DNA of 64,000 nt from Candidozyma auris (lineage: Eukaryota; Ascomycota; Pichiomycetes; Serinales; Metschnikowiaceae). Shown piece by piece: positions 1 through 64,000 of the stretch. The DNA lies in contig NC_072814.1 in assembly GCF_003013715.1 (NCBI RefSeq), forward strand, positions 1,984,001 to 2,048,000, read 5' to 3'. Both the position numbers and the translations under genes were made by a program. The notes under the pieces were generated by a model, which was not told where the DNA came from, ran no database searches, and was given only the letters and a program-made list of their open reading frames with translations. Every line of letters starts with the position of its first letter. The first letter of the stretch is position 1.

Positions 1-1679
1 AGGTACAAATAACCAAGGAAAGCAAGAGAAAGCAGAAGCCCACGAAGGAGCCAAAAACTCCAACCTGGCCGACGCTTGGCAACAAAGATGTCGCTAAAAA
101 GCTGGAGACACCTCGGTGGTGCTCTCTGGCTTTCAAGCCTAAGGTGGGCAATGAAAGCCCAAAACCCAAAGTAGCTAGGGATTTCAAAGAAGCCGATGCC
201 ATGCCGGTGGCCACGGTTGCTAAGGAGGTCAAGGCTAATAAGAAGGCAGAACTTGTCAAGGAGTTAAACCATGTCAATTGGCCTACACTCGGCAACATCA
301 CCACTCAACAGGATGTTGTGAAGGATGAGGCACCCATGTGGTGTCATGTCCTCAAGGACAAGAGACCGGACAACTCTCCGGTTGTGAAGAAGGAGTTGGC
401 GCCTCTAGAGGCAGAGAAGAAGACCGTTGGGTCTTGGGTCGTCGAGGACGTTAACAGGGTGAAGACTACACCTGCCGAGGCAGTCGAGAAGGTCAAAGCA
501 GTTAAGACTGTCGAACCGGTGAAGGTCGACGACGAGGTGAAGGCTGTTGAGCAGGTCAAGGTGGCTACATCAGTGAAGGAGGTGAAGGCAGTCGAGCGAG
601 TGAAAGAGTTGAAGGGCGGTGAAACAGTAAAGGTAGACGGTACAAAGAAAGTCGAGTTGGTACATGACGCCGAGAAGACGAAGAAGAAGAAGAAGGCAGG
701 GAAGAAACTCAGAAAAGCGAAGCAAGAGAGGAAACGCAAACATGTCAGAAACAAGTCGGTGTGGGCAAAGAAGGAAGTTAAGCCCGTGGAGGCAGTCGCA
801 TCCGCTGAGGTAGTTGAGCCCGTTAAGGTAGTCGACAAACTTGAGGACGTCAATTTGGTCAAGCTTGGGGAGGCGAGTCCAGTTGATGTTGCTCCAAGAA
901 AGTTGACTCATAAACTTTTGGGCTCTGCCTGGAGGGAGGCACTCGATATCGGTCTCACGGAGAAGATGCTGACTAACAAGGCTTCTGGGCGGTGCCAGTC
1001 TGCTGGCTCCTCTTTTTGCTATGAGGAAACACTTTCTACAAGGACAATTGGCGCCGTTGGTGTCGGTGAGGGCTCTGAGCCCATGGGGATCACCGATGTT
1101 GGCCACGCCAAGAAGACAAAAGACAGTGTTTTCTATTTGCCTTCTGACTTTGTATTCTTCAGGCACATGTTGCTGGAGAAGAGCCACAAGACTTATTGGC
1201 CCAGCGACTTTTACAAATTTAAGAGCTGGACTAATGACAAACCTCAAAGAGCGCTTCTCCCAAAGGACTTCTTCAAATATCAGGAATGGACCAACGACAA
1301 ACATCACGGTGCTTTCCTTCCTAAGGACTTCATCAGGTATACTGACTGGACGAAAGAGGTGTCTCGCAACTCGTTCCTTCCAGGGGACTTCTACAAATTC
1401 AAGGAGTACACACGGGAGAACAACCAGGCTGTCTGCCTTCCGAAGGACTTCTTCAAGTACCAGGACTGGACTAGCGAGAAAGACAAGCCTACCTACCTCT
1501 CGCGGGATTTCTTTAACATGTGGAAGCTAGCAAAAGATGGAGCCAGAAGGAAAGCCGCTTCTTTTAAACAATCGACTCATAAACAGCTGCTGCCTTTACC
1601 TAAAGGACTCACTGCCATTCTTTCGTGTCCAAAACTTGGAATCGAAGTCATACTTTACGACCCAAAGATGCCGTTGTAA
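1..1679 (+). CDS. Unrecognised repeat protein, 5' end outside window
   Basis: The frame is open from base 3 to the stop at 1677-1679, with no ATG at the window edge, so the N terminus lies upstream; at least 558 codons are visible. Three parts can be seen. First, two copies of a WPTLGN...WC module start at bases 66 and 279, 71 residues apart. Second, a Lys/Val/Glu-rich stretch (about 440-800) is built from short VKxVE-like units and ends in a very basic patch. Third, seven perfect-length 20-residue tandem repeats fill 1137-1556, with consensus LPKDFFKYxxWTxxK. No signal peptide or membrane segment is visible in the part present. I recognise no family. The basic patch could be a nuclear or RNA-binding signal, but that is inference. 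Long antisense frames over the Lys/Val region are composition shadows. Confidence 0.75.
   Translation, partial: VQITKESKRKQKPTKEPKTPTWPTLGNKDVAKKLETPRWCSLAFKPKVGNESPKPKVARDFKEADAMPVATVAKEVKANKKAELVKELNHVNWPTLGNITTQQDVVKDEAPMWCHVLKDKRPDNSPVVKKELAPLEAEKKTVGSWVVEDVNRVKTTPAEAVEKVKAVKTVEPVKVDDEVKAVEQVKVATSVKEVKAVERVKELKGGETVKVDGTKKVELVHDAEKTKKKKKAGKKLRKAKQERKRKHVRNKSVWAKKEVKPVEAVASAEVVEPVKVVDKLEDVNLVKLGEASPVDVAPRKLTHKLLGSAWREALDIGLTEKMLTNKASGRCQSAGSSFCYEETLSTRTIGAVGVGEGSEPMGITDVGHAKKTKDSVFYLPSDFVFFRHMLLEKSHKTYWPSDFYKFKSWTNDKPQRALLPKDFFKYQEWTNDKHHGAFLPKDFIRYTDWTKEVSRNSFLPGDFYKFKEYTRENNQAVCLPKDFFKYQDWTSEKDKPTYLSRDFFNMWKLAKDGARRKAASFKQSTHKQLLPLPKGLTAILSCPKLGIEVILYDPKMPL
1137..1556 (+). repeat. Seven 20-residue tandem coding repeats
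   Basis: Seven consecutive 60-bp units, each encoding exactly 20 residues. All share a (L/W)(P/S)xDF core and most continue with aromatic-basic-aromatic then WT or YT. DNA identity between units is partial, so this is an old, diverged protein repeat and not a recent minisatellite. Confidence 0.9.
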
Positions 1680-2010
1680 TAGGTCTAGCTACCAGAACTG
1701 CGGCACACGAAAGATATATAGTCAATTTGATTTTTTGTTAGCACAAGTAGCTCCATGATAATAGTGAGTTTTCCATTCATCAACCTGATGATCCTAGAGG
1801 AAAGTAGTTTTTTTTTTAAAAAAAATTTTTACTTTGCCCTTTTATCTTTCAAGGCAAAAGGAGAATAAAATATAATCTATGCCATCCGTTCAAGTCTGAC
1901 CTCCTTTCACTACCAAAGGTCGGCTCTCTGCTATCAACAGTCCAGTACACTCTCTCTCGCGAATCTCAACACCTCAGTACTACGTTGGAGAGTGTCAGAC
2001 TACACCTACA
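1680..2010. other. Intergenic: LAS17 upstream region
   Basis: 331 bp between the repeat gene and LAS17. It holds a T-run/A-run/T-run at 1808-1830, typical of yeast nucleosome-depleted promoters, followed by a pyrimidine-rich stretch (about 1895-1960). No gene seen. Confidence 0.5.
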
Positions 2011-3984
2011 ATGGGCATTCTAACGACGGCAGATAAGGAGAAAGTCAAGCGAGCGGTACCGAAAGCGTCGAATAAAATCATTGACGCCACCGTAGCCAGC
2101 TTGTATATCGCTCATCCTGACCCAAATGCGTGGACTTACACTGGTTTAGTGGGAGCAATTGCCTTGGTTGACGATTTGGTTGGCCACACGTTTTTCCTCA
2201 AGCTCGTGGATATCATTGGCACTAGAGGTGTTATATGGGATCAGGAGCTCTATGTGAATTTCGATTATCATCAGGATAGGAAATTTTTCCATACATTTGA
2301 GATCGAAGATTGTCTTGTGGGACTCCTTTTCGAAGATACCAGCGATGCTGCTCATTTTTTCAAAAGGGTTTCTAATCGTACGAAGTATGCATCTAAAGAC
2401 ACCGCTAAGAATAAGAATGCCATTGCCTTGAAGGATAAATTGGCGCCTGAGGCTACCAAGATTGGCCCAAGAGGTGAGTATGTGGATGTTACTACAGATC
2501 AGAGAACTAGAAGAGCCAGAGGTGTCTTATATTACGACGACCAACCCCCACCAGAATGGAGACTGTTGTACGCTGAATTGGCTGCAGCAGGAATCACTGA
2601 AGATATGATTGCAGAAAACAGACAGTTCATTAAGGACTATATTGCTAAGCAAGGTGGTCCCTTGGTGGGACTTGAGCCACCAATTCCTAGGAGACACGCA
2701 GCCCCACATAATGTGTTTGCAGATCATGCCCCAGAGCCTCCGGCAGCGCCTCCGAAGAAGACCAAAAAGGCACCTCCTCCACCTCCTCCACAAGGTGTGA
2801 CTCCCCAGAATTCTCAGACACCTGAGCTCACCCCCACGCCAACTAATATGAGCTCTTCGGGTGAAGTAACTCCCACACACAGTTCTGATGGCTCACCTGC
2901 GCCTTCTAAGCTTCATACTGAGCTCAAATTCAGAGTCCCTCCATCAAATGCTCCAGTACCTCAGGTGTCTCATACAAATATACCTCCTCCTCAAACAGAC
3001 CAAAGCAGGCCCCTCCCAAGTATCCCACAGCAAGGTGGCTCAATCCCTGGGCAGCAGCAAAGACCACCTATGTTTGACGGTAGTTCGTCGCTGTATGGCC
3101 AGCCAATTCAAGGCTTGCAACCTCCACCTCCTCCACCTGGTCGTACTAACAGCAATGCTGGAGCTATGGCTACACCACCTGCAAGAGGAAACCCCCCACC
3201 TCCTCCGGCTAGAGGTAATCCCCCTGCGCCCCCACAAAGAGGTGGCCCTCCTCCACCTCCTCCACCGAGAGCTCAACCAACTGGACACACTGCGACTCCA
3301 CAGAGAACCGGTGCTCCTCCTCCACCTCCTCCAAGAGCTGCTCGTGGAGCGCCTCCTCCGCCTCCGGCGAGAGGTGTTCGAACTCAACCTCAAGCTACTC
3401 AAGCCACGATTCCTCAACCTTCTCAACCATTTCAGCAACCACTGCAGCCTCAACAGCCACCAGCTCTCCCACATCAATCCCCTCAACTGGCTTACCAGCC
3501 GCCTCTCCCGCCTCAAAGGACCGCTGAACCGGCATCAGTCCCACCACCCCCACCACCAGTTGCTCAACCTCAGCAGTCGCAGCCACAATCTAATACTGCT
3601 GCTCCTCCGCCACCACCTCCTATGCCTCCTCAAAATACTGCCCCATCTGGTGGAGCCCCACCCCCACCTCCGCCTCCTCCAGACTTGAGCTCCTCTGGCC
3701 CCACACCACCTTTGCCTACTGTAGACTCCGGAAGAGATGCTTTATTGTCCTCCATTAGAGGTGCTGGAGGAATCAACTCACTTAAGAAGACTGACAAGTC
3801 ACAACTTGAGAAACCTTCAGCCTTACTTGCGGAAGCAAAAGGTGAGCAGCCACCTTCATCATCGTCTGGTGGTGGTGCTGCCCGTGGCCAACCTGAGTCT
3901 CTTGCCGATGCTCTTGCTGGTGCTTTAAGCAAAAGAAAGAACAAGGTTGCAGCCAGTGATGATGAAGATGACGAAGATTGGTAA
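2011..3984 (+). CDS. LAS17: WASP-family Arp2/3 activator Las17
   Basis: 657 residues, close to S. cerevisiae Las17 (633). It activates the Arp2/3 complex to nucleate branched actin at endocytic patches. An N-terminal WH1/EVH1 domain (about 10-125) contains the expected FFLKLVDI and FFHTFEIED blocks. It is followed by a long proline-rich region (about 225-560) with many runs of five or more prolines that bind SH3 proteins and profilin. A WH2 actin-binding motif (about 575-605, LLSSIRGAGGI) comes next, and the protein ends in an acidic tail finishing DDEDDEDW, the Arp2/3-contacting Trp. The WH1 domain is where the family binds verprolin (Vrp1). Start is the first ATG and has a normal WH1 N terminus. 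The order is complete and nothing is broken. Confidence 0.95.
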   Translation: MGILTTADKEKVKRAVPKASNKIIDATVASLYIAHPDPNAWTYTGLVGAIALVDDLVGHTFFLKLVDIIGTRGVIWDQELYVNFDYHQDRKFFHTFEIEDCLVGLLFEDTSDAAHFFKRVSNRTKYASKDTAKNKNAIALKDKLAPEATKIGPRGEYVDVTTDQRTRRARGVLYYDDQPPPEWRLLYAELAAAGITEDMIAENRQFIKDYIAKQGGPLVGLEPPIPRRHAAPHNVFADHAPEPPAAPPKKTKKAPPPPPPQGVTPQNSQTPELTPTPTNMSSSGEVTPTHSSDGSPAPSKLHTELKFRVPPSNAPVPQVSHTNIPPPQTDQSRPLPSIPQQGGSIPGQQQRPPMFDGSSSLYGQPIQGLQPPPPPPGRTNSNAGAMATPPARGNPPPPPARGNPPAPPQRGGPPPPPPPRAQPTGHTATPQRTGAPPPPPPRAARGAPPPPPARGVRTQPQATQATIPQPSQPFQQPLQPQQPPALPHQSPQLAYQPPLPPQRTAEPASVPPPPPPVAQPQQSQPQSNTAAPPPPPPMPPQNTAPSGGAPPPPPPPPDLSSSGPTPPLPTVDSGRDALLSSIRGAGGINSLKKTDKSQLEKPSALLAEAKGEQPPSSSSGGGAARGQPESLADALAGALSKRKNKVAASDDEDDEDW

Positions 3985-4119
3985 ATAAAGAATGAACGAC
4001 TCTTTGGTTTGATTTTGAGGTCCATTTACGTTGTATTTTGCAGCCAAAAGCGGTTCGCGCACATAGTGATGCTCATCAGAGATCTCCATTGTAGTACTTT
4101 CGACATTGTAGCTTTGTTA

Positions 4120-5190
4120 ATGAGTTCCGAGAAGCAGCCTATAAAAGTATTAAAGCCGTTTAAGGAAGCTCTTGAGTTTTGGTCTGTTCAGCTAGAAAAG
4201 CCGGATGAGCTTAACACTGCTGTCCCAGCGGCCACGTTGGAGGATCCTTTGAAAGAGTTGATCAAACTCTCAACCCTAATAAGGGCCCAGACTACAAAAG
4301 TTGGTATCATTTATGCGCCGTCTACGATACGCAAGCAAACCCAAGCTGCACATGATACAGTGGCGGAGCTTTCAAAGACGTTCGTTTTCTATGTTTCTGC
4401 ATTAGCACAGCTCTCACCAGTCAAGGTCTCCAAACTCTTCTTAGATGAAGTTGTCACTATTTCAAAGGACTTAATCGGCTCTGCTTCCGAATTTGCTGAT
4501 GAGCTCATTCTGATTTTGGAGTCATTGGACGGTCAAAATGATGACAAGAATGAAGAGGCAGCACCTGAAAGCGTGAACCCCAGATTACTCTCGGTCGGTA
4601 AGCTTTGGCTGCTCTGCGATAAAATCAAAGACTTCATCGAGAAGGGAAATCTTAAGTTCCTACAGCTGAAGACGGCGCTCAATATCTCTTTGATAGAAGA
4701 TGGTTTGGAAGAGTTTGAAGAGTGGATCCACAACCCACAAGACCTTGATGACGACGATTTCTTTGGGCTCGATGACGATTTTTCGGACAGCGAAGCACCA
4801 ACAAATGTTGCGGATCAAGAAAATCCTCATGAGGAGGCTGACAACGAGGAGCTTGTGAAGTTCTGTGAGCAATGGCTCAAGCAATTGAAGCTCGTGAAGC
4901 TCCTTTTTCTCTCTATCAACAAGTCACTTCCCAGCATGACCACTGGTTCCGACATCGATGAAATTTATCAGACGGAAAACAAGATAGCTCGTCATGTTGA
5001 CCTGCTTGTGGTCGAGCTTATGATGAACAGAGAGCTCAATGACGAGGTCACAAGACTAGATGGTGAACTAGAAAAGGAATGCTTCAAGATTATCCGTATT
5101 CTTCGAAGCGTGAACAAATCGAACGAAGCTAAAGTCAAATGGTGTCTTTCATGGGAAGTTAAGTACAAGGAACTACAGGAGACTAAGTAA
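4120..5190 (+). CDS. GCIP / cyclin-D1-binding-protein-like protein
   Basis: 356 residues from the ATG at 4120; an in-frame ATG at 4009 would add 37 hydrophobic residues that look like translated leader, so I reject it. The sequence is helical, with an acidic central linker (about 205-240, including DDDDFFGLDDDFSD). The helical pattern, with a LSxLIRAQTTKVGI-type block near 50 and a second helical bundle after the acidic linker, fits the GCIP (Grap2/cyclin-D-interacting) family. Fungal members have no firm function; in animals they are HLH-like binding proteins. Family call is from remembered patterns and moderately sure. A TTTTGCAGCCA motif lies 74 bp upstream. The gene is convergent with the next one (76-bp gap). 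Confidence 0.6.
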   Translation: MSSEKQPIKVLKPFKEALEFWSVQLEKPDELNTAVPAATLEDPLKELIKLSTLIRAQTTKVGIIYAPSTIRKQTQAAHDTVAELSKTFVFYVSALAQLSPVKVSKLFLDEVVTISKDLIGSASEFADELILILESLDGQNDDKNEEAAPESVNPRLLSVGKLWLLCDKIKDFIEKGNLKFLQLKTALNISLIEDGLEEFEEWIHNPQDLDDDDFFGLDDDFSDSEAPTNVADQENPHEEADNEELVKFCEQWLKQLKLVKLLFLSINKSLPSMTTGSDIDEIYQTENKIARHVDLLVVELMMNRELNDEVTRLDGELEKECFKIIRILRSVNKSNEAKVKWCLSWEVKYKELQETK

Positions 5191-5266
5191 TGTATATGAT
5201 GAATAGAACTGAGCTTAAGATGGATTAGTGTACTTACAACTTACTGCTGCCCAGCTTATCTGATTC

Positions 5267-6127
5267 CTATTGCGACAAACCGAGGTATTTGGCATGGTGC
5301 TTAGCGTGGTCCTCGACGAAGGTGCTGATGAAGAAGTACAGGTGGTCGTAACCGTTCACCACGTTCAAATCGACACCTCCCTTGTAGCCAGCCTCCTTAG
5401 CTGCAGCCACAAAATTTTCTGGCTTCAATTGAGTCTTGTAGAAGTTGTCGGCGTCACCTTGGTGAATAAGAATAGGGGGCTGGTTCTCATCTTTGTAATT
5501 CTTGATCAAATGAGTAGGGTCGTAAGCAGCCCATTGAGCTTTGTCCGATCCCAAATAGTTACCGAAGTTCTTCTCTCCCCACTGGCAGTCTGTTGGATTG
5601 CAAATTGGGGAAAAAGCACTAACACTCTTGTACTTGCCAGGATTCTTCAAGAACCCTGCGAGAGCCCCCATACCACCCATTGAGTGGCCCGTGATAGACA
5701 CATTGTCGAAATCCAATTCCTTGAAAGCTTCCGCAAGTGTTTCTAAAAGCTCCTTATGAACGTAGCTAAACATGTTGTAGTTTTTAGACCAGGGCTCCAC
5801 CGTGGCATCCACATAGAACCCAGCACCAGTGCCAAAGTCCCACGAATCGTCCTCTCCAGCTATGTTTGCTCCACGTGGAGAGGTGTCTGGGAAGACAATT
5901 GCAAAGCCGTACTTGGCAGCAAAGTATTGGAAAAAGGACTTTTCCGTGGCGTTATTTGGAGTACAAGTCAAGCCAGACAAGTAGACCAAGACTGGTATTC
6001 TGTTGTTGGATGAGGAAGGAACGAAAACGTTCACGTCCATTTTTGTTCTCGTGGTCAGAGACTCATGTGACAATTTGTGTAAAAAGCCATGGAATTGGGC
6101 AATTTTGGCGTTGGTGGTGAGAGACAT
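5267..6127 (-). CDS. S-formylglutathione hydrolase
   Basis: 286 residues from the ATG at 6127. This alpha/beta-hydrolase (esterase D family; yeast YJL068C) hydrolyses S-formylglutathione to glutathione and formate, the second step of formaldehyde detoxification after Sfa1. The nucleophile elbow GHSMGG places catalytic Ser near 149. The oxyanion-side block SGLTCT near 51-56 and the DTSPRG block near 81-86 are typical of the family, and the terminal GYDHLYFF supplies the catalytic His. An in-frame ATG at 6172 would add 15 residues rich in Arg and Ser with no acidic residue, resembling a mitochondrial leader; see findings. The family is normally cytosolic. Confidence 0.92.
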   Translation of the reverse strand: MSLTTNAKIAQFHGFLHKLSHESLTTRTKMDVNVFVPSSSNNRIPVLVYLSGLTCTPNNATEKSFFQYFAAKYGFAIVFPDTSPRGANIAGEDDSWDFGTGAGFYVDATVEPWSKNYNMFSYVHKELLETLAEAFKELDFDNVSITGHSMGGMGALAGFLKNPGKYKSVSAFSPICNPTDCQWGEKNFGNYLGSDKAQWAAYDPTHLIKNYKDENQPPILIHQGDADNFYKTQLKPENFVAAAKEAGYKGGVDLNVVNGYDHLYFFISTFVEDHAKHHAKYLGLSQ

Positions 6128-6259
6128 GGTAGGTGAAGAATATCGTCTTCGGTAAGGTGCTAAAAAGCGCATTAATAACTATACTATACTTGCGGAGTGC
6201 GGATCTGCATTCCTAATTAGGATTTCGATTGCGATAACGCCTGCCAAATGTCCTTCCAC

Positions 6260-7825
6260 CTATAAACTCAGTTTCCCATGTGGTTCGAAGGGGTAAAAGA
6301 TCACCAAGACAGCAGAAAACAAAAATAGTGCCCCGGATACAAAGATGGGGGCCGACGTGGTCAAGTCAGCAAAGATGGCGATAATGGGTGCGAAAACTCC
6401 TAGTACTCTGTTGGCTGAGGCTGCAAGACCCACAGAGGTGCCTCTGATTCTTGTAGGAAACACTTCCGGCGTGTAGGCATATAACGTCCCGTACATGATA
6501 TTCGAAAAGAAGTTGAAGAAGCAGTTCCACGCCAAGTTAGAGTCTGGTGTTCTTGCCGTTGTAGAACCAAAAAGCACAATTCCTGAGAGAATAAGCGAAC
6601 AGAACAAGACACCCTTTCTGCCTGTCCTGAGCTCCACCAACAACCCAGCGATGATTGCACCTGGAAATCCCATTATTGCCACTATCAAAGTGTTTCTGTA
6701 GGTTGTACCCACGCTTAGCTCCTTGTTAGCCAGTCCTCGCTGTTCTAAATAAGATGGGAGAAAAGCATTGTACAAAGGAAATGCAAGCCCTATGAGTGCC
6801 CATGATGTGATGACAAGCGTAGAAGAAAGAGCAATACGGCGTGATCCAAAACACTGGCGAATGTGGGAAAGATTGTAGCGCTTGATTTTGGATTTTAAAA
6901 GCTCATTGCCCCTGATATTGCCACTAGGTTTAGGGACGTCATCGATCTCCAAATCGTCCACTGCACGCAAATCCTCGATGGAAAGAAGAGACTCTTTCTT
7001 ATTGATACGAGCGATTTTGTGGATGGTTTCCACAGCTTTCTCGTCGTTGCCTCGAGCCAAATAGAACGTGGGGCTCTCGTAAACGGGCATGAGAAACCTC
7101 GCAAGGAACATCAATAAGCTGAGACCGCCAATCGTAAACAAGAAGTACCTCCAGCCTTTGTTTTCTGCCTTGACGCAATTGGTAGGATCGGGGCAACTGT
7201 AATTGGAGATGAGACCCCAGGAGATAAGTGCGGTAACAACTTGACCCAACGCCCACCATATGGACATCACGGTCAAGAGCCATTTTTTGTTTGTTGGGAG
7301 TGCCTCGAGGAAAATAGCAGAGTCGACAGGTAAATTGCCGCCCACACCAAAACTCCAAAGGGCACAGAAGCACCCAATGCCGACGAAATTTGGTGCAGCA
7401 CCAGCGCACAAGCCAAAGATCCCAATGAACAAGAAAGTACAGTTGAAAGCCCACCGCCGCCCGATGATGTCAGCGGAAAGAGACCAGAATAACGCTCCCG
7501 CAAGCAACCCCAAGTTCTGGGCTAAGGTGAGGTACGGCGCTCTTGCAGGAGGAAAATGGACCAGGTCTTTCTCTGTCAAGCGCTGGAGAATATACGACGT
7601 GGCCGAGGGCCAAGCGTTATCAGCAAACCAGCCAAAACCGGCCACGAAAAAAAGGCCAATTTGGTACCTGCCGAAGCCAATCTCGTCCAAGGCACGATTT
7701 AAGATAAGAGATTTTCGGATGTACACTTCGCCAAACTCGGCGGCGTCGAAAAGCTCCGACCCGAGGTCCGTCTCCAGAGAGGTACGATCCTCTCGGACGG
7801 CTACCAACGGTGTTTCGTTGCCCAT
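6260..7825 (-). CDS. MFS transporter, sugar-porter/SVOP-like
   Basis: 521 residues with about 12 hydrophobic segments split by a central hydrophilic loop (around 265-330). The usual MFS signature follows helix 2-3 (SADIIGRRWAFN), and a second copy sits in the C half (ELRTGRKGV). PEVFPTRIRGT near 440 is the conserved motif of the sugar/organic-ion porter branch, seen in SVOP and SV2-like transporters. Substrate cannot be told from sequence. The reading frame extends to a GTG at 7849, but 7825 is the first ATG. A TATATAA on this strand lies at 7868-7874, only 43 bp upstream, close for a yeast TATA box. Likely plasma or vacuolar membrane. Confidence 0.85.
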   Translation of the reverse strand: MGNETPLVAVREDRTSLETDLGSELFDAAEFGEVYIRKSLILNRALDEIGFGRYQIGLFFVAGFGWFADNAWPSATSYILQRLTEKDLVHFPPARAPYLTLAQNLGLLAGALFWSLSADIIGRRWAFNCTFLFIGIFGLCAGAAPNFVGIGCFCALWSFGVGGNLPVDSAIFLEALPTNKKWLLTVMSIWWALGQVVTALISWGLISNYSCPDPTNCVKAENKGWRYFLFTIGGLSLLMFLARFLMPVYESPTFYLARGNDEKAVETIHKIARINKKESLLSIEDLRAVDDLEIDDVPKPSGNIRGNELLKSKIKRYNLSHIRQCFGSRRIALSSTLVITSWALIGLAFPLYNAFLPSYLEQRGLANKELSVGTTYRNTLIVAIMGFPGAIIAGLLVELRTGRKGVLFCSLILSGIVLFGSTTARTPDSNLAWNCFFNFFSNIMYGTLYAYTPEVFPTRIRGTSVGLAASANRVLGVFAPIIAIFADLTTSAPIFVSGALFLFSAVLVIFYPFEPHGKLSL

Positions 7826-8046
7826 TTTCTTTAAGGTATCATGAGCCACGGGGAATTGTAGAGATACTTATATAGGGAATTTATCTCACGGAGTGAGGCA
7901 TCTAACGGTTGCTTATGCAGAGAGACTCATGTGTAGACTATTTGGTCCACACAAAAGAAAAAAGAGCGGCAACTGAAGCAACCGCATCTGCAGTAGGGGT
8001 TCTTCTCAATCTCTCGTATATATTGACTACAGTGGAGTGCGTATGT

Positions 8047-8607
8047 CTATATCTCACGCCAGTGCCAGTGATTCGCACCCAATTCAAGCTCATATTGTTC
8101 TACTCGCCATAGCTCATACCAATTTCGAACTTTGGCCACACTTGCCTGGTGCATTTTCCCCGTGCCGCCCTTTTGTGCATCCTGAGGGTTCCGCCACCAG
8201 CAAGTGGCCAAGTTCTGTCCTGTTTCGGGATCGGGCTTGCCGTACCAGTACTTGAGAAGCCCTCCCAGAGCGTTCGCCTCGGCGTGCGAGCGTTTGTCAA
8301 AGTCAAAGAGTAACCGGGTGTTTTGTGGGTTTTGGGCGATTTCTCGCTTCAATATCAGACGAAACGCTATCACGTATATTTTTGTAGGCGGCTGGTTGGC
8401 AAGACGGCCACTTTGTTGCACCTGCGCCACTATGGCTGCAACATTGAAGCTCGAGAGGTAGTCAATAAAGGCGTACTTGTCTGAGGTGGAGCGGAAGTCA
8501 GTAAGTGCTAGGGCGATCTCCTGGTACACGGCATCAAGGGATGAGAGGTCTAGGAGGTGTTCTTCCTCTGTGTATGGGGATGCCACGATGGCTTTCGGAC
8601 GGGTCAT
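8047..8607 (-). CDS. UPF0643-family protein of unknown function
   Basis: 186 residues. The LLDLSSLD block near 18-25, the KIYVIAFRLIL strand near 75-85, and the C-terminal LLKYWYGKPDP...NLATCWWR...DAQKGG block match what I remember of the fungal UPF0643 family. No function is established that I know of. The conserved His/Trp-rich C-terminal part (SHAEANALGG, then KMHQASVAK) could be an active site, which is inference. No signal peptide or membrane segment. A TTTTCGCAGCCA motif lies 50 bp upstream (8658-8669), next to a TATAAA-like stretch. Its divergent neighbour is TVP38, with 856 bp between. Confidence 0.7.
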   Translation of the reverse strand: MTRPKAIVASPYTEEEHLLDLSSLDAVYQEIALALTDFRSTSDKYAFIDYLSSFNVAAIVAQVQQSGRLANQPPTKIYVIAFRLILKREIAQNPQNTRLLFDFDKRSHAEANALGGLLKYWYGKPDPETGQNLATCWWRNPQDAQKGGTGKMHQASVAKVRNWYELWRVEQYELELGANHWHWREI

Positions 8608-9463
8608 GGGGGGGGTTCTACTTAGTGATGTTCTCGTTGGTGCTACTCTTTATAAGTTTTTCGCAGCCACAGTGAGTTGTGGCGGCGCCATAGAGAAATG
8701 GGCTTGGTGGGTGGGAGCCACTGGCCATTGTTTATGTTTTGAGTCACAAATGTGCATCAATGGAAATTTTGGTGAGAGAATTGACTCTGTAACTATTGGC
8801 TGGTGGTGTGTAGTAGATGTGGAATTGTACCGAGAGCGGCGCTCACTACAACGGCACTGGTGATGGTGTAGTGCCGAGCGAAGCATGTGTTTCATCAGAA
8901 CATTGGTCGAAAGGAGGTTGTGGGAGAGATACTCTAGTACATTTTGTGTTTGAAATATGCATTTTTTGATATTTATTAGTCTCTTTGTGTGTGTCACTTT
9001 TTGCATCTATTTGACTGCGAATCAAGAGACTCAGAAATTACAGCTATGCTAATGACAGAATCTAAAACACACAGAACAATGGAAGCAGGATTTTTAAAAA
9101 GTTTGAACCACCTATAAAAGTTTGCTCTAAAGGTTAGTCAAAAAAATACTGGAAGTTACTCTGACTATATGTTTGGCGAAATCCATAGCATCGCAATATG
9201 AATACCATGTCGCAAGATACCACAAAGCCTTGTCGAGGAAAGCACTTCACCTAGGAATCAGAGAAAGACTCTTATCGCTAAACCTGGACACTAAATTCTT
9301 TCCAACACCACACAAATACCCATTTGCCTCATATAGGTTGGTTCCGTCGCTTCCATAGATTCGTCCATGAGTGGTGCACACTGCCAGACTGCGCCTGTAA
9401 GATAAGACTCGAACTTGGTCTCACCAACTCCATCTTCAGCCCAAATACATTGAGTCAGGGGCG
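8608..9463. other. Intergenic: divergent promoter region
   Basis: 856 bp between the UPF0643-like gene and TVP38. It contains TTTTCGCAGCCA at 8658-8669 and a GT-rich stretch near 8981-8998. Short frames here lack an ATG or overlap without support; no gene seen. Confidence 0.5.
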
Positions 9464-10453
9464 ATGGATTCTCTTACGGGATTACGGGACAGATACGCTG
9501 CATGGTATGAGCAGCAATCTCCGAGGAAGAAGGCTCTCTTGGTTGTTGGGGGTATTCTTTGTATCATCATTGGAATCCTCTTGCTCGTCTTCCATAATTT
9601 TTTCTTGGAGTTGTTGGTCGGTTTGTCAGACTCGTGGGACCAGCTTCGGTTTGGGAAGGTCATCCTCTGGACTTTGATTTTCTTCGTTGGATTTCCCCCG
9701 CTTTTGGGGTTTACTCCCCTTGCGATGCTTTGTGGTATGACGTATGGGTTTCCTTATGGATGGCCGTTGTTGGCATCAGCGTCAGTTTTAGGTTCCCTAG
9801 CATCTTTCCTTGTGTTCCGCCATATTCTTCACAATCAAGCCAAGAAGTTGGTTCAGCTGAGTGAACAGTTTAGAGCATTTTCAGAAATCTTGCGAGAAGA
9901 CGCATCATTGTTTTTGCTTATATTACTCAGACTTTGCCCTCTTCCATACTCTCTTTCAAACGGCGCATTGGCTGCAATTCCCGAGCTTCCAACCCTCACC
10001 TACTTTCTAGCTTCGCTCATCACTTCCCCTAAGATGCTTATACATGTTTTTGTTGGTCACACCATGAAGACACTCGCAGACTCCACTCGTTCCACGTCTG
10101 CCAAGATTATAGACGTCATAAGTGTCTTGTTGACAGGCTCCTCTCTTCTTTTAGCCAGTTACATCATCTACAACAAGATGCAAAAAAAGGTGATCTCATA
10201 TCATCAACATCCACGCAGCGATGAAATGATATTTGGCAACTTTAATGATGACATAGAATCAGGTCAAAATCTTGAGTTGGCATCTACTGATTTTGATGAT
10301 GACAATTTCATCATCACTGATGATGAAGAAGCACATGATGAGAGAGGTAGTCTAACTCCTTTGGATACAAGTGGAGACGGTGCGACGAAGTTGGATAATG
10401 AACTAGAGTCGCAAGATTTGGATACGGGTCCCAAAAGGTATAGAGATTACTAG
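9464..10453 (+). CDS. TVP38: Golgi membrane protein Tvp38 (VTT/DedA family)
   Basis: 329 residues; S. cerevisiae Tvp38 has 337. It has a VTT (formerly SNARE-associated/DedA) domain: a first helix at about 25-45, then FVGFPPLLGFTPLAMLCG near 85, a glycine-rich turn, and the LILLRLCPLPYSLSNGA block (about 148-164) that is the hallmark of the family. A last helix follows near 215-240. The tail (about 245-329) is acidic and probably cytosolic. Yeast Tvp38 localises to Tlg2-positive late Golgi compartments; its biochemical role is uncertain, and VTT relatives are lipid scramblases. Convergent with PXL1 (99-bp gap). Confidence 0.9.
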   Translation: MDSLTGLRDRYAAWYEQQSPRKKALLVVGGILCIIIGILLLVFHNFFLELLVGLSDSWDQLRFGKVILWTLIFFVGFPPLLGFTPLAMLCGMTYGFPYGWPLLASASVLGSLASFLVFRHILHNQAKKLVQLSEQFRAFSEILREDASLFLLILLRLCPLPYSLSNGALAAIPELPTLTYFLASLITSPKMLIHVFVGHTMKTLADSTRSTSAKIIDVISVLLTGSSLLLASYIIYNKMQKKVISYHQHPRSDEMIFGNFNDDIESGQNLELASTDFDDDNFIITDDEEAHDERGSLTPLDTSGDGATKLDNELESQDLDTGPKRYRDY

Positions 10454-10552
10454 ATTTTTGTTCATGTTTATTTTACTGGGTAGGCGAGGTAGTCCGTTTA
10501 TTATGTAATGCAATGTCTCTTATTAGTTATAATACAAAAGTAGTCCAAACGT

Positions 10553-13054
10553 TCAAAACTCCGGAACTTGGTCCACAAACATCATCCTGGTTCTTCTCTT
10601 TTCGATCTTATCCGTGCACAACATACCCTCTTTCTCCATCTTCTTTATAAGTACATTGGCATCCTTCTCACACACGATCTCTCCATTTATTAGGAAATAA
10701 TCATCTCTAATGCCGCCATGGCATCTGTTGCACTTCAAGCAATCAGTATGCCACTTTTGCCTCATTTCATTCTCAATGCACTCGCCCTCAATTCCTGAGT
10801 TACAGGTTTGACAAAGAGTACCGTTGAGCAGATGATAGTGATGCTTGCAGAATGCATTATCAAGGAGAACGTAACATGGAGTGTGCTTGTCAAAATTCAC
10901 TTCACATCCAGTGAACGAGCATGAGAAACACCCTCTGTGCCATTGTCCTGAGAGCTCACCCGTCTTTGAGAATATCGCCTTTCTAGAGCCCTTGGCATTT
11001 TTGTCAACATCTTCACCACATCCACGACATCTTCCCAGACCAGGCGGAGTTTTCATGGGCATGTCACTATCTCTAAATTTTGGATACTGGGTTCCAATGA
11101 CGGATTGTGGGAATGGATTGAACTCCGATGTGAGACGATTTCTCATCAGAATGTCATCACCCTCAGTAATCTTTGGGTATTCACTTGCGGCTTCGACCCT
11201 GGGAATATCAGGCTCGTACCTGAAGTTCATGTCCTTGAGCTCCTCCTCAATTCGATGATTCTTCGGACTCAATGGCTTGATCGTTTCCGGTGTCTCGTGG
11301 GTGAAAGGATCATCATCAAACTCACCACCAGGGTTGTAAGGCGTCCTTGGAGCCTTTGTCTCAATATCTTCATTCAAGTCAACCGCCTCAAGATCATTTG
11401 AGCTTACATCAGAAATCAAATGGCCTTCCTTTGCTTGTGGAGGATTATCGTTGCCCTCGTAAAATGGATTAGAAACATCACTTGAGGGGGAAGACGCTTC
11501 TCTGAATTTAGCGACTGAAGAATCGTCATTGTCATTGTCAGCTTCAAGCTTCTCAGACACGTCTTGAATGTTGAAGACCGGAACAGCTGCATTGGGGTTA
11601 GCGTGCTCAGGCAGGTTTGATGCAGTGACAAAAGAGTCGGTATCGGTTGGTTTGCGAGCTGGCGAGACAGAGGGAATTTCGCCTCCCATTTTGAGGGACT
11701 CGAGTTGACGGTGCAACTCGGGATCCACATCATCTTCTCTATCATCATTTCCATCGTTCAGTTTGGAGATAATAGAGGAAATAGTAGACAAGTTTGAGTT
11801 TCTGATGTTCTTTCTATCGCCAGCAGCTGATGCGTTGAGAAAATCTTGATACTCGTGGCTGCTATGACCCTTTGTCATGTCCGAATGGCCAACTTGCTCA
11901 CCTGTAAAGTTGAATGATGACTCTGAACTATTGTTGTCATCGAGTCCCATGGAATGACTGGTTGTATCAGGGGTAAGTTGTGATGAATTATCAAGCACCT
12001 TTGAAGCGGAGGGAGAATTCTTGAATTTGAGATTTTTGTGGTCCTCAACGTCCAGGCGGAAGCTTTCAAGCATGGAAGACAAATCCTGATGCTCCTGTAT
12101 AACCGGGATGTCATTCAGGGTTGGATAAGGTGTTGATTTGACAAGTTCCGACGTCTTGACGCTTGCGGCAGAGTCAAGACTATTCTTTCTGAACTCATTA
12201 GACGAAGTTGCTGAGGTATGCGCCGTGGACGCTTGTTCAGTGTGATCGAAAGTGGGAGAGTTGTAGTCAGACTCCGATTCCCGGCCCGAGGGAGATTGGG
12301 TGCTAAATGTCGTGTCAGGTTTGCTGAAATCTGCGTTATGGGTGTTACAAATGTTGTGAGTGCTGTGAGGGATGTGCACCCGAAGACCCTTGATGTTTCT
12401 ATCAGCACGAGGAGGCACATCTGGTTGGCTATCGATGATTTTGGGGTTACCTTGGTCATCCAAAACCATGATTTTCTCAGTATCTGGCTTAAAAGGCTGG
12501 AATGCTTGGTATGCCGCGTGCTGCTGTTGCTGTTGGTTGTGTTGTGGAGGCTGAACTTCTATGGGAGCCTTTTTGGGTAACTGGAACCTATCAGGAGCGT
12601 TCACTGGATGAGCAGAAGCGGGAGCAGACGCAGGGTCATGATATGAGTTATTAGATGATGTAGAGTAAGGGTGGGTAGCAGTGGTAGCAGCAGCAGCAGC
12701 TTTTCCAGCGCTAGATCTGGACTCTGTTGGCGAGACATTGTCGCGTCTGTGAGAGCTCATGGGGAGCGATCTCAGTGACTGATTGACATGCTTGGAAGGG
12801 CCCTTTGCTGAAGGAAACCCAAAATTCAGGGACGCTGGAGACGCTGGCTGCTTCCTTGCCAGGGCCATGGTGCGTGTATCACTGGGAGAGTGCATGCCGC
12901 TTTTGTATCCATTCAAATTGACATCGAAGCCTGCTCTTTCGTAGACGCCTCTATACCGGTAGTCAGCCTTGAGCATGGGAAACGGCGAGTCATTGGCAAG
13001 CATGGGAGACTGAGGCCCATTGAAGGTGCTCGGGAAGTTTGAAAGCTTTGGCAT
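10553..13054 (-). CDS. PXL1: Paxillin-like LIM protein Pxl1
   Basis: 833 residues. Two LIM zinc-binding domains sit near the C terminus: LIM1 about 676-740 (CRGCG...WHRGCFSC...C...CKHHY) and LIM2 about 748-798 (CQTC...WHTDCLKCNRC). The rest is long, low-complexity and Ser/Asn/Gln-rich, with a poly-Gln patch near 175. This layout matches S. cerevisiae Pxl1 (706 residues), which acts at sites of polarised growth and interacts with Rho1/Cdc42 signalling and cytokinesis. Recognition rests on LIM position and the short tail ending MMFVDQVPEF. The much longer N-terminal part is poorly conserved in the family. A TGGCTGCGAAAA motif lies 264 bp upstream. Confidence 0.88.
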   Translation of the reverse strand: MPKLSNFPSTFNGPQSPMLANDSPFPMLKADYRYRGVYERAGFDVNLNGYKSGMHSPSDTRTMALARKQPASPASLNFGFPSAKGPSKHVNQSLRSLPMSSHRRDNVSPTESRSSAGKAAAAATTATHPYSTSSNNSYHDPASAPASAHPVNAPDRFQLPKKAPIEVQPPQHNQQQQQHAAYQAFQPFKPDTEKIMVLDDQGNPKIIDSQPDVPPRADRNIKGLRVHIPHSTHNICNTHNADFSKPDTTFSTQSPSGRESESDYNSPTFDHTEQASTAHTSATSSNEFRKNSLDSAASVKTSELVKSTPYPTLNDIPVIQEHQDLSSMLESFRLDVEDHKNLKFKNSPSASKVLDNSSQLTPDTTSHSMGLDDNNSSESSFNFTGEQVGHSDMTKGHSSHEYQDFLNASAAGDRKNIRNSNLSTISSIISKLNDGNDDREDDVDPELHRQLESLKMGGEIPSVSPARKPTDTDSFVTASNLPEHANPNAAVPVFNIQDVSEKLEADNDNDDSSVAKFREASSPSSDVSNPFYEGNDNPPQAKEGHLISDVSSNDLEAVDLNEDIETKAPRTPYNPGGEFDDDPFTHETPETIKPLSPKNHRIEEELKDMNFRYEPDIPRVEAASEYPKITEGDDILMRNRLTSEFNPFPQSVIGTQYPKFRDSDMPMKTPPGLGRCRGCGEDVDKNAKGSRKAIFSKTGELSGQWHRGCFSCSFTGCEVNFDKHTPCYVLLDNAFCKHHYHLLNGTLCQTCNSGIEGECIENEMRQKWHTDCLKCNRCHGGIRDDYFLINGEIVCEKDANVLIKKMEKEGMLCTDKIEKRRTRMMFVDQVPEF

Positions 13055-14379
13055 TGATTCTGAACACGGTTAGAATCTGAGGATTAGCCAGATCAAGGAA
13101 AACTGCAAGGTATGAGGGCAAAATGAAAACGAGGGACGGATTGGACAGAAGCAAATCCAAGACTGAAAAGCCGGAAGATGGAAAGGCTTTATTAGGATTG
13201 AGTCTGGGAGATAGAAGAAAGAAAGGGAAAAAAAAAAAATATCGAACTGTAGACTCGTGGAAGCATAACGTGCCCATGTGCAAGAAAACCATAACAAGAC
13301 TTGGAGCGCGCCTCTCTTGGCTGCGAAAAGGGAACAAATAAAGGCCAGTGGTTTTGGACACTGTGAGTTTTTAAAAACGCTCGAGGCTGAATCTCTTGAA
13401 TAAAGACGACAACTTGATTGAGATCCCGTTGTTAGGCGTCAATCTGCTCCAACCAAGTTTCACAGCATCTGCCACAACCGTAGCATCCGCTGAGCTTTAG
13501 CCGCCGCCTTCGCGCTCACACAGGAGAGACACGCTACTTACACTCTACGGAAGTGAAGCGAAACAGGGCTGTAAAAAACAAGATAAATGCTATAGAAGAG
13601 AGACATTGAAGATGAGAGAAAGAAATTAAGGCTTTCCCAAATCTGAATCATTGACTGCTCGGCCCTTTCACTATGTGACTGTCTTACGCAGACTGTGGTA
13701 GTATAGCTGATTGTGAGATCTTATTGTTAGCAAGGCGGCTGAGTTGAGGTGCCTCACTTCGCAGACTGTATCCCTGGCTGGTGTCTGTAGAGCTTAATGA
13801 GCTGAAAGGCTATTTAAGTATACAGCTACGACCGTGATTAAGATTTTTGGCCGACAAATTTGAAAGGAGAGCTTTTAGTAGCGGCGAGCTTGCTAATTAT
13901 TGTGCTTTGGTGAGGCTTGGGAAAGAAAAGGCGGAGGCGTGAGTTTGCACGGTTCTGGTGGGGGGTGGTTGCAAAAGTAGAGTCTGCCTTAGAAGCCCAT
14001 CCCAGGCCCCAGAGGTCTAATGAAATTAGAATAACAAAAATCAGAGCTCATTTGGGTTTGCTTGTATGAGGCAAAAATGAATGTGAATGCTTGTCTAGTT
14101 GCCAGTACTTTGGAGTACACTATAAATAAAACGACAGGAAATCACAGAGGCTTTTGAGTAGCTAGTTTTTCATCTCCTCCAGACTAAGAATTTGCTTTCT
14201 TGGTGAGGACAAGCTATGCTTTACAGCGGTTGACGAAGGCAAGACTAGCCAAAACCACATAAATCCCAATTGTACAGAGGTTCATGTACTGGCTGCTTTT
14301 TTTTGTATGTGCTCACTCCTACAATTAAGCTCTCCGTATGTTTATTAATTACACTATTGTACTGATGAGGGCATGAACA
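13055..14379. other. Intergenic: long PXL1 upstream region
   Basis: 1325 bp between PXL1 and the 3' end of RPL25, both on the minus strand. It holds an A-run near 13229-13239, TGGCTGCGAAAA at 13318-13329, and CGCAGACTGT twice (13687-13696 and 13760-13769). No coding frame with credible start or composition. The length suggests a complex PXL1 promoter or an unseen non-coding RNA. Confidence 0.4.
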
Positions 14380-15032
14380 TTACACGTAACCGATTCTGTT
14401 GGCAACGTCCAAAGCGTCATGGTCAGCAGTCAATCTGATGTAAGCCTTCTTGGTACCGTTTGGTCTCACCAAAGTGTTGATCTTCTCCACATCGACATTG
14501 TACAACTCCTTGACAGCAGACTTGATCTGATGCTTGTTGGCCTTGATGGAAACCTGGAAAACCAAGGTGTTACCGTCCTCGACCTTCTTGATGGCGGTCT
14601 CAGAGGCAATTGGAGACTCGATGATCTTGTAGGCATCCAATCTTCTGTAGTGTGGAACGGAAGTGGTGGCGAATCTTGGCTTTCTGGCCAACTTCAAGGT
14701 CTTTGGAAGTCTGAAGGTGGTGCTGGTTCTGACCTTAGTGGCCTTCTTGGAGTTGGTACCCTTCAAGGCAGATTTCTTAGCAGCAGCAGCGTCTAAATGT
14801 TAGTATACAAACTGAAATAGTTGGTGGACTGATTGCTGATTGAATTTGCTCATGTAGATTTTCGGTGATAACTTCACTTGATGGAGTCTTTTTTTTTTCG
14901 ATATTTCAAAGCTGGAGATCTCTTTTAACTGGAAAGCATGGGACATTATCATTTAAATCACTATTGGACAGGAAGCACCTTTTCAAACTTGCAGCAATCA
15001 ACTTGTTCAAGTCGTTACATACTTGGAGCCAT
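14380..15032 (-). CDS. RPL25: Ribosomal protein uL23 (Rpl25), spliced
   Basis: Exon 1 is 15023-15032 (ATGGCTCCAA), the intron 14793-15022, exon 2 14380-14792. Joined, they give 140 residues starting [18 protein letters not shown]. cerevisiae Rpl25 has 142 and also splits after the first few codons. uL23 sits at the 60S exit tunnel and is the docking site for SRP, NAC and RAC. Exon 2 carries the family core ([27 protein letters not shown], final NRIGYV). The frame closes exactly across the splice (10 + 26 bases before the TTG at 14766). Codon use is strongly biased and has no CTG, as expected for a highly expressed gene. Promoter has CACGTG and TAGGGCT boxes. Confidence 0.95.
14793..15022 (-). 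other. RPL25: RPL25 intron
   Basis: 230 bp. The 5' splice site is GTATGT (15022-15017), the branch site TACTAAC (14805-14799), and the 3' splice site is only six bases later (ATTTAG, ending 14793). I looked for a snoRNA inside and found no convincing C/D box pair. Confidence 0.93.
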
Positions 15033-15566
15033 CTTGAATCGTTGTCTGACAGAAGTAAAATCCAAACGAGTTTTTAGTGGAAAAAAATTCTACATCGCGG
15101 GAGACCTCTGCACTGCAGACAACTCCGGTATGGAAGCTGGACTGTGCGAATAAACTGCATTGAACTCCTACTAATCACGTGCGCCAGAATAGGGCTGCAA
15201 CCACAAGACCAGTCGCGAGACCAAATCCCTAGAACTTGAGGAGTAAGGCTTCTCATGGGACCACGTACGAAGGTTATTCTGGAGATGTAGATGCGATATA
15301 TTTGTCTACACAAGATGAAGAAGATATACTCTCAAAACTTTCATGGGACGAATCCTGAGGCAAACTTATCGTAAATGAACTCGCATGGCTTTGCAATACT
15401 GGGATTTTGCAGCCACCCAGAAGCCTATTAACAGAATGTTCATTTTCGATCTTCACCCTTGACAAGGTTTGCTACGAGCAAACAACTTACAATCAATCGC
15501 TTCTCTGACTCACAATGCTGCCACCATAACGGTGCTGTGTATACTATGTACATAGGTATGGATTCG
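15033..15566. other. Intergenic: RPL25 promoter and MRPS18 3' region
   Basis: 534 bp. Besides the CACGTG and TAGGGCT boxes it has TTTTGCAGCCA at 15405-15415. Short frames here are not supported. Confidence 0.5.
15176..15181. promoter_or_regulatory. Cbf1-type CACGTG in RPL25 promoter
   Basis: ATCACGTG at 15174-15181, about 145 bp upstream of the RPL25 ATG. Nine bases further upstream is TAGGGCT (15190-15196), on the minus strand AGCCCTA, close to the Tbf1 consensus ARCCCTAA. Tbf1 plus Cbf1 is the known ribosomal-protein promoter pair in Candida albicans. Confidence 0.6.
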
Positions 15567-16169
15567 TTACAAACGACGCTGGAACTTGGCTCTGTTACCG
15601 CCAAACTTCAACTTTGTGTTGTCAGATATTCTCACGATATTAGACCTTATGCCGGCACCCTCTTTTCCGACCAAGCACGACTCAAACGCTTGTCTACCCT
15701 TTCCGTAGTTGGTGATGATGACCTCAATTTTATCGTTAGGTCCTATAAGTTTCTTTTCCTCGATGAGTTTAAGAGCTCTGCATGTGACCTGGTAACCGGC
15801 TTCGTACTCTTGCTTCTGAGAGTTACGAAATCCTAGCATACCTGCGCTGACCATCAATTTCGATTTCTGAGGTAAATGCATGTAGTAGAGAACCTTCTCG
15901 TTGTATGATAGATGCTCGTTGTTCTTCATGAAATCTAAATCTTCCGTGACGGCAAATAAGGAAACAATTGTATTGTGTTTATTGCATTTGGCGTAGAGTT
16001 TCCACGAAACAATCCTTTCGTTGTCAGTTTTGATGATGGGACCCTGCGGAACATTAGACTGGGTTGATTCAGCAGCAGCGCGTATCCGGCTCAGTAGAGC
16101 AAAGCTTCTCTGACCAGCAAATGCCAAGCTCGACCGACCCATGAGGGCGTTTCTTATGCCACCGAACAT
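15567..16169 (-). CDS. MRPS18: Mitochondrial ribosomal protein uS11m (Mrps18)
   Basis: 200 residues from the ATG at 16169. Its N terminus (MFGGIRNALMGRSS...) is Arg/Ser/Ala-rich without acidic residues, a classic mitochondrial presequence. An upstream in-frame ATG at 16250 would add 27 residues that look less like one. The C-terminal half is the uS11 fold: AGMLGFRNSQKQEYEAGYQ, then IEVIITNYGKGRQAFESCL and IVRISDNTKLKFGGNRAK, equivalent to the bacterial S11 rRNA-binding segment. S. cerevisiae Mrps18 has 217 residues. Component of the mitochondrial small subunit platform. Confidence 0.88.
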   Translation of the reverse strand: MFGGIRNALMGRSSLAFAGQRSFALLSRIRAAAESTQSNVPQGPIIKTDNERIVSWKLYAKCNKHNTIVSLFAVTEDLDFMKNNEHLSYNEKVLYYMHLPQKSKLMVSAGMLGFRNSQKQEYEAGYQVTCRALKLIEEKKLIGPNDKIEVIITNYGKGRQAFESCLVGKEGAGIRSNIVRISDNTKLKFGGNRAKFQRRL

Positions 16170-17560
16170 GCTCTTGGGTTGAAGAGTAGATAGCTTGAAG
16201 ACGTCTGAAGTGAGTGAGATTTTTTCTGAGTATGGTGCACTGGTGCCCATAAGCGGTTTGCAAGCCAACTACTTATTATCAAACTACGTGTTGAAGTATA
16301 TTTGATCGTGAGAAATGACTAAGACATACGACTTAAACTCCTTCTGCTATTTTGAAAGCTGACTTTACTTTGGCCACGATTGGTGCTTATTCTTGTAACA
16401 CTATACGTTAGTGCGAAGGATATCTACTCAACAGTGACCACTGTAAATTCACGATCCCCTAAATTTGCCCCCCTCAGACCGTAAAGCGTAGCATGTAGAC
16501 ATCCAAGCTTGTCTCCCATGTATTAGACTAATCTTTGGAAAATGCAAGGCTGTTTTCTCTCAGCAAGGTATCTCGAATTCAGTGGACACCCAAGAAGCGC
16601 CCTTCTAAGTGGATATAATTTGCTATTAAGCGCTGTCATCAGTAATCCAAACTTCCAAATAATCATTTCTTCCTTTTGATGAGATAAATTTAACTTAGCC
16701 CAGCTGTGCTCACTCTCCTTCGAGGCACGGGTCCGTTGCCTTATCCCCTCCCCTCAGACTCAGTTTCGCAGCCATTTCTACCTCCTCTACTTCTTTCGCC
16801 TGTGAGTCCAATGCCATGGCCGTAGAGGAAACAATAATACAAGACATCAAATAAAAGCATGATCTAAACAATGGGTACTTAGAGAAATGAAAACCAGAAT
16901 TGTAAAGCTGATATGGCAAATACCCTAACCGGTCAACTTTCACCTGCTTGAGTCCTGGCGGTCAAACTTCATGGTTTTGGGCGGGGCGCGGCGAACACTG
17001 TCTGTTTACACAATTCATCTTGCCCAAAAGTCCAGTTACACTACATCCGCACATAAATAAATCGTGAACCGAAAACCTTTGCTGTCGTCTCCGAAGTTGA
17101 CTTAGTTGATGCATTCCGGTTAAACTTTCTCTTTGGCTTGCCAAATTGACCAGTAAGCTGAACCCCTCGGGACGTTAGTGCGCACGTGATCGTGACAACA
17201 ACCTGCATCGCCAAACCACAACCTCACACGGTGAAAAGCGATAACAACACATTTACAACTTCGTCGGTGGCCGCGGACTCCAAACAAACAACGCTGTTTT
17301 ACTTGTGAATTCCGAATTATTCTTTCTTCTGGAGCCGAGTCGTCTGTCCCTCCTACGTATTCCTACTGTTCTTCCTACGAGCACGCCACGAGAGCCCCAC
17401 GCGCCTCTCACACGTCACTACTCCTGAATTCCCTCTGAAGCGCATAGATTAGTACTTCTGCCCACGCGATTGCAGAAAGTACGTTTTGTTCGATATACGC
17501 TCCTCAAGATACGGCGTTGATTGCTGAGATTATCCGAATATTTCGTTGTTTGATAGAGTC
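16170..17560. other. Intergenic: long divergent MRPS18/MCK1 region
   Basis: 1391 bp. Contains TTTCGCAGCCA (16764-16774), ACCCTAA (16922-16928), CACGTG (17183-17188) and an 11-bp word ACGTTAGTGCG twice (16405-16415 and 17172-17182, the second abutting CACGTG). The two short minus-strand frames here are not supported; the one ending at 16943 begins at GTG. No gene assigned. Confidence 0.45.
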
Positions 17561-18673
17561 ATGTTGAATGAAAACCTTCATAAAGACGAGTACATCCTAA
17601 ACGAGGTGGTCAATAACCAGACCTCCGAGTGCAAGCGCATGTACGTGAAAGAGTACAAAAAAATTGGTGAAGGTGCTTTTGGAACCGTGGTTGAGGCATG
17701 CTTGTCATATGTCAACGACGACGGCCATCCACAAGACGAGAAGCTTGGGCCCTTTGCTATCAAAAGGGTGTTGGCCCAGACCGAGTATAAGTGCAGAGAG
17801 TTGGAAATCTTACGAACGGTGAAGCATCCCAATATCGTAACATTGCGCTTCTTTTTTGACAAGAGAAGCAAGCTAGACGGCAAGATGTACCAAAACCTCG
17901 TAATGGAGTGCTTACCCTCTAACTTACAGAATGAGATCAAGTACTATCGCCAGTCGAAGTACACAATTCCCTACCCACACATGAAAGCATACACATTCCA
18001 ATTGACGAGAGCAATGCTTTATTTGCACAGCCTTAACATTCTGCACCGTGACATTAAGCCGTCGAACATATTGGTGGACCCATCGACCGTGAGATTAAAG
18101 ATATGTGATTTTGGTTCCGCCAAGCAATTGGAGCCAAACCAGCCTTCCGTAAGCTACATATGTTCGAGATATTATCGTGCACCAGAGCTCATTGTGGGAT
18201 GCACCGTTTATACGACAAAGATCGACATTTGGGGTTTGGGATGTGTCATAGCAGAGATGTTTTTGGGTAAACCAATTTTTCAAGGACAGTCCTCCGAGTC
18301 GCAATTGAAGGAAATCTCAAAGTTGTTGGGTCCCCCTCCAAAGACCTTTTTCTTCAAGAGCAACCCGCAATATAGAGGGAACATGTTCTCCACGAAGTTG
18401 TTTAGCTGCTCGGTACAAGAAAGATTTGAACAAATCTTCTCCATGTCTCCTCCTGATGTTATTGATTTGCTACTTAAAATTCTTGTTTACGACCCTGAAT
18501 TTAGAGCCAGCCCGAGCGCAGTTCTAGCGCACCCTTTCTTTGATGAACTAAGGAAGGATCATTTCCAGGTGTACCCTAGAGGTGCGCATGAACCCATGGA
18601 ACTCAACTTACTTGACTTTACACCCTATGAGCTAGACTTGTTGGGCCCTTATAAAGAACTGTTCTTGAGGTAG
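17561..18673 (+). CDS. MCK1: GSK-3-family kinase Mck1
   Basis: 370 residues from the first ATG. Complete kinase: glycine loop IGEGAFGTVV near 35-44, catalytic Lys68 in FAIKRV, HRDIKPSN with Asp164, DFG 183-185, and the GSK-3 activation loop YICSRYYRAPEL with the autophosphorylated Tyr at 199. The LGPFAIK lead-in, the LFSCSVQERFE segment and the C-terminal DELR...PRG...EP pattern match Mck1 (375 residues) better than Rim11 or Mrk1. In S. cerevisiae Mck1 acts in meiosis entry, calcium stress and Cdc6/Sic1 turnover. The 5' region is unusually long (about 1.4 kb shared with MRPS18). Convergent with VPS68 (207 bp). Confidence 0.88.
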   Translation: MLNENLHKDEYILNEVVNNQTSECKRMYVKEYKKIGEGAFGTVVEACLSYVNDDGHPQDEKLGPFAIKRVLAQTEYKCRELEILRTVKHPNIVTLRFFFDKRSKLDGKMYQNLVMECLPSNLQNEIKYYRQSKYTIPYPHMKAYTFQLTRAMLYLHSLNILHRDIKPSNILVDPSTVRLKICDFGSAKQLEPNQPSVSYICSRYYRAPELIVGCTVYTTKIDIWGLGCVIAEMFLGKPIFQGQSSESQLKEISKLLGPPPKTFFFKSNPQYRGNMFSTKLFSCSVQERFEQIFSMSPPDVIDLLLKILVYDPEFRASPSAVLAHPFFDELRKDHFQVYPRGAHEPMELNLLDFTPYELDLLGPYKELFLR

Positions 18674-18880
18674 TCGCGAGAGAGCTGGGAAACCAATTAT
18701 AGAGATCCGACCTTGCATACTACTAATTCACTAATACAATCTCTTTGACGCAGTAATTATCTTAGTAACCATGTAAATATTCGAAAAATGTCGCTCCATT
18801 ATACTCTTTTTGTTGTCGTTGTTCATCTTATTATTACTATATTGATAATTACAATAAGCAACATAATTCGTAAAAGCCAT

Positions 18881-19414
18881 TTAGTTTAGGGCCAAGCTGT
18901 AACTGTACTCGTCTTCGATGTTTTGTGATAACCACAAAACAATGCAACTTAGCATGATACAGCCGTTGCAAATAATGTTAGATACACCCATGCCCAAAGT
19001 GGGGAAGGTGTAGTGCTTCATCAAGAACTTTAGGATGAATACCATGAAAGAGCCGGCTAAACCCCCGGCCAATAAGGAAAAACCAAAAAATAAAATCACC
19101 CTAGCTGCCCAAGCATGCGAATTGCCATCGCCCAAGAAGGAGTTCTGACCGTCCGCAAACAAATTCGATTTCTCAATAGAGTTCACTATGAACATGCCCA
19201 AAGTAGAGCAGATGAATGGGATCCAGTCCACGAAAGTAATATGTACAACACTAGCGTTGACAGTTTTGGAATATATCGCAGCATCCACCATAGACCAGAA
19301 ACCGATTGCGAACAAGGCTCCGGCGAGGTAAACACCTGCAGATCTAAGTTTCTGAGACTTCGGAAGACGAAGTAAAGAGGCGTCAAAACGGAAAAGTCCT
19401 CTGCGTTGATCCAT
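18881..19414 (-). CDS. VPS68: Vacuolar sorting membrane protein Vps68 (TMEM50 family)
   Basis: 177 residues from ATG 19414 (MDQRRGLFRF). A longer frame to 19492 adds 26 residues with no family resemblance. Four hydrophobic segments: about 25-45, 60-80, 105-130 and 145-170. The sequence GVYLAGALFAIGFWSMVDAA in the first helix and FVDWIPFICSTLGM in the second are the UPF0220/TMEM50 signature. S. cerevisiae Vps68 (184 residues) works with Vps55 in late endosome-to-vacuole transport. Sits 144 bp downstream of SWD3 on the same strand. Confidence 0.88.
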   Translation of the reverse strand: MDQRRGLFRFDASLLRLPKSQKLRSAGVYLAGALFAIGFWSMVDAAIYSKTVNASVVHITFVDWIPFICSTLGMFIVNSIEKSNLFADGQNSFLGDGNSHAWAARVILFFGFSLLAGGLAGSFMVFILKFLMKHYTFPTLGMGVSNIICNGCIMLSCIVLWLSQNIEDEYSYSLALN

Positions 19415-19558
19415 TGGGTAAAGGAGTTGACTTGTTAGATTGGTGCGTTCCACCTCTTGATATCCGGCGCACACAGAGAGGTACAGGTCCACACAGTATA
19501 GTCAGGACCCGAAGTGATGGTGAATTGACGAACACTTTCGGTATGAATTCTTTGGAAT

Positions 19559-20749
19559 TCAATCATTTTCAGACTTTTGCACTTGCCGAGTGATTGGGAC
19601 TGGTTCTTCAGTTCCGTCCGCAGGATCTTCACCTTCAGCAGAGTACTCCGACTCTGGATCTGCAGATGATTCCATGTCTGACTTTGCGGTGCCATTTCCA
19701 TTGACGGCTTTCATGTTGGGATTAAGGTCATAAACATGGACATCTCCCTGAAGAGTGCAAGTAGCTAACTCGGCTCCGTCGTCCTTTGAGTCTATCCCTA
19801 GGACAGTCTCACCTGCTTGTAACTGATAGACAATATCTTTGCTTTGCACGCTCCAAAAAAGAACACCAGCCTTATCACTTCCGGAAGATACAAGAGGTTC
19901 TGGTGTTGCCGTGATGAAGCATGAACTGCAATTGTACTTCTCGCAAATGCTCTTCAGTGTATCATTGGACGTATACGTTTTCATAACTTTATTGCTCATG
20001 TAGTCCCAAAGTCTGATCTTGCCGTCTAAACTCGTACTGAGTATATACTTGCCATTGGGCGTAACTTGCACATTCGATATGGGGAAGTTGACAACGTCGT
20101 TGGTGGACGCTGTGGCTGTACCATGCGAGGAACTGTTGTACACTAGCGTTTTAAGACACTGGCCAGACTCCAAGTCAAAGAGTCTCATTAGACCATCGTA
20201 CGAAGCGCTGATGATGATGGTATCGTCTGGTGTGAGGCACACAGAGCTTACAGGGTCAGAATGAGCAGCAAGCGTCTTGAGACTTCGTCCTGTGGTAAGA
20301 TCCCAGATTACCACCGTCTCGTCAGCAGCACCACTTACAAGAAGATTGCCCTTAGAATTGAAGCATAGTGCAGACACGTGGTAAGTATGCTTCTTGAGTA
20401 TTCTTATACACGCCCCCTTTACTATAGACCAGATCCTCACCGTCAAGTCGTCTGAGCACGAGGCAATGATGCTGCTATCAACTGTGGAGAAGACAATGTC
20501 TGAGATGCCCTTGTTGTGACCCTTAAGAGTAAGCTTATGCTTACCAGATGCGTAATCGTATATGTGAATAAGTCCAGTTGAGGTGCACGTCGCTAGTAGC
20601 TGATGATCTGGAGAGATGCGGACAGCGTTCACCAGAGCCTGTGAATCGCCTTTGATGACGTAACGCTCATTATATAGGTCTGAAAATTGTCCATTGACGG
20701 TTTTCTCAGCTTTTGCCTTCTTATCAAGGTGTTCACCGTTTTCTATCAT
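19559..20749 (-). CDS. SWD3: COMPASS WD40 subunit Swd3 (WDR5 homologue)
   Basis: 396 residues with seven WD40 blades from about 30 to 350; examples are SDDLTVRIWS, AADETVVIWDL, SYDGLMRLFDLESGQCLKTL and SLDGKIRLWDY. SGQCLKTL and TPNGKYIL are close to WDR5. Swd3 (315 in S. cerevisiae) is the WDR5 counterpart and structural core of COMPASS, the Set1 histone H3 Lys4 methyltransferase. The extra length is an acidic, low-complexity C-terminal tail (about 350-396) and an inserted loop after blade 4 (SSSHGTATAST). SDC1, another COMPASS subunit, lies about 30 kb away. Confidence 0.85.
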   Translation of the reverse strand: MIENGEHLDKKAKAEKTVNGQFSDLYNERYVIKGDSQALVNAVRISPDHQLLATCTSTGLIHIYDYASGKHKLTLKGHNKGISDIVFSTVDSSIIASCSDDLTVRIWSIVKGACIRILKKHTYHVSALCFNSKGNLLVSGAADETVVIWDLTTGRSLKTLAAHSDPVSSVCLTPDDTIIISASYDGLMRLFDLESGQCLKTLVYNSSSHGTATASTNDVVNFPISNVQVTPNGKYILSTSLDGKIRLWDYMSNKVMKTYTSNDTLKSICEKYNCSSCFITATPEPLVSSGSDKAGVLFWSVQSKDIVYQLQAGETVLGIDSKDDGAELATCTLQGDVHVYDLNPNMKAVNGNGTAKSDMESSADPESEYSAEGEDPADGTEEPVPITRQVQKSEND

Positions 20750-20829
20750 GAATTATGTACAATAGTTGTGATGTCGTATCTCGCGGGAGTAGTTCGCGCA
20801 GTATACTATTTTTCACTGCGTTGCATACT

Positions 20830-22359
20830 TCAGTTTGTCTTCATCTTCTCGAGCCACGATTCAAGAAGACTTCTATTGATTTCGTCTAGCGTGCTGCTAT
20901 TGCTACTTTTTTCGAAGGGCTTTCGTTCTGACACCACAGTATTTTGCAAAGACGATGGTAGAATGAGTCGTTGTAGTTGTTGCCTGGCGCTGTTTTCCAG
21001 CAGAGGACGTGCCACCTCCTTGAATAGATACTTCAAATATTGCGCAGCTAGAATACGATTTGGAGAGTCATTCGGACTGTCGCTGGATTGTGCTGTGATG
21101 AAGAGCTGAAAAAAGATTTCGTTAAGCTGTACGATTTGGTCGTACTGCTCTGTCATCAAGTTAGTTCTGCGCTCCATCTTTTGAAACACTCGATTGAGGA
21201 TTTTTATGAATTCTTGTTTTGTGTTGCTCCCGTCTCCTTCGTTTTTCGCGTACACGGAGCTGGGCGTTGGCGATGGAGAAGTCTTGCTAGGAGAAGACTT
21301 GTCGTCAGCCAAAGGCATATTCTCGTTATCTGAGCTCAAGTCAAATGCAAGTCTGCTGCTGCCTTTGTGAGCTTCAGCACCGCCATTGATCCATTTCTCT
21401 TGATTTTTCTGAATCTCTGTAGGTGCGTAATACCTCTTGGTCTTGGTAATGTGGTTTTCTTGATCCCACAAATGTTTCTTTGTGATCAACCTTCGAAGAT
21501 CTTTTTTCCTCTGCTCGTCCGAGATGCCATCCGCTTTCTTTATAAAGCTATGTCGTAACAATCGAGTGGCAGACCATCGATCTCGTGGTTGCATTACGAA
21601 GCACTTCTGAAAAAAATCTAGCAATTCGTGTGACCAGTTCTTGCTCAGTTCTGTCTGTATAAGCTCCCAGAAATCGCTATCTGTTCTACAGCTCGATATT
21701 TGTCGTAGGGCTTTCATTGGGGCGAAATGTTCTTGCAAAGGTGGCTTGCCATTCCTGAGCTCGAAAACGCAGCACCCTAAGGACCATATGTCAGCCTTAT
21801 AACTGTGTCCACCGGTACTGTTGAGAATCACCTCTGGAGCCATCCAGTAGGGTGTCCCTACAGTTGTATTTCTCCTTGAAAAATTTGATGAAAGTTGAGT
21901 CGACACGCCAAAATCCGTAAGCTTAACCTCTCCCCCATGCCCTAGCAAGATATTTTGAGACTTCAAATCCCGATGAATTTTACCCTGACCGTGCAAATAA
22001 GCAAGCGCTATAAGCACTTCTTTTGCAATTGCAGCCACTAGCCTCTCATCTGTAATGGGTCCAGCCTTCAACAAATCGAACAAGCTTCCTCCACTCACAT
22101 ATTCCATAATCACCCACAATTTATACTTTTTCACAAACGAGCCAATGTAACGCGTAATCTGTGGAATTCTGCATTCGGATAGAATGGTAATTTCCCGATT
22201 GACCTCGAAAATATCCGCCAGGTCGCTCTCTAGGTCTATCTGTTTGATTGCAACTTCCTTTCCCGTCTCCTTCAACACTCCTCTATAGACCACACCAAAG
22301 CCGCCTCGCCCAACCTCTTCACACACTTCTAGCTCCTCTGAGCTGATGATCCTCTTCAT
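20830..22359 (-). CDS. Germinal-centre/Ste20-type kinase, Sps1-like
   Basis: 509 residues from the ATG at 22359 (the frame also opens at a GTG nine bases upstream). The N-terminal kinase has glycine loop GRGGFGVV (17-24), catalytic Lys39, HRDLKSQN with Asp131, DFG 149-151 and the Ste20 signature GTPYWMAPEVI (168-178). Kinase first with a roughly 230-residue tail is the GCK layout. Length and layout match Sps1 (490), a sporulation kinase, better than the much longer Kic1 (1080). The tail is basic, then Ser/Pro-rich (about 345-375), then helical (about 385-470). The orthologue assignment is inference. 80 bp upstream of SWD3. Confidence 0.8.
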   Translation of the reverse strand: MKRIISSEELEVCEEVGRGGFGVVYRGVLKETGKEVAIKQIDLESDLADIFEVNREITILSECRIPQITRYIGSFVKKYKLWVIMEYVSGGSLFDLLKAGPITDERLVAAIAKEVLIALAYLHGQGKIHRDLKSQNILLGHGGEVKLTDFGVSTQLSSNFSRRNTTVGTPYWMAPEVILNSTGGHSYKADIWSLGCCVFELRNGKPPLQEHFAPMKALRQISSCRTDSDFWELIQTELSKNWSHELLDFFQKCFVMQPRDRWSATRLLRHSFIKKADGISDEQRKKDLRRLITKKHLWDQENHITKTKRYYAPTEIQKNQEKWINGGAEAHKGSSRLAFDLSSDNENMPLADDKSSPSKTSPSPTPSSVYAKNEGDGSNTKQEFIKILNRVFQKMERRTNLMTEQYDQIVQLNEIFFQLFITAQSSDSPNDSPNRILAAQYLKYLFKEVARPLLENSARQQLQRLILPSSLQNTVVSERKPFEKSSNSSTLDEINRSLLESWLEKMKTN

Positions 22360-22492
22360 AAAAACCACTCGCTAACAAGAAATTGGTGTTATTATGGGGG
22401 ATTACTCGAGGGAGAATGCTCAATACTAGGTGCATTTTACATACATCAACATCGCGCTCCGCAAACTACGCCTAATTGTAATTCCTAAGAAA

Positions 22493-23710
22493 ATGATGGG
22501 CATCAAGCGATGTGCCATCAAAGCCTTAAATATTCCATACTTTCGAGGACCGAGATTCTTTTCCTTATCTAGGCGACATCTTCAAGATGTCTTCAATGAT
22601 GTCTTCATCACCAACACTCTACGAACGAACAAGCTGGAGAACGAATATGTGAAGTGCACAATTTTCGACAGCAAAGGCGACATGGTGTGCCATGGAAAAA
22701 ATATACAGAAAACAAAGTTTATGCGAGATTACGGGCTTCTCTCCAGAGACCTACGAAAAGTTGTTCGGTCTCCCACCCAGTCAAGCAGATCTCTTGGTGT
22801 TAAAACTCATGTCGAATTCGTCCCTCTGCTTGTGACTAGAGACGGTAGCATTTTGTTGAGTCTTCTAAATATCAGAGCCCTCATTCGCCACGACACTCTT
22901 GTGGTATTCGATGCTCCCACCACGTCATTCTCATCCTCATCAAGCTTTCACGAGTCTCACTCTCATGGGAACTTTCTACAAGAGGTGGCCAAGAGACTCA
23001 AAGCAGACCACCCAGATGCTCCTAAGCTTCCCTATGAATTTAGGGCTCTTGAAGCAATTTTGATCAACGTTGCAAACAATTTAAATACTGAGTTGAAGGT
23101 CCACAAAACTGTGCTCTCTAATATACTAGCCAGTTTAGATAAGGCTATTGAAAGAACGAGGCTACGATACTTGCTTATTCAATCCAAGAAGCTTGCACAG
23201 TTTTATCAAAAGGCTAAATTGACCAGCGATCTTTTAAGTGACTTGTTGAACCTGGATGATGAGCTTAACGCCATGTACCTTACTGAAATATATCATGGCC
23301 GACCTCGCTACTCATTTAATCATCAGGAAGTGGAGCTTCTACTAGAATCTTATTTCGCTACGATAAACGGAATCGTTCAAACCAGCGAGAATTTGATTTC
23401 TCAAATCAAAACCTCTGAAGAAATCATTAAATTCGTTTTGGATGCCAATAGAAACGATTTGATGTTGCTTAGTTTGCGCTTCTCAATCGGGCTTCTTTCA
23501 ATGGGTGCAGTTCTTTATGTTGCAGCACTCTATGGCATGAACCTTGAGAATTTCATAGAAGAGATCGATGGTGGATTTGAAGGGGCCGTCATATTTAGTC
23601 TGATTGCGTTGGTCATCTTGTTCTTCCATTCGCTCAAACACCTCAAGCAGGTTCAAAAGATTACAATGAGTGAGTTGCCAAAGAAAAGCAAACTTCCAAA
23701 GAGGAAGTAG
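22493..23710 (+). CDS. Mitochondrial Mg2+ channel, Mrs2/Lpe10 type
   Basis: 405 residues from the ATG at 22493 (the frame also opens at a non-ATG codon upstream). CorA/Mrs2 family: a matrix helical domain, then TM1 (about 325-347) ending in the invariant YGMN (GMN 348-350), a short loop, and TM2 (about 365-385). The N terminus is basic and Ser/Arg-rich, as for import. Mrs2 forms the inner-membrane Mg2+ channel and Lpe10 a heteromeric partner. Length is closer to Lpe10 (413) than Mrs2 (470), but the two cannot be separated safely here. Its stop is just 2 bp from the stop of RGD2 on the other strand. Confidence 0.87.
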   Translation: MMGIKRCAIKALNIPYFRGPRFFSLSRRHLQDVFNDVFITNTLRTNKLENEYVKCTIFDSKGDMVCHGKNIQKTKFMRDYGLLSRDLRKVVRSPTQSSRSLGVKTHVEFVPLLVTRDGSILLSLLNIRALIRHDTLVVFDAPTTSFSSSSSFHESHSHGNFLQEVAKRLKADHPDAPKLPYEFRALEAILINVANNLNTELKVHKTVLSNILASLDKAIERTRLRYLLIQSKKLAQFYQKAKLTSDLLSDLLNLDDELNAMYLTEIYHGRPRYSFNHQEVELLLESYFATINGIVQTSENLISQIKTSEEIIKFVLDANRNDLMLLSLRFSIGLLSMGAVLYVAALYGMNLENFIEEIDGGFEGAVIFSLIALVILFFHSLKHLKQVQKITMSELPKKSKLPKRK

Positions 23711-23712
23711 GT

Positions 23713-26403
23713 TCAGTCATCTTGTCCTTCTTCCTCTGTCTTGTCAATAGATATCAAATGTCCGGAATCACTCCGAGCTCTTGTAATATCAGCAGATACC
23801 CCTTTTTTGTGCACAGGTGAACTCATCGGAGAGGGCCTAGGGGTCGAGCCCGTGCGGAATGGTCGAAGTGAGAATTGGTCCCCTGAAATCGAATTTGCAG
23901 TCTTCGGCGTAGGTGAAGAGATTGTTTTGTTCACATCGACAGATGGCTTGTCCTCGACTTCCCCTTCCGCAGTCACGCGAGATGGTACCCTATTCTTAGA
24001 TGTAACTCTTGAGTTAGCCTTTATGTGAAGACCAAGGTTCTGCTCCTGACGTCTTGATCTCTCGATGAACTTTCTTTCGTTCGCTATAAGAGCTAGACAT
24101 AATTTTTCACGTATGTCGAGTCTTAATAAAGTTTGCAAAATTGAATTGTAAACAAGCATTGAAGGCTTGAAACCTGTGGAACTCTTTATAACAGATGGTC
24201 GTAAAATTAGATGTAAAAATGGCACTGCCCCAATTGTATCCATTGAATTAAGCTGATCAACTATCAGTCCCAGATCATCATCTTCATCTTGCAGCTCGAC
24301 AATATCGTCGCTCAGCCCGTATCCCTGGATTGGTTTCAAATCAAAGATGAACGCTATACTTTCCAAGATAAAAATAAGGGAGCAAAGGTTTCCTCTAGGA
24401 ATTGACGACAAGATTTTGAGGTAATCATCAGCTGTAGCTCGATTTGAAACACTCACACCATTTAGATTGAGCAACGAGTCGTAGACGGTACATGGAATCA
24501 CTGAATCACTGGTTTCAAGAAGCCAGTTCTTCAAAAAATTTAGCTGCCGTTTGACAGAGGTTTTCGAAAGCTGCTCAACAACTGCCTTAACGAGGGCAAT
24601 TTCGACGGCTTTCTCATCTTGTGGATCTAAATTCTCATCCGGCTGGAATCCCTGTATTAGCTGAATTATTTCGAGTTTCACCAGCCAATACTCTTGATGA
24701 TCGATACTTGCAATCCAATACTGTCGCAATTTGGCTTTTGGAGCCTTCAATGTCGCTTCTATGGTGTTTTTTAGAAGCAATGGGAGTGACCATGTGCTCA
24801 ATAGGGACTCAGGGTCAGCATCTGAATACTTCACCTGAAGTGGTATGTCTTTATACAAATTGAAATTGAGCCTGATATTCTGAAAACTGACATTGAGTGT
24901 AGTGAGATCAGAATGATCCTTCAGGCCGTGATGGGGCAGAACAATGGCTGGGAAGTAAATACCTGTGCTATTCTTCGTAAGGAGGTTGTGAAGATCTCTC
25001 AGATAGTTTTCTGGCTTATTGAGCTTCTCAATAAAGTTGGAAGCGAAATGATGAAGGGAATCAGTAGCGACCGATGAGTGCTTGAAAAGGATCTCCAGAA
25101 ATTTAGTAAGACTCTGATAAATAACCTCGATCCTCACTTTCTCAAACTTTTCAAACATCTGCGATTTATAAAAAATCTCCATGTCAAGTAAGTGCTTCAC
25201 CCTCTGAACATCTTCATATGACTCGTTGTATTCTGCTTCGAGCTCTTGTAGAACCTCTTCAGAGAACTTGGGCTTCATAAGTGATGTTTTGACGTTCTTA
25301 AAAAGATCATTGAACTTCTTGGATGTCGACGCCGCAACTTCATTCACCTTTTTAGACGACTCTTCAAGATTCAGCAGGGATTTTGACAGACTTATTATAT
25401 TTGATGTACTCTGATCCTTAAATTCTGCAAAATCAACAGCATCCTGTGACCATTCAAACCACATTCCTTCGCTTTTGAATTTATGAGAGAACAATCCTGT
25501 TCCCACAATGATCTTCTTGTCTATGAGCCCTTGGCCCACTCTTTCGAGTGACACCCTGGTAGGATTAAATCCATGAGGTCTGTGTGTTTTCAAGTAATCA
25601 CAGAGTTGCTCACTACTGAAAATTTCATTTCGGTAACCAGGAAAGGGAATTTTGCGTCTCACGGTCTTGATCGTTGCAATTGCCTTTGAAAGAAATGCCT
25701 CAAGCCTCTCTTCGTCATCAAATTTAATGCCACCACCAAGTATTAGAGGGAATGTGAACGTTTTCTCTTGTGCGCCCTCGTGAGTTTGGGCTATTCGATT
25801 CAAGGTCTCGTCCTTCTTTGGCGTGCTGGGACCTGAGGCGGTATTTTCATCCGATTCATGGTCAGCTCGATTTGGCTCCTCAAGCTCACCTAGCCTGATC
25901 ATCTCATCATACTTCTGCTTGCTTGACTCCATCCTAAGTCGTGAATCATCATAATCATCAAGGAGCTCCTGGAAGCGGTCCAATGTTGTTTTCATTTGAG
26001 GTTCATGAAGTTTAACGAAGGCAGTAATCTTCCCAAGCACTTCTGTTTCGATCTCTGACGCCAAATTTAGTTGCAGCTGCAGCTCCAACGATGTTCGATC
26101 AACGAACTCCTTGAAAATATACTTGATATCGACCTCCTTGGGTACCTGTTCTTTTGGGTGCTTGATGGTGCCACTAAAGACGCGTCTTTCTGCTCGTTTT
26201 TCACGAAACGAACTGCTCATGGGGAAGCTTTCCTTGGCCAACTTCGCCATGAACTCGCTGTTGGAGTGATGATAGTTCATGTAATTGAATATAAACTTGC
26301 GAAGTTCGTGAAGTTGGTCAAATGACTCGCTCAGCTGCTTTGTGAGCAGCTCAATTCCTGAGCGGTAATCAGGCGACCAGTAAGCATTTGCAAACCTTGT
26401 CAT
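23713..26403 (-). CDS. RGD2: F-BAR/DEP/RhoGAP protein Rgd2
   Basis: 896 residues; S. cerevisiae Rgd2 has 714. Domains in order: F-BAR/FCH (about 1-170, then coiled coil to about 420), a DEP domain interrupting it (about 255-330, with EQLCDYLKTHRPHGF and GLFSHKF), and a C-terminal RhoGAP region (about 540-740). The interrupted F-BAR-DEP-GAP order is diagnostic of Rgd2, a GAP for Cdc42 and Rho5 in S. cerevisiae. The GAP region lacks an obvious GIFR/GIYR arginine-finger motif; LRQYW may be the counterpart. The last 100 residues are Ser/Thr/Pro-rich. CACGTG lies 67 bp upstream of the ATG. Confidence 0.85.
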   Translation of the reverse strand: MTRFANAYWSPDYRSGIELLTKQLSESFDQLHELRKFIFNYMNYHHSNSEFMAKLAKESFPMSSSFREKRAERRVFSGTIKHPKEQVPKEVDIKYIFKEFVDRTSLELQLQLNLASEIETEVLGKITAFVKLHEPQMKTTLDRFQELLDDYDDSRLRMESSKQKYDEMIRLGELEEPNRADHESDENTASGPSTPKKDETLNRIAQTHEGAQEKTFTFPLILGGGIKFDDEERLEAFLSKAIATIKTVRRKIPFPGYRNEIFSSEQLCDYLKTHRPHGFNPTRVSLERVGQGLIDKKIIVGTGLFSHKFKSEGMWFEWSQDAVDFAEFKDQSTSNIISLSKSLLNLEESSKKVNEVAASTSKKFNDLFKNVKTSLMKPKFSEEVLQELEAEYNESYEDVQRVKHLLDMEIFYKSQMFEKFEKVRIEVIYQSLTKFLEILFKHSSVATDSLHHFASNFIEKLNKPENYLRDLHNLLTKNSTGIYFPAIVLPHHGLKDHSDLTTLNVSFQNIRLNFNLYKDIPLQVKYSDADPESLLSTWSLPLLLKNTIEATLKAPKAKLRQYWIASIDHQEYWLVKLEIIQLIQGFQPDENLDPQDEKAVEIALVKAVVEQLSKTSVKRQLNFLKNWLLETSDSVIPCTVYDSLLNLNGVSVSNRATADDYLKILSSIPRGNLCSLIFILESIAFIFDLKPIQGYGLSDDIVELQDEDDDLGLIVDQLNSMDTIGAVPFLHLILRPSVIKSSTGFKPSMLVYNSILQTLLRLDIREKLCLALIANERKFIERSRRQEQNLGLHIKANSRVTSKNRVPSRVTAEGEVEDKPSVDVNKTISSPTPKTANSISGDQFSLRPFRTGSTPRPSPMSSPVHKKGVSADITRARSDSGHLISIDKTEEEGQDD

Positions 26404-26469
26404 TTATCTCTGTTATGTTGGTCCCCCATACGGTACAAGGACAGTCCAGTGCTTCACTAGTGTTTTTGT

Positions 26470-26475
26470 CACGTG
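26470..26475. promoter_or_regulatory. GTCACGTGAT upstream of RGD2
   Basis: Cbf1-type site, RTCACGTG on both strands, 67 bp upstream of the RGD2 ATG. Confidence 0.45.
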
Positions 26476-26547
26476 ATAACAGTCGGCTTCATCTCTTCGG
26501 ATGAGATCTTTCGCTCTTGTTTGATATAATCTATGTACATGAGAATG

Positions 26548-28500
26548 CTACTTGCTGGAGTATATGCCTCTTTCTTCAAGCTCTTTTTTCAAGTGTTCGT
26601 CTAATCCAGCTCTAAGACGGTGCACCAAATCGATGTCGCGACTGATGCTGCTGTTCACTGCGTTGTGAATTCTATAGGCACTGATAAAATGCGAAGGGGT
26701 ATTTTTCGCAGCCATTTCGATTCCTAACTCACTCGAAAGTTCCTCCATATTTTTATGAAATGGGTCGATGTTTGAAACCAGCTCTTTGAAAACCTTCCAT
26801 TCATCAGATTCTGCCTCTGTGAGAGGCACCCATGGCATTTGGTATCCGTCTTCTTCACGGTAATGATAAATAACACGGGCCTCGAAGTCAGTGATTGAGT
26901 CGCCAATTAGCCTCTTCATGATTCTATAATGTTCTGATATGCAAGTGTTTGGAAACTTATAAGTCACCTTATTGTGCTTGAAATAGGGCTGTTTTATTTG
27001 CCTGTGAGAGATGAACTCAGCCGGCAAGTTCAATTTTTTTAATGCCTCATTATGAAGAAGACCTCGAATAATAAAGTTGGCTCGAGCGATATCAATGTTT
27101 TCGTTTGCAATGACCTTTATCATGCTGACTAAGGTGTCTGTAGACTCGACGTTAATGAATTTCTCGAGGCGATGATAAGCAAACAAAAGAATGAGTGTGC
27201 GATGCTTCAAATGAGTGTTTTCGGATATTGTCCTCGTAAATGTATTCACAGTGGCTTCATCAATAACGATTTCGTCGAGCAAGTCAAAAGCAGGCTTAAG
27301 ATCGTCAACTTGTCTTGCATTCGCCACTACATGTGAGAGAACTTTCTCTGCAAGTCTTGGGAGCTGTTTCCAGCCGGGACGTTTGAGATCATTGCATAGA
27401 AAGGCGATCACCTCCTGCGTCACTTGAGTTGTCGAAGAGTAATCCTCGAGAATTCTGACACACATGTGACTCAGGATGGGCAAATTGATCGAAGACATTT
27501 TGTTCACGTACGCCTCCCTCAAAAATATGTTTGTAATGCACTCATAGATTCGTGCCCAGGTTGTGAGGTTAACACTCAATCCCATACGCCTGATGAGGTG
27601 AAGGTACTTGAGAATGATGCTGTATGAACTGACAAGAGATCTTCGGGTCGAATGCAAACGACAAATTTTTATGAGCTGATTAATTGTTTCTAGATTGGGT
27701 TGCTTTTCGTCTGCAGCCATCACCAACATAAGCTCCCTCGCGAAGGAAGCCTGAAACTTGTCATAACCAAAATACTTTATGATGTAATTGTATGTTTCAA
27801 CTGATCTGAGCTCTTTGAACTCTTCATTTGTAAGCAGATGAGTATATAGGAGAATCTCTGGGATAATTCCACTAAGAAGAGAGGATGAATTTCTATAGGG
27901 GATCTTGACGTGCGTGAGGAAGTAGATGTACTCTTGAAAAGATTTTCTCGTCAAAGGTCTAGGGAATGCTGGGATTTCGTGGAAATGATATCGAGGCGTT
28001 GGAAACATATTTTTTCGGTATTCGTTGTCTTGCAGCTCCAACACATTCTGTAATGCATGGGGATCACTAACAGTTTCTTTAGATTTAAGATGCTGTGGTG
28101 TAAGATCTACCAAAAGATCGAGCATTTTGTTGAAAACAGACCTTTCGGAAAGGAATCTATGAAAAATGGCGACTTTGTCAGTGCTAGACTTTGCAGCTAG
28201 GTTAGCCTCCGCACGTTCAACATCATACTTGGGAATGTCTTCATCGTAGATCTTCAAATCGGGCATATTGAGGTCCAGAAGAAATTTTTGATACCGTTTT
28301 TTTTGAAAGCCTCGTAGCTGTTTTCTGTATTTTTGCAATTCCTTCTTCGGAATTCTTTCTCGTTTCGGTTTTTCAGGATTTGAAGCTCTCTGACCAGCTG
28401 GGAAAGAAGGTTGAGGAGGCGGTCGAGCTGGTTGTCGTATTTGCTCTATATTCCGCGCGACTCGAGACACACGTATTAGAGCATCCTTAAGAGAACTCAT
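26548..28500 (-). CDS. AEP3: Mitochondrial mRNA/translation factor, Aep3-like
   Basis: 650 residues from ATG 28500. The N terminus (MSSLKDALIRVSRVARNIEQ) is basic and amphipathic, consistent with mitochondrial import. The rest is almost all helical with PPR-like spacing. A FQEYIYFLTHVKIPYRNSS block near 190, an LLVDLT block near 130 and the C-terminal KKELEERGI resemble S. cerevisiae Aep3 (606), an inner-membrane protein that stabilises the ATP6/8 mRNA and assists mitochondrial initiation. Similarity is judged from memory and is moderate; another PPR-like mitochondrial expression factor is the alternative. The GCAGCCA word at 26703-26714 lies inside this coding sequence. CACGTG lies 107 bp upstream. 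Confidence 0.68.
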   Translation of the reverse strand: MSSLKDALIRVSRVARNIEQIRQPARPPPQPSFPAGQRASNPEKPKRERIPKKELQKYRKQLRGFQKKRYQKFLLDLNMPDLKIYDEDIPKYDVERAEANLAAKSSTDKVAIFHRFLSERSVFNKMLDLLVDLTPQHLKSKETVSDPHALQNVLELQDNEYRKNMFPTPRYHFHEIPAFPRPLTRKSFQEYIYFLTHVKIPYRNSSSLLSGIIPEILLYTHLLTNEEFKELRSVETYNYIIKYFGYDKFQASFARELMLVMAADEKQPNLETINQLIKICRLHSTRRSLVSSYSIILKYLHLIRRMGLSVNLTTWARIYECITNIFLREAYVNKMSSINLPILSHMCVRILEDYSSTTQVTQEVIAFLCNDLKRPGWKQLPRLAEKVLSHVVANARQVDDLKPAFDLLDEIVIDEATVNTFTRTISENTHLKHRTLILLFAYHRLEKFINVESTDTLVSMIKVIANENIDIARANFIIRGLLHNEALKKLNLPAEFISHRQIKQPYFKHNKVTYKFPNTCISEHYRIMKRLIGDSITDFEARVIYHYREEDGYQMPWVPLTEAESDEWKVFKELVSNIDPFHKNMEELSSELGIEMAAKNTPSHFISAYRIHNAVNSSISRDIDLVHRLRAGLDEHLKKELEERGIYSSK

Positions 28501-28606
28501 CAAGTCATGTATTAGCTATAAAGTGTGGATAGGACGGTGATTTTCTCAGTTCTTATTCACTGAATCTCACTCCGCATCACCAAGACGTAATAGTTGCAAA
28601 TATGTG

Positions 28607-28612
28607 CACGTG
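28607..28612. promoter_or_regulatory. CACGTGAC upstream of AEP3
   Basis: GTCACGTG on the minus strand, in the 198-bp spacer between HCR1 and AEP3. Confidence 0.4.
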
Positions 28613-28701
28613 ACCATAAGACCTACAACATAGGCAAAATTAAGGTATATTCTTCTATAGAGATGCCAGATATTAGCCCCAACCCACCAAAGGAGCCATG
28701 T

Positions 28702-29526
28702 TTACATGAAGTCGTCGTCGCCAAATTCGTCATAGTTTGCATCCAAGTCATCTAGGGCATCCTTCTTGAAGTGCGAATCGTTGACATTGGTCTTCACCAA
28801 AGGCTTGGCCTTCTTTTTACCAGCACCTCCAGTGGCAGTACCACCAGCCTTCTGCAATCTGGCTTGTCTTTCCTGTCTCTCCTTGTCTTTAAGGGAGACA
28901 TTGAGTGTTGAGATCACTTTCCTCGTGCTCTCCACAGACAAGGGTCCCACAAGGTCTCTAATCAAGTCAATCGCCAAGTTCGAGGAATAAAGTAACAGCG
29001 AGTCCTTAGCCAAATTTGTCAAGATAGGAGCCAATGTCTTCCTGAGCTTCTCAAATTCCTGCTTGTTTGATGGCTGAAACAATGGATGCTGCTCCAATGG
29101 CGTGTCTTTGGTCAAAGCGGGCTTCTGTTTGGCAGCAGCTGCTGCTGCAGCTCTCTCCTTAGGGTGTGCTGTCAACTCGTCAAGTTTGTCATTGGCAACA
29201 CCCAAACCACCAAACAAGTCAGCGGCATTGTTCAAATCGGCCTCCAATTCAGCTTTCCTCAACAATTCTTTTCTTGTCTTTTCGTCGACCATGTCAATCT
29301 CCATGAGTTTCTTCTCACCAGCATTCAACTTCTTGGCCTTGGCCTCCTCCTGTTTCTTCTTCAACTCTGCTTTCTTCTTGTCTTCAGCTGCCTTCTTCTT
29401 CTTAGCCTCCTCTTCTTCATCTACCTCCCATGACTCCATCACGGGCTCATCTTCAGCCTCCTCTTCCCAAGAAGCAACTGGTGCTGTTTTGGTTGAAACG
29501 TCAAAGTCTTCGTCGTCCCACGACAT
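28702..29526 (-). CDS. HCR1: eIF3j / Hcr1 translation factor
   Basis: 274 residues; S. cerevisiae Hcr1 has 265. Starts MSWDDEDFD with a Trp-rich acidic head ([20 protein letters not shown]), which in the family contacts eIF3b. Next comes a long Lys/Glu/Ala coiled-coil region (about 38-105), a compact helical part ([20 protein letters not shown] near 158-177), and a C terminus with [14 protein letters not shown]. eIF3j is loosely bound to eIF3 and acts in 40S recruitment, recycling and termination; Hcr1 also affects 20S rRNA processing. A CACGTG site lies 71 bp upstream of the ATG. Confidence 0.93.
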
Positions 29527-29596
29527 TATCGTTGATATAGTTTCCCTATCTTTCTACGAAGGCTCCATTTTTTTCTCTTGTCCACCACATTGAGAT

Positions 29597-29602
29597 CACG
29601 TG
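29597..29602. promoter_or_regulatory. ATCACGTG upstream of HCR1
   Basis: Cbf1-type site 71 bp upstream of the HCR1 ATG. Confidence 0.45.
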
Positions 29603-30023
29603 CACGCATCCGAGCAGCGGGTTGCAGAAAGAGGCAGGCAACAGACTGAAAGTATGAAGAAAGTAAAAGAGGGAGTTCATGTCGACCTTTGTAAATCCCT
29701 TCCTTTCCTAACTTGCTTTTTGAAAAAGTGTATATTGCTAGTTCGAGTTGCCTGCGAGGATCGTATCCTACAGAGAGCTTTCAGTTGCAGCCATCTAAAG
29801 GCCAGGAAGCCACTATCAGTACGAGTCATTGGTATTCTAATTATTTGTAAAACAACCTACTTGATTTTACAGCCGTTCCGCCTGAATCAAGAACCATACA
29901 TTTTTGCACCCAGTGTTCTATTCTTCACATTCTCGAGAACCCCATATTAATACCGTAACGATTAAAAGCTTTGCTCCGACAATTGGTTATCTTGCAGCTT
30001 CATTGAGCTTAGAATCTTTTTCA

Positions 30024-30041
30024 TTAGGGGTTAGGGGTTAG
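30024..30041 (+). promoter_or_regulatory. Tandem TTAGGGG (Tbf1-like) element
   Basis: Two and a half copies of TTAGGGG head to tail. On the other strand each reads CCCCTAA, close to the Tbf1 consensus ARCCCTAA. 328 bp upstream of the SET gene. Confidence 0.5.
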
Positions 30042-30368
30042 ATTATGAGATTTAACTTCCATGCATGAGTATACGATGGGAGCGTAATTTTGGAAAATGG
30101 ATGTTATTCGCAGCCAATTTTCTGAACCGTTTCTCGGAGTCCCTCAAAATAATAATAATAAAAAAAGTGTACGAGCTTTAAAAAAAAATACACTAAAAGG
30201 AAATTTTACAAGACTGAGCATTTCGAATGCTTCTTCACCATCAGTTACTCAAGAAAGACACCAAGTTCAGGTGTGCCTGAAATATATGATGGCTCCATAC
30301 ATTAGTGGGACGCCGAACATTACTTCATGCACTACTACAAGACATTCCATTCACATTCTTTTTCTATA

Positions 30369-31769
30369 ATGACCAAGCTTGAAGCGCTAATAGCCTGGGC
30401 ACGGCTGCAGGGGGCCTCTTTGGACCATAGAATCAAAGTTGAACTGTCACTGCTAGGAGGATTGGGCATCATTGCCACGCAAGACATCCCCGAAGATTCC
30501 ATAGTGCTCCGAGTTCCTCAGAGTAGCACCTACGACATACAGACTCTCCTAGAATACACAGAAGAACTCAAGAAGCAAAATGAAGATGTCAGCAAGGTCA
30601 TCAATGGTGTCCTTACACTGATCTCAAGTCCCACGGAGACTACGGTGATACGAGGGTATGTATGGAGTTTCTCGATTTTGCAGTCGATGGGCGTCAGCAT
30701 GGACCTCATCAAGCCATATATGGATATACTTCTCTCGACGGAGATTTTTGACGTTGAAGAGGACTTGGAACTGAGCGATAGCTTTGTTCAATGGCAAATC
30801 AATCAAAAAAAGAGGGTGATCGCAGAACATACAGATATCGTCAGGGCACATCCAGAGCTAGCGCAGCACCTCAGTCCCAAGGATGCCTTTCGACTCCACC
30901 AAGCAGTGAAATCACGCGTTCTTGAAATACCACATGCCTTGGAAGGGGACGAGAAGTATCAATTCACCACACGCGTCACGCTTGTTCCCATGCTAGATTT
31001 TGCCAATCACGCTCGGGACAATAATGCGGTGTTCGACGTAGATAAGGAAACGAAAGAGGTCATTCTCCGTGTTACTAGGGACGTGTCCAAAAGCACAGAG
31101 ATCTGCATCTGTTACTCGCCGTCAAACGATATGGGCATGTTTTTCCGGACCTACGGTTTCATTCCCTCAGTTGGCGAGTACGAGTGGGTGTTGCCCAACT
31201 TCAACGAGATCGTCAATTGCACGAAAAACACCGAAAACGAGGACTACTTGAGAATGGCCAAGTGGCTCCGAGTGACGCCAAAAGTAACGCTACATGCGTC
31301 AAAAGAAGATGTAAAAGTGGACCTCACCGAATCCCGGCTACCCCTTCTCATGATACCAGGCCTCACCTACTATGCCGGGTGGAGGAACGAGAAAGCAGAC
31401 ATAGAAGAGGACGAGCAAGACATTGAAGAATTGATCGTAGAGGAAGAAGAAAACGGCGTCATCTTGTCTACCGAAACAGCCTACGGTGTCGTTTATGAGG
31501 ACGCCTACGTAAGCGTGCCAAACATTTTGGAGCAAACGTGGGAAGATTCCGAGAACGGGATACGCGAGCTCGTCAAGCTCACTATACCTTTGCTCACTAG
31601 GGCTGCCGAAGCGAGCAAAAGTGCCGATACTACAACCTTGGCTGCCACCGCCATACAGCACGACACTCAGCAAATGAGAAACTATTTTCGGGTGAAACAC
31701 GAGCTTCTAACGCACCTTCTCGAACATTCCACTCGTGACTTTATTGACATGATAAGTCACTTGCAGTAA
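30369..31769 (+). CDS. SET-domain protein lysine methyltransferase
   Basis: 466 residues from ATG 30369 (the longer frame to 30327 includes 14 unlikely residues). A split SET domain of the SETD6/Rubisco-methyltransferase type: N-terminal GGLGIIATQDIPEDSIVLRVP (about 24-44), then VPMLDFANHARDNN (about 206-219), the catalytic NH and ICICYSPSND near 245-255, followed by FFRTYGF. The C-terminal half is the helical substrate-binding domain and carries an acidic insertion (DIEEDEQDIEELIVEEEE). Yeast relatives are Efm1, Rkm1, Rkm2 and Ctm1, which modify eEF1A, ribosomal proteins or cytochrome c. I cannot choose the substrate; Efm1 or an Rkm enzyme seems most likely. Confidence 0.82.
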   Translation: MTKLEALIAWARLQGASLDHRIKVELSLLGGLGIIATQDIPEDSIVLRVPQSSTYDIQTLLEYTEELKKQNEDVSKVINGVLTLISSPTETTVIRGYVWSFSILQSMGVSMDLIKPYMDILLSTEIFDVEEDLELSDSFVQWQINQKKRVIAEHTDIVRAHPELAQHLSPKDAFRLHQAVKSRVLEIPHALEGDEKYQFTTRVTLVPMLDFANHARDNNAVFDVDKETKEVILRVTRDVSKSTEICICYSPSNDMGMFFRTYGFIPSVGEYEWVLPNFNEIVNCTKNTENEDYLRMAKWLRVTPKVTLHASKEDVKVDLTESRLPLLMIPGLTYYAGWRNEKADIEEDEQDIEELIVEEEENGVILSTETAYGVVYEDAYVSVPNILEQTWEDSENGIRELVKLTIPLLTRAAEASKSADTTTLAATAIQHDTQQMRNYFRVKHELLTHLLEHSTRDFIDMISHLQ

Positions 31770-31939
31770 CGTCATGAGATTTAAAAATTTACTAATCTCG
31801 ATCCTGCCGTTTTGGTAACCTTTTCCTGTTTCTATGCTCGTTTGTAAGCAACAAGTGTGGATGTGTACCTTGTCGAAAAAAAAAGTCTAGTGCCCGGTGC
31901 TTAGTTAATGCAGGGCAGGGATCTTTTTTCTCCCGCGAG

Positions 31940-31946
31940 TATATAA
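31940..31946 (+). promoter_or_regulatory. TATA box of thioredoxin gene
   Basis: TATATAA 59 bp upstream of the thioredoxin ATG, in a short 235-bp spacer. Confidence 0.6.
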
Positions 31947-32004
31947 TGAGGCCCACCTGCCATTATTTTTTGAACGCACCTCAAATAAAACAGCAATTGT
32001 CATA

Positions 32005-32316
32005 ATGGTCTCTCAAGTTGCCTCCAAATCCGAATTCCAAGAAGCTCTCAAGCACGACGGTTTGGTCGTCGTTGACTTCTTCGCCACCTGGTGTGGTCCT
32101 TGTAAGATGATTGCTCCATTGTTGGACAAATTCTCCAAGGAGTACCCATCTGCTAAGTTCGTCAAGGTTGACGTTGACGAGGTTGGTGAGGTTGCCCAGG
32201 AGTACGAGGTTTCTTCTATGCCAACCATCATCTTCTTCAAGAACGGCGAGATCGTCCAGAAGGTGATTGGTGCCAACCCTAACGCTTTGAAGCAGGCCTT
32301 GGCTGCGAACGCTTAG
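32005..32316 (+). CDS. TRX1: Thioredoxin
   Basis: 103 residues, the usual length of cytosolic yeast thioredoxins. Active site WCGPC with Cys30 and Cys33, preceded by VVVDFFAT; the cis-proline lies in SMPT and the GA(N)P-like VIGANP follows. It reduces disulfides in ribonucleotide reductase, PAPS reductase and peroxiredoxins, using NADPH via thioredoxin reductase. No targeting leader, so cytosolic (Trx1/Trx2 class). Codon use is strongly biased to preferred yeast codons and there is no CTG, indicating high expression. Confidence 0.96.
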   Translation: MVSQVASKSEFQEALKHDGLVVVDFFATWCGPCKMIAPLLDKFSKEYPSAKFVKVDVDEVGEVAQEYEVSSMPTIIFFKNGEIVQKVIGANPNALKQALAANA

Positions 32317-32568
32317 AGCATGTATACTAAATGAAAGAAATTGATAGATCAATTTGTTGTAGAATCCTTCATTTGCACAACTGGTAGCCTTTCGTTTCAG
32401 CACATTCAAGAACGTGCTTCAGCATGTAGGTCGACTAATTTCTTGCTATTGCTCGTCAGTAGCCGTGCCCTCAATTCGCCGATGTCCTACTACAGTACGT
32501 TTCCTTAAACCATTTTATCATTATAATAAACCTATTTCCCAAATATTAAACCCGTCAAACATAGTACG

Positions 32569-35217
32569 TTAATTTTCACCTTCGTTCACACTTGAGATGA
32601 AGTCATTGACAATTTTTAAGTTTTCCACATGCTCATTGGTATCATGGAGAACATGATACACGAGGGTATCGTAGATTAAGTAGTATTGTCTCATAGTCTG
32701 CACCATCAGTACTCTTTGACGACGCAAATTGTTCACCATGTGATACACGGGGTTCTGTGGAAAATTAAAAGAGCCCCCGTTGTACTTCGAGAGGTTGATA
32801 ATGGTGTCAACTGCGCAGAACACACCAGTCCGACCACATCCAGCAGAGCAGTGAGTGATGGTGTGGTACTTTGATTTCTTGGCGATTTTGCCGAGAACAT
32901 TTCTTTTGATGGTAACAAGATCCATTAAGTCCTTGCAATCTACTGAGCTACTCATGTCAGCCCAATTGCACAAGTGAATTTGCAATGCCCGATGCGAGAC
33001 TCCACAATCAGATCTGACCTTGAATGAGCGTAAAACCAAATTACCATACGTCTCCTCGCCTTCGAGCTCGACTCGTAATACGTTTTCACCTGACCGGTAG
33101 ATGCCTGCCTCCCAAAAAGGCGAACACTTGTGAACTCCATTTTCAACCTCTCCAGAGAGCGAGATTATCAAGAGACATTTTTGATTGATGACACACTTCC
33201 AAAAGTCACCGATTGTCTCTCTCAAAGGACCTTGCGTTGCAATATATCTCAACTCCCCAAGGTCACTTTTGAAAAAGTTACCACTTAAAACTTTATCCAA
33301 AGAATGAACCGGATCCAAGTATGATGCATTGATATAGTCGCATCCGTGTTGCCACGATTTGACTCTTGAACCATCTGTCAAGCGCACACGAGAGTGATCA
33401 AACAAAAAAATATCCTTATAGCGATTCTTGTGACCGTAATCAAGCCCACAATTGATCTGTGGGCAAGGCTCCGTAGAGCCGCCTGGAGTGGATACCTCAG
33501 CGATTTTATCTCCGTGAAAGGAGAATGCACCGTTAAGTCTATCCTTCTCACATCTTTCAAGCTTGTTGAACTCCTCAGTAACCAAAGATGATTGCTTTTC
33601 AACAGCTTGAAGCCATGGTGGCAACCGTTTCATTTCATCTTCCGTCACTTTAGACAAGGAGAACTCTTCAGCAACTGGAGTCACCATACTTTCAAACACC
33701 TCTTCATTGTGCCGTATTTTGAATTTTGTCAGCGGAATGCTCTGCGGCAATTTGAAGTTGGAGACAGGTGTCGATACATCCTGAAAAGTTACAACTGGAA
33801 CTCCCGTTAGTGATTGCGACCGTCTTTGTTGTAAAGGACTACGTTTAGCGGTGGTGTCGATCGTAAGCGAAGGCCTCGCAGTGGTAGAAGCACCACTGCA
33901 GCCTATAGTTTGCGGTTTGACAGCAAGATTGTCAATATCAATCATTTTTTCCTTACCAGTGTCGATAAATTTATCCGCCTGAGTGGTGAAAGAGGTGAAA
34001 GGTTCATCAATCAAGTATATGGTTGGCCCGTTGTGGGTATCCCAACAAGAACCATCCACCAATTTTTTGCACATGTGATAGATGTTGCTGGAGCTGCCGT
34101 AGGCATCATAAACAAGAATTGGAGGCATGCTCTGGTCACCTTGAAGAGGATAATGATGCATATAATTTTGGAAGATCGTTTTTTCATAAGTTGGCAAGGA
34201 GTTCATGCATCGTGAGAAGTTGAAATTTGCTCTTTTGAGTAGCGTCAGAGGTAGACACACGTTAATAGAACCAGTGATATGCCCTTTGAGGAAGTCTGCG
34301 AAAGGTCGTATATCGATGACCAATACACTATGAAGCTTTGTTGACTCAACAATATGCCTGGCCCTCAAGACCGCCATTGCTTCATCTCTAGTAATATATT
34401 TGATGGAATTCGATAATCCCACGATACTCTCACGCAAGTTTTCTTGCACGGGTAGACTGCTTAGACGTCTGATCTGCTCAGACTTGATAGAGGCAACAAA
34501 GTCGCCTCTGGTATGCAAATTCGGTTGCGTGGGATGTTTCGTTATCACTGGAGCATTGAACAGTGGGCCCGACAGCGAGAGGGGTGTTGTATTGGTCTGT
34601 TTGAGTGGAGAAGCACGGAAGGAAGACGCCACTGGAGTGAATGGATTCTCCTCTGGGAAGTTGAAGGACGGCGTTGTAGCAGAGGCACACTTTTTGGGCT
34701 CCTCCTCGTCGTACTCGTAGAGAGGTTCCCTCACGGCCAGAGGAAATGTAGACGACAGGGGCTGCTGAAACGAGCGTCTGGGCACATTTAGCTTCAACAG
34801 CACCACTTTTCGTTTTGACGGCGAGGACTGCTGAGAGCACTCTTCTATGAGGGTATCAGTTGACAAGGAAAGGTCAGCCAGGGAGATGGAGGAGTCGCCC
34901 ACGGCGGTGGAGTCCGAGGTGAGGGACAGGATGCTGTTGGCGGCGTTCTTATGCCACTTTGGCTTGGAGAAGGTGGACGAGGCGCCCGAGTCGCCACGCG
35001 TGTGGCCCTTGGTGTGCGCCAGCAGGATGTTGGAGAAGTAGTCGGCGCTGTCAAAGGTGAGAAGAGGCGACTGGAGATGGAGCTTCGACATGGAGTCGTT
35101 GACGTCGCATGCATCTAGAGAGAAGTAGTCCAGCTTTTCACTCTTGGGCACCTTGAGAGAGCCTCCAGGCGTATACTGAGGGAACTTGTACCCGGTGCAA
35201 CAGGGACTAGTGCTCAT
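32569..35217 (-). CDS. PTP3: Tyrosine phosphatase, Ptp2/Ptp3 type
   Basis: 882 residues; S. cerevisiae Ptp3 has 928 and Ptp2 750. A rhodanese/CH2-like MAPK-docking domain (about 278-415) with VIDIRPFADFLKGHI is followed by a classical PTP domain (about 590-870). Catalytic signature HCSAGCGRTG places the nucleophile at Cys790. The PTP domain also has YINASY and the Q-loop region VQTMRQYYLIY. These phosphatases dephosphorylate the Tyr of Hog1 and Fus3/Kss1-type MAP kinases. The first 270 residues are Ser/Thr-rich. A CTG at 34246-34248 encodes the residue that is Ser in the conserved CIPSTLLKR block. Ptp2 versus Ptp3 not separable with certainty; length favours Ptp3. Confidence 0.85.
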   Translation of the reverse strand: MSTSPCCTGYKFPQYTPGGSLKVPKSEKLDYFSLDACDVNDSMSKLHLQSPLLTFDSADYFSNILLAHTKGHTRGDSGASSTFSKPKWHKNAANSILSLTSDSTAVGDSSISLADLSLSTDTLIEECSQQSSPSKRKVVLLKLNVPRRSFQQPLSSTFPLAVREPLYEYDEEEPKKCASATTPSFNFPEENPFTPVASSFRASPLKQTNTTPLSLSGPLFNAPVITKHPTQPNLHTRGDFVASIKSEQIRRLSSLPVQENLRESIVGLSNSIKYITRDEAMAVLRARHIVESTKLHSVLVIDIRPFADFLKGHITGSINVCLPLTLLKRANFNFSRCMNSLPTYEKTIFQNYMHHYPLQGDQSMPPILVYDAYGSSSNIYHMCKKLVDGSCWDTHNGPTIYLIDEPFTSFTTQADKFIDTGKEKMIDIDNLAVKPQTIGCSGASTTARPSLTIDTTAKRSPLQQRRSQSLTGVPVVTFQDVSTPVSNFKLPQSIPLTKFKIRHNEEVFESMVTPVAEEFSLSKVTEDEMKRLPPWLQAVEKQSSLVTEEFNKLERCEKDRLNGAFSFHGDKIAEVSTPGGSTEPCPQINCGLDYGHKNRYKDIFLFDHSRVRLTDGSRVKSWQHGCDYINASYLDPVHSLDKVLSGNFFKSDLGELRYIATQGPLRETIGDFWKCVINQKCLLIISLSGEVENGVHKCSPFWEAGIYRSGENVLRVELEGEETYGNLVLRSFKVRSDCGVSHRALQIHLCNWADMSSSVDCKDLMDLVTIKRNVLGKIAKKSKYHTITHCSAGCGRTGVFCAVDTIINLSKYNGGSFNFPQNPVYHMVNNLRRQRVLMVQTMRQYYLIYDTLVYHVLHDTNEHVENLKIVNDFISSVNEGEN

Positions 35218-36690
35218 TGAACGGTGGTGGGAGTGAGTGGGAGGATGGGTGGGTGGTAGTTGGATGGAACTTTAAGTAGGGGGACCGAAAGGAGGAATAT
35301 TGAAAAGACAGGTGATGTGATTTCAGTAAAGAAAGCAGCAGGCGTGCGAAGAGCCGTTTGTGAGATTTCAGTCTAGCTAAAAGAAAGCAGATGTGGGTAA
35401 TTCAGGGTGAGTAAGACTTTGGTTGAAACTAATAGTGCCGAGGAATGTAAACACCTGCTTATAGAAGGGCGAGCGAAGGGCACCACTCACACACACAAAA
35501 AAAAAAAGAAAGTGCGAGCCGAAACTATGACGTAGGGGGCGCTCGCACAGCAGGTAAAACAGGGAGGCCGAAAAAAAAAGTACACAATTTACGGGAAGCC
35601 TCCCAGCCATGCAGCGCAGCCGAGACAGCCAACCGATGAGAGAATACAGAGAACAGTGATTTGGACACCAAAATATTTTACCCCCAAAAGCTGAGCAGCA
35701 CCCTCTCCTATCTGTCCTACGATGGCCGTTTGATCCCTTTTTTAGAATTGCCTGTGGCGGTGCTGGCTTCTTTGTCTCTTTGTCTGGGGAACAAACCAGT
35801 GGACAAGACGTTAATGACGTGCACTAGACGCAAATCTTCTTCACTGGAGGGACCTTCGTTCTAGCCCGCTGCCCTGGGCGCGCTCCACAATAGCTGAGGA
35901 CGGGGGATCTCTTTTTTTATTTTTCGCACCCAGGCCCAAGGGGCCACTTGCGAGAAAAGAAGACCATGAATTGGTTATGCTTTTTATGTCTTTGATTGTG
36001 TTATATCCAAATGTGTCCTCTTGGGCTATTATCATGCTTTCCTCCTTGAGGTTTCTTAGTGAGCGATGGAGGGGGAGGGACCAAGGCCCTATGGGCCTCG
36101 AGAGTGGGCCTGCGAAAAAAATGTTCTCGCCCCACGACGCTCGATGTTTCACTCACGCCGCCGGGGTAAAAAACCTGCGCGAAGGAGTCGCTGCTGGCTG
36201 GCTGGCTGCCTGCCTTTCTGGCTGGGGTCGCTTTTCTTCTCCCGGCTCGTCTGTTGCCAATTCCACTTTTCACTTGCTGGCGGGGACTCAAGCCAACTCC
36301 ACGAGATCAGAGCGCTCCCTTGTTTTGGGATTGGGCTTCTGTCCCCTGTATCCTGGCTCCTGGCCCTCATTGGGTGTTTGGAGGGCTTTTTGGTTTTCTC
36401 GAGACACAGTTTCGCACATTAGCCATTTTGCAGCCATTCGAGCCGTGGCAGCACCGGCCAATATCCTAATGCCTTGCCCGTAGATGGTCTACATGAGGAG
36501 GTTGAAAAGCAATTCTTCTTTCTTTATTTGTTTCCGTATACTTTTTCATAGCCTTGCAGTGGAATGCGGGAGCCTGAAGTACTCCTCTGGGTACTGCCCT
36601 GATCCTCCTATATATGGGTGAAGATCACATTCACATCACCACCTATACACCTCTACCGTGAACGACACCTGCGTCTTCACCACCCCCTTT
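35218..36690. other. Intergenic: long PTP upstream region with GC-rich block
   Basis: 1473 bp. Near the gene are A-rich tracts (35500-35512, 35570-35580). From about 36050 to 36480 the DNA is clearly richer in G and C, has repeated GGCTG/CCTGC words (36190-36225), and supports overlapping open frames on both strands, none with a recognisable protein. TTTTGCAGCCA occurs at 36426-36436. A non-coding RNA or a remnant gene is possible; I recognise neither. Confidence 0.4.
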
Positions 36691-38064
36691 TTATCTTTTA
36701 CGCCGCTTTGGCGCTTCGTCCTCGTCTCTAATCACCCCGTTCTCGATATCAGCAAAGCTCCTTGACTTCCGCCGGCGCAACCTATTCTCGTACTTCCCTC
36801 CAGTTTCGGGATGCCTGTTCTCCGACTGTCTCCCTGCCCGGGCCCCCTCAATGTTATCTGGCTGTGTATGGCTTACAATACCTCGACGTGAAGTTTGCTT
36901 CTCCGACGCCTTCTGCCCAGAGCGATTGGGCTCTGCCTTTTGGTTTGACAGACTGGGCGTGTTACCACGAGAAGGGTTGTCACTGTCACCCTCTTCTTCG
37001 ACCTCTCCCTCAAATAGATGAGCATTTGGCACGTCCTGACGTGCCAGTTCCACAAGCTCACGATACTCCCCAGCATCGTGAGCAATGCCACTCCTGATAA
37101 GCTTTTTCATAAGCTCGCTGTTTTCTTCCTCATCCCTACTGGTAGATCCCTTGGCTGTCTCACTCCCCACAGAGGCAGTTCTGCTATGAGGCTGAGACTT
37201 GATTCGGGGAGTGCTGACGGCTTCGGTGGCATTTGCATGAACTGTGTTTAATGTGGAGCTCAACCCATCGAAGTACATCTCGTTGACGTTGAGCTGTCTT
37301 GATGGATCGAGGTCTTTCAGCCTTAGGTTTTTTAGACTGGCAAGACCTTCTTCATCTTGGAAATCATCAGGTAATATTTCGCCACACCGCAACGCTGCAG
37401 CATCCTGCGATGTGAACTCCTTCGTGTGTGCTATTCTGCTGTGATTAAGAAACCCTTGTGCTGAGGAGAAGTTGCTGCGATGACAATCGGGACATGTAAG
37501 TTTCACTATGATACCATCAGTTCTGCGGTATAAACATCCCGCCACTCGAAGACCTGGTCCAGCGATGCTTGGTCGAAGCGAAGACGTTGTGGATCTTGTT
37601 CTGTAATGACTTGGTTCAGGTGGAGCACTTTCAAAGACCGCCTCGTTGAATTTTGGTTGTTCCTGATACAGCTGTTGCTGAAGTTTTGTATAGCTCACCG
37701 ATAACGACTTGTTGAGAACATCGTAGTACTTTAGTGTGAAGTCATTTGGTTCGCTGTTGAAGGTGACTTCAGTGGGGACATCGAAAAACTTGCGAAGTGC
37801 AAGCATCTGGGCTTCACATTTGCCGATCTCTTCTTCAGTTAAGCGGAGCTCACGGTGTTTTAGTCTTATTTCAAGGTCAACCTGATTCATGAGGATGCTC
37901 CGAAGGGTCTCTGTTGGTATGTCATGTAGCTTCTTCATGAGGGTCTCTCTATCGATGACTGGCGCAGCATCTGGACATGCTGGCCGCTGGTCATGATCTT
38001 GGGACGTATGAGACATCTCAGACGGAGTAATATGTTCCTCTGGAGTCAACGGCGTTAGTCCCAT
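36691..38064 (-). CDS. AHC1: Ahc1-like ADA complex component
   Basis: 457 residues from ATG 38064. The recognisable core is at about 185-240: CLYRRTDGIIVKLTCPDC, then HRSNFSSAQGFLNHSRIAHT. This is a C2-H2-like zinc motif (CPDC with His pair) followed by FTSQDAAALRCG. The same core is what I recall for fungal Ahc1/YEATS-associated proteins; S. cerevisiae Ahc1 (566) is a structural subunit specific to the ADA histone acetyltransferase complex. The N terminus has helical segments (about 45-100) and the C-terminal 150 residues are basic and disordered, ending in a KRRKR nuclear-type signal. Family assignment is moderate. Confidence 0.65.
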   Translation of the reverse strand: MGLTPLTPEEHITPSEMSHTSQDHDQRPACPDAAPVIDRETLMKKLHDIPTETLRSILMNQVDLEIRLKHRELRLTEEEIGKCEAQMLALRKFFDVPTEVTFNSEPNDFTLKYYDVLNKSLSVSYTKLQQQLYQEQPKFNEAVFESAPPEPSHYRTRSTTSSLRPSIAGPGLRVAGCLYRRTDGIIVKLTCPDCHRSNFSSAQGFLNHSRIAHTKEFTSQDAAALRCGEILPDDFQDEEGLASLKNLRLKDLDPSRQLNVNEMYFDGLSSTLNTVHANATEAVSTPRIKSQPHSRTASVGSETAKGSTSRDEEENSELMKKLIRSGIAHDAGEYRELVELARQDVPNAHLFEGEVEEEGDSDNPSRGNTPSLSNQKAEPNRSGQKASEKQTSRRGIVSHTQPDNIEGARAGRQSENRHPETGGKYENRLRRRKSRSFADIENGVIRDEDEAPKRRKR

Positions 38065-38154
38065 ACTAGCTCTCAACAATGTACAAAAGAACTTAGTGGC
38101 GATAGTCGGTTCGAATTGTTAGGCTCACTGAAGGTGCTGTGCAGGTGTAGTGCC

Positions 38155-38962
38155 TCATATGGGGAACCTTTTGTATGGGAGAAGAGTCAAAGGATCGGGT
38201 CCAGGAGCGCATTTCGCAAGAAGACGTAGGTACAGCTGCTTGATCTCGTTTCGTTTTGAATTGGAAGGGGTATCGTTGTTTTTGAAGGATTCGACCACTA
38301 GGCTGGAAATGGCGACTTGTGCGATAGGATGTTTGGGTGCTGAAGTTTCGACTTGGTTCGAAGCTGCTTCGCTCTTGAAATTATGTGGATCCGTGGTCTG
38401 TTTTTTCCTTGGAGACGCTCTAATAACCTTTTGCGTAAAATAATCTGCGTTAGAGGTCTCCAAGGAGACGTCATTTGCAACTTTTTTTGTCGATGTAAGC
38501 CCTGAACCATGAGAAGAACGTTTAGCTAACAGAACTGGAGCAATTGATTTATGAGTAGCAGCTACTTTACCTTTTGTCAAAAGGTCATCATCTTGACCCA
38601 AATGCTTGAGCGTCGCTTTCTTCTCATCATTGGTGCTTATGTTGGTGCTGGTCTTTCGCACATGTTTATCATCACTTTCATTCACTTTGATCCCTGGTAC
38701 CATACCAGTACCCTCGGCTCTGTTCTTTTTAGGTGTTGAGCTAGCCTGAACCCCACTTGCCTTCCTGAAGATCTTATGAAGCTCATTGGTTGAGAAGTGG
38801 TCTGGGCTGGAAAATCCACATGGTGGCCGACGTTTGCGAGCTTTCTTGTTCTCCATAATCTGTCGTTTACGCTTGCTTTTATAACCTGCGGTTAGAAAAA
38901 AGAGCAAAAGGTCATCACGGGTGCATTGTACCTTTAAGTGTTCCTAACACATCGGTTTTCAT
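38155..38962 (-). CDS. Unrecognised basic protein, probably spliced
   Basis: Model: exon 1 38932-38962 (MKTDVLGTLK then G), 46-bp intron 38886-38931, exon 2 38155-38885; 253 residues. The unspliced alternative starts at ATG 38856 and gives 233. Support for splicing: a CTAACCGCAG branch/acceptor sits where the open frame meets upstream non-coding sequence, and joining it to the upstream ATG exon keeps frame, giving a continuous GYKSKRKRQ. Weak point: the donor is GTACAA, not GTATGT. The protein is Lys/Arg-rich near the N terminus (KKARKRRPP), probably nuclear, otherwise Ser/Thr/Lys-rich and disordered, with a more ordered C-terminal 30 residues ending LPYKRFPI. I do not recognise the family. 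Confidence 0.6.
38886..38931 (-). other. Candidate 46-bp intron
   Basis: Donor GTACAA at 38931-38926, T-rich tract, branch CTAAC and acceptor CGCAG ending at 38886. Five bases separate branch and acceptor end, like the other two introns in this window. The donor is non-canonical, so this needs RNA support. Confidence 0.5.
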
Positions 38963-39106
38963 AACCATATAAGTAGTAGTTGATGGCTGCGAAAAGAGTA
39001 GTGCCTACACTTTATATCGCACCGAAAAACAGATCTGACCAACGAGCTCCAGTTCAACACACTTGCCCTAGATATTGCTAAAGCTAATTCATAACGTTTT
39101 ATTAGA

Positions 39107-39850
39107 ATGTCTGAAAAGCCAATATTACCCTCGATTGTGTCCATGGGAGCACTCACAATCAATGACACTTCAAAACATGGGTTCGGATACAACCCCCTGG
39201 TTGGGCCTTCTTCCAATGCAATCACTCCGGAGTCATCGTCTATTCTCTTGAATAAGCGCTCTATCAGCCTAACTCCCGTCTCACACAACTCGATATACGA
39301 CCGAAATATCAATACCAAGAAGATCAATGAGATCAGTCTATCGTCACTAGCATACCTCTTCTGTGAGGTGGTGAACTGGGCACTGTCACAGTCCAAAGGG
39401 ATTCAGGATCTAGAAAATAGACTTAATGGGCTTGGGTATCAGATAGGCCAGCGGTTTTTGGAGCTAGTAAAACTACGAGAGGGAATGAAGCACGGCAAGA
39501 GAGAGATCAGAATCATCGAGATTCTACAATTTATACACGGTCCCTTCTGGAAGAGCCTCTTTGGGAAGACAGCCAACGATCTAGAGAAGTCACAAGACGT
39601 GAATGACGAGTATATGATCATCGATAATCTTCCGATAGTTTCCAAGTTCATCAGTATACCGAAAGAGTACGGCAATTTGAATTGCCTGGCATTTGTCGCT
39701 GGTATTATCGAGGGAGCATTAGACTCCTCCGGCTTTCATGCTACAGTTGTGGCACACTCGGCGCCTTCAGAGAACCATCCACTTCGCACGGTGTTCTTAA
39801 TCAAACTAGACGAACAATTGCTTCTCAGAGAGGAGATTAGATTCAATTAG
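39107..39850 (+). CDS. TRS31: TRAPP subunit Trs31 (TRAPPC5)
   Basis: 247 residues; S. cerevisiae Trs31 has 283. TRAPP Bet3-superfamily fold: SLSSLAYLFCEVVNWALSQ, then LNGLGYQIGQRFLELV, IEILQFIHGPFWKSLFGK and a late FVAGIIEGALDSSGF block. These are the diagnostic Trs31/TRAPPC5 segments. It is a core subunit of the TRAPP tethering/GEF complexes for Ypt1 in ER-to-Golgi and Golgi traffic. The first 60 residues are a low-complexity extension as in yeast. Divergent from the spliced unknown gene with 144 bp between, containing TGGCTGCGAAAA (38984-38995). Confidence 0.93.
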   Translation: MSEKPILPSIVSMGALTINDTSKHGFGYNPLVGPSSNAITPESSSILLNKRSISLTPVSHNSIYDRNINTKKINEISLSSLAYLFCEVVNWALSQSKGIQDLENRLNGLGYQIGQRFLELVKLREGMKHGKREIRIIEILQFIHGPFWKSLFGKTANDLEKSQDVNDEYMIIDNLPIVSKFISIPKEYGNLNCLAFVAGIIEGALDSSGFHATVVAHSAPSENHPLRTVFLIKLDEQLLLREEIRFN

Positions 39851-40019
39851 TAAGAAAGAGGAGAATGAATAACATGGAGGGTAATTATAGTAGCACCTCT
39901 AAGATTTGACTGTAAACCTTGTCCCTTTGGGGTGTACTTGGTATCAATGCAGTGTGCACGACTGGAGGTCAATTTTTCAGTATACTGAGGTAGATAATCT
40001 CAAATACTACGACAGCAAA

Positions 40020-40670
40020 ATGGGTATTAACATAAGAAGGGCTACTATAGAGGATGTCCAGGCGATGCAAAATGCTAACTTGCTCAACTTGCCCGAGAAC
40101 TACCAGTTAAAATACTATATGTACCATATCTTATCCTGGCCCCAAGCAAGCTTTGTGGCTACCACTTACGACCCTATTGAGAATGACGAGGATGGTGAGA
40201 GCAGCGAGGTCCTTGCAGAAGAAGCTAACCAGATCCATTCTTCCTCTGCAGACCCGAAAGGAGACACTTCTTACATCAGAAAAGGAGAGAAGATCGTTGG
40301 ATACGTCTTGGGAAAGATGGAAGACGACCCGGAAGCCGAGGACAAGACTCCACACGGACACATTACGTCGTTGGCAGTCATGAGAACATACCGAAGGATG
40401 GGCTTGGCTGAGAAATTGATGCGCCAATCTTTGTATGCCATGTGTGAGGTTTTCAAGGCGCAATATGTCTCTTTGCACGTCAGAAAGTCCAACAGAGCAG
40501 CATTACATTTGTACAGGGATTCCCTACTGTTTGAAATGACCAACATAGAAAAATCATACTACCAGGACGGTGAAGATGCATATGCTATGAGGAAGGACTT
40601 GAAGATAGAGGAGATGCTTCCGTACCATGGCCATGAGGAACAGGACGACTTTACACAAGATCTTATATAA
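40020..40670 (+). CDS. ARD1: NatA catalytic subunit Ard1 (Naa10)
   Basis: 216 residues from ATG 40020; [13 protein letters not shown] is the standard Ard1 start, so the 38 extra upstream residues of the frame are leader. GNAT acetyltransferase: [18 protein letters not shown] (about 22-39), then [20 protein letters not shown], where RRMGLA is the acetyl-CoA loop, and [13 protein letters not shown]. The protein N-terminally acetylates nascent chains with Nat1 at the ribosome exit. An acidic insertion at about 55-85 lengthens the middle, as in S. cerevisiae Ard1 (238). CTG at 40527-40529 is at a position where relatives carry a small residue; serine fits. Confidence 0.95.
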
Positions 40671-40788
40671 ATTATAGAGTTCGCTTGCAGTAATGTAATT
40701 GGGGGACTTACAAAATCTAATATACAAAGGATGCAAATAAGGGGGTTTAGTCATGAAGCATTGGTGCTATGATGGTAAAAATGATGCT

Positions 40789-41559
40789 CTAGTATCTCTC
40801 CTTCATTCTGGAGGCCACAGTACGCAAATTACCATAAACCTTTCCTGGAGGAGAACCCAAGATGAGCGACACCACAGCCTCTCTTGCCATTCTGATATGC
40901 GTGAAACCACCCAAAATGTGAATCTTAGAGTCTGCCAAAACGATTCTGGTTCTTGTGGCATTTTCGATCGCAAACTTTGTTTTGCCGTCTTTACCCGCAA
41001 TACGACCAATAGCTCTGGATAAGTGGTCACCAGTTAATGTCTTGACGTCCTTGATCTCGAAAGTCTCAATATATAGATCGTCCAATCTCAAAAGGGCGAT
41101 GGCATCATCAACATCGAAACCGAGGGTGAATGCCTTGATGAAGTCAGCACCTTTCTGCAATGCACCTTCATCCTCTGTATGCTTGTTTGTTTTCAACTCG
41201 ACCGTCTTAGTCTTCAAGTTCATCCTCACTTGTAGCTTCAAGTGTTCCACCAAAGGCGGGTAGATCTTCATCCATGTGTTCTTTAAGGGTGACATTCTGT
41301 GAGGAGGAACGGGCACTTTTCTGATTTCTAGCTTTACTTTCATGCCGCTTTTACTAGCAGCAGGGAATTTTGGCTTCCCGCTTTCGTCTAGAACGACCGA
41401 CAGAGGTTGAGGTTCATCATCTTTCATCTCGTCATCTTCGTCTACCGTTTTAGGCTCCTCACGTGGAATAGTGTTCACGTCCACCAAAACTTCGTTTTCT
41501 TCGCTGACATCCGACTTGGAAGCCACAGGCAATTTCTTTATGGCGGTGGGTGCAGTCAT
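40789..41559 (-). CDS. PNO1: Pno1/Dim2 KH protein of pre-40S
   Basis: 256 residues from ATG 41559 (MTAPTAIKK, as in S. cerevisiae MVAPTALKK). The frame runs 22 residues further but that lead is unlike the family. Two KH domains: the first, degenerate one at about 100-170 and the second at about 175-250. Nearly every residue of the second matches yeast, for example TGDHLSRAIGRIAGKDGKTK and LADSKIHILGGF, with the GxxG-like IAGKDG loop. Pno1 binds the 3' end of 18S pre-rRNA, recruits Dim1 and blocks Nob1 cleavage at site D. Convergent with ARD1 (118 bp). Confidence 0.96.
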   Translation of the reverse strand: MTAPTAIKKLPVASKSDVSEENEVLVDVNTIPREEPKTVDEDDEMKDDEPQPLSVVLDESGKPKFPAASKSGMKVKLEIRKVPVPPHRMSPLKNTWMKIYPPLVEHLKLQVRMNLKTKTVELKTNKHTEDEGALQKGADFIKAFTLGFDVDDAIALLRLDDLYIETFEIKDVKTLTGDHLSRAIGRIAGKDGKTKFAIENATRTRIVLADSKIHILGGFTHIRMAREAVVSLILGSPPGKVYGNLRTVASRMKERY

Positions 41560-42420
41560 TGTAGTTGGGCTAACTGGAGTCGGTGGACAGAAAAAAGTAG
41601 GTGATGAGATGAGTATGTACTGCATCGCATAGTTCCCATAAGTAAGTTAGTAGTAGAGGATCTAGAGAAAAGCCAACGTGAATTTTAGTTACATATAATA
41701 AGGGCAGAAGTAGAATGTGTAGTTAAGAATCGTATTTAATTCTTCGAATTTTCTGTCCACGCCGCTCACACAATAGAGTAGATGAATAAAGGAATAAAGA
41801 AGACGATTCAAGTGCAGAAGAAAGGATTCTCACTTTGCCCTGAGAAACAAAAAAGAAGAATGGATACAATTTTTAAAGCAAATAAATAGTCTACTTCAAC
41901 ACTATATGGTAAATCAGTGTTGTGTTTGCAAGCACGTTTCGGCTACAGACAACCTCATTTTTGCAACCATTGGGCGAGCGTTTACAATTTATGATGTAGT
42001 AGCGAATTAGCTCTTTTCTTTTAGCCTAGCAACTAAAAAGGGTTTCAATCGAAGTGCTGAATTAAATACTATCCCTCACGTCCCTGTTTTTTATACCAGC
42101 CAGTAAGCGGCCTCCATATCATTGCTTACACGATCACTTGGTAGCTTAGCCAAGTATGAACCACATACTTATTACACAGCAGTTTATAGTAGTACAAATA
42201 ATCATTGTCATCATAGTAGAAGCTGTATTCACATCTTTGGGCCGACAAAGAGTCAATTCTTTTCATCTCGAACGACTGCCGCTACAATCCCGGGGTTTTA
42301 CACTTGCTCTATGCAAGGAAAGCGCGATATATAAAATAGGCAGGCTCTTCCCAGCTTGTCCTACTATCCACATCTCATTATAACAAGCATTCAACTGCAA
42401 CAAGCTGAAATAGACTTGAA
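41560..42420. other. Intergenic: divergent PNO1/MDM31 region
   Basis: 861 bp. Contains a TTTTTGCAACCA variant near 41955 and the MDM31 TATA box at 42328. A minus-strand TACTAAC near 41646-41652 with a downstream CAG could hint at a PNO1 leader intron, but no donor was found. Confidence 0.4.
42328..42336 (+). promoter_or_regulatory. TATA box upstream of MDM31/32 gene
   Basis: TATATAAAA, ending 84 bp before the ATG at 42421. Confidence 0.6.
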
Positions 42421-44289
42421 ATGTATAACATATCCAGTATGATGAGAGGCAGAATGTTCGGGCTGGCCCGTCTATTGCCAATCAAAAACCGCCGCATTCA
42501 ACCTCTCGGCCTTTGTCACCATCTTGGAATGAATAAGAAACAGCTACAAACGCTATGGCGTTCCCAAAGACCCTTTTCGTATAGTGCAAGCCGTGCAAAA
42601 GACTTGGACCCGCTCAGACCAACCAAGTCCCAGCTTCTTGAGGGAGCCTCCTCGAAGCTTTCGCGTTTTTGGATTCACATCAAGTGGCCCTTGACAAGAA
42701 ACAATAGACCTTTTTCGATTGATGACTTTTCCGCCTTCGCCTCCTGGCTCGTTATGGGTAACATTCTTTGGATCGTGTTGGGTACAACCACTTTTGGCTT
42801 GGTGACAATGTACTCTATCCATACCTTTGACACCTTCTGGAATACCATAAGTGGAGATGAGGATGATGATAACGAAGATGTAGCTCCGCAGGCCAAGGAC
42901 AAAACATTTCTATCTTATCTTGCGGGGTCCATTTTATCACAAGGTTTTGGTATGAGACTTGTCTTCGAGAAAGGCAGTGTGTTACCCGAACTCTCTGACG
43001 GAATGCTCAAATTCAGAAACGTGAAGGTAGTGTCTTCTGAGAGAGACGAAAACTTCAGGATTTTTGCAAAGATTCAAGAACTCAATATGACCCTATCATT
43101 CAAGAAGTGGTACGAGGGTAATGGTCTCATTGACGACGTTGAAATTTTCGGTATGCATGCGAAGGTCTTGAGAAAGGACGACTCTCTTGCACCCATTAGT
43201 ACAGAAGATATCGCCGGTGATCAAAATACTCTCAGCTCTATGGCAATGTCCATGAGCAAATATGACACACACAATATTCATAATGACTTCTCTGAGCACA
43301 AATACGAGGAGCTCAAGGCCGTTGCTCAGAGAAAATCCCCTCTTGTTTCTCCTAACTATCAGCTAGGCCATGTTAGGGTTCACGACTCCTTCATTGAGAT
43401 CTTTGAAAATCATGACACCATGCCTTTTAAAGTTACAATCTTCAATTGCGATCTTCCTCAATTCCGTGGTGATCGCCTAATTGTCGACTTTTTTAATGCT
43501 AATAATGTCACTGGAGCTGTCAACAACTCAATGTTCACCATTCACAAGCATCAAACTTTCACCGATGAGAATGTCGTGAGATTCAAGCTTGATAGCATCG
43601 ATATGGAGTCAATTTCTAAGGCAAATCCGCAACTGAAATTCAATTGGATTGTAAATGGAAAAGCTGAAATCCTTGCTGACATCCGCCTTCCTGAGACTAA
43701 ATCTAAGGATGAAGGAAGCTTTTTCTCTTCGATATCATTTCAACAGGTGTGGAATGATCTTAAGACAGCAACTTCATCTCCTCGCGATGCAGCTGAAGGT
43801 GATGACAGCAACGACAGTTTGATAAAAGGTGCCATTGCGGCAATTTACGAAACGTTCAGAAAGAACAAGGAGACAAAAAGCGAGGACTTACGAAACGAAA
43901 ATGAGTATGTCATTGTTAATGTCAAGGTCAAATTCAAAAACATCAAGGCAACTATGCCGAAGCATTTGCCAATGGCCACATCCACTGCACTTCCTTTTGT
44001 AACGCTTCACAATTTAAGAGCGTTGGTCGGTTTTGTCAATAGCCTCGAGAAGGACAAGAGCGATTCGATTCTCATAAAGACAACAGTGATAGAAAAACTC
44101 GCTGATTTGTACAACCTTGATAACATCACTCAGACACGTATATTTGATGCAATCGTGGCAGACATTTATGATGATTTATTGAAGGACATCAAGTTGGATG
44201 AGAAGCGCATTTTGGAGGAAAAGGCCAATTCTTGGTCCCACACGGTGGCCAGTCAACTCCTATTGCTTGGACTTGGAGTTCTCGCCTAA
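42421..44289 (+). CDS. Mitochondrial inner-membrane protein, Mdm31/Mdm32 family
   Basis: 622 residues. The N terminus is basic and Ser/Arg-rich to about 55 (import signal), then WIHIKWPLTRNNRPFSIDDF, a TM segment (about 105-130, WLVMGNILWIVLGTTTFGL), a matrix/intermembrane domain with the conserved LRFRNVKV-like block (SDGMLKFRNVKVVSS near 194-208) and a last TM at the very C terminus (SQLLLLGLGVLA). Mdm31 and Mdm32 span the inner membrane and support mitochondrial morphology, mtDNA nucleoid stability and cardiolipin homeostasis. Length equals S. cerevisiae Mdm32 (622), while the pre-TM segment reads more like Mdm31; I leave it at family level. Confidence 0.87.
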   Translation: MYNISSMMRGRMFGLARLLPIKNRRIQPLGLCHHLGMNKKQLQTLWRSQRPFSYSASRAKDLDPLRPTKSQLLEGASSKLSRFWIHIKWPLTRNNRPFSIDDFSAFASWLVMGNILWIVLGTTTFGLVTMYSIHTFDTFWNTISGDEDDDNEDVAPQAKDKTFLSYLAGSILSQGFGMRLVFEKGSVLPELSDGMLKFRNVKVVSSERDENFRIFAKIQELNMTLSFKKWYEGNGLIDDVEIFGMHAKVLRKDDSLAPISTEDIAGDQNTLSSMAMSMSKYDTHNIHNDFSEHKYEELKAVAQRKSPLVSPNYQLGHVRVHDSFIEIFENHDTMPFKVTIFNCDLPQFRGDRLIVDFFNANNVTGAVNNSMFTIHKHQTFTDENVVRFKLDSIDMESISKANPQLKFNWIVNGKAEILADIRLPETKSKDEGSFFSSISFQQVWNDLKTATSSPRDAAEGDDSNDSLIKGAIAAIYETFRKNKETKSEDLRNENEYVIVNVKVKFKNIKATMPKHLPMATSTALPFVTLHNLRALVGFVNSLEKDKSDSILIKTTVIEKLADLYNLDNITQTRIFDAIVADIYDDLLKDIKLDEKRILEEKANSWSHTVASQLLLLGLGVLA

Positions 44290-44328
44290 TTCACGCATCT
44301 AGCATCATGTACATAGACCATTATGCAT

Positions 44329-44952
44329 TTACTTTTCACGGATTTTGAGCGGTACCAGTAGCTTTGTTCTCTTATCACCCATTATGTCTTTTTCAACATC
44401 TTCGTCTAGCGGCTTCGACCCTATACCTAGCATTGTACCTCGTTGTCTATGACTTATATCCTTCTTATCTTGAACGTCTTCTCTGCCGTCCCAACCCATC
44501 CCTCGTAGAAGCGCTGCTCCAAATTGATCGACAGGAACTTCGCCATAATCCTGTTCTGTAGGTTCGGAGGTATCGTTTGCGTCACCTAAAATGACTAACC
44601 CAGTGTCATCGACGCTTTTACCTTCGAGTAAACTTGCACGAGACTCGTCAATGTTGTTTGACTCATCTTTCTTTTCAAAAGACCCTTTCTTCCTTCGTAC
44701 TATGCCACTAGACAAAGATTGGGGCTTGATGACAAGCGTCTTTCTCTCATTCACATGGGTTTCACCAGCCATAGCTCCCTTCTCCAGGAAAGCATCTATT
44801 GACGTTTTAGTAGAGCTTTCTTCATGACGATCATCGTCTAATAAATTCTTCAGAGAAGCAAGATTTCCCACATTTGCTCTCTTTGTAAGCCTATTTCCAG
44901 GCTTGGATGGCTTCTGGACTTTGTTTTTTAGGTTCAACAGAAACCCACCCAT
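44329..44952 (-). CDS. SPP2: Splicing factor Spp2 (G-patch-like)
   Basis: 207 residues; S. cerevisiae Spp2 has 185. The diagnostic block is YGEVPVDQFGAALLRGMGW (about 135-153), the Spp2/GPKOW G-patch core that binds and activates the helicase Prp2 before the first splicing step. The N terminus begins MGGFLLNLKNKV with a basic stretch, also typical. C-terminal region is charged (GIGSKPLDEDVEKDIMG). Convergent with MDM31/32 (39-bp gap) and divergent from ELG1. Confidence 0.88.
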   Translation of the reverse strand: MGGFLLNLKNKVQKPSKPGNRLTKRANVGNLASLKNLLDDDRHEESSTKTSIDAFLEKGAMAGETHVNERKTLVIKPQSLSSGIVRRKKGSFEKKDESNNIDESRASLLEGKSVDDTGLVILGDANDTSEPTEQDYGEVPVDQFGAALLRGMGWDGREDVQDKKDISHRQRGTMLGIGSKPLDEDVEKDIMGDKRTKLLVPLKIREK

Positions 44953-45540
44953 GAAAGATGCCTTGATTGATGCTAATGCAGGTTTGGTGAGATTCCCCAG
45001 ATAGGATGTACTTTGGAGTGTTTGGCAACAAAAACGATATGCTTTTTTTGTTTCAAGACTAACTTGGCGAAAGGAACTAGGCCGAAGAAGAATGATATAA
45101 TGTTGTCAGATCCAAGAGTTTTTTATTAGGGTTTCTTTACCACACCCTAACATCCTTAGATGCATGATTTGCTTATGGGAAGCTCTTCTGACCAAGTATT
45201 GTTCGATCGCTGTCGCTTTTCTTTTGACTCCATTCGGTCGAAATCTTTCACTATTTCTTCATATATATATATATATGTATATATATTCCTCGAGCACAAA
45301 GTTCGTTGCAAGCCAACTCGAATGCTTTTTGCAGCCATGCTCCTTCATCAGGATTTAAATTCAGAAACACAAGCTTTTTCCTTAAGGAATCCAATTCATA
45401 AGACATGTAACCATTCTCCTTCAGTTCCGACCGACTTCTTGTGTATTTCCCTAAGCTTGAATGCTCGAAGCTCACATGGTGATCTTTTAGAACTAATACG
45501 CGGTATAATTCGCGTTCAACTATTTACTATTCTACCAGTG
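44953..45540. other. Intergenic: divergent SPP2/ELG1 region
   Basis: 588 bp. Has facing TTAGGGTTT (45126-45134) and ACCCTAA (45144-45150), an AT dinucleotide run (45261-45287) and TTTTTGCAGCCA (45326-45337). The ELG1 reading frame is open through part of this, but the encoded residues (a YIYIYVYIF stretch from the AT run) do not look like protein. Confidence 0.55.
45261..45287. repeat. AT dinucleotide microsatellite
   Basis: 27 bp of AT repeat interrupted once by G, in the ELG1 upstream region. Confidence 0.9.
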
Positions 45541-48291
45541 ATGATGCTGGGCCTGGAACAATACCTACAGCATCGATCAGACCCATTTGCCCCTGGAAAT
45601 GAGCATGGTGATCCAGAATCTGGCTTAAGTTTCAGCAGCGGGGCAATTTCGGAAGAGATAACCGATATCGATGAGAAGGAGGACCCCGTGGAATATCAGA
45701 GCTCAGAGCAAGCCAGGCTGAAAGAGTCCTTGAATCTTTTGAAGATTCTTTCAGGTAAACAAAGTGCCTTCAAGGCAGCTCAGACAAAGAAAAAGGTTAG
45801 AAACCTGGGCCTTGAAGAAAAAAAGTACCTGGAATCAGAATTAACAGATTCATCGCTTGATGCACCTATGTATGAGCCATTATCTGAAAAAGCAGATCTG
45901 TTGAAAGAGCTTGAACAACGAATGTACAGTTCCAGGAAGTCAGCATCCGCCATGGATCTTCTCAATATACGACGAGCTGAAAAACATGAAGAGAACCTTC
46001 CCTCAGAGGAGCATGTGGAGGTCATTCCAGATCATGAAAGTTCTGATTGCGAGCCTGAAGTCATCGAGGAGATACAAACGAATAAAGTTGCAGTTCGAGA
46101 TATATTTTCGAGCTTTGGCCATCGCCGTAAGATGAACAAGGACGGAGAATGGAAACTCGAGGTGAAGCTTCGCATAAGTCCAAACAAACTTGGGGAAATC
46201 AAGAAATACGATGACCCCTTCAGAACACGAGGAATAAATCCCGGTGGAAGCAGTATGATAAATACGCTAATGAGGAAGCGTCACACTAAGATTGTCACGC
46301 TACGCCTACCATCAAATTTTCTCCAAGAGATTCAAAAGACTCTTAACCCGCTTTATACTAAGAGTTCAGGGATACCGAACGGTAAGAGTGCTAGATGCGT
46401 ATTCGATGAAATGATGCAAAGCGCCAGTGTAACAGCTTATCCCAAGCTTACACCTTTGCAGAAAGCAAAAGAACTATATCCACCGCCAATAAGAAGGCAA
46501 GAGATGCACGTCATTGATAGAGATCAGCTTTTACATATATCAACTTCATCGAATCTCAAACCTCGGGAGAAGAGGACTTCTATTCATGAAAATCTAGGGT
46601 CTCTCTCCTCGTTATGCATCCACAAATATCCTCCACAGAATGGCCACGAGTCAATCAGCAGCATTCTTAACACCATTGACGACATAGATGATTTTATTGC
46701 CGACAAGGCACCACTTGCATTCGAAAGCCAACCGCATACGCGGATTTACAAGCAATTCATACAACATCACGCTTTAGATAACAATCAGCTCTGGACGGAC
46801 AAGTTTTCTCCCCCCAGCGCAGACGATTTATTACTCGACCCTCAGACTAGGTACACTTTTGGGCGGTGGATTAACAACGCCTTCTCCATACTCAAATCGC
46901 AATCAACAAAGACACCAAGGAATGTGAAAATCCGTGAGCAACAGATGAGGCAACGAAAGAAACAATCTCAATCCATGCAAGGCTTCATTGTAAATGACAT
47001 AGAAGACGATTCGGAAGAAACAGAGGAGGATGTTTTTGTTCCTGTTCTCATACTACAAGGTCCACTGGGTTGTGGTAAATCAGCTGCAGTGTATGCTGCC
47101 ATGAAAGCACTCGATGGATATGTTTATGAGATTAATGCTGGGCAAAATCGATCCAGAAGAGATCTCTACGGTCCTCTCAAAGAGTTTTGCACCACAAACA
47201 TTATTAGTCAGAGAGGCCAAGAGAAATCATTTCAAGAAGGATTGGTGTTCTTTGAGGATTGCGATGTGCTATTTGAGCAAGATAAAACATTCTGGACTGC
47301 TGTCCAGGATGTAATCAATTTCTCCAAGCGACCCATTGTCATCTCGGCGCAGGACACTTCAAGTATACCACGTTCCATTTGGGAGCAAGCCGAAGAACAA
47401 AATTCCGTAATATATATCGAGAGTCAGGATACGGAAGCTTTCAAACAGTACATTTGGCTATGTTGCTTCTCCGAAGGCTACGATTTATCTGACAATATCT
47501 TAGACTGGGTCTCAAAGCAAAGCAACAGAGGCTCTTACGACGTAAGAAAGGCACTCATGATTTCCCAATGGCTCTGCAAAGAAGACGTGGATCTAAACTC
47601 TGATGAAACTCTTCTGATAGATATGAGACGTGACCAAACCAACGATTCGAACTACGACAGTTCGCTAGAAGCTTTCGCTCGAGAACGTGATATTCTCTCT
47701 TCCTCAGATGTGATCGTTGCCAATATGAGATCGGTGAAGCTCCAGGAACAAAGTCCCAATGAATTACTAGACTCATATATCGTTGACGATGGTCAATCGC
47801 TCCATCCTTCTCCTGAACCCGATGAGTGCAATGTTGGAAAATATATTCACAATAGGCTTAATGTCAAAAACGACAAAGAGCTATCACTATTACTGTTTAA
47901 TAAGATTAGAAGCGTTGTTTTGGAATTCGTTGCCTCACGAACTAAAAAGAGACCGAAGTTTCTTCAGGACTACTACGGAGTTCGAACATCAACGAGAAGC
48001 CGCTCTTCTGAGTCCTCATTTGATCTGCCGATGCTCGACGCACAAGACTTACCTGAGACATCAGTGTGCTACAGCATGAGTAAGACCTCTTTTATTCTTG
48101 AACTAGCAGCCTACTGTCGTGATTGGGCACGCTTTCAAAAAGCTCTATATGATGTTGAGCGAGAGAGAAGACAGAAAGGCGAAGATATCAGTATAGAGGC
48201 CATGGGATGGAGACATTTTCAGAAAGGAACAGCAGAAATCTTATCCGTCTTTCCAAATGTCAAAGCTTCGCCTAAATCAATCTCGTCCTAG
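45541..48291 (+). CDS. ELG1: Elg1, alternative clamp unloader (ATAD5 homologue)
   Basis: 916 residues from the paired ATGs at 45541/45544; the frame extends in-frame to ATG 45160, giving 1043, but the extra part is low-complexity leader. AAA+ ATPase large subunit: Walker A near 507-514 (GP-x-GCGKSA, with x encoded by CTG, so serine here), Walker B VFFEDCDVLF, and an RFC-like helical C-terminal part (SFILELAAYCRDWARF). WTDKFSPPSADDLL just before the AAA domain is the RFC-box style lead. Elg1 replaces Rfc1 with Rfc2-5 to unload PCNA after replication. The stop overlaps the stop of SPT3 on the other strand by 20 bp. Confidence 0.9.
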   Translation: MMLGLEQYLQHRSDPFAPGNEHGDPESGLSFSSGAISEEITDIDEKEDPVEYQSSEQARLKESLNLLKILSGKQSAFKAAQTKKKVRNLGLEEKKYLESELTDSSLDAPMYEPLSEKADLLKELEQRMYSSRKSASAMDLLNIRRAEKHEENLPSEEHVEVIPDHESSDCEPEVIEEIQTNKVAVRDIFSSFGHRRKMNKDGEWKLEVKLRISPNKLGEIKKYDDPFRTRGINPGGSSMINTLMRKRHTKIVTLRLPSNFLQEIQKTLNPLYTKSSGIPNGKSARCVFDEMMQSASVTAYPKLTPLQKAKELYPPPIRRQEMHVIDRDQLLHISTSSNLKPREKRTSIHENLGSLSSLCIHKYPPQNGHESISSILNTIDDIDDFIADKAPLAFESQPHTRIYKQFIQHHALDNNQLWTDKFSPPSADDLLLDPQTRYTFGRWINNAFSILKSQSTKTPRNVKIREQQMRQRKKQSQSMQGFIVNDIEDDSEETEEDVFVPVLILQGPLGCGKSAAVYAAMKALDGYVYEINAGQNRSRRDLYGPLKEFCTTNIISQRGQEKSFQEGLVFFEDCDVLFEQDKTFWTAVQDVINFSKRPIVISAQDTSSIPRSIWEQAEEQNSVIYIESQDTEAFKQYIWLCCFSEGYDLSDNILDWVSKQSNRGSYDVRKALMISQWLCKEDVDLNSDETLLIDMRRDQTNDSNYDSSLEAFARERDILSSSDVIVANMRSVKLQEQSPNELLDSYIVDDGQSLHPSPEPDECNVGKYIHNRLNVKNDKELSLLLFNKIRSVVLEFVASRTKKRPKFLQDYYGVRTSTRSRSSESSFDLPMLDAQDLPETSVCYSMSKTSFILELAAYCRDWARFQKALYDVERERRQKGEDISIEAMGWRHFQKGTAEILSVFPNVKASPKSISS

Positions 48292-49255
48292 ACTTAAGCA
48301 TACCTCCTCCGAATGAACGCACTGCCTTGTGCTTAAAATCTGTAGATTGAAGTCGGCGCCAGGCCTCCTCAATGTGGTATGGTTGTATTGGCTTTGCAAG
48401 CTCGTCTGGCTTTTCAAAAAGATACTTTCGCTTCCGCTTATTGATCTCTTTATTTATAGCCCCAGCCTTCAGTAGGTTCTGCTGGATGAGTTTCTCCTCT
48501 GCTGTTTTGATAGACATAGCCACCTCCGTCAAGGAGCAGACTATTTCGAAAGTCAAGAAGCCAAGAATATCAATGACATCGTCATTGGGCCTGGACTCAC
48601 ATATTTGCGTAATTTGGGCCCACTCTCTGAACTTTTTAGCCTTTCGAAAGGTAAATGAAGCCTGACGGCACTCGGACCAATGCACATATTCCTCCTTAGT
48701 CATGTTTTTCGTTCTATCGTCCGCCATTTTCAACCTCTTCAATGATGCCATTGTAGCGGCTTTCTCCTCGTCGTCCACTTCCTCGGCTTCTTCTGCGGTT
48801 TCGAGGTGTTGTTCACTGAACATGAATTGCACCTCCCAAGGCAACCTGATCTTTGACTTTTTGTATCGTGTCATCATTTTTGATTGGTCATTGGCCCCAG
48901 GAGCAGCTACAGCTGAAGCAGGGGCGGCAGCATCTCCTTCAAGAAGACCCTCGGCACCACCACCTTCCTGATCTTTAGTGTTCTTTCTAACATCTTTCCA
49001 GGAGAGGTACGTGATGAGACGATTGACCTTGGCTTTATCATGTCGTATGAGGAAAATCACATCTTCTGAAGATATGGATCGGGTCCCTCTGCTGGCAGCT
49101 GTCTTCGTCGCCTGAAGTAGAATCTCAATAACTTGTCCTCTTACAATGTCCTCAATTAGCGAGGTTGTCTCAACTGGCAGATCATTGACCTCACCAGAGA
49201 CAAACATCATTTGTTGAACCTCAACTCTGTACCTGTACTTGTCTGAGTTCGACAT
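48272..49255 (-). CDS. SPT3: SAGA subunit Spt3
   Basis: 327 residues; S. cerevisiae Spt3 has 337. Two histone folds: N-terminal about 8-100 (RYRVEVQQMMFVSGEVND, VETTSLIEDIVRGQVIEIL, VIFLIRHDKAKVNRL) and C-terminal about 165-290 (WSECRQASFTFRKAKKFREW, DIIDILGFLTFEIV-like). The intramolecular pair resembles TAF13-TAF11 and delivers TBP for SAGA. The linker at about 100-125 is Gly/Ala-rich. Residue 26 is a CTG (49178-49180) in NDxPVETT; serine fits, leucine would be odd. The last 20 bp of coding sequence overlap ELG1 tail to tail. Confidence 0.96.
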   Translation of the reverse strand: MSNSDKYRYRVEVQQMMFVSGEVNDLPVETTSLIEDIVRGQVIEILLQATKTAASRGTRSISSEDVIFLIRHDKAKVNRLITYLSWKDVRKNTKDQEGGGAEGLLEGDAAAPASAVAAPGANDQSKMMTRYKKSKIRLPWEVQFMFSEQHLETAEEAEEVDDEEKAATMASLKRLKMADDRTKNMTKEEYVHWSECRQASFTFRKAKKFREWAQITQICESRPNDDVIDILGFLTFEIVCSLTEVAMSIKTAEEKLIQQNLLKAGAINKEINKRKRKYLFEKPDELAKPIQPYHIEEAWRRLQSTDFKHKAVRSFGGGMLKSRTRLI

Positions 49256-49800
49256 GCTGTAAGATCACCAAAGCTAGTTTACTGCGATTTAGTGAATTTG
49301 ATATCGCGCAGTACTACAAGTTCATATGTTCATGATGTTGAAACTACAATCAATACAAACACAAAAGTTTTTTTATAGCCTGTTATTGATTTGAAAAGTC
49401 AAACTCTATCTTTGCAAAGGATTCCCAAAATACGGCTATGTGAGACACCAAATTATAAAGGGTTGAGTTTGTGGCGTTTAAACATAGCTTCCCAGACTTA
49501 CGTCAATTCCAAAACGGAAACGATTGCCCGAATAAATGAGGAGATTTTTGAAATACTAAAACAATTATTTATCACTGTAGTAGACTCATAACGAGAAGCA
49601 TCAGATTATGTAAGTGGTTGGTGAGCGTCAGTGGCTCACTGAAGATGTACTATGGGCCTCAGTGAAGATCACAATTGAAACAACGAGCACATGAACATAT
49701 CCACGACGTGTTTTAAATGTTCGATATTAAAAAGTAGTAAAACGGCTTCTTGTAAGAAGCCCCAGCTTCCCAAGACCGGGTAACGTTGCGCGAAGAAGAG
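49256..49800. other. Intergenic: SPT3 upstream region
   Basis: 545 bp before the snoRNA host promoter. Short frames at 49391-49591 (plus) and 49669-49857 (minus) show no family resemblance. Nothing else seen. Confidence 0.4.
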
Positions 49801-49807
49801 TATATAA
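49801..49807 (+). promoter_or_regulatory. TATA box of snoRNA host transcript
   Basis: TATATAA, 57 bp upstream of the host intron donor at 49864, consistent with a short first exon. Confidence 0.55.
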
Positions 49808-49863
49808 GTACGAAAAAATTCATCAAAATACTCATCTTCTTCTATATTATCAAACAACAGAAA

Positions 49864-50011
49864 GTATGTTTATATTTTGTTGCAGTTTTGAAATGATGAC
49901 TCTGAGTGCATTTGGCTCGAGACTTTCTGTCGGTGTGGAAAAACCTAAGCTACCTTATTATCATTGGCTGATATTACTGCTTTTACACGTATGCTCATTA
50001 CTAACCTAAAG
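49864..50011 (+). other. Intron of a non-coding host transcript
   Basis: 148 bp with canonical signals: donor GTATGT (49864-49869), branch TACTAAC (49999-50005), acceptor CTAAAG ending 50011. Exon 1, between the TATA box and donor, contains no ATG. Exon 2 begins at 50012 and its first ATG is followed by a stop two codons later. So the host looks non-coding; its second exon runs antisense into the 3' end of TLG1. The intron carries the snoRNA below. Confidence 0.72.
49882..49980 (+). ncRNA. Intron-encoded box C/D snoRNA, snR13-like
   Basis: C box ATGATGA at 49893-49899 and D box CTGA at 49968-49971. They are framed by a perfect five-base terminal stem, GCAGT (49882-49886) pairing with ACTGC (49976-49980). 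About 99 nt, a normal size. The element GCATTTGGCT (49908-49917) is complementary to AGCCAAAUGC of 25S rRNA, the segment that contains the 2'-O-methylated A2280 and A2281 guided by snR13 in S. cerevisiae. GCTACCTTA (49949-49957) is complementary to the adjacent UAAGGUAGC. The rRNA sequence and numbering are from memory. The D' box is imperfect (CTCGA or TCGA near 49916-49920). Homology to snR13 is inferred from the target only. Confidence 0.72.
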
Positions 50012-50047
50012 ACGAAACATTTGAATCACCATTTGCTCATTCTACTC

Positions 50048-50740
50048 TCATGCCACAATAAGAAGGACAAGTAGGATCACGAGGACGACTACCAAAACGC
50101 CTATGCAACAGTTACTAGCCGTATCTCTGTTTTTCTCGATCACGTAGTTTATGCGCTTCAAACCTCTTTGGAGCTTACTTCCAACTGTATCCATGTCTTG
50201 ATCTAACTCATCAAGCATGAAACCTTGCTCTTCGAGCTCACCACCCATCATCTGTGCTTGTTGATTAAGGTTTCGCATGGTTTCGTGTATCGAGTCGAGT
50301 TGAAGATCCTGATTCTGAATCGCCTCTTGCTCTTGAAACTGATTGAATTCCCTGTCTATTCTGCGACTATCGCTTGATGGTCCCTCTCTATCCTCGTCCT
50401 GACTGATTCGATTTGACATGGTGGTGATTTCTCTCTGCCTTTGGGGGTACTTCACTCTTTCATCCCACTCATTCTTGAGTCCAGCGATCTTCAGCTGCAA
50501 CTGGCTCAAGATCTGTTTTCTGCTGACTATCTCCGATGAGCTTAGATTGAATTGTGACGGGTTTGATTCAGAGATTTGTACTGCTTGCTTTAGATCTTCT
50601 AGAGTCTCCGTCAACTCCTCATAATTGTTGTGAAAGTCTAGCTTGGCTTCATCAGTGATGTGAAAAGACCGTTTAACAAAAGTGTCCAACGAATGAATCT
50701 GAGACCAGCAGTCCTCCTCTACCTCTTTAAATGGATCCAT
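50048..50740 (-). CDS. TLG1: t-SNARE Tlg1
   Basis: 230 residues from ATG 50740; S. cerevisiae Tlg1 has 224. N-terminal Habc-like helical region starting MDPFKEVEEDC (about 1-100), Qc-SNARE motif (about 140-205; LQLDSIHETMRNLNQQAQMM then GGELEEQGFMLDELDQDMD with the central Gln near 180), and a C-terminal membrane anchor (about 209-230) preceded by CC, a likely palmitoylation site as shown for yeast Tlg1. It mediates endosome-to-late-Golgi fusion with Tlg2 and Vti1. The 3' end faces the snoRNA host transcript. Confidence 0.92.
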   Translation of the reverse strand: MDPFKEVEEDCWSQIHSLDTFVKRSFHITDEAKLDFHNNYEELTETLEDLKQAVQISESNPSQFNLSSSEIVSRKQILSQLQLKIAGLKNEWDERVKYPQRQREITTMSNRISQDEDREGPSSDSRRIDREFNQFQEQEAIQNQDLQLDSIHETMRNLNQQAQMMGGELEEQGFMLDELDQDMDTVGSKLQRGLKRINYVIEKNRDTASNCCIGVLVVVLVILLVLLIVA

Positions 50741-50798
50741 TCGATGTTCATAAGTATGCAATGCGCCTCAACTTGGCTCTAACACACCTTCAAGTAAG

Positions 50799-50808
50799 GT
50801 CACGTGAC
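50799..50808. promoter_or_regulatory. Palindromic GTCACGTGAC between TLG1 and SDC1
   Basis: Ten-base perfect palindrome matching the Cbf1 consensus on both strands, in the divergent spacer. Confidence 0.5.
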
Positions 50809-51020
50809 GCTGTTGAGAAGAAACGTACAATGTCTTACTCAAATTTCATCGCAATTGAAGCTTCATAGACTTGAAATGAGACCATGGATCTAAGCTTGAA
50901 GACCCTGCTCTTTAAACGCTTTGCCAGATCATAGTTAGTGCATGAAGCTAATACATGGATGCGTTGCATCTCACCAACATACGCACAACGCGAAAATCTC
51001 CCACTAGTACACTTTCTACA

Positions 51021-51371
51021 ATGTCTGCTTCTGACCCAATTTCAGAGAATGGCGTTCTGAACAATTCCGTGGCACCGGAACTTTCGAGTATCGACTTGAA
51101 ACGCGAAGAATCTCCACCTGTGAAGAAAATCAAGACCGAAGAGGCGTCTATACCAAAGCACACAGAACCTCCAGTGCACGAGATTGTCGGTGGTTCTTCA
51201 ATTAGACAATATCTCAATAAGCACTTGACCCAGCACCTTCTAGAAGGCTTGAAGCAAGTTGGCAAGGATAAGCCAGAGGACCCTTTGTTGGCTCTCGGGA
51301 AATTTTTGATTCAGCGTTCTGAGGATCTTAAAGGAGAGTGTAATAAAGATGCAGAAGGTAATGCTTCATAG
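51021..51371 (+). CDS. SDC1: COMPASS subunit Sdc1 (Dpy-30)
   Basis: 116 residues from ATG 51021 (an in-frame ATG at 50955 would give 138 and adds an uncharacteristic basic leader). C-terminal Dpy-30 motif at about 58-100: SIRQYLNKHLTQHLLEGL then DPLLALGKFLI, the X-type helical dimer that binds Bre2 (Ash2). The N-terminal half is disordered with a KREESPPVKKIKTEE nuclear-type stretch. S. cerevisiae Sdc1 has 175 residues. Works with Swd3, also in this window, in Set1 H3K4 methylation. Confidence 0.9.
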   Translation: MSASDPISENGVLNNSVAPELSSIDLKREESPPVKKIKTEEASIPKHTEPPVHEIVGGSSIRQYLNKHLTQHLLEGLKQVGKDKPEDPLLALGKFLIQRSEDLKGECNKDAEGNAS

Positions 51372-52033
51372 TTCTGCAGTACTGAATTGCTCTTCAGTAA
51401 ATAAATCCGCCTTGGCTGTTATCTGAAGATATCACCTGCTGAATTTTCCACTGCCATACGGCTAGACATACGCCCTAGATTATGTCGCTCCAGGACGTGC
51501 TCTGATCACGCATTTGGGAAACAGTTTTTGGCAATTTGTTTTCAGTAAAGTGTTCTATATTCTCGCCATTAGAGATAGATATGCTGAGAGCTTTGAAGCT
51601 AAACCGCCAGTCTGCAAATCTTTGCGAGAATGTGAGGTCTTACAACCCGCTTCATCGCATTTGAGGAGTTATTACAAAGTCAAAAGACCAGAAAAGTCTT
51701 CATTGCTCCAGAGAAAGAGCAAAGACTTGTGAACATAAGTTGATAGAGACATCAGAAAGTGTGTGTAAGCTGAAATAGACTCATGGTAAATATCACCTTA
51801 TTGTTATCAAAAATAAACGCACACACAAGATAGGTATACGGAGTAGCAAGTAACCAAATACGAGAATCTCTGTCCGGAAGTGAAAGATGGGAAGAAAACT
51901 GTCTAAGTTAATGACAAGCTGACGTCACTTTGTTCATAGCAGGTGAACCCCGTACAGCCTGCACAGTTTAGTAAAGCAGCACCTTTAACGCAATAAACGC
52001 AACAGACGCCACTGACAACTTTCCTTCTCCAGC
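51372..52033. other. Intergenic: SDC1/UGO1 spacer
   Basis: 662 bp on one strand orientation. A 72-codon frame (51514-51732) has no ortholog-like pattern. A-rich toward UGO1. Nothing else seen. Confidence 0.45.
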
Positions 52034-53569
52034 ATGCCTGGCGATTCTTCTTTACGTCCATATTATGATCATGATACCTTCAACGCTGGGTATCTGGTCA
52101 TTTATAAACCAGGCATTGGCGTTGTGGACACCGCGACTGATAAACCTATCATCGCATCATTAGGTCAATCTCTAGGGAACTCGCTTGCCGGAAAGGGTGT
52201 TGGTATCAATGGTATCAAGAATGCCGGTAACAGAACCTCTTTTAGCTCGGTTGGACCTGGTGGAGACAAAAACTATGTATATGACTTGGAATTCCTGGAA
52301 TATTTTGACTTCAGCAATCTCCTGGAACTTCTCAAAAACTTGTTTTGGAATTTTTTTAAAAACTACTGCAAGGTCGTGGTATCTCAGCCTTTAGAAATTG
52401 TCAGATTGGTTTTGCAAGTTGGCTACTTTGACTTTTCAACCTCGAAACCCCGGCAAACGTCAAAGAACCATCGCAGACTTGCTGCAAGCATAAATAGTTC
52501 GACGGGTTCCATGGTTTCCGAAGGCGATTTGCTTTCGAGCTCAGAGGGCGAAGAAGAGATTGATTTTTTCCAACTGACTCACGGCGAACCCCCAATGCAG
52601 AAATCCGTGGTGTCGAAGAAACAGAAACCTGTATCAAAGACCTCAAAGATTCAACCTGTTTCCGCACATACGGTCGATATATTGACCGCAATTGCTTCAA
52701 AAGATGGACCATTTGCTTTATTTCGTGGAGTGAACGCGTCATTCATCCATCATACCTTGTTACACACAATAGAAGCCTGGATCACTGGCTTCCTCTCTCC
52801 ATTCTTGGGGATCCCCGATCCCTTCTTCCTTGATCTCACGCACCTGACTGAGCCTGCCAAATCACTATGGCTATCTGTGCTGGCTTGTGTATTGGCAGGT
52901 GTTGTATTGATGCCGTTGGACCTAATCAAGGTAAAACTCATGCTAACCCAATTCAACAAGGCCATACCTTCAGATTCAAATGAACAAAGCCCCTCAGCAA
53001 CCTCAGGCTCCGATGAAGAAGAACAACTGGCAGAAAAGGTGAAAACCCGTTCAGTGAGAGAATCCATAAAGTATTATCCTATCCGATACGTCTTGCATCC
53101 CCCATTCACAATAACTTTGTTGACGGTTTTGCATCAGTTCTCAACGACCGTATTCCGCAAAGCTTCGCCGTATATTTTGTTTATCCGCTACAATGTGGAT
53201 GCATATTCGGCTCCTAATTGGTACACGATGGCCAATTTGTTTCTACTGATTGCTGAATTATTCATCAAGCTACCTATGGAAAATTTGTTACGAAAAGAAC
53301 AGGTGAGATTCCTACTTACACCGAAGAGCAGTGAAAGTGACCCACACAGAGTTGTCACAATCGACAACCCTGATGAAGATCTTATAGTGACTTTCAATAA
53401 TTGGGATGCTGCACATGCTCACAGGACGAATGGTGAACTTTCTCTTTGGCAAAGGATCAGATTACTTGGACTTTTCAATGGCTGGAGAGTAGGCGTCCTC
53501 AATGTAATTGGGTTTTGGGGTTACAACATATTTCGGTCTAGCGAAGTGCTCACCGAGGAAAAGCTTTAG
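52034..53569 (+). CDS. UGO1: Mitochondrial fusion protein Ugo1
   Basis: 511 residues; S. cerevisiae Ugo1 has 502. A degenerate mitochondrial carrier in the outer membrane that links Fzo1 and Mgm1 in fusion. Start MPGDSSLRPYYDHDTFNAGY matches the family start. Carrier-like segments are visible: VVVSQPLEIVRLVLQVGYFD (about 113-132), GPFALFRGVNASF (about 227-239) and VVLMPLDLIKVKLMLTQ (about 293-309), each a decayed PX(D/E)xx(K/R) repeat. Acidic linkers at about 165-185 and 318-335. VPS17 follows 143 bp downstream on the same strand. Confidence 0.93.
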   Translation: MPGDSSLRPYYDHDTFNAGYLVIYKPGIGVVDTATDKPIIASLGQSLGNSLAGKGVGINGIKNAGNRTSFSSVGPGGDKNYVYDLEFLEYFDFSNLLELLKNLFWNFFKNYCKVVVSQPLEIVRLVLQVGYFDFSTSKPRQTSKNHRRLAASINSSTGSMVSEGDLLSSSEGEEEIDFFQLTHGEPPMQKSVVSKKQKPVSKTSKIQPVSAHTVDILTAIASKDGPFALFRGVNASFIHHTLLHTIEAWITGFLSPFLGIPDPFFLDLTHLTEPAKSLWLSVLACVLAGVVLMPLDLIKVKLMLTQFNKAIPSDSNEQSPSATSGSDEEEQLAEKVKTRSVRESIKYYPIRYVLHPPFTITLLTVLHQFSTTVFRKASPYILFIRYNVDAYSAPNWYTMANLFLLIAELFIKLPMENLLRKEQVRFLLTPKSSESDPHRVVTIDNPDEDLIVTFNNWDAAHAHRTNGELSLWQRIRLLGLFNGWRVGVLNVIGFWGYNIFRSSEVLTEEKL

Positions 53570-53712
53570 CGTCTCTTTTATATCCATGATGAATTTATGA
53601 TAAAATCGAGCTAATGTAATCTGTGCTGTAGTTTGTGGGGCTCGCACAGGAGTGCGTGAGATTCGAACAAGAACTAACAACTAATCTAAATCAGCAGTGA
53701 GTGGCCCCGACA

Positions 53713-55323
53713 ATGACATCAAGCATGGCCTACGATCCAGACGATTTCGAAAATAACAACCCCTTTGCCGAGCCAGAGGAGCACATCACACCTGTCAATG
53801 TGGGCACCATCAACAATCATGCTTCAGACTCTCAATCGTTAGATCTGGAAAATGTTGATCACGATATTTCGGTGAGTTTTCTGCAAGAGCAAGGGCAGGT
53901 GGAGCATGAAAGCAAAGGTCAAATTAAAAGGACGGAAAGTGGTAGATTGGTGGAGGAGGATCTTCGAAAACTTCTACCTGAGAGATTCACAAGAAAGTAT
54001 CTGATGAGAATACATCTAAGAGATATCGAGGATAATAAGCCAAACAATCCAATTCTTCGTTTTGATGCTTACGTGAGAGGTTTACCAAAGTTTAGGGATC
54101 AAGTATACAAGGATATACGTCGAACATACAACGAAGTGCGCAAGTTCAATGAATACTTGATAGTGTCTAATCTTGAAGTGTTCGTTCCAGTTATACCAAG
54201 TCTGGTCACTTCATATCCCTCTGGTGGTGAAGACGAAAAGAAGCAGCTTATGTACAACTGGTCGGAATGGTTCAACAGAATTGCTCTGAACCCAATTTTG
54301 ATACGAGACGAAGAGTTCGTATACTTCATCGAAAGTGATTTCGGGTACTCAGTCATAAATACAGAACGCAAACAGCTGGTCGCCACTGGGCTTATGCGTA
54401 AGACTATGAAACAATTAAACAACCCTTATGACCCTTATCAAGAGCTCGCCACGTTTAGACCCATGATCAAGTCAGCATACTTGCTTTGTCAGAGATTAAA
54501 CAAAACTATGGAGAAACATCAAAAGCTCGAGAAGCAGCTTCTGGCAAGTATGAGTGAATTGGGCACTAAACTAAAGGGACTTTCTCAATTCGAGACCGTT
54601 CATCCAGGTATGAGAAACTTATGGGAGAAAGTCGCAAAAGTCACCCAGTATCAAGCTGATTTACTTCTCCTAAAGCTGATAATGGATATGGGTGTTCTTG
54701 GCGATGGTGCAAAAGCTTTTAGTGCTGACTTCTATGAGATTAAGGAAGCGCTCACGAACCGTTATCTTATAATGAGAGAGCTTAGTCAAGCTGAGGCTCA
54801 AACAAAGGCGAAGCACTCTCAAGCGTCCAAGATCAAGAATAAAGCCTCCTTGGATCCTATACGTGCAGAAGAAGCGCTAAAGGTGCTTGAATATGCTCAA
54901 AAAGCTGAGGAAAGCCTACATATGCAAGTGAAGCGGATATCAGGAGAGATGATGTTTGAAAGAAAGGAGGTGATCGACTTCACGGAGAAGAAAATGAAAA
55001 AACTTCTTAAGCAGTTCACTCTCAACCGTGTTGACCAGCATCGTAAACTTTTGAACAATTTGGAGACTATCCGACTTGACGTGAGAATTATAGATGAAAA
55101 TGGAGGACTCTCACGTCTCAACAGGGAGCATCTCAACCAGATGAAGCACAACCTAGCCCAATCACAGGCAGCGAACGAGGATTTGTGGTCATCAAGACTG
55201 TTCAGGAGTCTAACCAAAGAGCAGCTTGAAAGAGAGGAAGCAATAAGGAATAAAGGAGACTTGGATGTTGGATCTCTAGATGCGAAAAAAGCAGCGTCTT
55301 TACTTGGAACCGCAACATTTTGA
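53713..55323 (+). CDS. VPS17: Retromer sorting nexin Vps17
   Basis: 536 residues from ATG 53713 (a GTG opens the frame 12 bases earlier); S. cerevisiae Vps17 has 551. Begins MTSSMAYDPDDFENNNPFAEP, as in yeast. PX domain about 95-205, without the full phosphoinositide-binding RRY set, as known for Vps17, then a BAR domain about 240-500 of amphipathic helices. It dimerises with Vps5 to tubulate endosomes for retromer recycling to the Golgi. Confidence 0.95.
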   Translation: MTSSMAYDPDDFENNNPFAEPEEHITPVNVGTINNHASDSQSLDLENVDHDISVSFLQEQGQVEHESKGQIKRTESGRLVEEDLRKLLPERFTRKYLMRIHLRDIEDNKPNNPILRFDAYVRGLPKFRDQVYKDIRRTYNEVRKFNEYLIVSNLEVFVPVIPSLVTSYPSGGEDEKKQLMYNWSEWFNRIALNPILIRDEEFVYFIESDFGYSVINTERKQLVATGLMRKTMKQLNNPYDPYQELATFRPMIKSAYLLCQRLNKTMEKHQKLEKQLLASMSELGTKLKGLSQFETVHPGMRNLWEKVAKVTQYQADLLLLKLIMDMGVLGDGAKAFSADFYEIKEALTNRYLIMRELSQAEAQTKAKHSQASKIKNKASLDPIRAEEALKVLEYAQKAEESLHMQVKRISGEMMFERKEVIDFTEKKMKKLLKQFTLNRVDQHRKLLNNLETIRLDVRIIDENGGLSRLNREHLNQMKHNLAQSQAANEDLWSSRLFRSLTKEQLEREEAIRNKGDLDVGSLDAKKAASLLGTATF

Positions 55324-55940
55324 GGTGTGGCTACGAAGCAGAATTTAAGAGAAGCTAATGGGACCCATTCAGCTCTCGCTCGGCTACGTTGATTTTCAGG
55401 ATACAGACATGGCTGACCATACTTTCTCTCTACTTGTGGAGCATGAGTCGAGCACTTGGACGCTGTCTACTCTAGGTGGACAAATTACAAGTTTAGCCTC
55501 CTCATCCTTCTCACCCGCGGGTCGATGGTCGAGCCTGTGGCTCTATTTTCGATGGGAAAATATACTTTGAAGCTTAAATAAGATACACCGGGGGACCCGA
55601 GCAGAAAGCGCTGTGTAAGCTGTACGATATTTCTTTGAGTCTCATTTCCTAACACTAATCGTAAATCGATGCATGATACAGCGGGATTAAGTACAAAATT
55701 TAGAAGAATATCGACAAGGTCTTACTAAGTTCTCAAAACACTCACATATGAAAGAGTAACTCGATCTATCTATTTTTTAGAGGTGACCAGTGACTTCTAC
55801 GAGCAAGAGCATTTATAATGAAGCTTAAGAAAGTGAGAACTGGTCGCGCCAATACTTTGACAATGCATGGATCTGCTACATTTTATGAAGAGTTGCATAA
55901 ATATTCATTGCACGACGTAAACACATGAGAGCTCAGATGC
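55324..55940. other. Intergenic: convergent VPS17/SOD2 spacer
   Basis: 617 bp, long for two converging 3' ends. A 70-codon frame from ATG 55358 is present but has no recognisable pattern. I looked for tRNA and snoRNA signals and saw none. Confidence 0.45.
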
Positions 55941-56633
55941 TTAGTTAACAACATATCTCTTTTCGGCTTCCTTCCAGTTGATCACATTCCAGATGGCCTT
56001 GAAGTAGTCTGCCTTGACGTTTTGGTATTGCAAGTAGTAAGCGTGCTCCCAAGCATCAATAGCAACCAATGGCACCAATGGTCCGGTAACAGTGTCTTGG
56101 TTAGCAGTGGTGACAACATCCAAAGCACCACCGTTTTCCTTGTTTTTCACAATGAAAGCCCAGCCAGAACCCTGAATGCCAGCCAACTTGGCGTTGGTGA
56201 TGTTCTGCAAGTTCTCAAGACTGCCATACTGCTCCTTGATTCTCTTGGAGAGCTCAGAATCCTCCGAAGGTGGCTCACCACCACCTTGGTTCTTTGGAGC
56301 CAAGTTCTTCCAGAACAAGCAGTGGTTGGTGTAGCCGCCGCCGTGGAAGTTGATGAGCTTCTGCAACTCAATGGTTTTCTTGACCTCCCCTTTTTGCTTA
56401 GCCTCAGCAAACTGCTCAATTGCAGTGTTGTAGCCGGTCACGTAGGTCTGGTGGTGCTTGGTGTAGTGGATCTCGTTGATCTGGCCGGAGATGTATGGCT
56501 CCAAGGCATCGAACTCCCAGTCCAAGTCTGGAAGAGAGACCTCAGTTCTGACAGCGCCAATTGCGGAGGCAGCAGCGCCAGAGGCGGCGGCGCCAACACG
56601 AGAGCTATTTGCCTTAATGGGAGCAGTGAACAT
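55941..56633 (-). CDS. SOD2: Mitochondrial Mn superoxide dismutase
   Basis: 230 residues from ATG 56633. Presequence about 1-30 (Ala/Ser/Arg-rich), then the mature enzyme from LPDLDWEFDALEPYISGQIN. Metal ligands are His56, His104, Asp193 and His197 (in DAWEHAYYLQY). It converts superoxide to hydrogen peroxide in the matrix. The leader separates it from the cytosolic Mn-SOD (Sod3) of some Candida species, though that distinction is inference. Preferred codons dominate, suggesting high expression. TATAAATA lies 74 bp upstream. Confidence 0.95.
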   Translation of the reverse strand: MFTAPIKANSSRVGAAASGAAASAIGAVRTEVSLPDLDWEFDALEPYISGQINEIHYTKHHQTYVTGYNTAIEQFAEAKQKGEVKKTIELQKLINFHGGGYTNHCLFWKNLAPKNQGGGEPPSEDSELSKRIKEQYGSLENLQNITNAKLAGIQGSGWAFIVKNKENGGALDVVTTANQDTVTGPLVPLVAIDAWEHAYYLQYQNVKADYFKAIWNVINWKEAEKRYVVN

Positions 56634-56706
56634 TGTGTGTTTATGAAAAATCAGATAAGTTAAAAAACTAGCAATTGTGCCTACGGGGAACCGGAACGAG
56701 GTGGAA

Positions 56707-56714
56707 TATTTATA
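56707..56714 (-). promoter_or_regulatory. SOD2 TATA box
   Basis: TATAAATA on the minus strand, 74 bp before the SOD2 ATG. Confidence 0.6.
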
Positions 56715-57030
56715 AGCCAGAGAGCCACCCCACATTGTGTACAGGAGACAATCTCCATAGTGTGAGACCCACTCCTCAATCTTTTTTATTGGCCGAGAGA
56801 AACAAGGGGCAAGACTTGAGCAATTATACTTTTACGGGCCAGGACATCCGTCTGAGAAAAAGTAAGTCTCATCCGAAGTTTTGAATGCCCCACTACATCG
56901 GACAAGGACGTTATGCATTGTCTGAGGCATTCGCTAACTTGTTGTACAGGAGACCTACTGAACGCTTACTAAAAAACAATGATCTGACTCGAGGGTAAGA
57001 ATAAAACAGCTTTTCGCAAAATGTTCGAGA

Positions 57031-57321
57031 TCAGGGGCGGGAAATACGAAACTGATAGTAGACTAGTAAGTTGTAGATACGTTGCGTTTCCTGCTGTTGC
57101 ATATAAAAATCACTCTGGGCACGTTGATTTGCTAGTGCCCGTAAATTGACAACGCTTTTAACGAGGCGACGTAAGTTCCGGTAGTAAATATTGTAAGTTA
57201 TATGCACAGTAGTTATAATGATGATCTCTGCGGTTGCAATTATCGATACTCGGCCCCGAAAATTTCCCGTAGTGGTTATATGTGAGGTACCCGCAAAAGC
57301 GTGGCTCATGGTGAGAAGCAT
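57031..57321 (-). CDS. Small hypothetical membrane protein, doubtful
   Basis: 96 residues from ATG 57321. One convincing hydrophobic segment (about 29-51, VSIIATAEIIIITTVHITY) followed by a basic helix (NIYYRNLRRLVKSVVNLRAL) and a Gln-rich helix (QRAQSDFYMQQQETQRIYNL). The pattern of a membrane anchor plus amphipathic tail looks protein-like, but I recognise nothing and no promoter signal is clear. Confidence 0.25.
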   Translation of the reverse strand: MLLTMSHAFAGTSHITTTGNFRGRVSIIATAEIIIITTVHITYNIYYRNLRRLVKSVVNLRALANQRAQSDFYMQQQETQRIYNLLVYYQFRISRP

Positions 57322-57398
57322 TGGTGCCCTGTGGGGGGGCACAAAACTCGATTCTTGCTTAACTGTGACCCTACACTGCGAAATGCGCTCTACAGTCG

Positions 57399-57430
57399 AC
57401 GGTACATGAAACTAACGGTACATGAAACTA
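57399..57430. repeat. Perfect 16-bp tandem duplication
   Basis: ACGGTACATGAAACTA twice in a row (57399-57414 and 57415-57430). Confidence 0.95.
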
Positions 57431-57894
57431 TTTAAAGGTAGTAGGCATTCTGTAGCATTAGAAATCTGGATATACTCTTTGTATCACGGAAGATTATTCA
57501 TGCTTCAATAGTAGGCAATCAATAAATTGTCAACCAATTGTCCGAAATGGGCCACTGCGTCGCAACGACTGTCAACTATTTTGAGCAACCCTATATTTAC
57601 ACAATATTGCCAAAGTGGTAAACGTATTGTTACTCCCTTATATAGCGTGAGAAAAAACAAGGTGGGGCTTGCTGACATTATCCTTGGCTTGATTGGTGTC
57701 ACATTGATCAGGTAGCGAATGTCATTTACTACACCCATCAGCTACTTTCGAAGTGCAAAATGCATATTTGCCATTGCAAATGACACAGTAGCTATGAAAA
57801 TTTTCAGAGGGAGCCACAATACGTCTAGTCATCAGGGAAGACTGCGAGCAGTTGATGTATCTAATTTGAGAAAGATTCTATAGTTGACATATCA

Positions 57895-58497
57895 TTAATT
57901 TCTCAAAGCACGCAACCGTTCCGCTAGCTTATCCTCCTTCTCTTCGCTGATGTTAGACACAGGGGGCGACTGGATATCCACCTTCGTTTCATTAAGCCCC
58001 TGTTTCATTTCTATTCCTGCTTCATCGGCTATTTGACTCATCAACTCATCAACTTCCTCCTGAGGAGTTGTTAAAGCGTTCACGTTATTCGTAGCAGACT
58101 CATAGTAGTTTGTAGAGGCATCTAAGTCCTCGAACTGATTCTCAAATTTATCCATAACCAAAGATATTTTCTCCAAATTCATTGTTTGAAGAGCTTTGTC
58201 CATACCTCTAATGACCTGGGCCATATTCCCTGTCACTGAACGCATTGTCACTGCCGTCTGTACTCTAGAAGCAACAGCATCAATTCTGGAGGCCAACCTT
58301 AAAAGATTTACTCTCTCATTCGCTTTTCTAATAGCGTTCTGTGCGTATAGTTGGGCAATATCGCTGTTACCTTGCATCATTGCCTTCTTCGTCTTCGCCT
58401 TCTCGGAAAGCTCCTCCTTAGCCGCCTTAGCGGCTTGCCTATTCAACAGCTTGGCTGTAAATTTTAGTTGGAAAAGGGATTGTTCGAGACCAGCCAT
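57895..58497 (-). CDS. DID2: ESCRT-III-associated Did2 (CHMP1)
   Basis: 200 residues; S. cerevisiae Did2 has 204. Basic N-terminal helical core (LFQLKFTAKLLNRQAAKAAK, then NAIRKANERVNLLRLASRID and RVQTAVTMRSVTGNM) and acidic C-terminal half, ending with a MIM1 helix EDKLAERLRALRN that recruits the Vps4 MIT domain. Did2 promotes Vps4-driven disassembly of ESCRT-III at endosomes. Confidence 0.95.
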   Translation of the reverse strand: MAGLEQSLFQLKFTAKLLNRQAAKAAKEELSEKAKTKKAMMQGNSDIAQLYAQNAIRKANERVNLLRLASRIDAVASRVQTAVTMRSVTGNMAQVIRGMDKALQTMNLEKISLVMDKFENQFEDLDASTNYYESATNNVNALTTPQEEVDELMSQIADEAGIEMKQGLNETKVDIQSPPVSNISEEKEDKLAERLRALRN

Positions 58498-58630
58498 AAT
58501 TTCTTCTTCGTGATGTGTGAAATCGTTGTCGGTGACTTTCCTTATCTCAGCGCATCAGCTGCAGGAACGACGTTCCCAGACGGTTGTAACTGACCTATAT
58601 TGACCGACTATACACAAGTTACATAATGAA

Positions 58631-60817
58631 TTAATCAATGTCTGGAGCATCAGGCATACTCTGGTCTTCTGCATCATTTTGTTCTCGTTGTGCCAGAGTA
58701 GAGCCGCTCGTACTGGCTTGATTGGATGTATTTTGAGATCCCTGACCCTGACGGAAAACACGAACCAACTCTCTCAAAGCGTCAGTTTGTGTACTTTGCC
58801 TATTACCATTGGACCCTTGAGCCTCAAATCGACGCATGATGTTGCTAAAGATAGGCTGATAATCCCCTGAAAGCATCTGATTTAGTGATTCACTCAAATC
58901 CCATACAGGGCTTCCTTCTCTTCTTGAAGAGTTATTTGCTGCTTCATCACCCTGATTTCCAGTACGATCCGCTTGGGTAGTGTTGGTGCTGTTGTTGGTG
59001 CTGTTGTTGGTGCTGTTGTTGGTGCTGTTGTTGGTGCTGTTGTTGGTGCTGTTGTTGTTGCTGTTGTTGGCGCTGTTGTTGGCGCTGTTGTTATGGCCAT
59101 CATGAGTGGATCTCTGCATTTGGCCCTCTCCACGCTGGGGATCTTGAGCCGAGTCTGATGTCTCTGAGGGATTTCTATCTCCGGTCTCCACCATTATGTC
59201 AAAACTGAAGGGGTTGGATCCACCATCAGCATTGCGTGGAGCATCATTTGGGAAATAGGTCAGGGTTTGCACCTGCATCATATCACCAAAGATATCCCCT
59301 AATTGATTCATCAATCCTCTGATAGATGTATCTGGGCGTTGTGTCTCAGTACTAGCATTATCGGTCTCTCTGTCAGGCGGATTGTTGGCTGTTGTAGTCT
59401 GCGTCTCGGCATTGTTTTCAGTTTCCCGACGGCGGGGACGACCCATCCCAGGCATTCCAGTTATAGGTATGGATACAGTTGATGCCTCCATCAGACTACC
59501 CGCTAGGATATCCAGAGCGACTTCTGGAGTCAAGATTGACGGACGATGTTGTTCCGCTCTCCCAGCAGTGTTTCTCAAATTATCAAAGTTTTCGTCGTAA
59601 GTATAATTAAAAAAGTGCCTATCTTCAGGGCTAGCAACACTTTGCAACTCGCTAAGAGTAGTTCTTACCTGCGAAATATAAAGCCTGATATCGTTAGGAG
59701 ACACCCTTTGCTGCTTTGCCCTTTTTTCCGTCAAGATAAGGGCTTGTACCAATTTATGCACGAACGGAGGGAAGACGGATCTGGCCATAGCATCTTTGTA
59801 TTCTTGCTTTTGTTGGAAATCAAGATTAGTATTAGGTGGATCAATATTTCCAGCCATCGCATCTAATGCATTCTTGTAACCTCTAAGAGCGTGGAGGGTT
59901 CTACCCATGTACAATTCACAATAACCGAGCTGGGCATAGGCAGGAGCAAAAGTCCTGTCCCTCGATACTGCCAATCTAAGATCCTGAATTGCTTCAGAAT
60001 AACAGTTAAGACCAATGAATGCGATTGCTCTGTTGGTGTAAAGCTGAGCGAGGTTGTTGGCAGAATGAATAGTGCACAGATCAATCGCCGTAGTATACAC
60101 CTTTATGGCTTGCGGATATGAAAGATTGGTCATCAAATTGTTTCCTAGCTCACGAAGCTTATGAACCTCTCTTTTTTCAGCATCATGATTCTCCAGTGTA
60201 GCGCCTGCAGCATCAAGATGAGATTGAAGCACCTTCATGAATGTGCTTCGCCATGGGAGGAATGGACAACTCACAAGGGTCTTCTTAAGTCCAGCCAGAA
60301 CCTCTTGAATATAGCGATGCCCGCCATCAATAGAAGAGTCGCCTTGAGTACTTATTTCAATTAGATGATCGAGATATTGTGCCATGATCGTAGAAACTGC
60401 GTCAAACACCACGTCTTCTCGATCTTCATCTAATACTATGCTGGCAGCAGTACAAGCAATCAGATGCATTTGCGTACGAAGAGCCTTGGCCCTCCCATCT
60501 TGAACAGGCTCGCTATCAACTTTTTCACTGACCAGCTCAATGTAACGTAAGGAGATGCTAGGTGGTAGAAGCAAATCCGTCAAATACTTTGCCACAGGAT
60601 AGAATGGCGGATCATACTGCTCATTTCCAGAATTTATGGCAGATACTGTGTCAATAAAACTCATCACTTGAGGCGAATCGAAATTTATAAGTGTATCAGC
60701 GCCAGTACTCATTGACTGCAACGAGGAAGACGTTTTTATACTTAGAGCGTTTAAATGCTCTTTGAGAGCTTCCAGTACGGCGAATCGCCACATCAAGTCC
60801 TTATCGAACGAAGCCAT
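58631..60817 (-). CDS. TPR protein with NNST repeats, unknown function
   Basis: 728 residues from ATG 60817. A helical N terminus (about 1-200), then a TPR array at about 210-320 (REVHKLRELGNNLMTNLSYP, LAQLYTNRAIAFIGLNCYSE, APAYAQLGYCELYMGRTLHA) resembling the three-TPR block of Sgt-type co-chaperones. The C-terminal half is low-complexity: Asn/Thr/Glu-rich, a Gly-Met-Pro stretch, and a run of NNST units coded by a 12-bp repeat (58981-59092). A short ordered piece follows (PVWDLSESLNQMLSGDY). The Sgt2 resemblance is limited to the TPRs, so I assign no name. Likely cytosolic. Confidence 0.75.
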   Translation of the reverse strand: MASFDKDLMWRFAVLEALKEHLNALSIKTSSSLQSMSTGADTLINFDSPQVMSFIDTVSAINSGNEQYDPPFYPVAKYLTDLLLPPSISLRYIELVSEKVDSEPVQDGRAKALRTQMHLIACTAASIVLDEDREDVVFDAVSTIMAQYLDHLIEISTQGDSSIDGGHRYIQEVLAGLKKTLVSCPFLPWRSTFMKVLQSHLDAAGATLENHDAEKREVHKLRELGNNLMTNLSYPQAIKVYTTAIDLCTIHSANNLAQLYTNRAIAFIGLNCYSEAIQDLRLAVSRDRTFAPAYAQLGYCELYMGRTLHALRGYKNALDAMAGNIDPPNTNLDFQQKQEYKDAMARSVFPPFVHKLVQALILTEKRAKQQRVSPNDIRLYISQVRTTLSELQSVASPEDRHFFNYTYDENFDNLRNTAGRAEQHRPSILTPEVALDILAGSLMEASTVSIPITGMPGMGRPRRRETENNAETQTTTANNPPDRETDNASTETQRPDTSIRGLMNQLGDIFGDMMQVQTLTYFPNDAPRNADGGSNPFSFDIMVETGDRNPSETSDSAQDPQRGEGQMQRSTHDGHNNSANNSANNSNNNSTNNSTNNSTNNSTNNSTNNSTNTTQADRTGNQGDEAANNSSRREGSPVWDLSESLNQMLSGDYQPIFSNIMRRFEAQGSNGNRQSTQTDALRELVRVFRQGQGSQNTSNQASTSGSTLAQREQNDAEDQSMPDAPDID
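58981..59092. repeat. 12-bp tandem repeat coding NNST units
   Basis: About nine copies of a 12-bp unit (TTGGTGCTGTTG on the plus strand), the first six near identical, later ones with single changes (NNSN, NNSA). In frame with the TPR gene, so copy-number change keeps the frame. Confidence 0.92.
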
Positions 60818-60963
60818 TTCGCTGTGAATGTTCGTCGTTGTATTACCAGATCTACCGAATTGCAAGTTCGTGCTGCACACTCACTAGAGGGGATTGCGAT
60901 TACTATGCAAGCTCTTTAATCACACCTTAGATACGTTAAGGATAGGGTTTGACATTTGCATTG

Positions 60964-61473
60964 ATGTCCGATTTTTTCTACAAAAAACCGTCTACTCAAG
61001 TGTCCGTGGCTCCTGTAGAGTTGCTCACTAGTGCCAATTGCGACGACTCGTCAAGGATAAGGGCCTTTCTTAGGCTCTCACGAATTGCCACTGATGATAC
61101 GATAAGCCAACATTTAAATGAGTTGAAACCTGAAGAGTGTGATGCTTACTTCAACAAAAAAATCGTCCCGCAATGGCAAGCTCGAGCTCATGCGATACAA
61201 TTCTGTTCCGATTATGCAAAAAGACTAGAAGAGGAAGTGGCTGCCTCCAAACCAAACCCTGCCAATTACGATTTAAGAACAAACCCCTATGCTATGAAGG
61301 ATGATCTCGACAAACTTGAGATGCAAAATGCTCATAGACGAACAATAGAGAACTGGGTTAGTAACGAACAAAATGTCGAAAAGATCATACGAGAAGAAAC
61401 CATAAAGATCTTCAACAATAAGTGTTACTACAAGGATTGGCTTAAACAATTCAAAGAAACCATAAGTGAGTAG
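60964..61473 (+). CDS. MIX23: Mix23-like mitochondrial CX9C-type protein
   Basis: 169 residues from ATG 60964. The family is CCDC58/Mix23 (yeast YBL107C, an intermembrane-space protein). Evidence: the C-terminal NEQNVEKIIREETIKIF then KCYYKDW block, the coiled LEMQNAHRRTIENW, and the DDSSRIRAFLRLSRIATDD N-terminal block equivalent to the human LLKVMRTIDDRI region. Cysteines at about 20, 60, 83 and 156. Recognition is from remembered patterns. TAGGGTTT ends 13 bp upstream of the ATG. Confidence 0.68.
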   Translation: MSDFFYKKPSTQVSVAPVELLTSANCDDSSRIRAFLRLSRIATDDTISQHLNELKPEECDAYFNKKIVPQWQARAHAIQFCSDYAKRLEEEVAASKPNPANYDLRTNPYAMKDDLDKLEMQNAHRRTIENWVSNEQNVEKIIREETIKIFNNKCYYKDWLKQFKETISE

Positions 61474-61520
61474 CACTCAATTCAACAATAGGATAATATT
61501 ATAACGTTTGATGCACTATT

Positions 61521-64000
61521 CTATTTGCCCGCGGCGGCAGCAGCAGCATAAGCTAATATATTTCCTGGCTTCTTTGATGTAGGTTTGTTCGTTGATGATG
61601 ACGAAGAAGTTCTTGACCCATTTGCCTTTGATGGTTTTGGGGGAGCTTTCGGGTTTGATTTTCCTGAAGGCTTTGCCATCAGCTTCGAAGACTTCTTGGT
61701 ATCTTTTGCTGCGTGACGTTGTTTGGGTTTCTCGCTCACCATATCTTTCGCCCATATCAAGCAATCTATCCACCCCAAACTCTCTCCGATACGAACGACG
61801 TCCCCTTTCTTGTCGACCACTCTAGCGGACTTCTCATACTTCGGCTTATCTTCGTTTTTTACACGCTTGAGGAAAACAAGATCTCCTCCTTCTTTGATCA
61901 ACTCAAGGATGAGATAACCGAACACGTCTTCACCTTGAGATTGAGCGTCTTCTTCATCATCCTCCACAAAGACGCTCTCGAATTCATAGTCGTACATCAG
62001 ATAGTCACCACCTTGATTAGCTGTTAAATCTACCAGCATGACCTCAAGATTCTCATAGATCAAAAATATGCGAGCTTTATTGCTCACGCATGCAACAACC
62101 GGTACCATGTTTTTTGTGAGCACATCCTGGTATCTATCTACTAGCTTTTCTATCACTTCATCATCGATGCTTCCTGGTGTCCGGTTGATGAGTCTATTGC
62201 TTAATTGCAGCTTTAATATTGTATCTAGCTTGATGATTTTCTCATCAGGCTCCAAAAATTGTGAAATCTCCTTGAATGTAACAGTGTTGGGCGCAAGATC
62301 CTTCAGTGATGATGATGGCCTCGATTTGGCGGGTGTAGGAGCCCGCTCAAATTTTGGCGTACTTGAACCGCTCGCTGCTCTATAGGCGGAGCTGCTTGCA
62401 GCGCTCTTGGCAGAAGCGATTGCCGCGCTGGATGTTCCGTTACTTTGAGGAAATTTTGGTGATGCAAATGCACTTCGAGGTGTTGATGGATTAGATGTAT
62501 CAGCCTTCAGTACGCCTTTTGCGAAAGCCGTGCCAGAACGCAAGTCTTTGTACTGTGGTGAGCGCGGCGAGGAGTTCTCAGAAGAGATCTGGACATCAGC
62601 CATTTTTGATTCAAGAGGAGGTAATGTCGAAGGAGGCATGTTTGAGTTGGCCAAGCGATTAGAGCGTATATGACCTGGTGAAGAATTCTGAATCATCGGC
62701 GAGCTGGCGAGGCCTGCGGAGGCTTTACCCATTTGGTGGGTCATCCGCAAATCTGGCGAAGTTCTTTGCTTCAATGGTGGAAGTTTGCGAGGTTGTTGGA
62801 CAGAAATTGGTGGATGAGTACTTAAATCGGTCGGTAATATTTGTGTAGTTGTTTCAACCCTCTGTGTAGCCGGACCTGCGAGAGTGGGAATGTTGCCAGA
62901 ACTGAATCCTTTCTTTATCTTGGTAGGTGGCTGGTAAGACTTTTTGCCACCCAATGTGGGCACCAAACTGTAATCAAGAGATTGCAGTATTTGCGAATGG
63001 AGTTGATAGTTGGAAGAGGACTTATTAAGATTTCTTGCGGACCCGGGCTTGATGCCAGAGGGGTTATAGGCCTGCTGAGAAGTATAGCTCAGTTGAGTAT
63101 TAGACAGGACGCCTGGCTGATATGGCTCAAATCGTGGAACCTTTCTCTTCCAAATGAAATTTCGATCGTTCCAGGGAACATCATCAAACCACGATTGGGC
63201 TTGAATCTGAGGAATAGTAAGTCTTTTATGAGCCTCGGCAATAAGAGTTTGATCAACAATCTCTTTTACTCCTTGTGGAACAGGGTTTCTGTAGGTATAA
63301 TCCACACCAATGATTTTTTCGAACGTCAAATATTCAGTTGGGCCCTTGAAAGGAGGTATTCCATTGAAGAACTGATATAAAATGCACCCAAGTGCCCAAA
63401 CATCACTTTCGAAACCGCACTCGTTGTATTGAAGTAATTCAGGGGGTACATATTCAGCGGTTCCAACAAAAGATCCTCTTCTGTCTTTCTGCGGTTTATC
63501 GGGAACGGAGTCATAATTGATTGCTTCACCCTGAGGATCGTCAACTTCTCCGAGAAGCTTGGCGGCACCGAAATCAGTGATTTTGAGGTTGAAATCATAT
63601 CCGACAAGGATGTTCTCTGGTTTGAGGTCTCTATGAATAACGCCTTTGGAATGGATAAATCTGACAGCATCAATAATTTGTATCATATAGAATTTCAGCA
63701 CTGGTTCTGAAAGCGAACCAAACTTACTTATGATGGATAGTAACTCGCCATATTCGGCAAAATCTAAAACGAAGAAAAGGCTAGCGTCATCCTGAAATGT
63801 ATAATAGAGTTGGACAATACCAGGATGTTGTTGGCCCAAGCGATGCAAAGTGGATTTCTCGATATTCACATACTTGATCTTGTCTTCCTTGACAATGTGC
63901 CTCTTCAGAAGTACTTTGATGGCATATGTCTTGTTGTTATAGAGGTCAAGTGCAGAATAAACGGTGGAATAGGAGCCCTCTCCAATACGGGTACCGAACT
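61521..64000 (-). CDS. PDK1-type kinase (Pkh1/2/3), 5' end outside window
   Basis: At least 826 codons, open to the window edge. The kinase domain starts with FGTRIGEGSYSTVYSALD, catalytic Lys in YAIKV, HRDLKPEN, DFG, and the PDK1-specific activation loop SFVGTAEYVPPELL; VLxKRHIVKEDKIKYV and HPGIVQLYYTFQD are also Pkh/PDK1 hallmarks. The middle is Ser/Pro-rich. A C-terminal PH-like region (about 190 to 60 residues from the end) precedes a basic tail ending in an Ala run. Pkh kinases phosphorylate Ypk1, Pkc1 and Sch9 downstream of sphingolipids and organise eisosomes. A CTG at 63906-63908 sits where relatives have Asn, Asp or Ser. Which Pkh paralogue is unclear. Confidence 0.88.
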   Translation of the reverse strand, partial: FGTRIGEGSYSTVYSALDLYNNKTYAIKVLLKRHIVKEDKIKYVNIEKSTLHRLGQQHPGIVQLYYTFQDDASLFFVLDFAEYGELLSIISKFGSLSEPVLKFYMIQIIDAVRFIHSKGVIHRDLKPENILVGYDFNLKITDFGAAKLLGEVDDPQGEAINYDSVPDKPQKDRRGSFVGTAEYVPPELLQYNECGFESDVWALGCILYQFFNGIPPFKGPTEYLTFEKIIGVDYTYRNPVPQGVKEIVDQTLIAEAHKRLTIPQIQAQSWFDDVPWNDRNFIWKRKVPRFEPYQPGVLSNTQLSYTSQQAYNPSGIKPGSARNLNKSSSNYQLHSQILQSLDYSLVPTLGGKKSYQPPTKIKKGFSSGNIPTLAGPATQRVETTTQILPTDLSTHPPISVQQPRKLPPLKQRTSPDLRMTHQMGKASAGLASSPMIQNSSPGHIRSNRLANSNMPPSTLPPLESKMADVQISSENSSPRSPQYKDLRSGTAFAKGVLKADTSNPSTPRSAFASPKFPQSNGTSSAAIASAKSAASSSAYRAASGSSTPKFERAPTPAKSRPSSSLKDLAPNTVTFKEISQFLEPDEKIIKLDTILKLQLSNRLINRTPGSIDDEVIEKLVDRYQDVLTKNMVPVVACVSNKARIFLIYENLEVMLVDLTANQGGDYLMYDYEFESVFVEDDEEDAQSQGEDVFGYLILELIKEGGDLVFLKRVKNEDKPKYEKSARVVDKKGDVVRIGESLGWIDCLIWAKDMVSEKPKQRHAAKDTKKSSKLMAKPSGKSNPKAPPKPSKANGSRTSSSSSTNKPTSKKPGNILAYAAAAAAGK

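Follow-up and report, generated by a model that had tools for sequence, protein, structure and literature searches.

Between an SPT3-like and a TLG1-like gene of this yeast lies a short interval in which box C/D motifs are enclosed by splice signals. Which snoRNA is encoded there, and is it released from the intron of a host gene that specifies no protein? We addressed both points in the window (the whole 64-kb stretch of DNA that was analysed, with a GC content of 44.7%) and across the genome. The answer, which we consider highly probable, is that the RNA is an intronic snR13, carried by a non-coding host gene and guiding methylation at the equivalents of yeast A2280 and A2281. The features of the locus are collected in Table 1.

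Table 1. Features of the predicted snR13 locus and its neighbours, in positions of the window.
Feature	Position	Strand	Basis
SPT3-like, TFIID-18kDa	48272-49255	minus	Pfam
CGGGTAA	49777..49783	+	motif scan; ends 17 nt before the TATA box
TATA box TATATA, predicted host-gene promoter	49801..49806	+	motif scan; promoter role putative
Exon 1, predicted	49836..49863	+	3' end set by the donor; start arbitrary
Intron, predicted, 148 nt	49864..50011	+	donor, branch and acceptor motifs
Donor GTATGT	49864-49869	+	motif scan
snR13 box C/D snoRNA, 99 nt between outer-stem ends	49882..49980	+	Rfam RF01223; exact ends predicted
Outer stem GCAGT/ACTGC	49882-49886/49976-49980	+	motif scan
C box ATGATGA (RUGAUGA)	49893..49899	+	motif scan
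Guide GCATTTGGC, complement of LSU rRNA GCCAAATGC (yeast A2280/A2281 region)	49908..49916	+	complementarity; passages of PMC5389607
Overlapping four- and five-nucleotide D' boxes TCGA/CTCGA	49916..49920	+	motif scan; passages of PMC5389607
Probable degenerate C' box GTGTGGA	49933..49939	+	motif scan; assignment putative
Extra base-pairing element GCTACCTTA, complement of rRNA TAAGGTAGC beside the guide target	49949..49957	+	complementarity
D box CTGA (CUGA)	49968..49971	+	Rfam alignment and motif scan
Branch site TACTAAC	49999-50005	+	motif scan
Acceptor AAG	50009-50011	+	earliest AG 3' of TACTAAC, ending at 50011
Exon 2, predicted	50012..50047	+	drawn to the end of the convergent TLG1-like ORF at 50048
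TLG1-like, syntaxin-6-type SNARE	50048-50740	minus	Pfam
SDC1-like, Dpy-30	50955-51371	plus	Pfam
Possible UGO1, tentative	52034-53569	plus	partial mitochondrial carrier Pfam match

The only Rfam match above its gathering score in the window was to snR13 (RF01223), at 49872-49973, with 52.5 bits against a gathering score of 47. This family has a single copy above the cut-off in the genome (12,249,773 bases in 7 contigs); a second snR13-like match (19.3 bits, E 4.9) was rejected as noise, because 10 of 14 control genomes also match below the cut-off at the same threshold. Judged by its sequence, the RNA is a box C/D snoRNA of the snR13 family. The sequence-only reading had proposed a box C/D snoRNA, and the covariance model bears this out and gives it a name; that reading had not recognized the RNA as snR13, nor had it seen the target in rRNA or the extra base-pairing element. 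The motif scan found the TATA box, GTATGT, C box, D box, TACTAAC and terminal stem just where it had put them, and the sizes that it had claimed for the intron and the RNA agree with the scanned coordinates. The five-base stem is indeed perfect, but it does not abut the boxes, its arms standing outside them by 6 nt on the C-box side and by 4 nt on the D-box side; by our own estimate (about 100 placements over 1024) a stem like this is expected by chance in roughly one case out of ten, which makes it weak evidence when taken alone.

In folding, the RNA did not exceed its shuffles in stability (z 0.25), which counts against the snoRNA reading but is not unusual for C/D RNAs; the segment 49836-49900 showed nothing special (z -0.52). 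A search for snR60 (RF00309) gave no match and is uninformative, because no control matched either, and a tRNA search of the 64-kb window, run in its bacterial setting, found none.

The guide and the extra base-pairing element are complementary to adjoining stretches of eukaryotic LSU rRNA. The guide is 9 nt long and is followed by the overlapping D' boxes (UCGA/CUCGA) of snR13. The 9-nt complements of the two elements adjoin in the rRNA, with starts 7 nt apart and two shared bases, in 10 of 10 contigs, although the co-occurrence of both complements is built into the target pattern and the added information is that the pattern falls in rRNA. It did so in all three contigs tested with Rfam, of the ten found. 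The rRNA was taken from eukaryotic LSU sequence in contaminated bacterial records rather than from this yeast's own 25S, because the 16-nt target derived from the guide has no exact match in the genome assembly; our guess is that the assembly is devoid of rDNA. The three tested contigs (L058, L063 and L065) are filed as bacterial genomes and contain eukaryotic LSU rRNA according to Rfam. We take them to be contaminated assemblies, and most of the seven others, which fall outside the Rfam test, look alike; L060, judged by its flanks, looks like a chance match instead of rRNA. In viral contigs the target pattern was not found. We also looked for another target that the bases 5' of the D box might pair with, and rejected it, as the duplexes reached only -7.7 to -10.7 kcal/mol in the 10 contigs. 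According to passages of PMC5389607, snR13 of S. cerevisiae directs methylation of both 25S A2280 and A2281, and in mutants this double methylation needs the UCGA/CUCGA D' box together with the extra base-pairing. By analogy, snR13 would methylate the equivalents of A2280 and A2281 in the yeast studied here.

The splice signals that surround snR13 exceed what chance produces. Donor, branch site and acceptor all enclose the snoRNA, and the first two are perfect consensus sequences. With spacings that were picked after the locus had been seen, the full ordered set of signals occurs once in the window and not at all on either strand of 12 Mb simulated with a second-order Markov model. Across the genome, 10 of 56 sites with a donor and a C box have a suitably placed TACTAAC..AG, the snR13 locus included, whereas 209 permuted words in place of TACTAAC gave a mean of 0.34 and a maximum of 3. 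Five of the other nine contain C/D snoRNAs recognized by Rfam (snR75, snR67, snR54, snoR38 and snR87), and snR73 lies in a sixth candidate site with the branch variant CACTAAC. The remaining four (L035, L041, L056 and L017) have GTATGT, a C box, TACTAAC and AG in this order and no Rfam match above the cut-off. An 8-bp stem flanks the boxes of L041, a candidate for a C/D snoRNA that is either diverged or unlisted; L017, which lacks a CTGA, could be a plain intron or a product of chance. A looser pattern (CTGA..TACTAAC..YAG) was not enriched genome-wide, with 45 occurrences vs 57 in the reversed control. The AG ending at 50011 stands as the earlier reading had placed the acceptor, with the qualification that the triplet is AAG, neither CAG nor TAG. 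Where PMC5033589 deals with cluster I, the acceptors given are only TAG or CAG; AAG is thus less usual and counts against an intron here. The snR87 intron (L055) likewise has AAG at its first AG.

We propose that a small RNA polymerase II gene would yield a short transcript with two exons, both non-coding, and a single intron holding snR13. Splicing would excise the intron; after debranching, exonucleases would trim it as far as the assembled snoRNP and so free an uncapped snR13 RNA of ~99 nt, whose guide, linked to the D' box and aided by the extra base-pairing element, would direct 2'-O-methylation of two adjacent 25S adenines. For this species we infer transcription, splicing, processing and methylation alike. 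Removal of the cap by splicing makes sense in the light of S. cerevisiae, since, according to passages of PMC5934358, an artificial capped 5' extension hinders 3' trimming of snR13, lets part of the RNA reach the cytoplasm, and slows methylation without abolishing it.

The same gene could instead give an independent, unspliced short transcript as in S. cerevisiae, with the splice signals as relics, which we regard as unlikely. The TATA box lies ~80 nt upstream of the snoRNA, and S. cerevisiae SNR13 is driven from a promoter of its own and lacks an Rnt1 cleavage site (passages of PMC5934358). Nevertheless, donor and branch site are of perfect consensus, similar introns recur across the genome, and the position of the TATA box points to transcription beginning 5' of the donor, so that an unspliced RNA would keep the very kind of capped 5' extension that hinders snR13.

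If snR13 is spliced out, the host gene seems to be non-coding, as far as can be read from the 28 nt of exon 1 and the initial 189 nt of exon 2. No frame opened by an ATG is longer there than 16 codons, and the one of that length runs past the end of the sequence examined and lies antisense to the gene that converges on the host. This agrees with the earlier claim of exons without a credible protein. A TATA box ahead of an exon without ATG had also been claimed, and both were found: TATATA at 49801-49806, and no ATG in the 28 nt of exon 1 (49836-49863), whose start is arbitrary. Exon 2 reaches the 3' end of the convergent TLG1-like gene after 36 nt. Alternatively, the intron might be part of the 5' UTR of a protein gene further downstream, and passages of PMC5033589 record one such Candida case, snR79. 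This is very improbable here, because the next plus-strand coding gene that we found is the SDC1-like gene at 50955, beyond the convergent minus-strand gene at 50048-50740, and ATG-started stretches in the spliced sequence examined have at most 16 codons. We give practically no credence to the idea that this is a pseudogene or that its motifs came together by chance: the Rfam score is only 5.5 bits above the cut-off, but the functional elements are intact, the full architecture was absent from 12 Mb of simulated sequence, and the genome has no further copy above the cut-off.

Upstream of the predicted promoter, CGGGTAA at 49777-49783 resembles a Reb1-type site, while Tbf1-type words do not occur in 49500-50120. 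Passages of a paper with Tbf1 location data from C. albicans give no snoRNA promoter motif. The protein of the SPT3-like gene on this side is 97% identical to one of Candidozyma duobushaemuli; Metschnikowia comes next by name at 84%, with other matches of up to 91% in between (best 120 of 1,722). The yeast is therefore likely to be Candidozyma-like. On the other side the TLG1-like, SDC1-like and possibly UGO1-like genes follow one another beside snR13 (50048-53569). In S. cerevisiae, we take the order to be TLG1, SDC1, UGO1, RPL27B, SNR13 and TRS31 in a row. Since the neighbours fit this order, the locus is probably syntenic with that of S. cerevisiae SNR13. Passages of PMC4378619 have SNR13 reading toward TRS31.

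Intronic snoRNAs in non-coding Candida transcripts were reportedly described by Mitrovich et al. in 2010. Hosts of this kind, invoked by the sequence-only reading, are in print: in passages of PMC5033589, introns house 37 of the 68 snoRNAs of C. albicans, and the majority of snoRNAs lie within transcripts without coding potential. As an intronic C/D snoRNA in a non-coding host, with GTATGT and TACTAAC, the present gene is like those described there for C. albicans and the C. parapsilosis group, and it is an ordinary example of this published class. A literature search found no Candida species in which snR13 is named as intronic, and no C. auris snoRNA study among the matches listed; snR13 is not mentioned in the main text of PMC5033589, nor in the passages of PMC3596301 on snoRNA clusters I to III. 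Neither bacterial/archaeal nor viral collections gave a match to a pattern derived from the snoRNA itself.

Set against S. cerevisiae snR13 through the RF01223 consensus, the RNA shares the C and D boxes, the 19-nt block UGAGUGCAUUUGGCUCGAG formed by guide and D' box, the CGGUGUGGAAAAAC block and the AAGCUACCUU extra pairing, and differs in a D'-C' loop that is ~20 nt shorter. Its intronic position is also that of the snR13 homologues of filamentous fungi as tabulated in passages of two papers: Nc CD1 of N. crassa, with 26S Am2242 as its target (PMC2780460), and TRnc_338 of T. rubrum, with 25S Am2267 (PMC3890542); a second RF01223 entry of T. rubrum is tabulated there in a 5' UTR. In their own numbering, Am2242 and Am2267 would be equivalent to yeast A2280/A2281. 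These two entries lend support to the ancestral arrangement suggested earlier. Since snR13 is tabulated as intronic in both fungi, whereas the S. cerevisiae gene combines a promoter of its own with the lack of an Rnt1 site, the simplest reading is that the ancestor was probably intronic and that Saccharomyces lost the intron. Intron loss from non-coding hosts has been published as an idea, so the principle is not new; what the locus adds is a snoRNA gene and its target, both named in this genome, and one clear orthologous case, with splice signals intact on one side, for the intron-loss origin of Saccharomyces snoRNA genes. We are evenly divided on whether the yeast lineage studied here, at a locus near the same genes as S. 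cerevisiae SNR13, retains the ancestral state in which splicing supplies the uncapped 5' end of snR13, while Saccharomyces switched to an independent start. If so, the two yeasts would document the loss of a snoRNA's intron at a single orthologous gene: in this yeast snR13 lies within a predicted intron, whereas in S. cerevisiae, according to passages of PMC5934358, it is driven from its own promoter.
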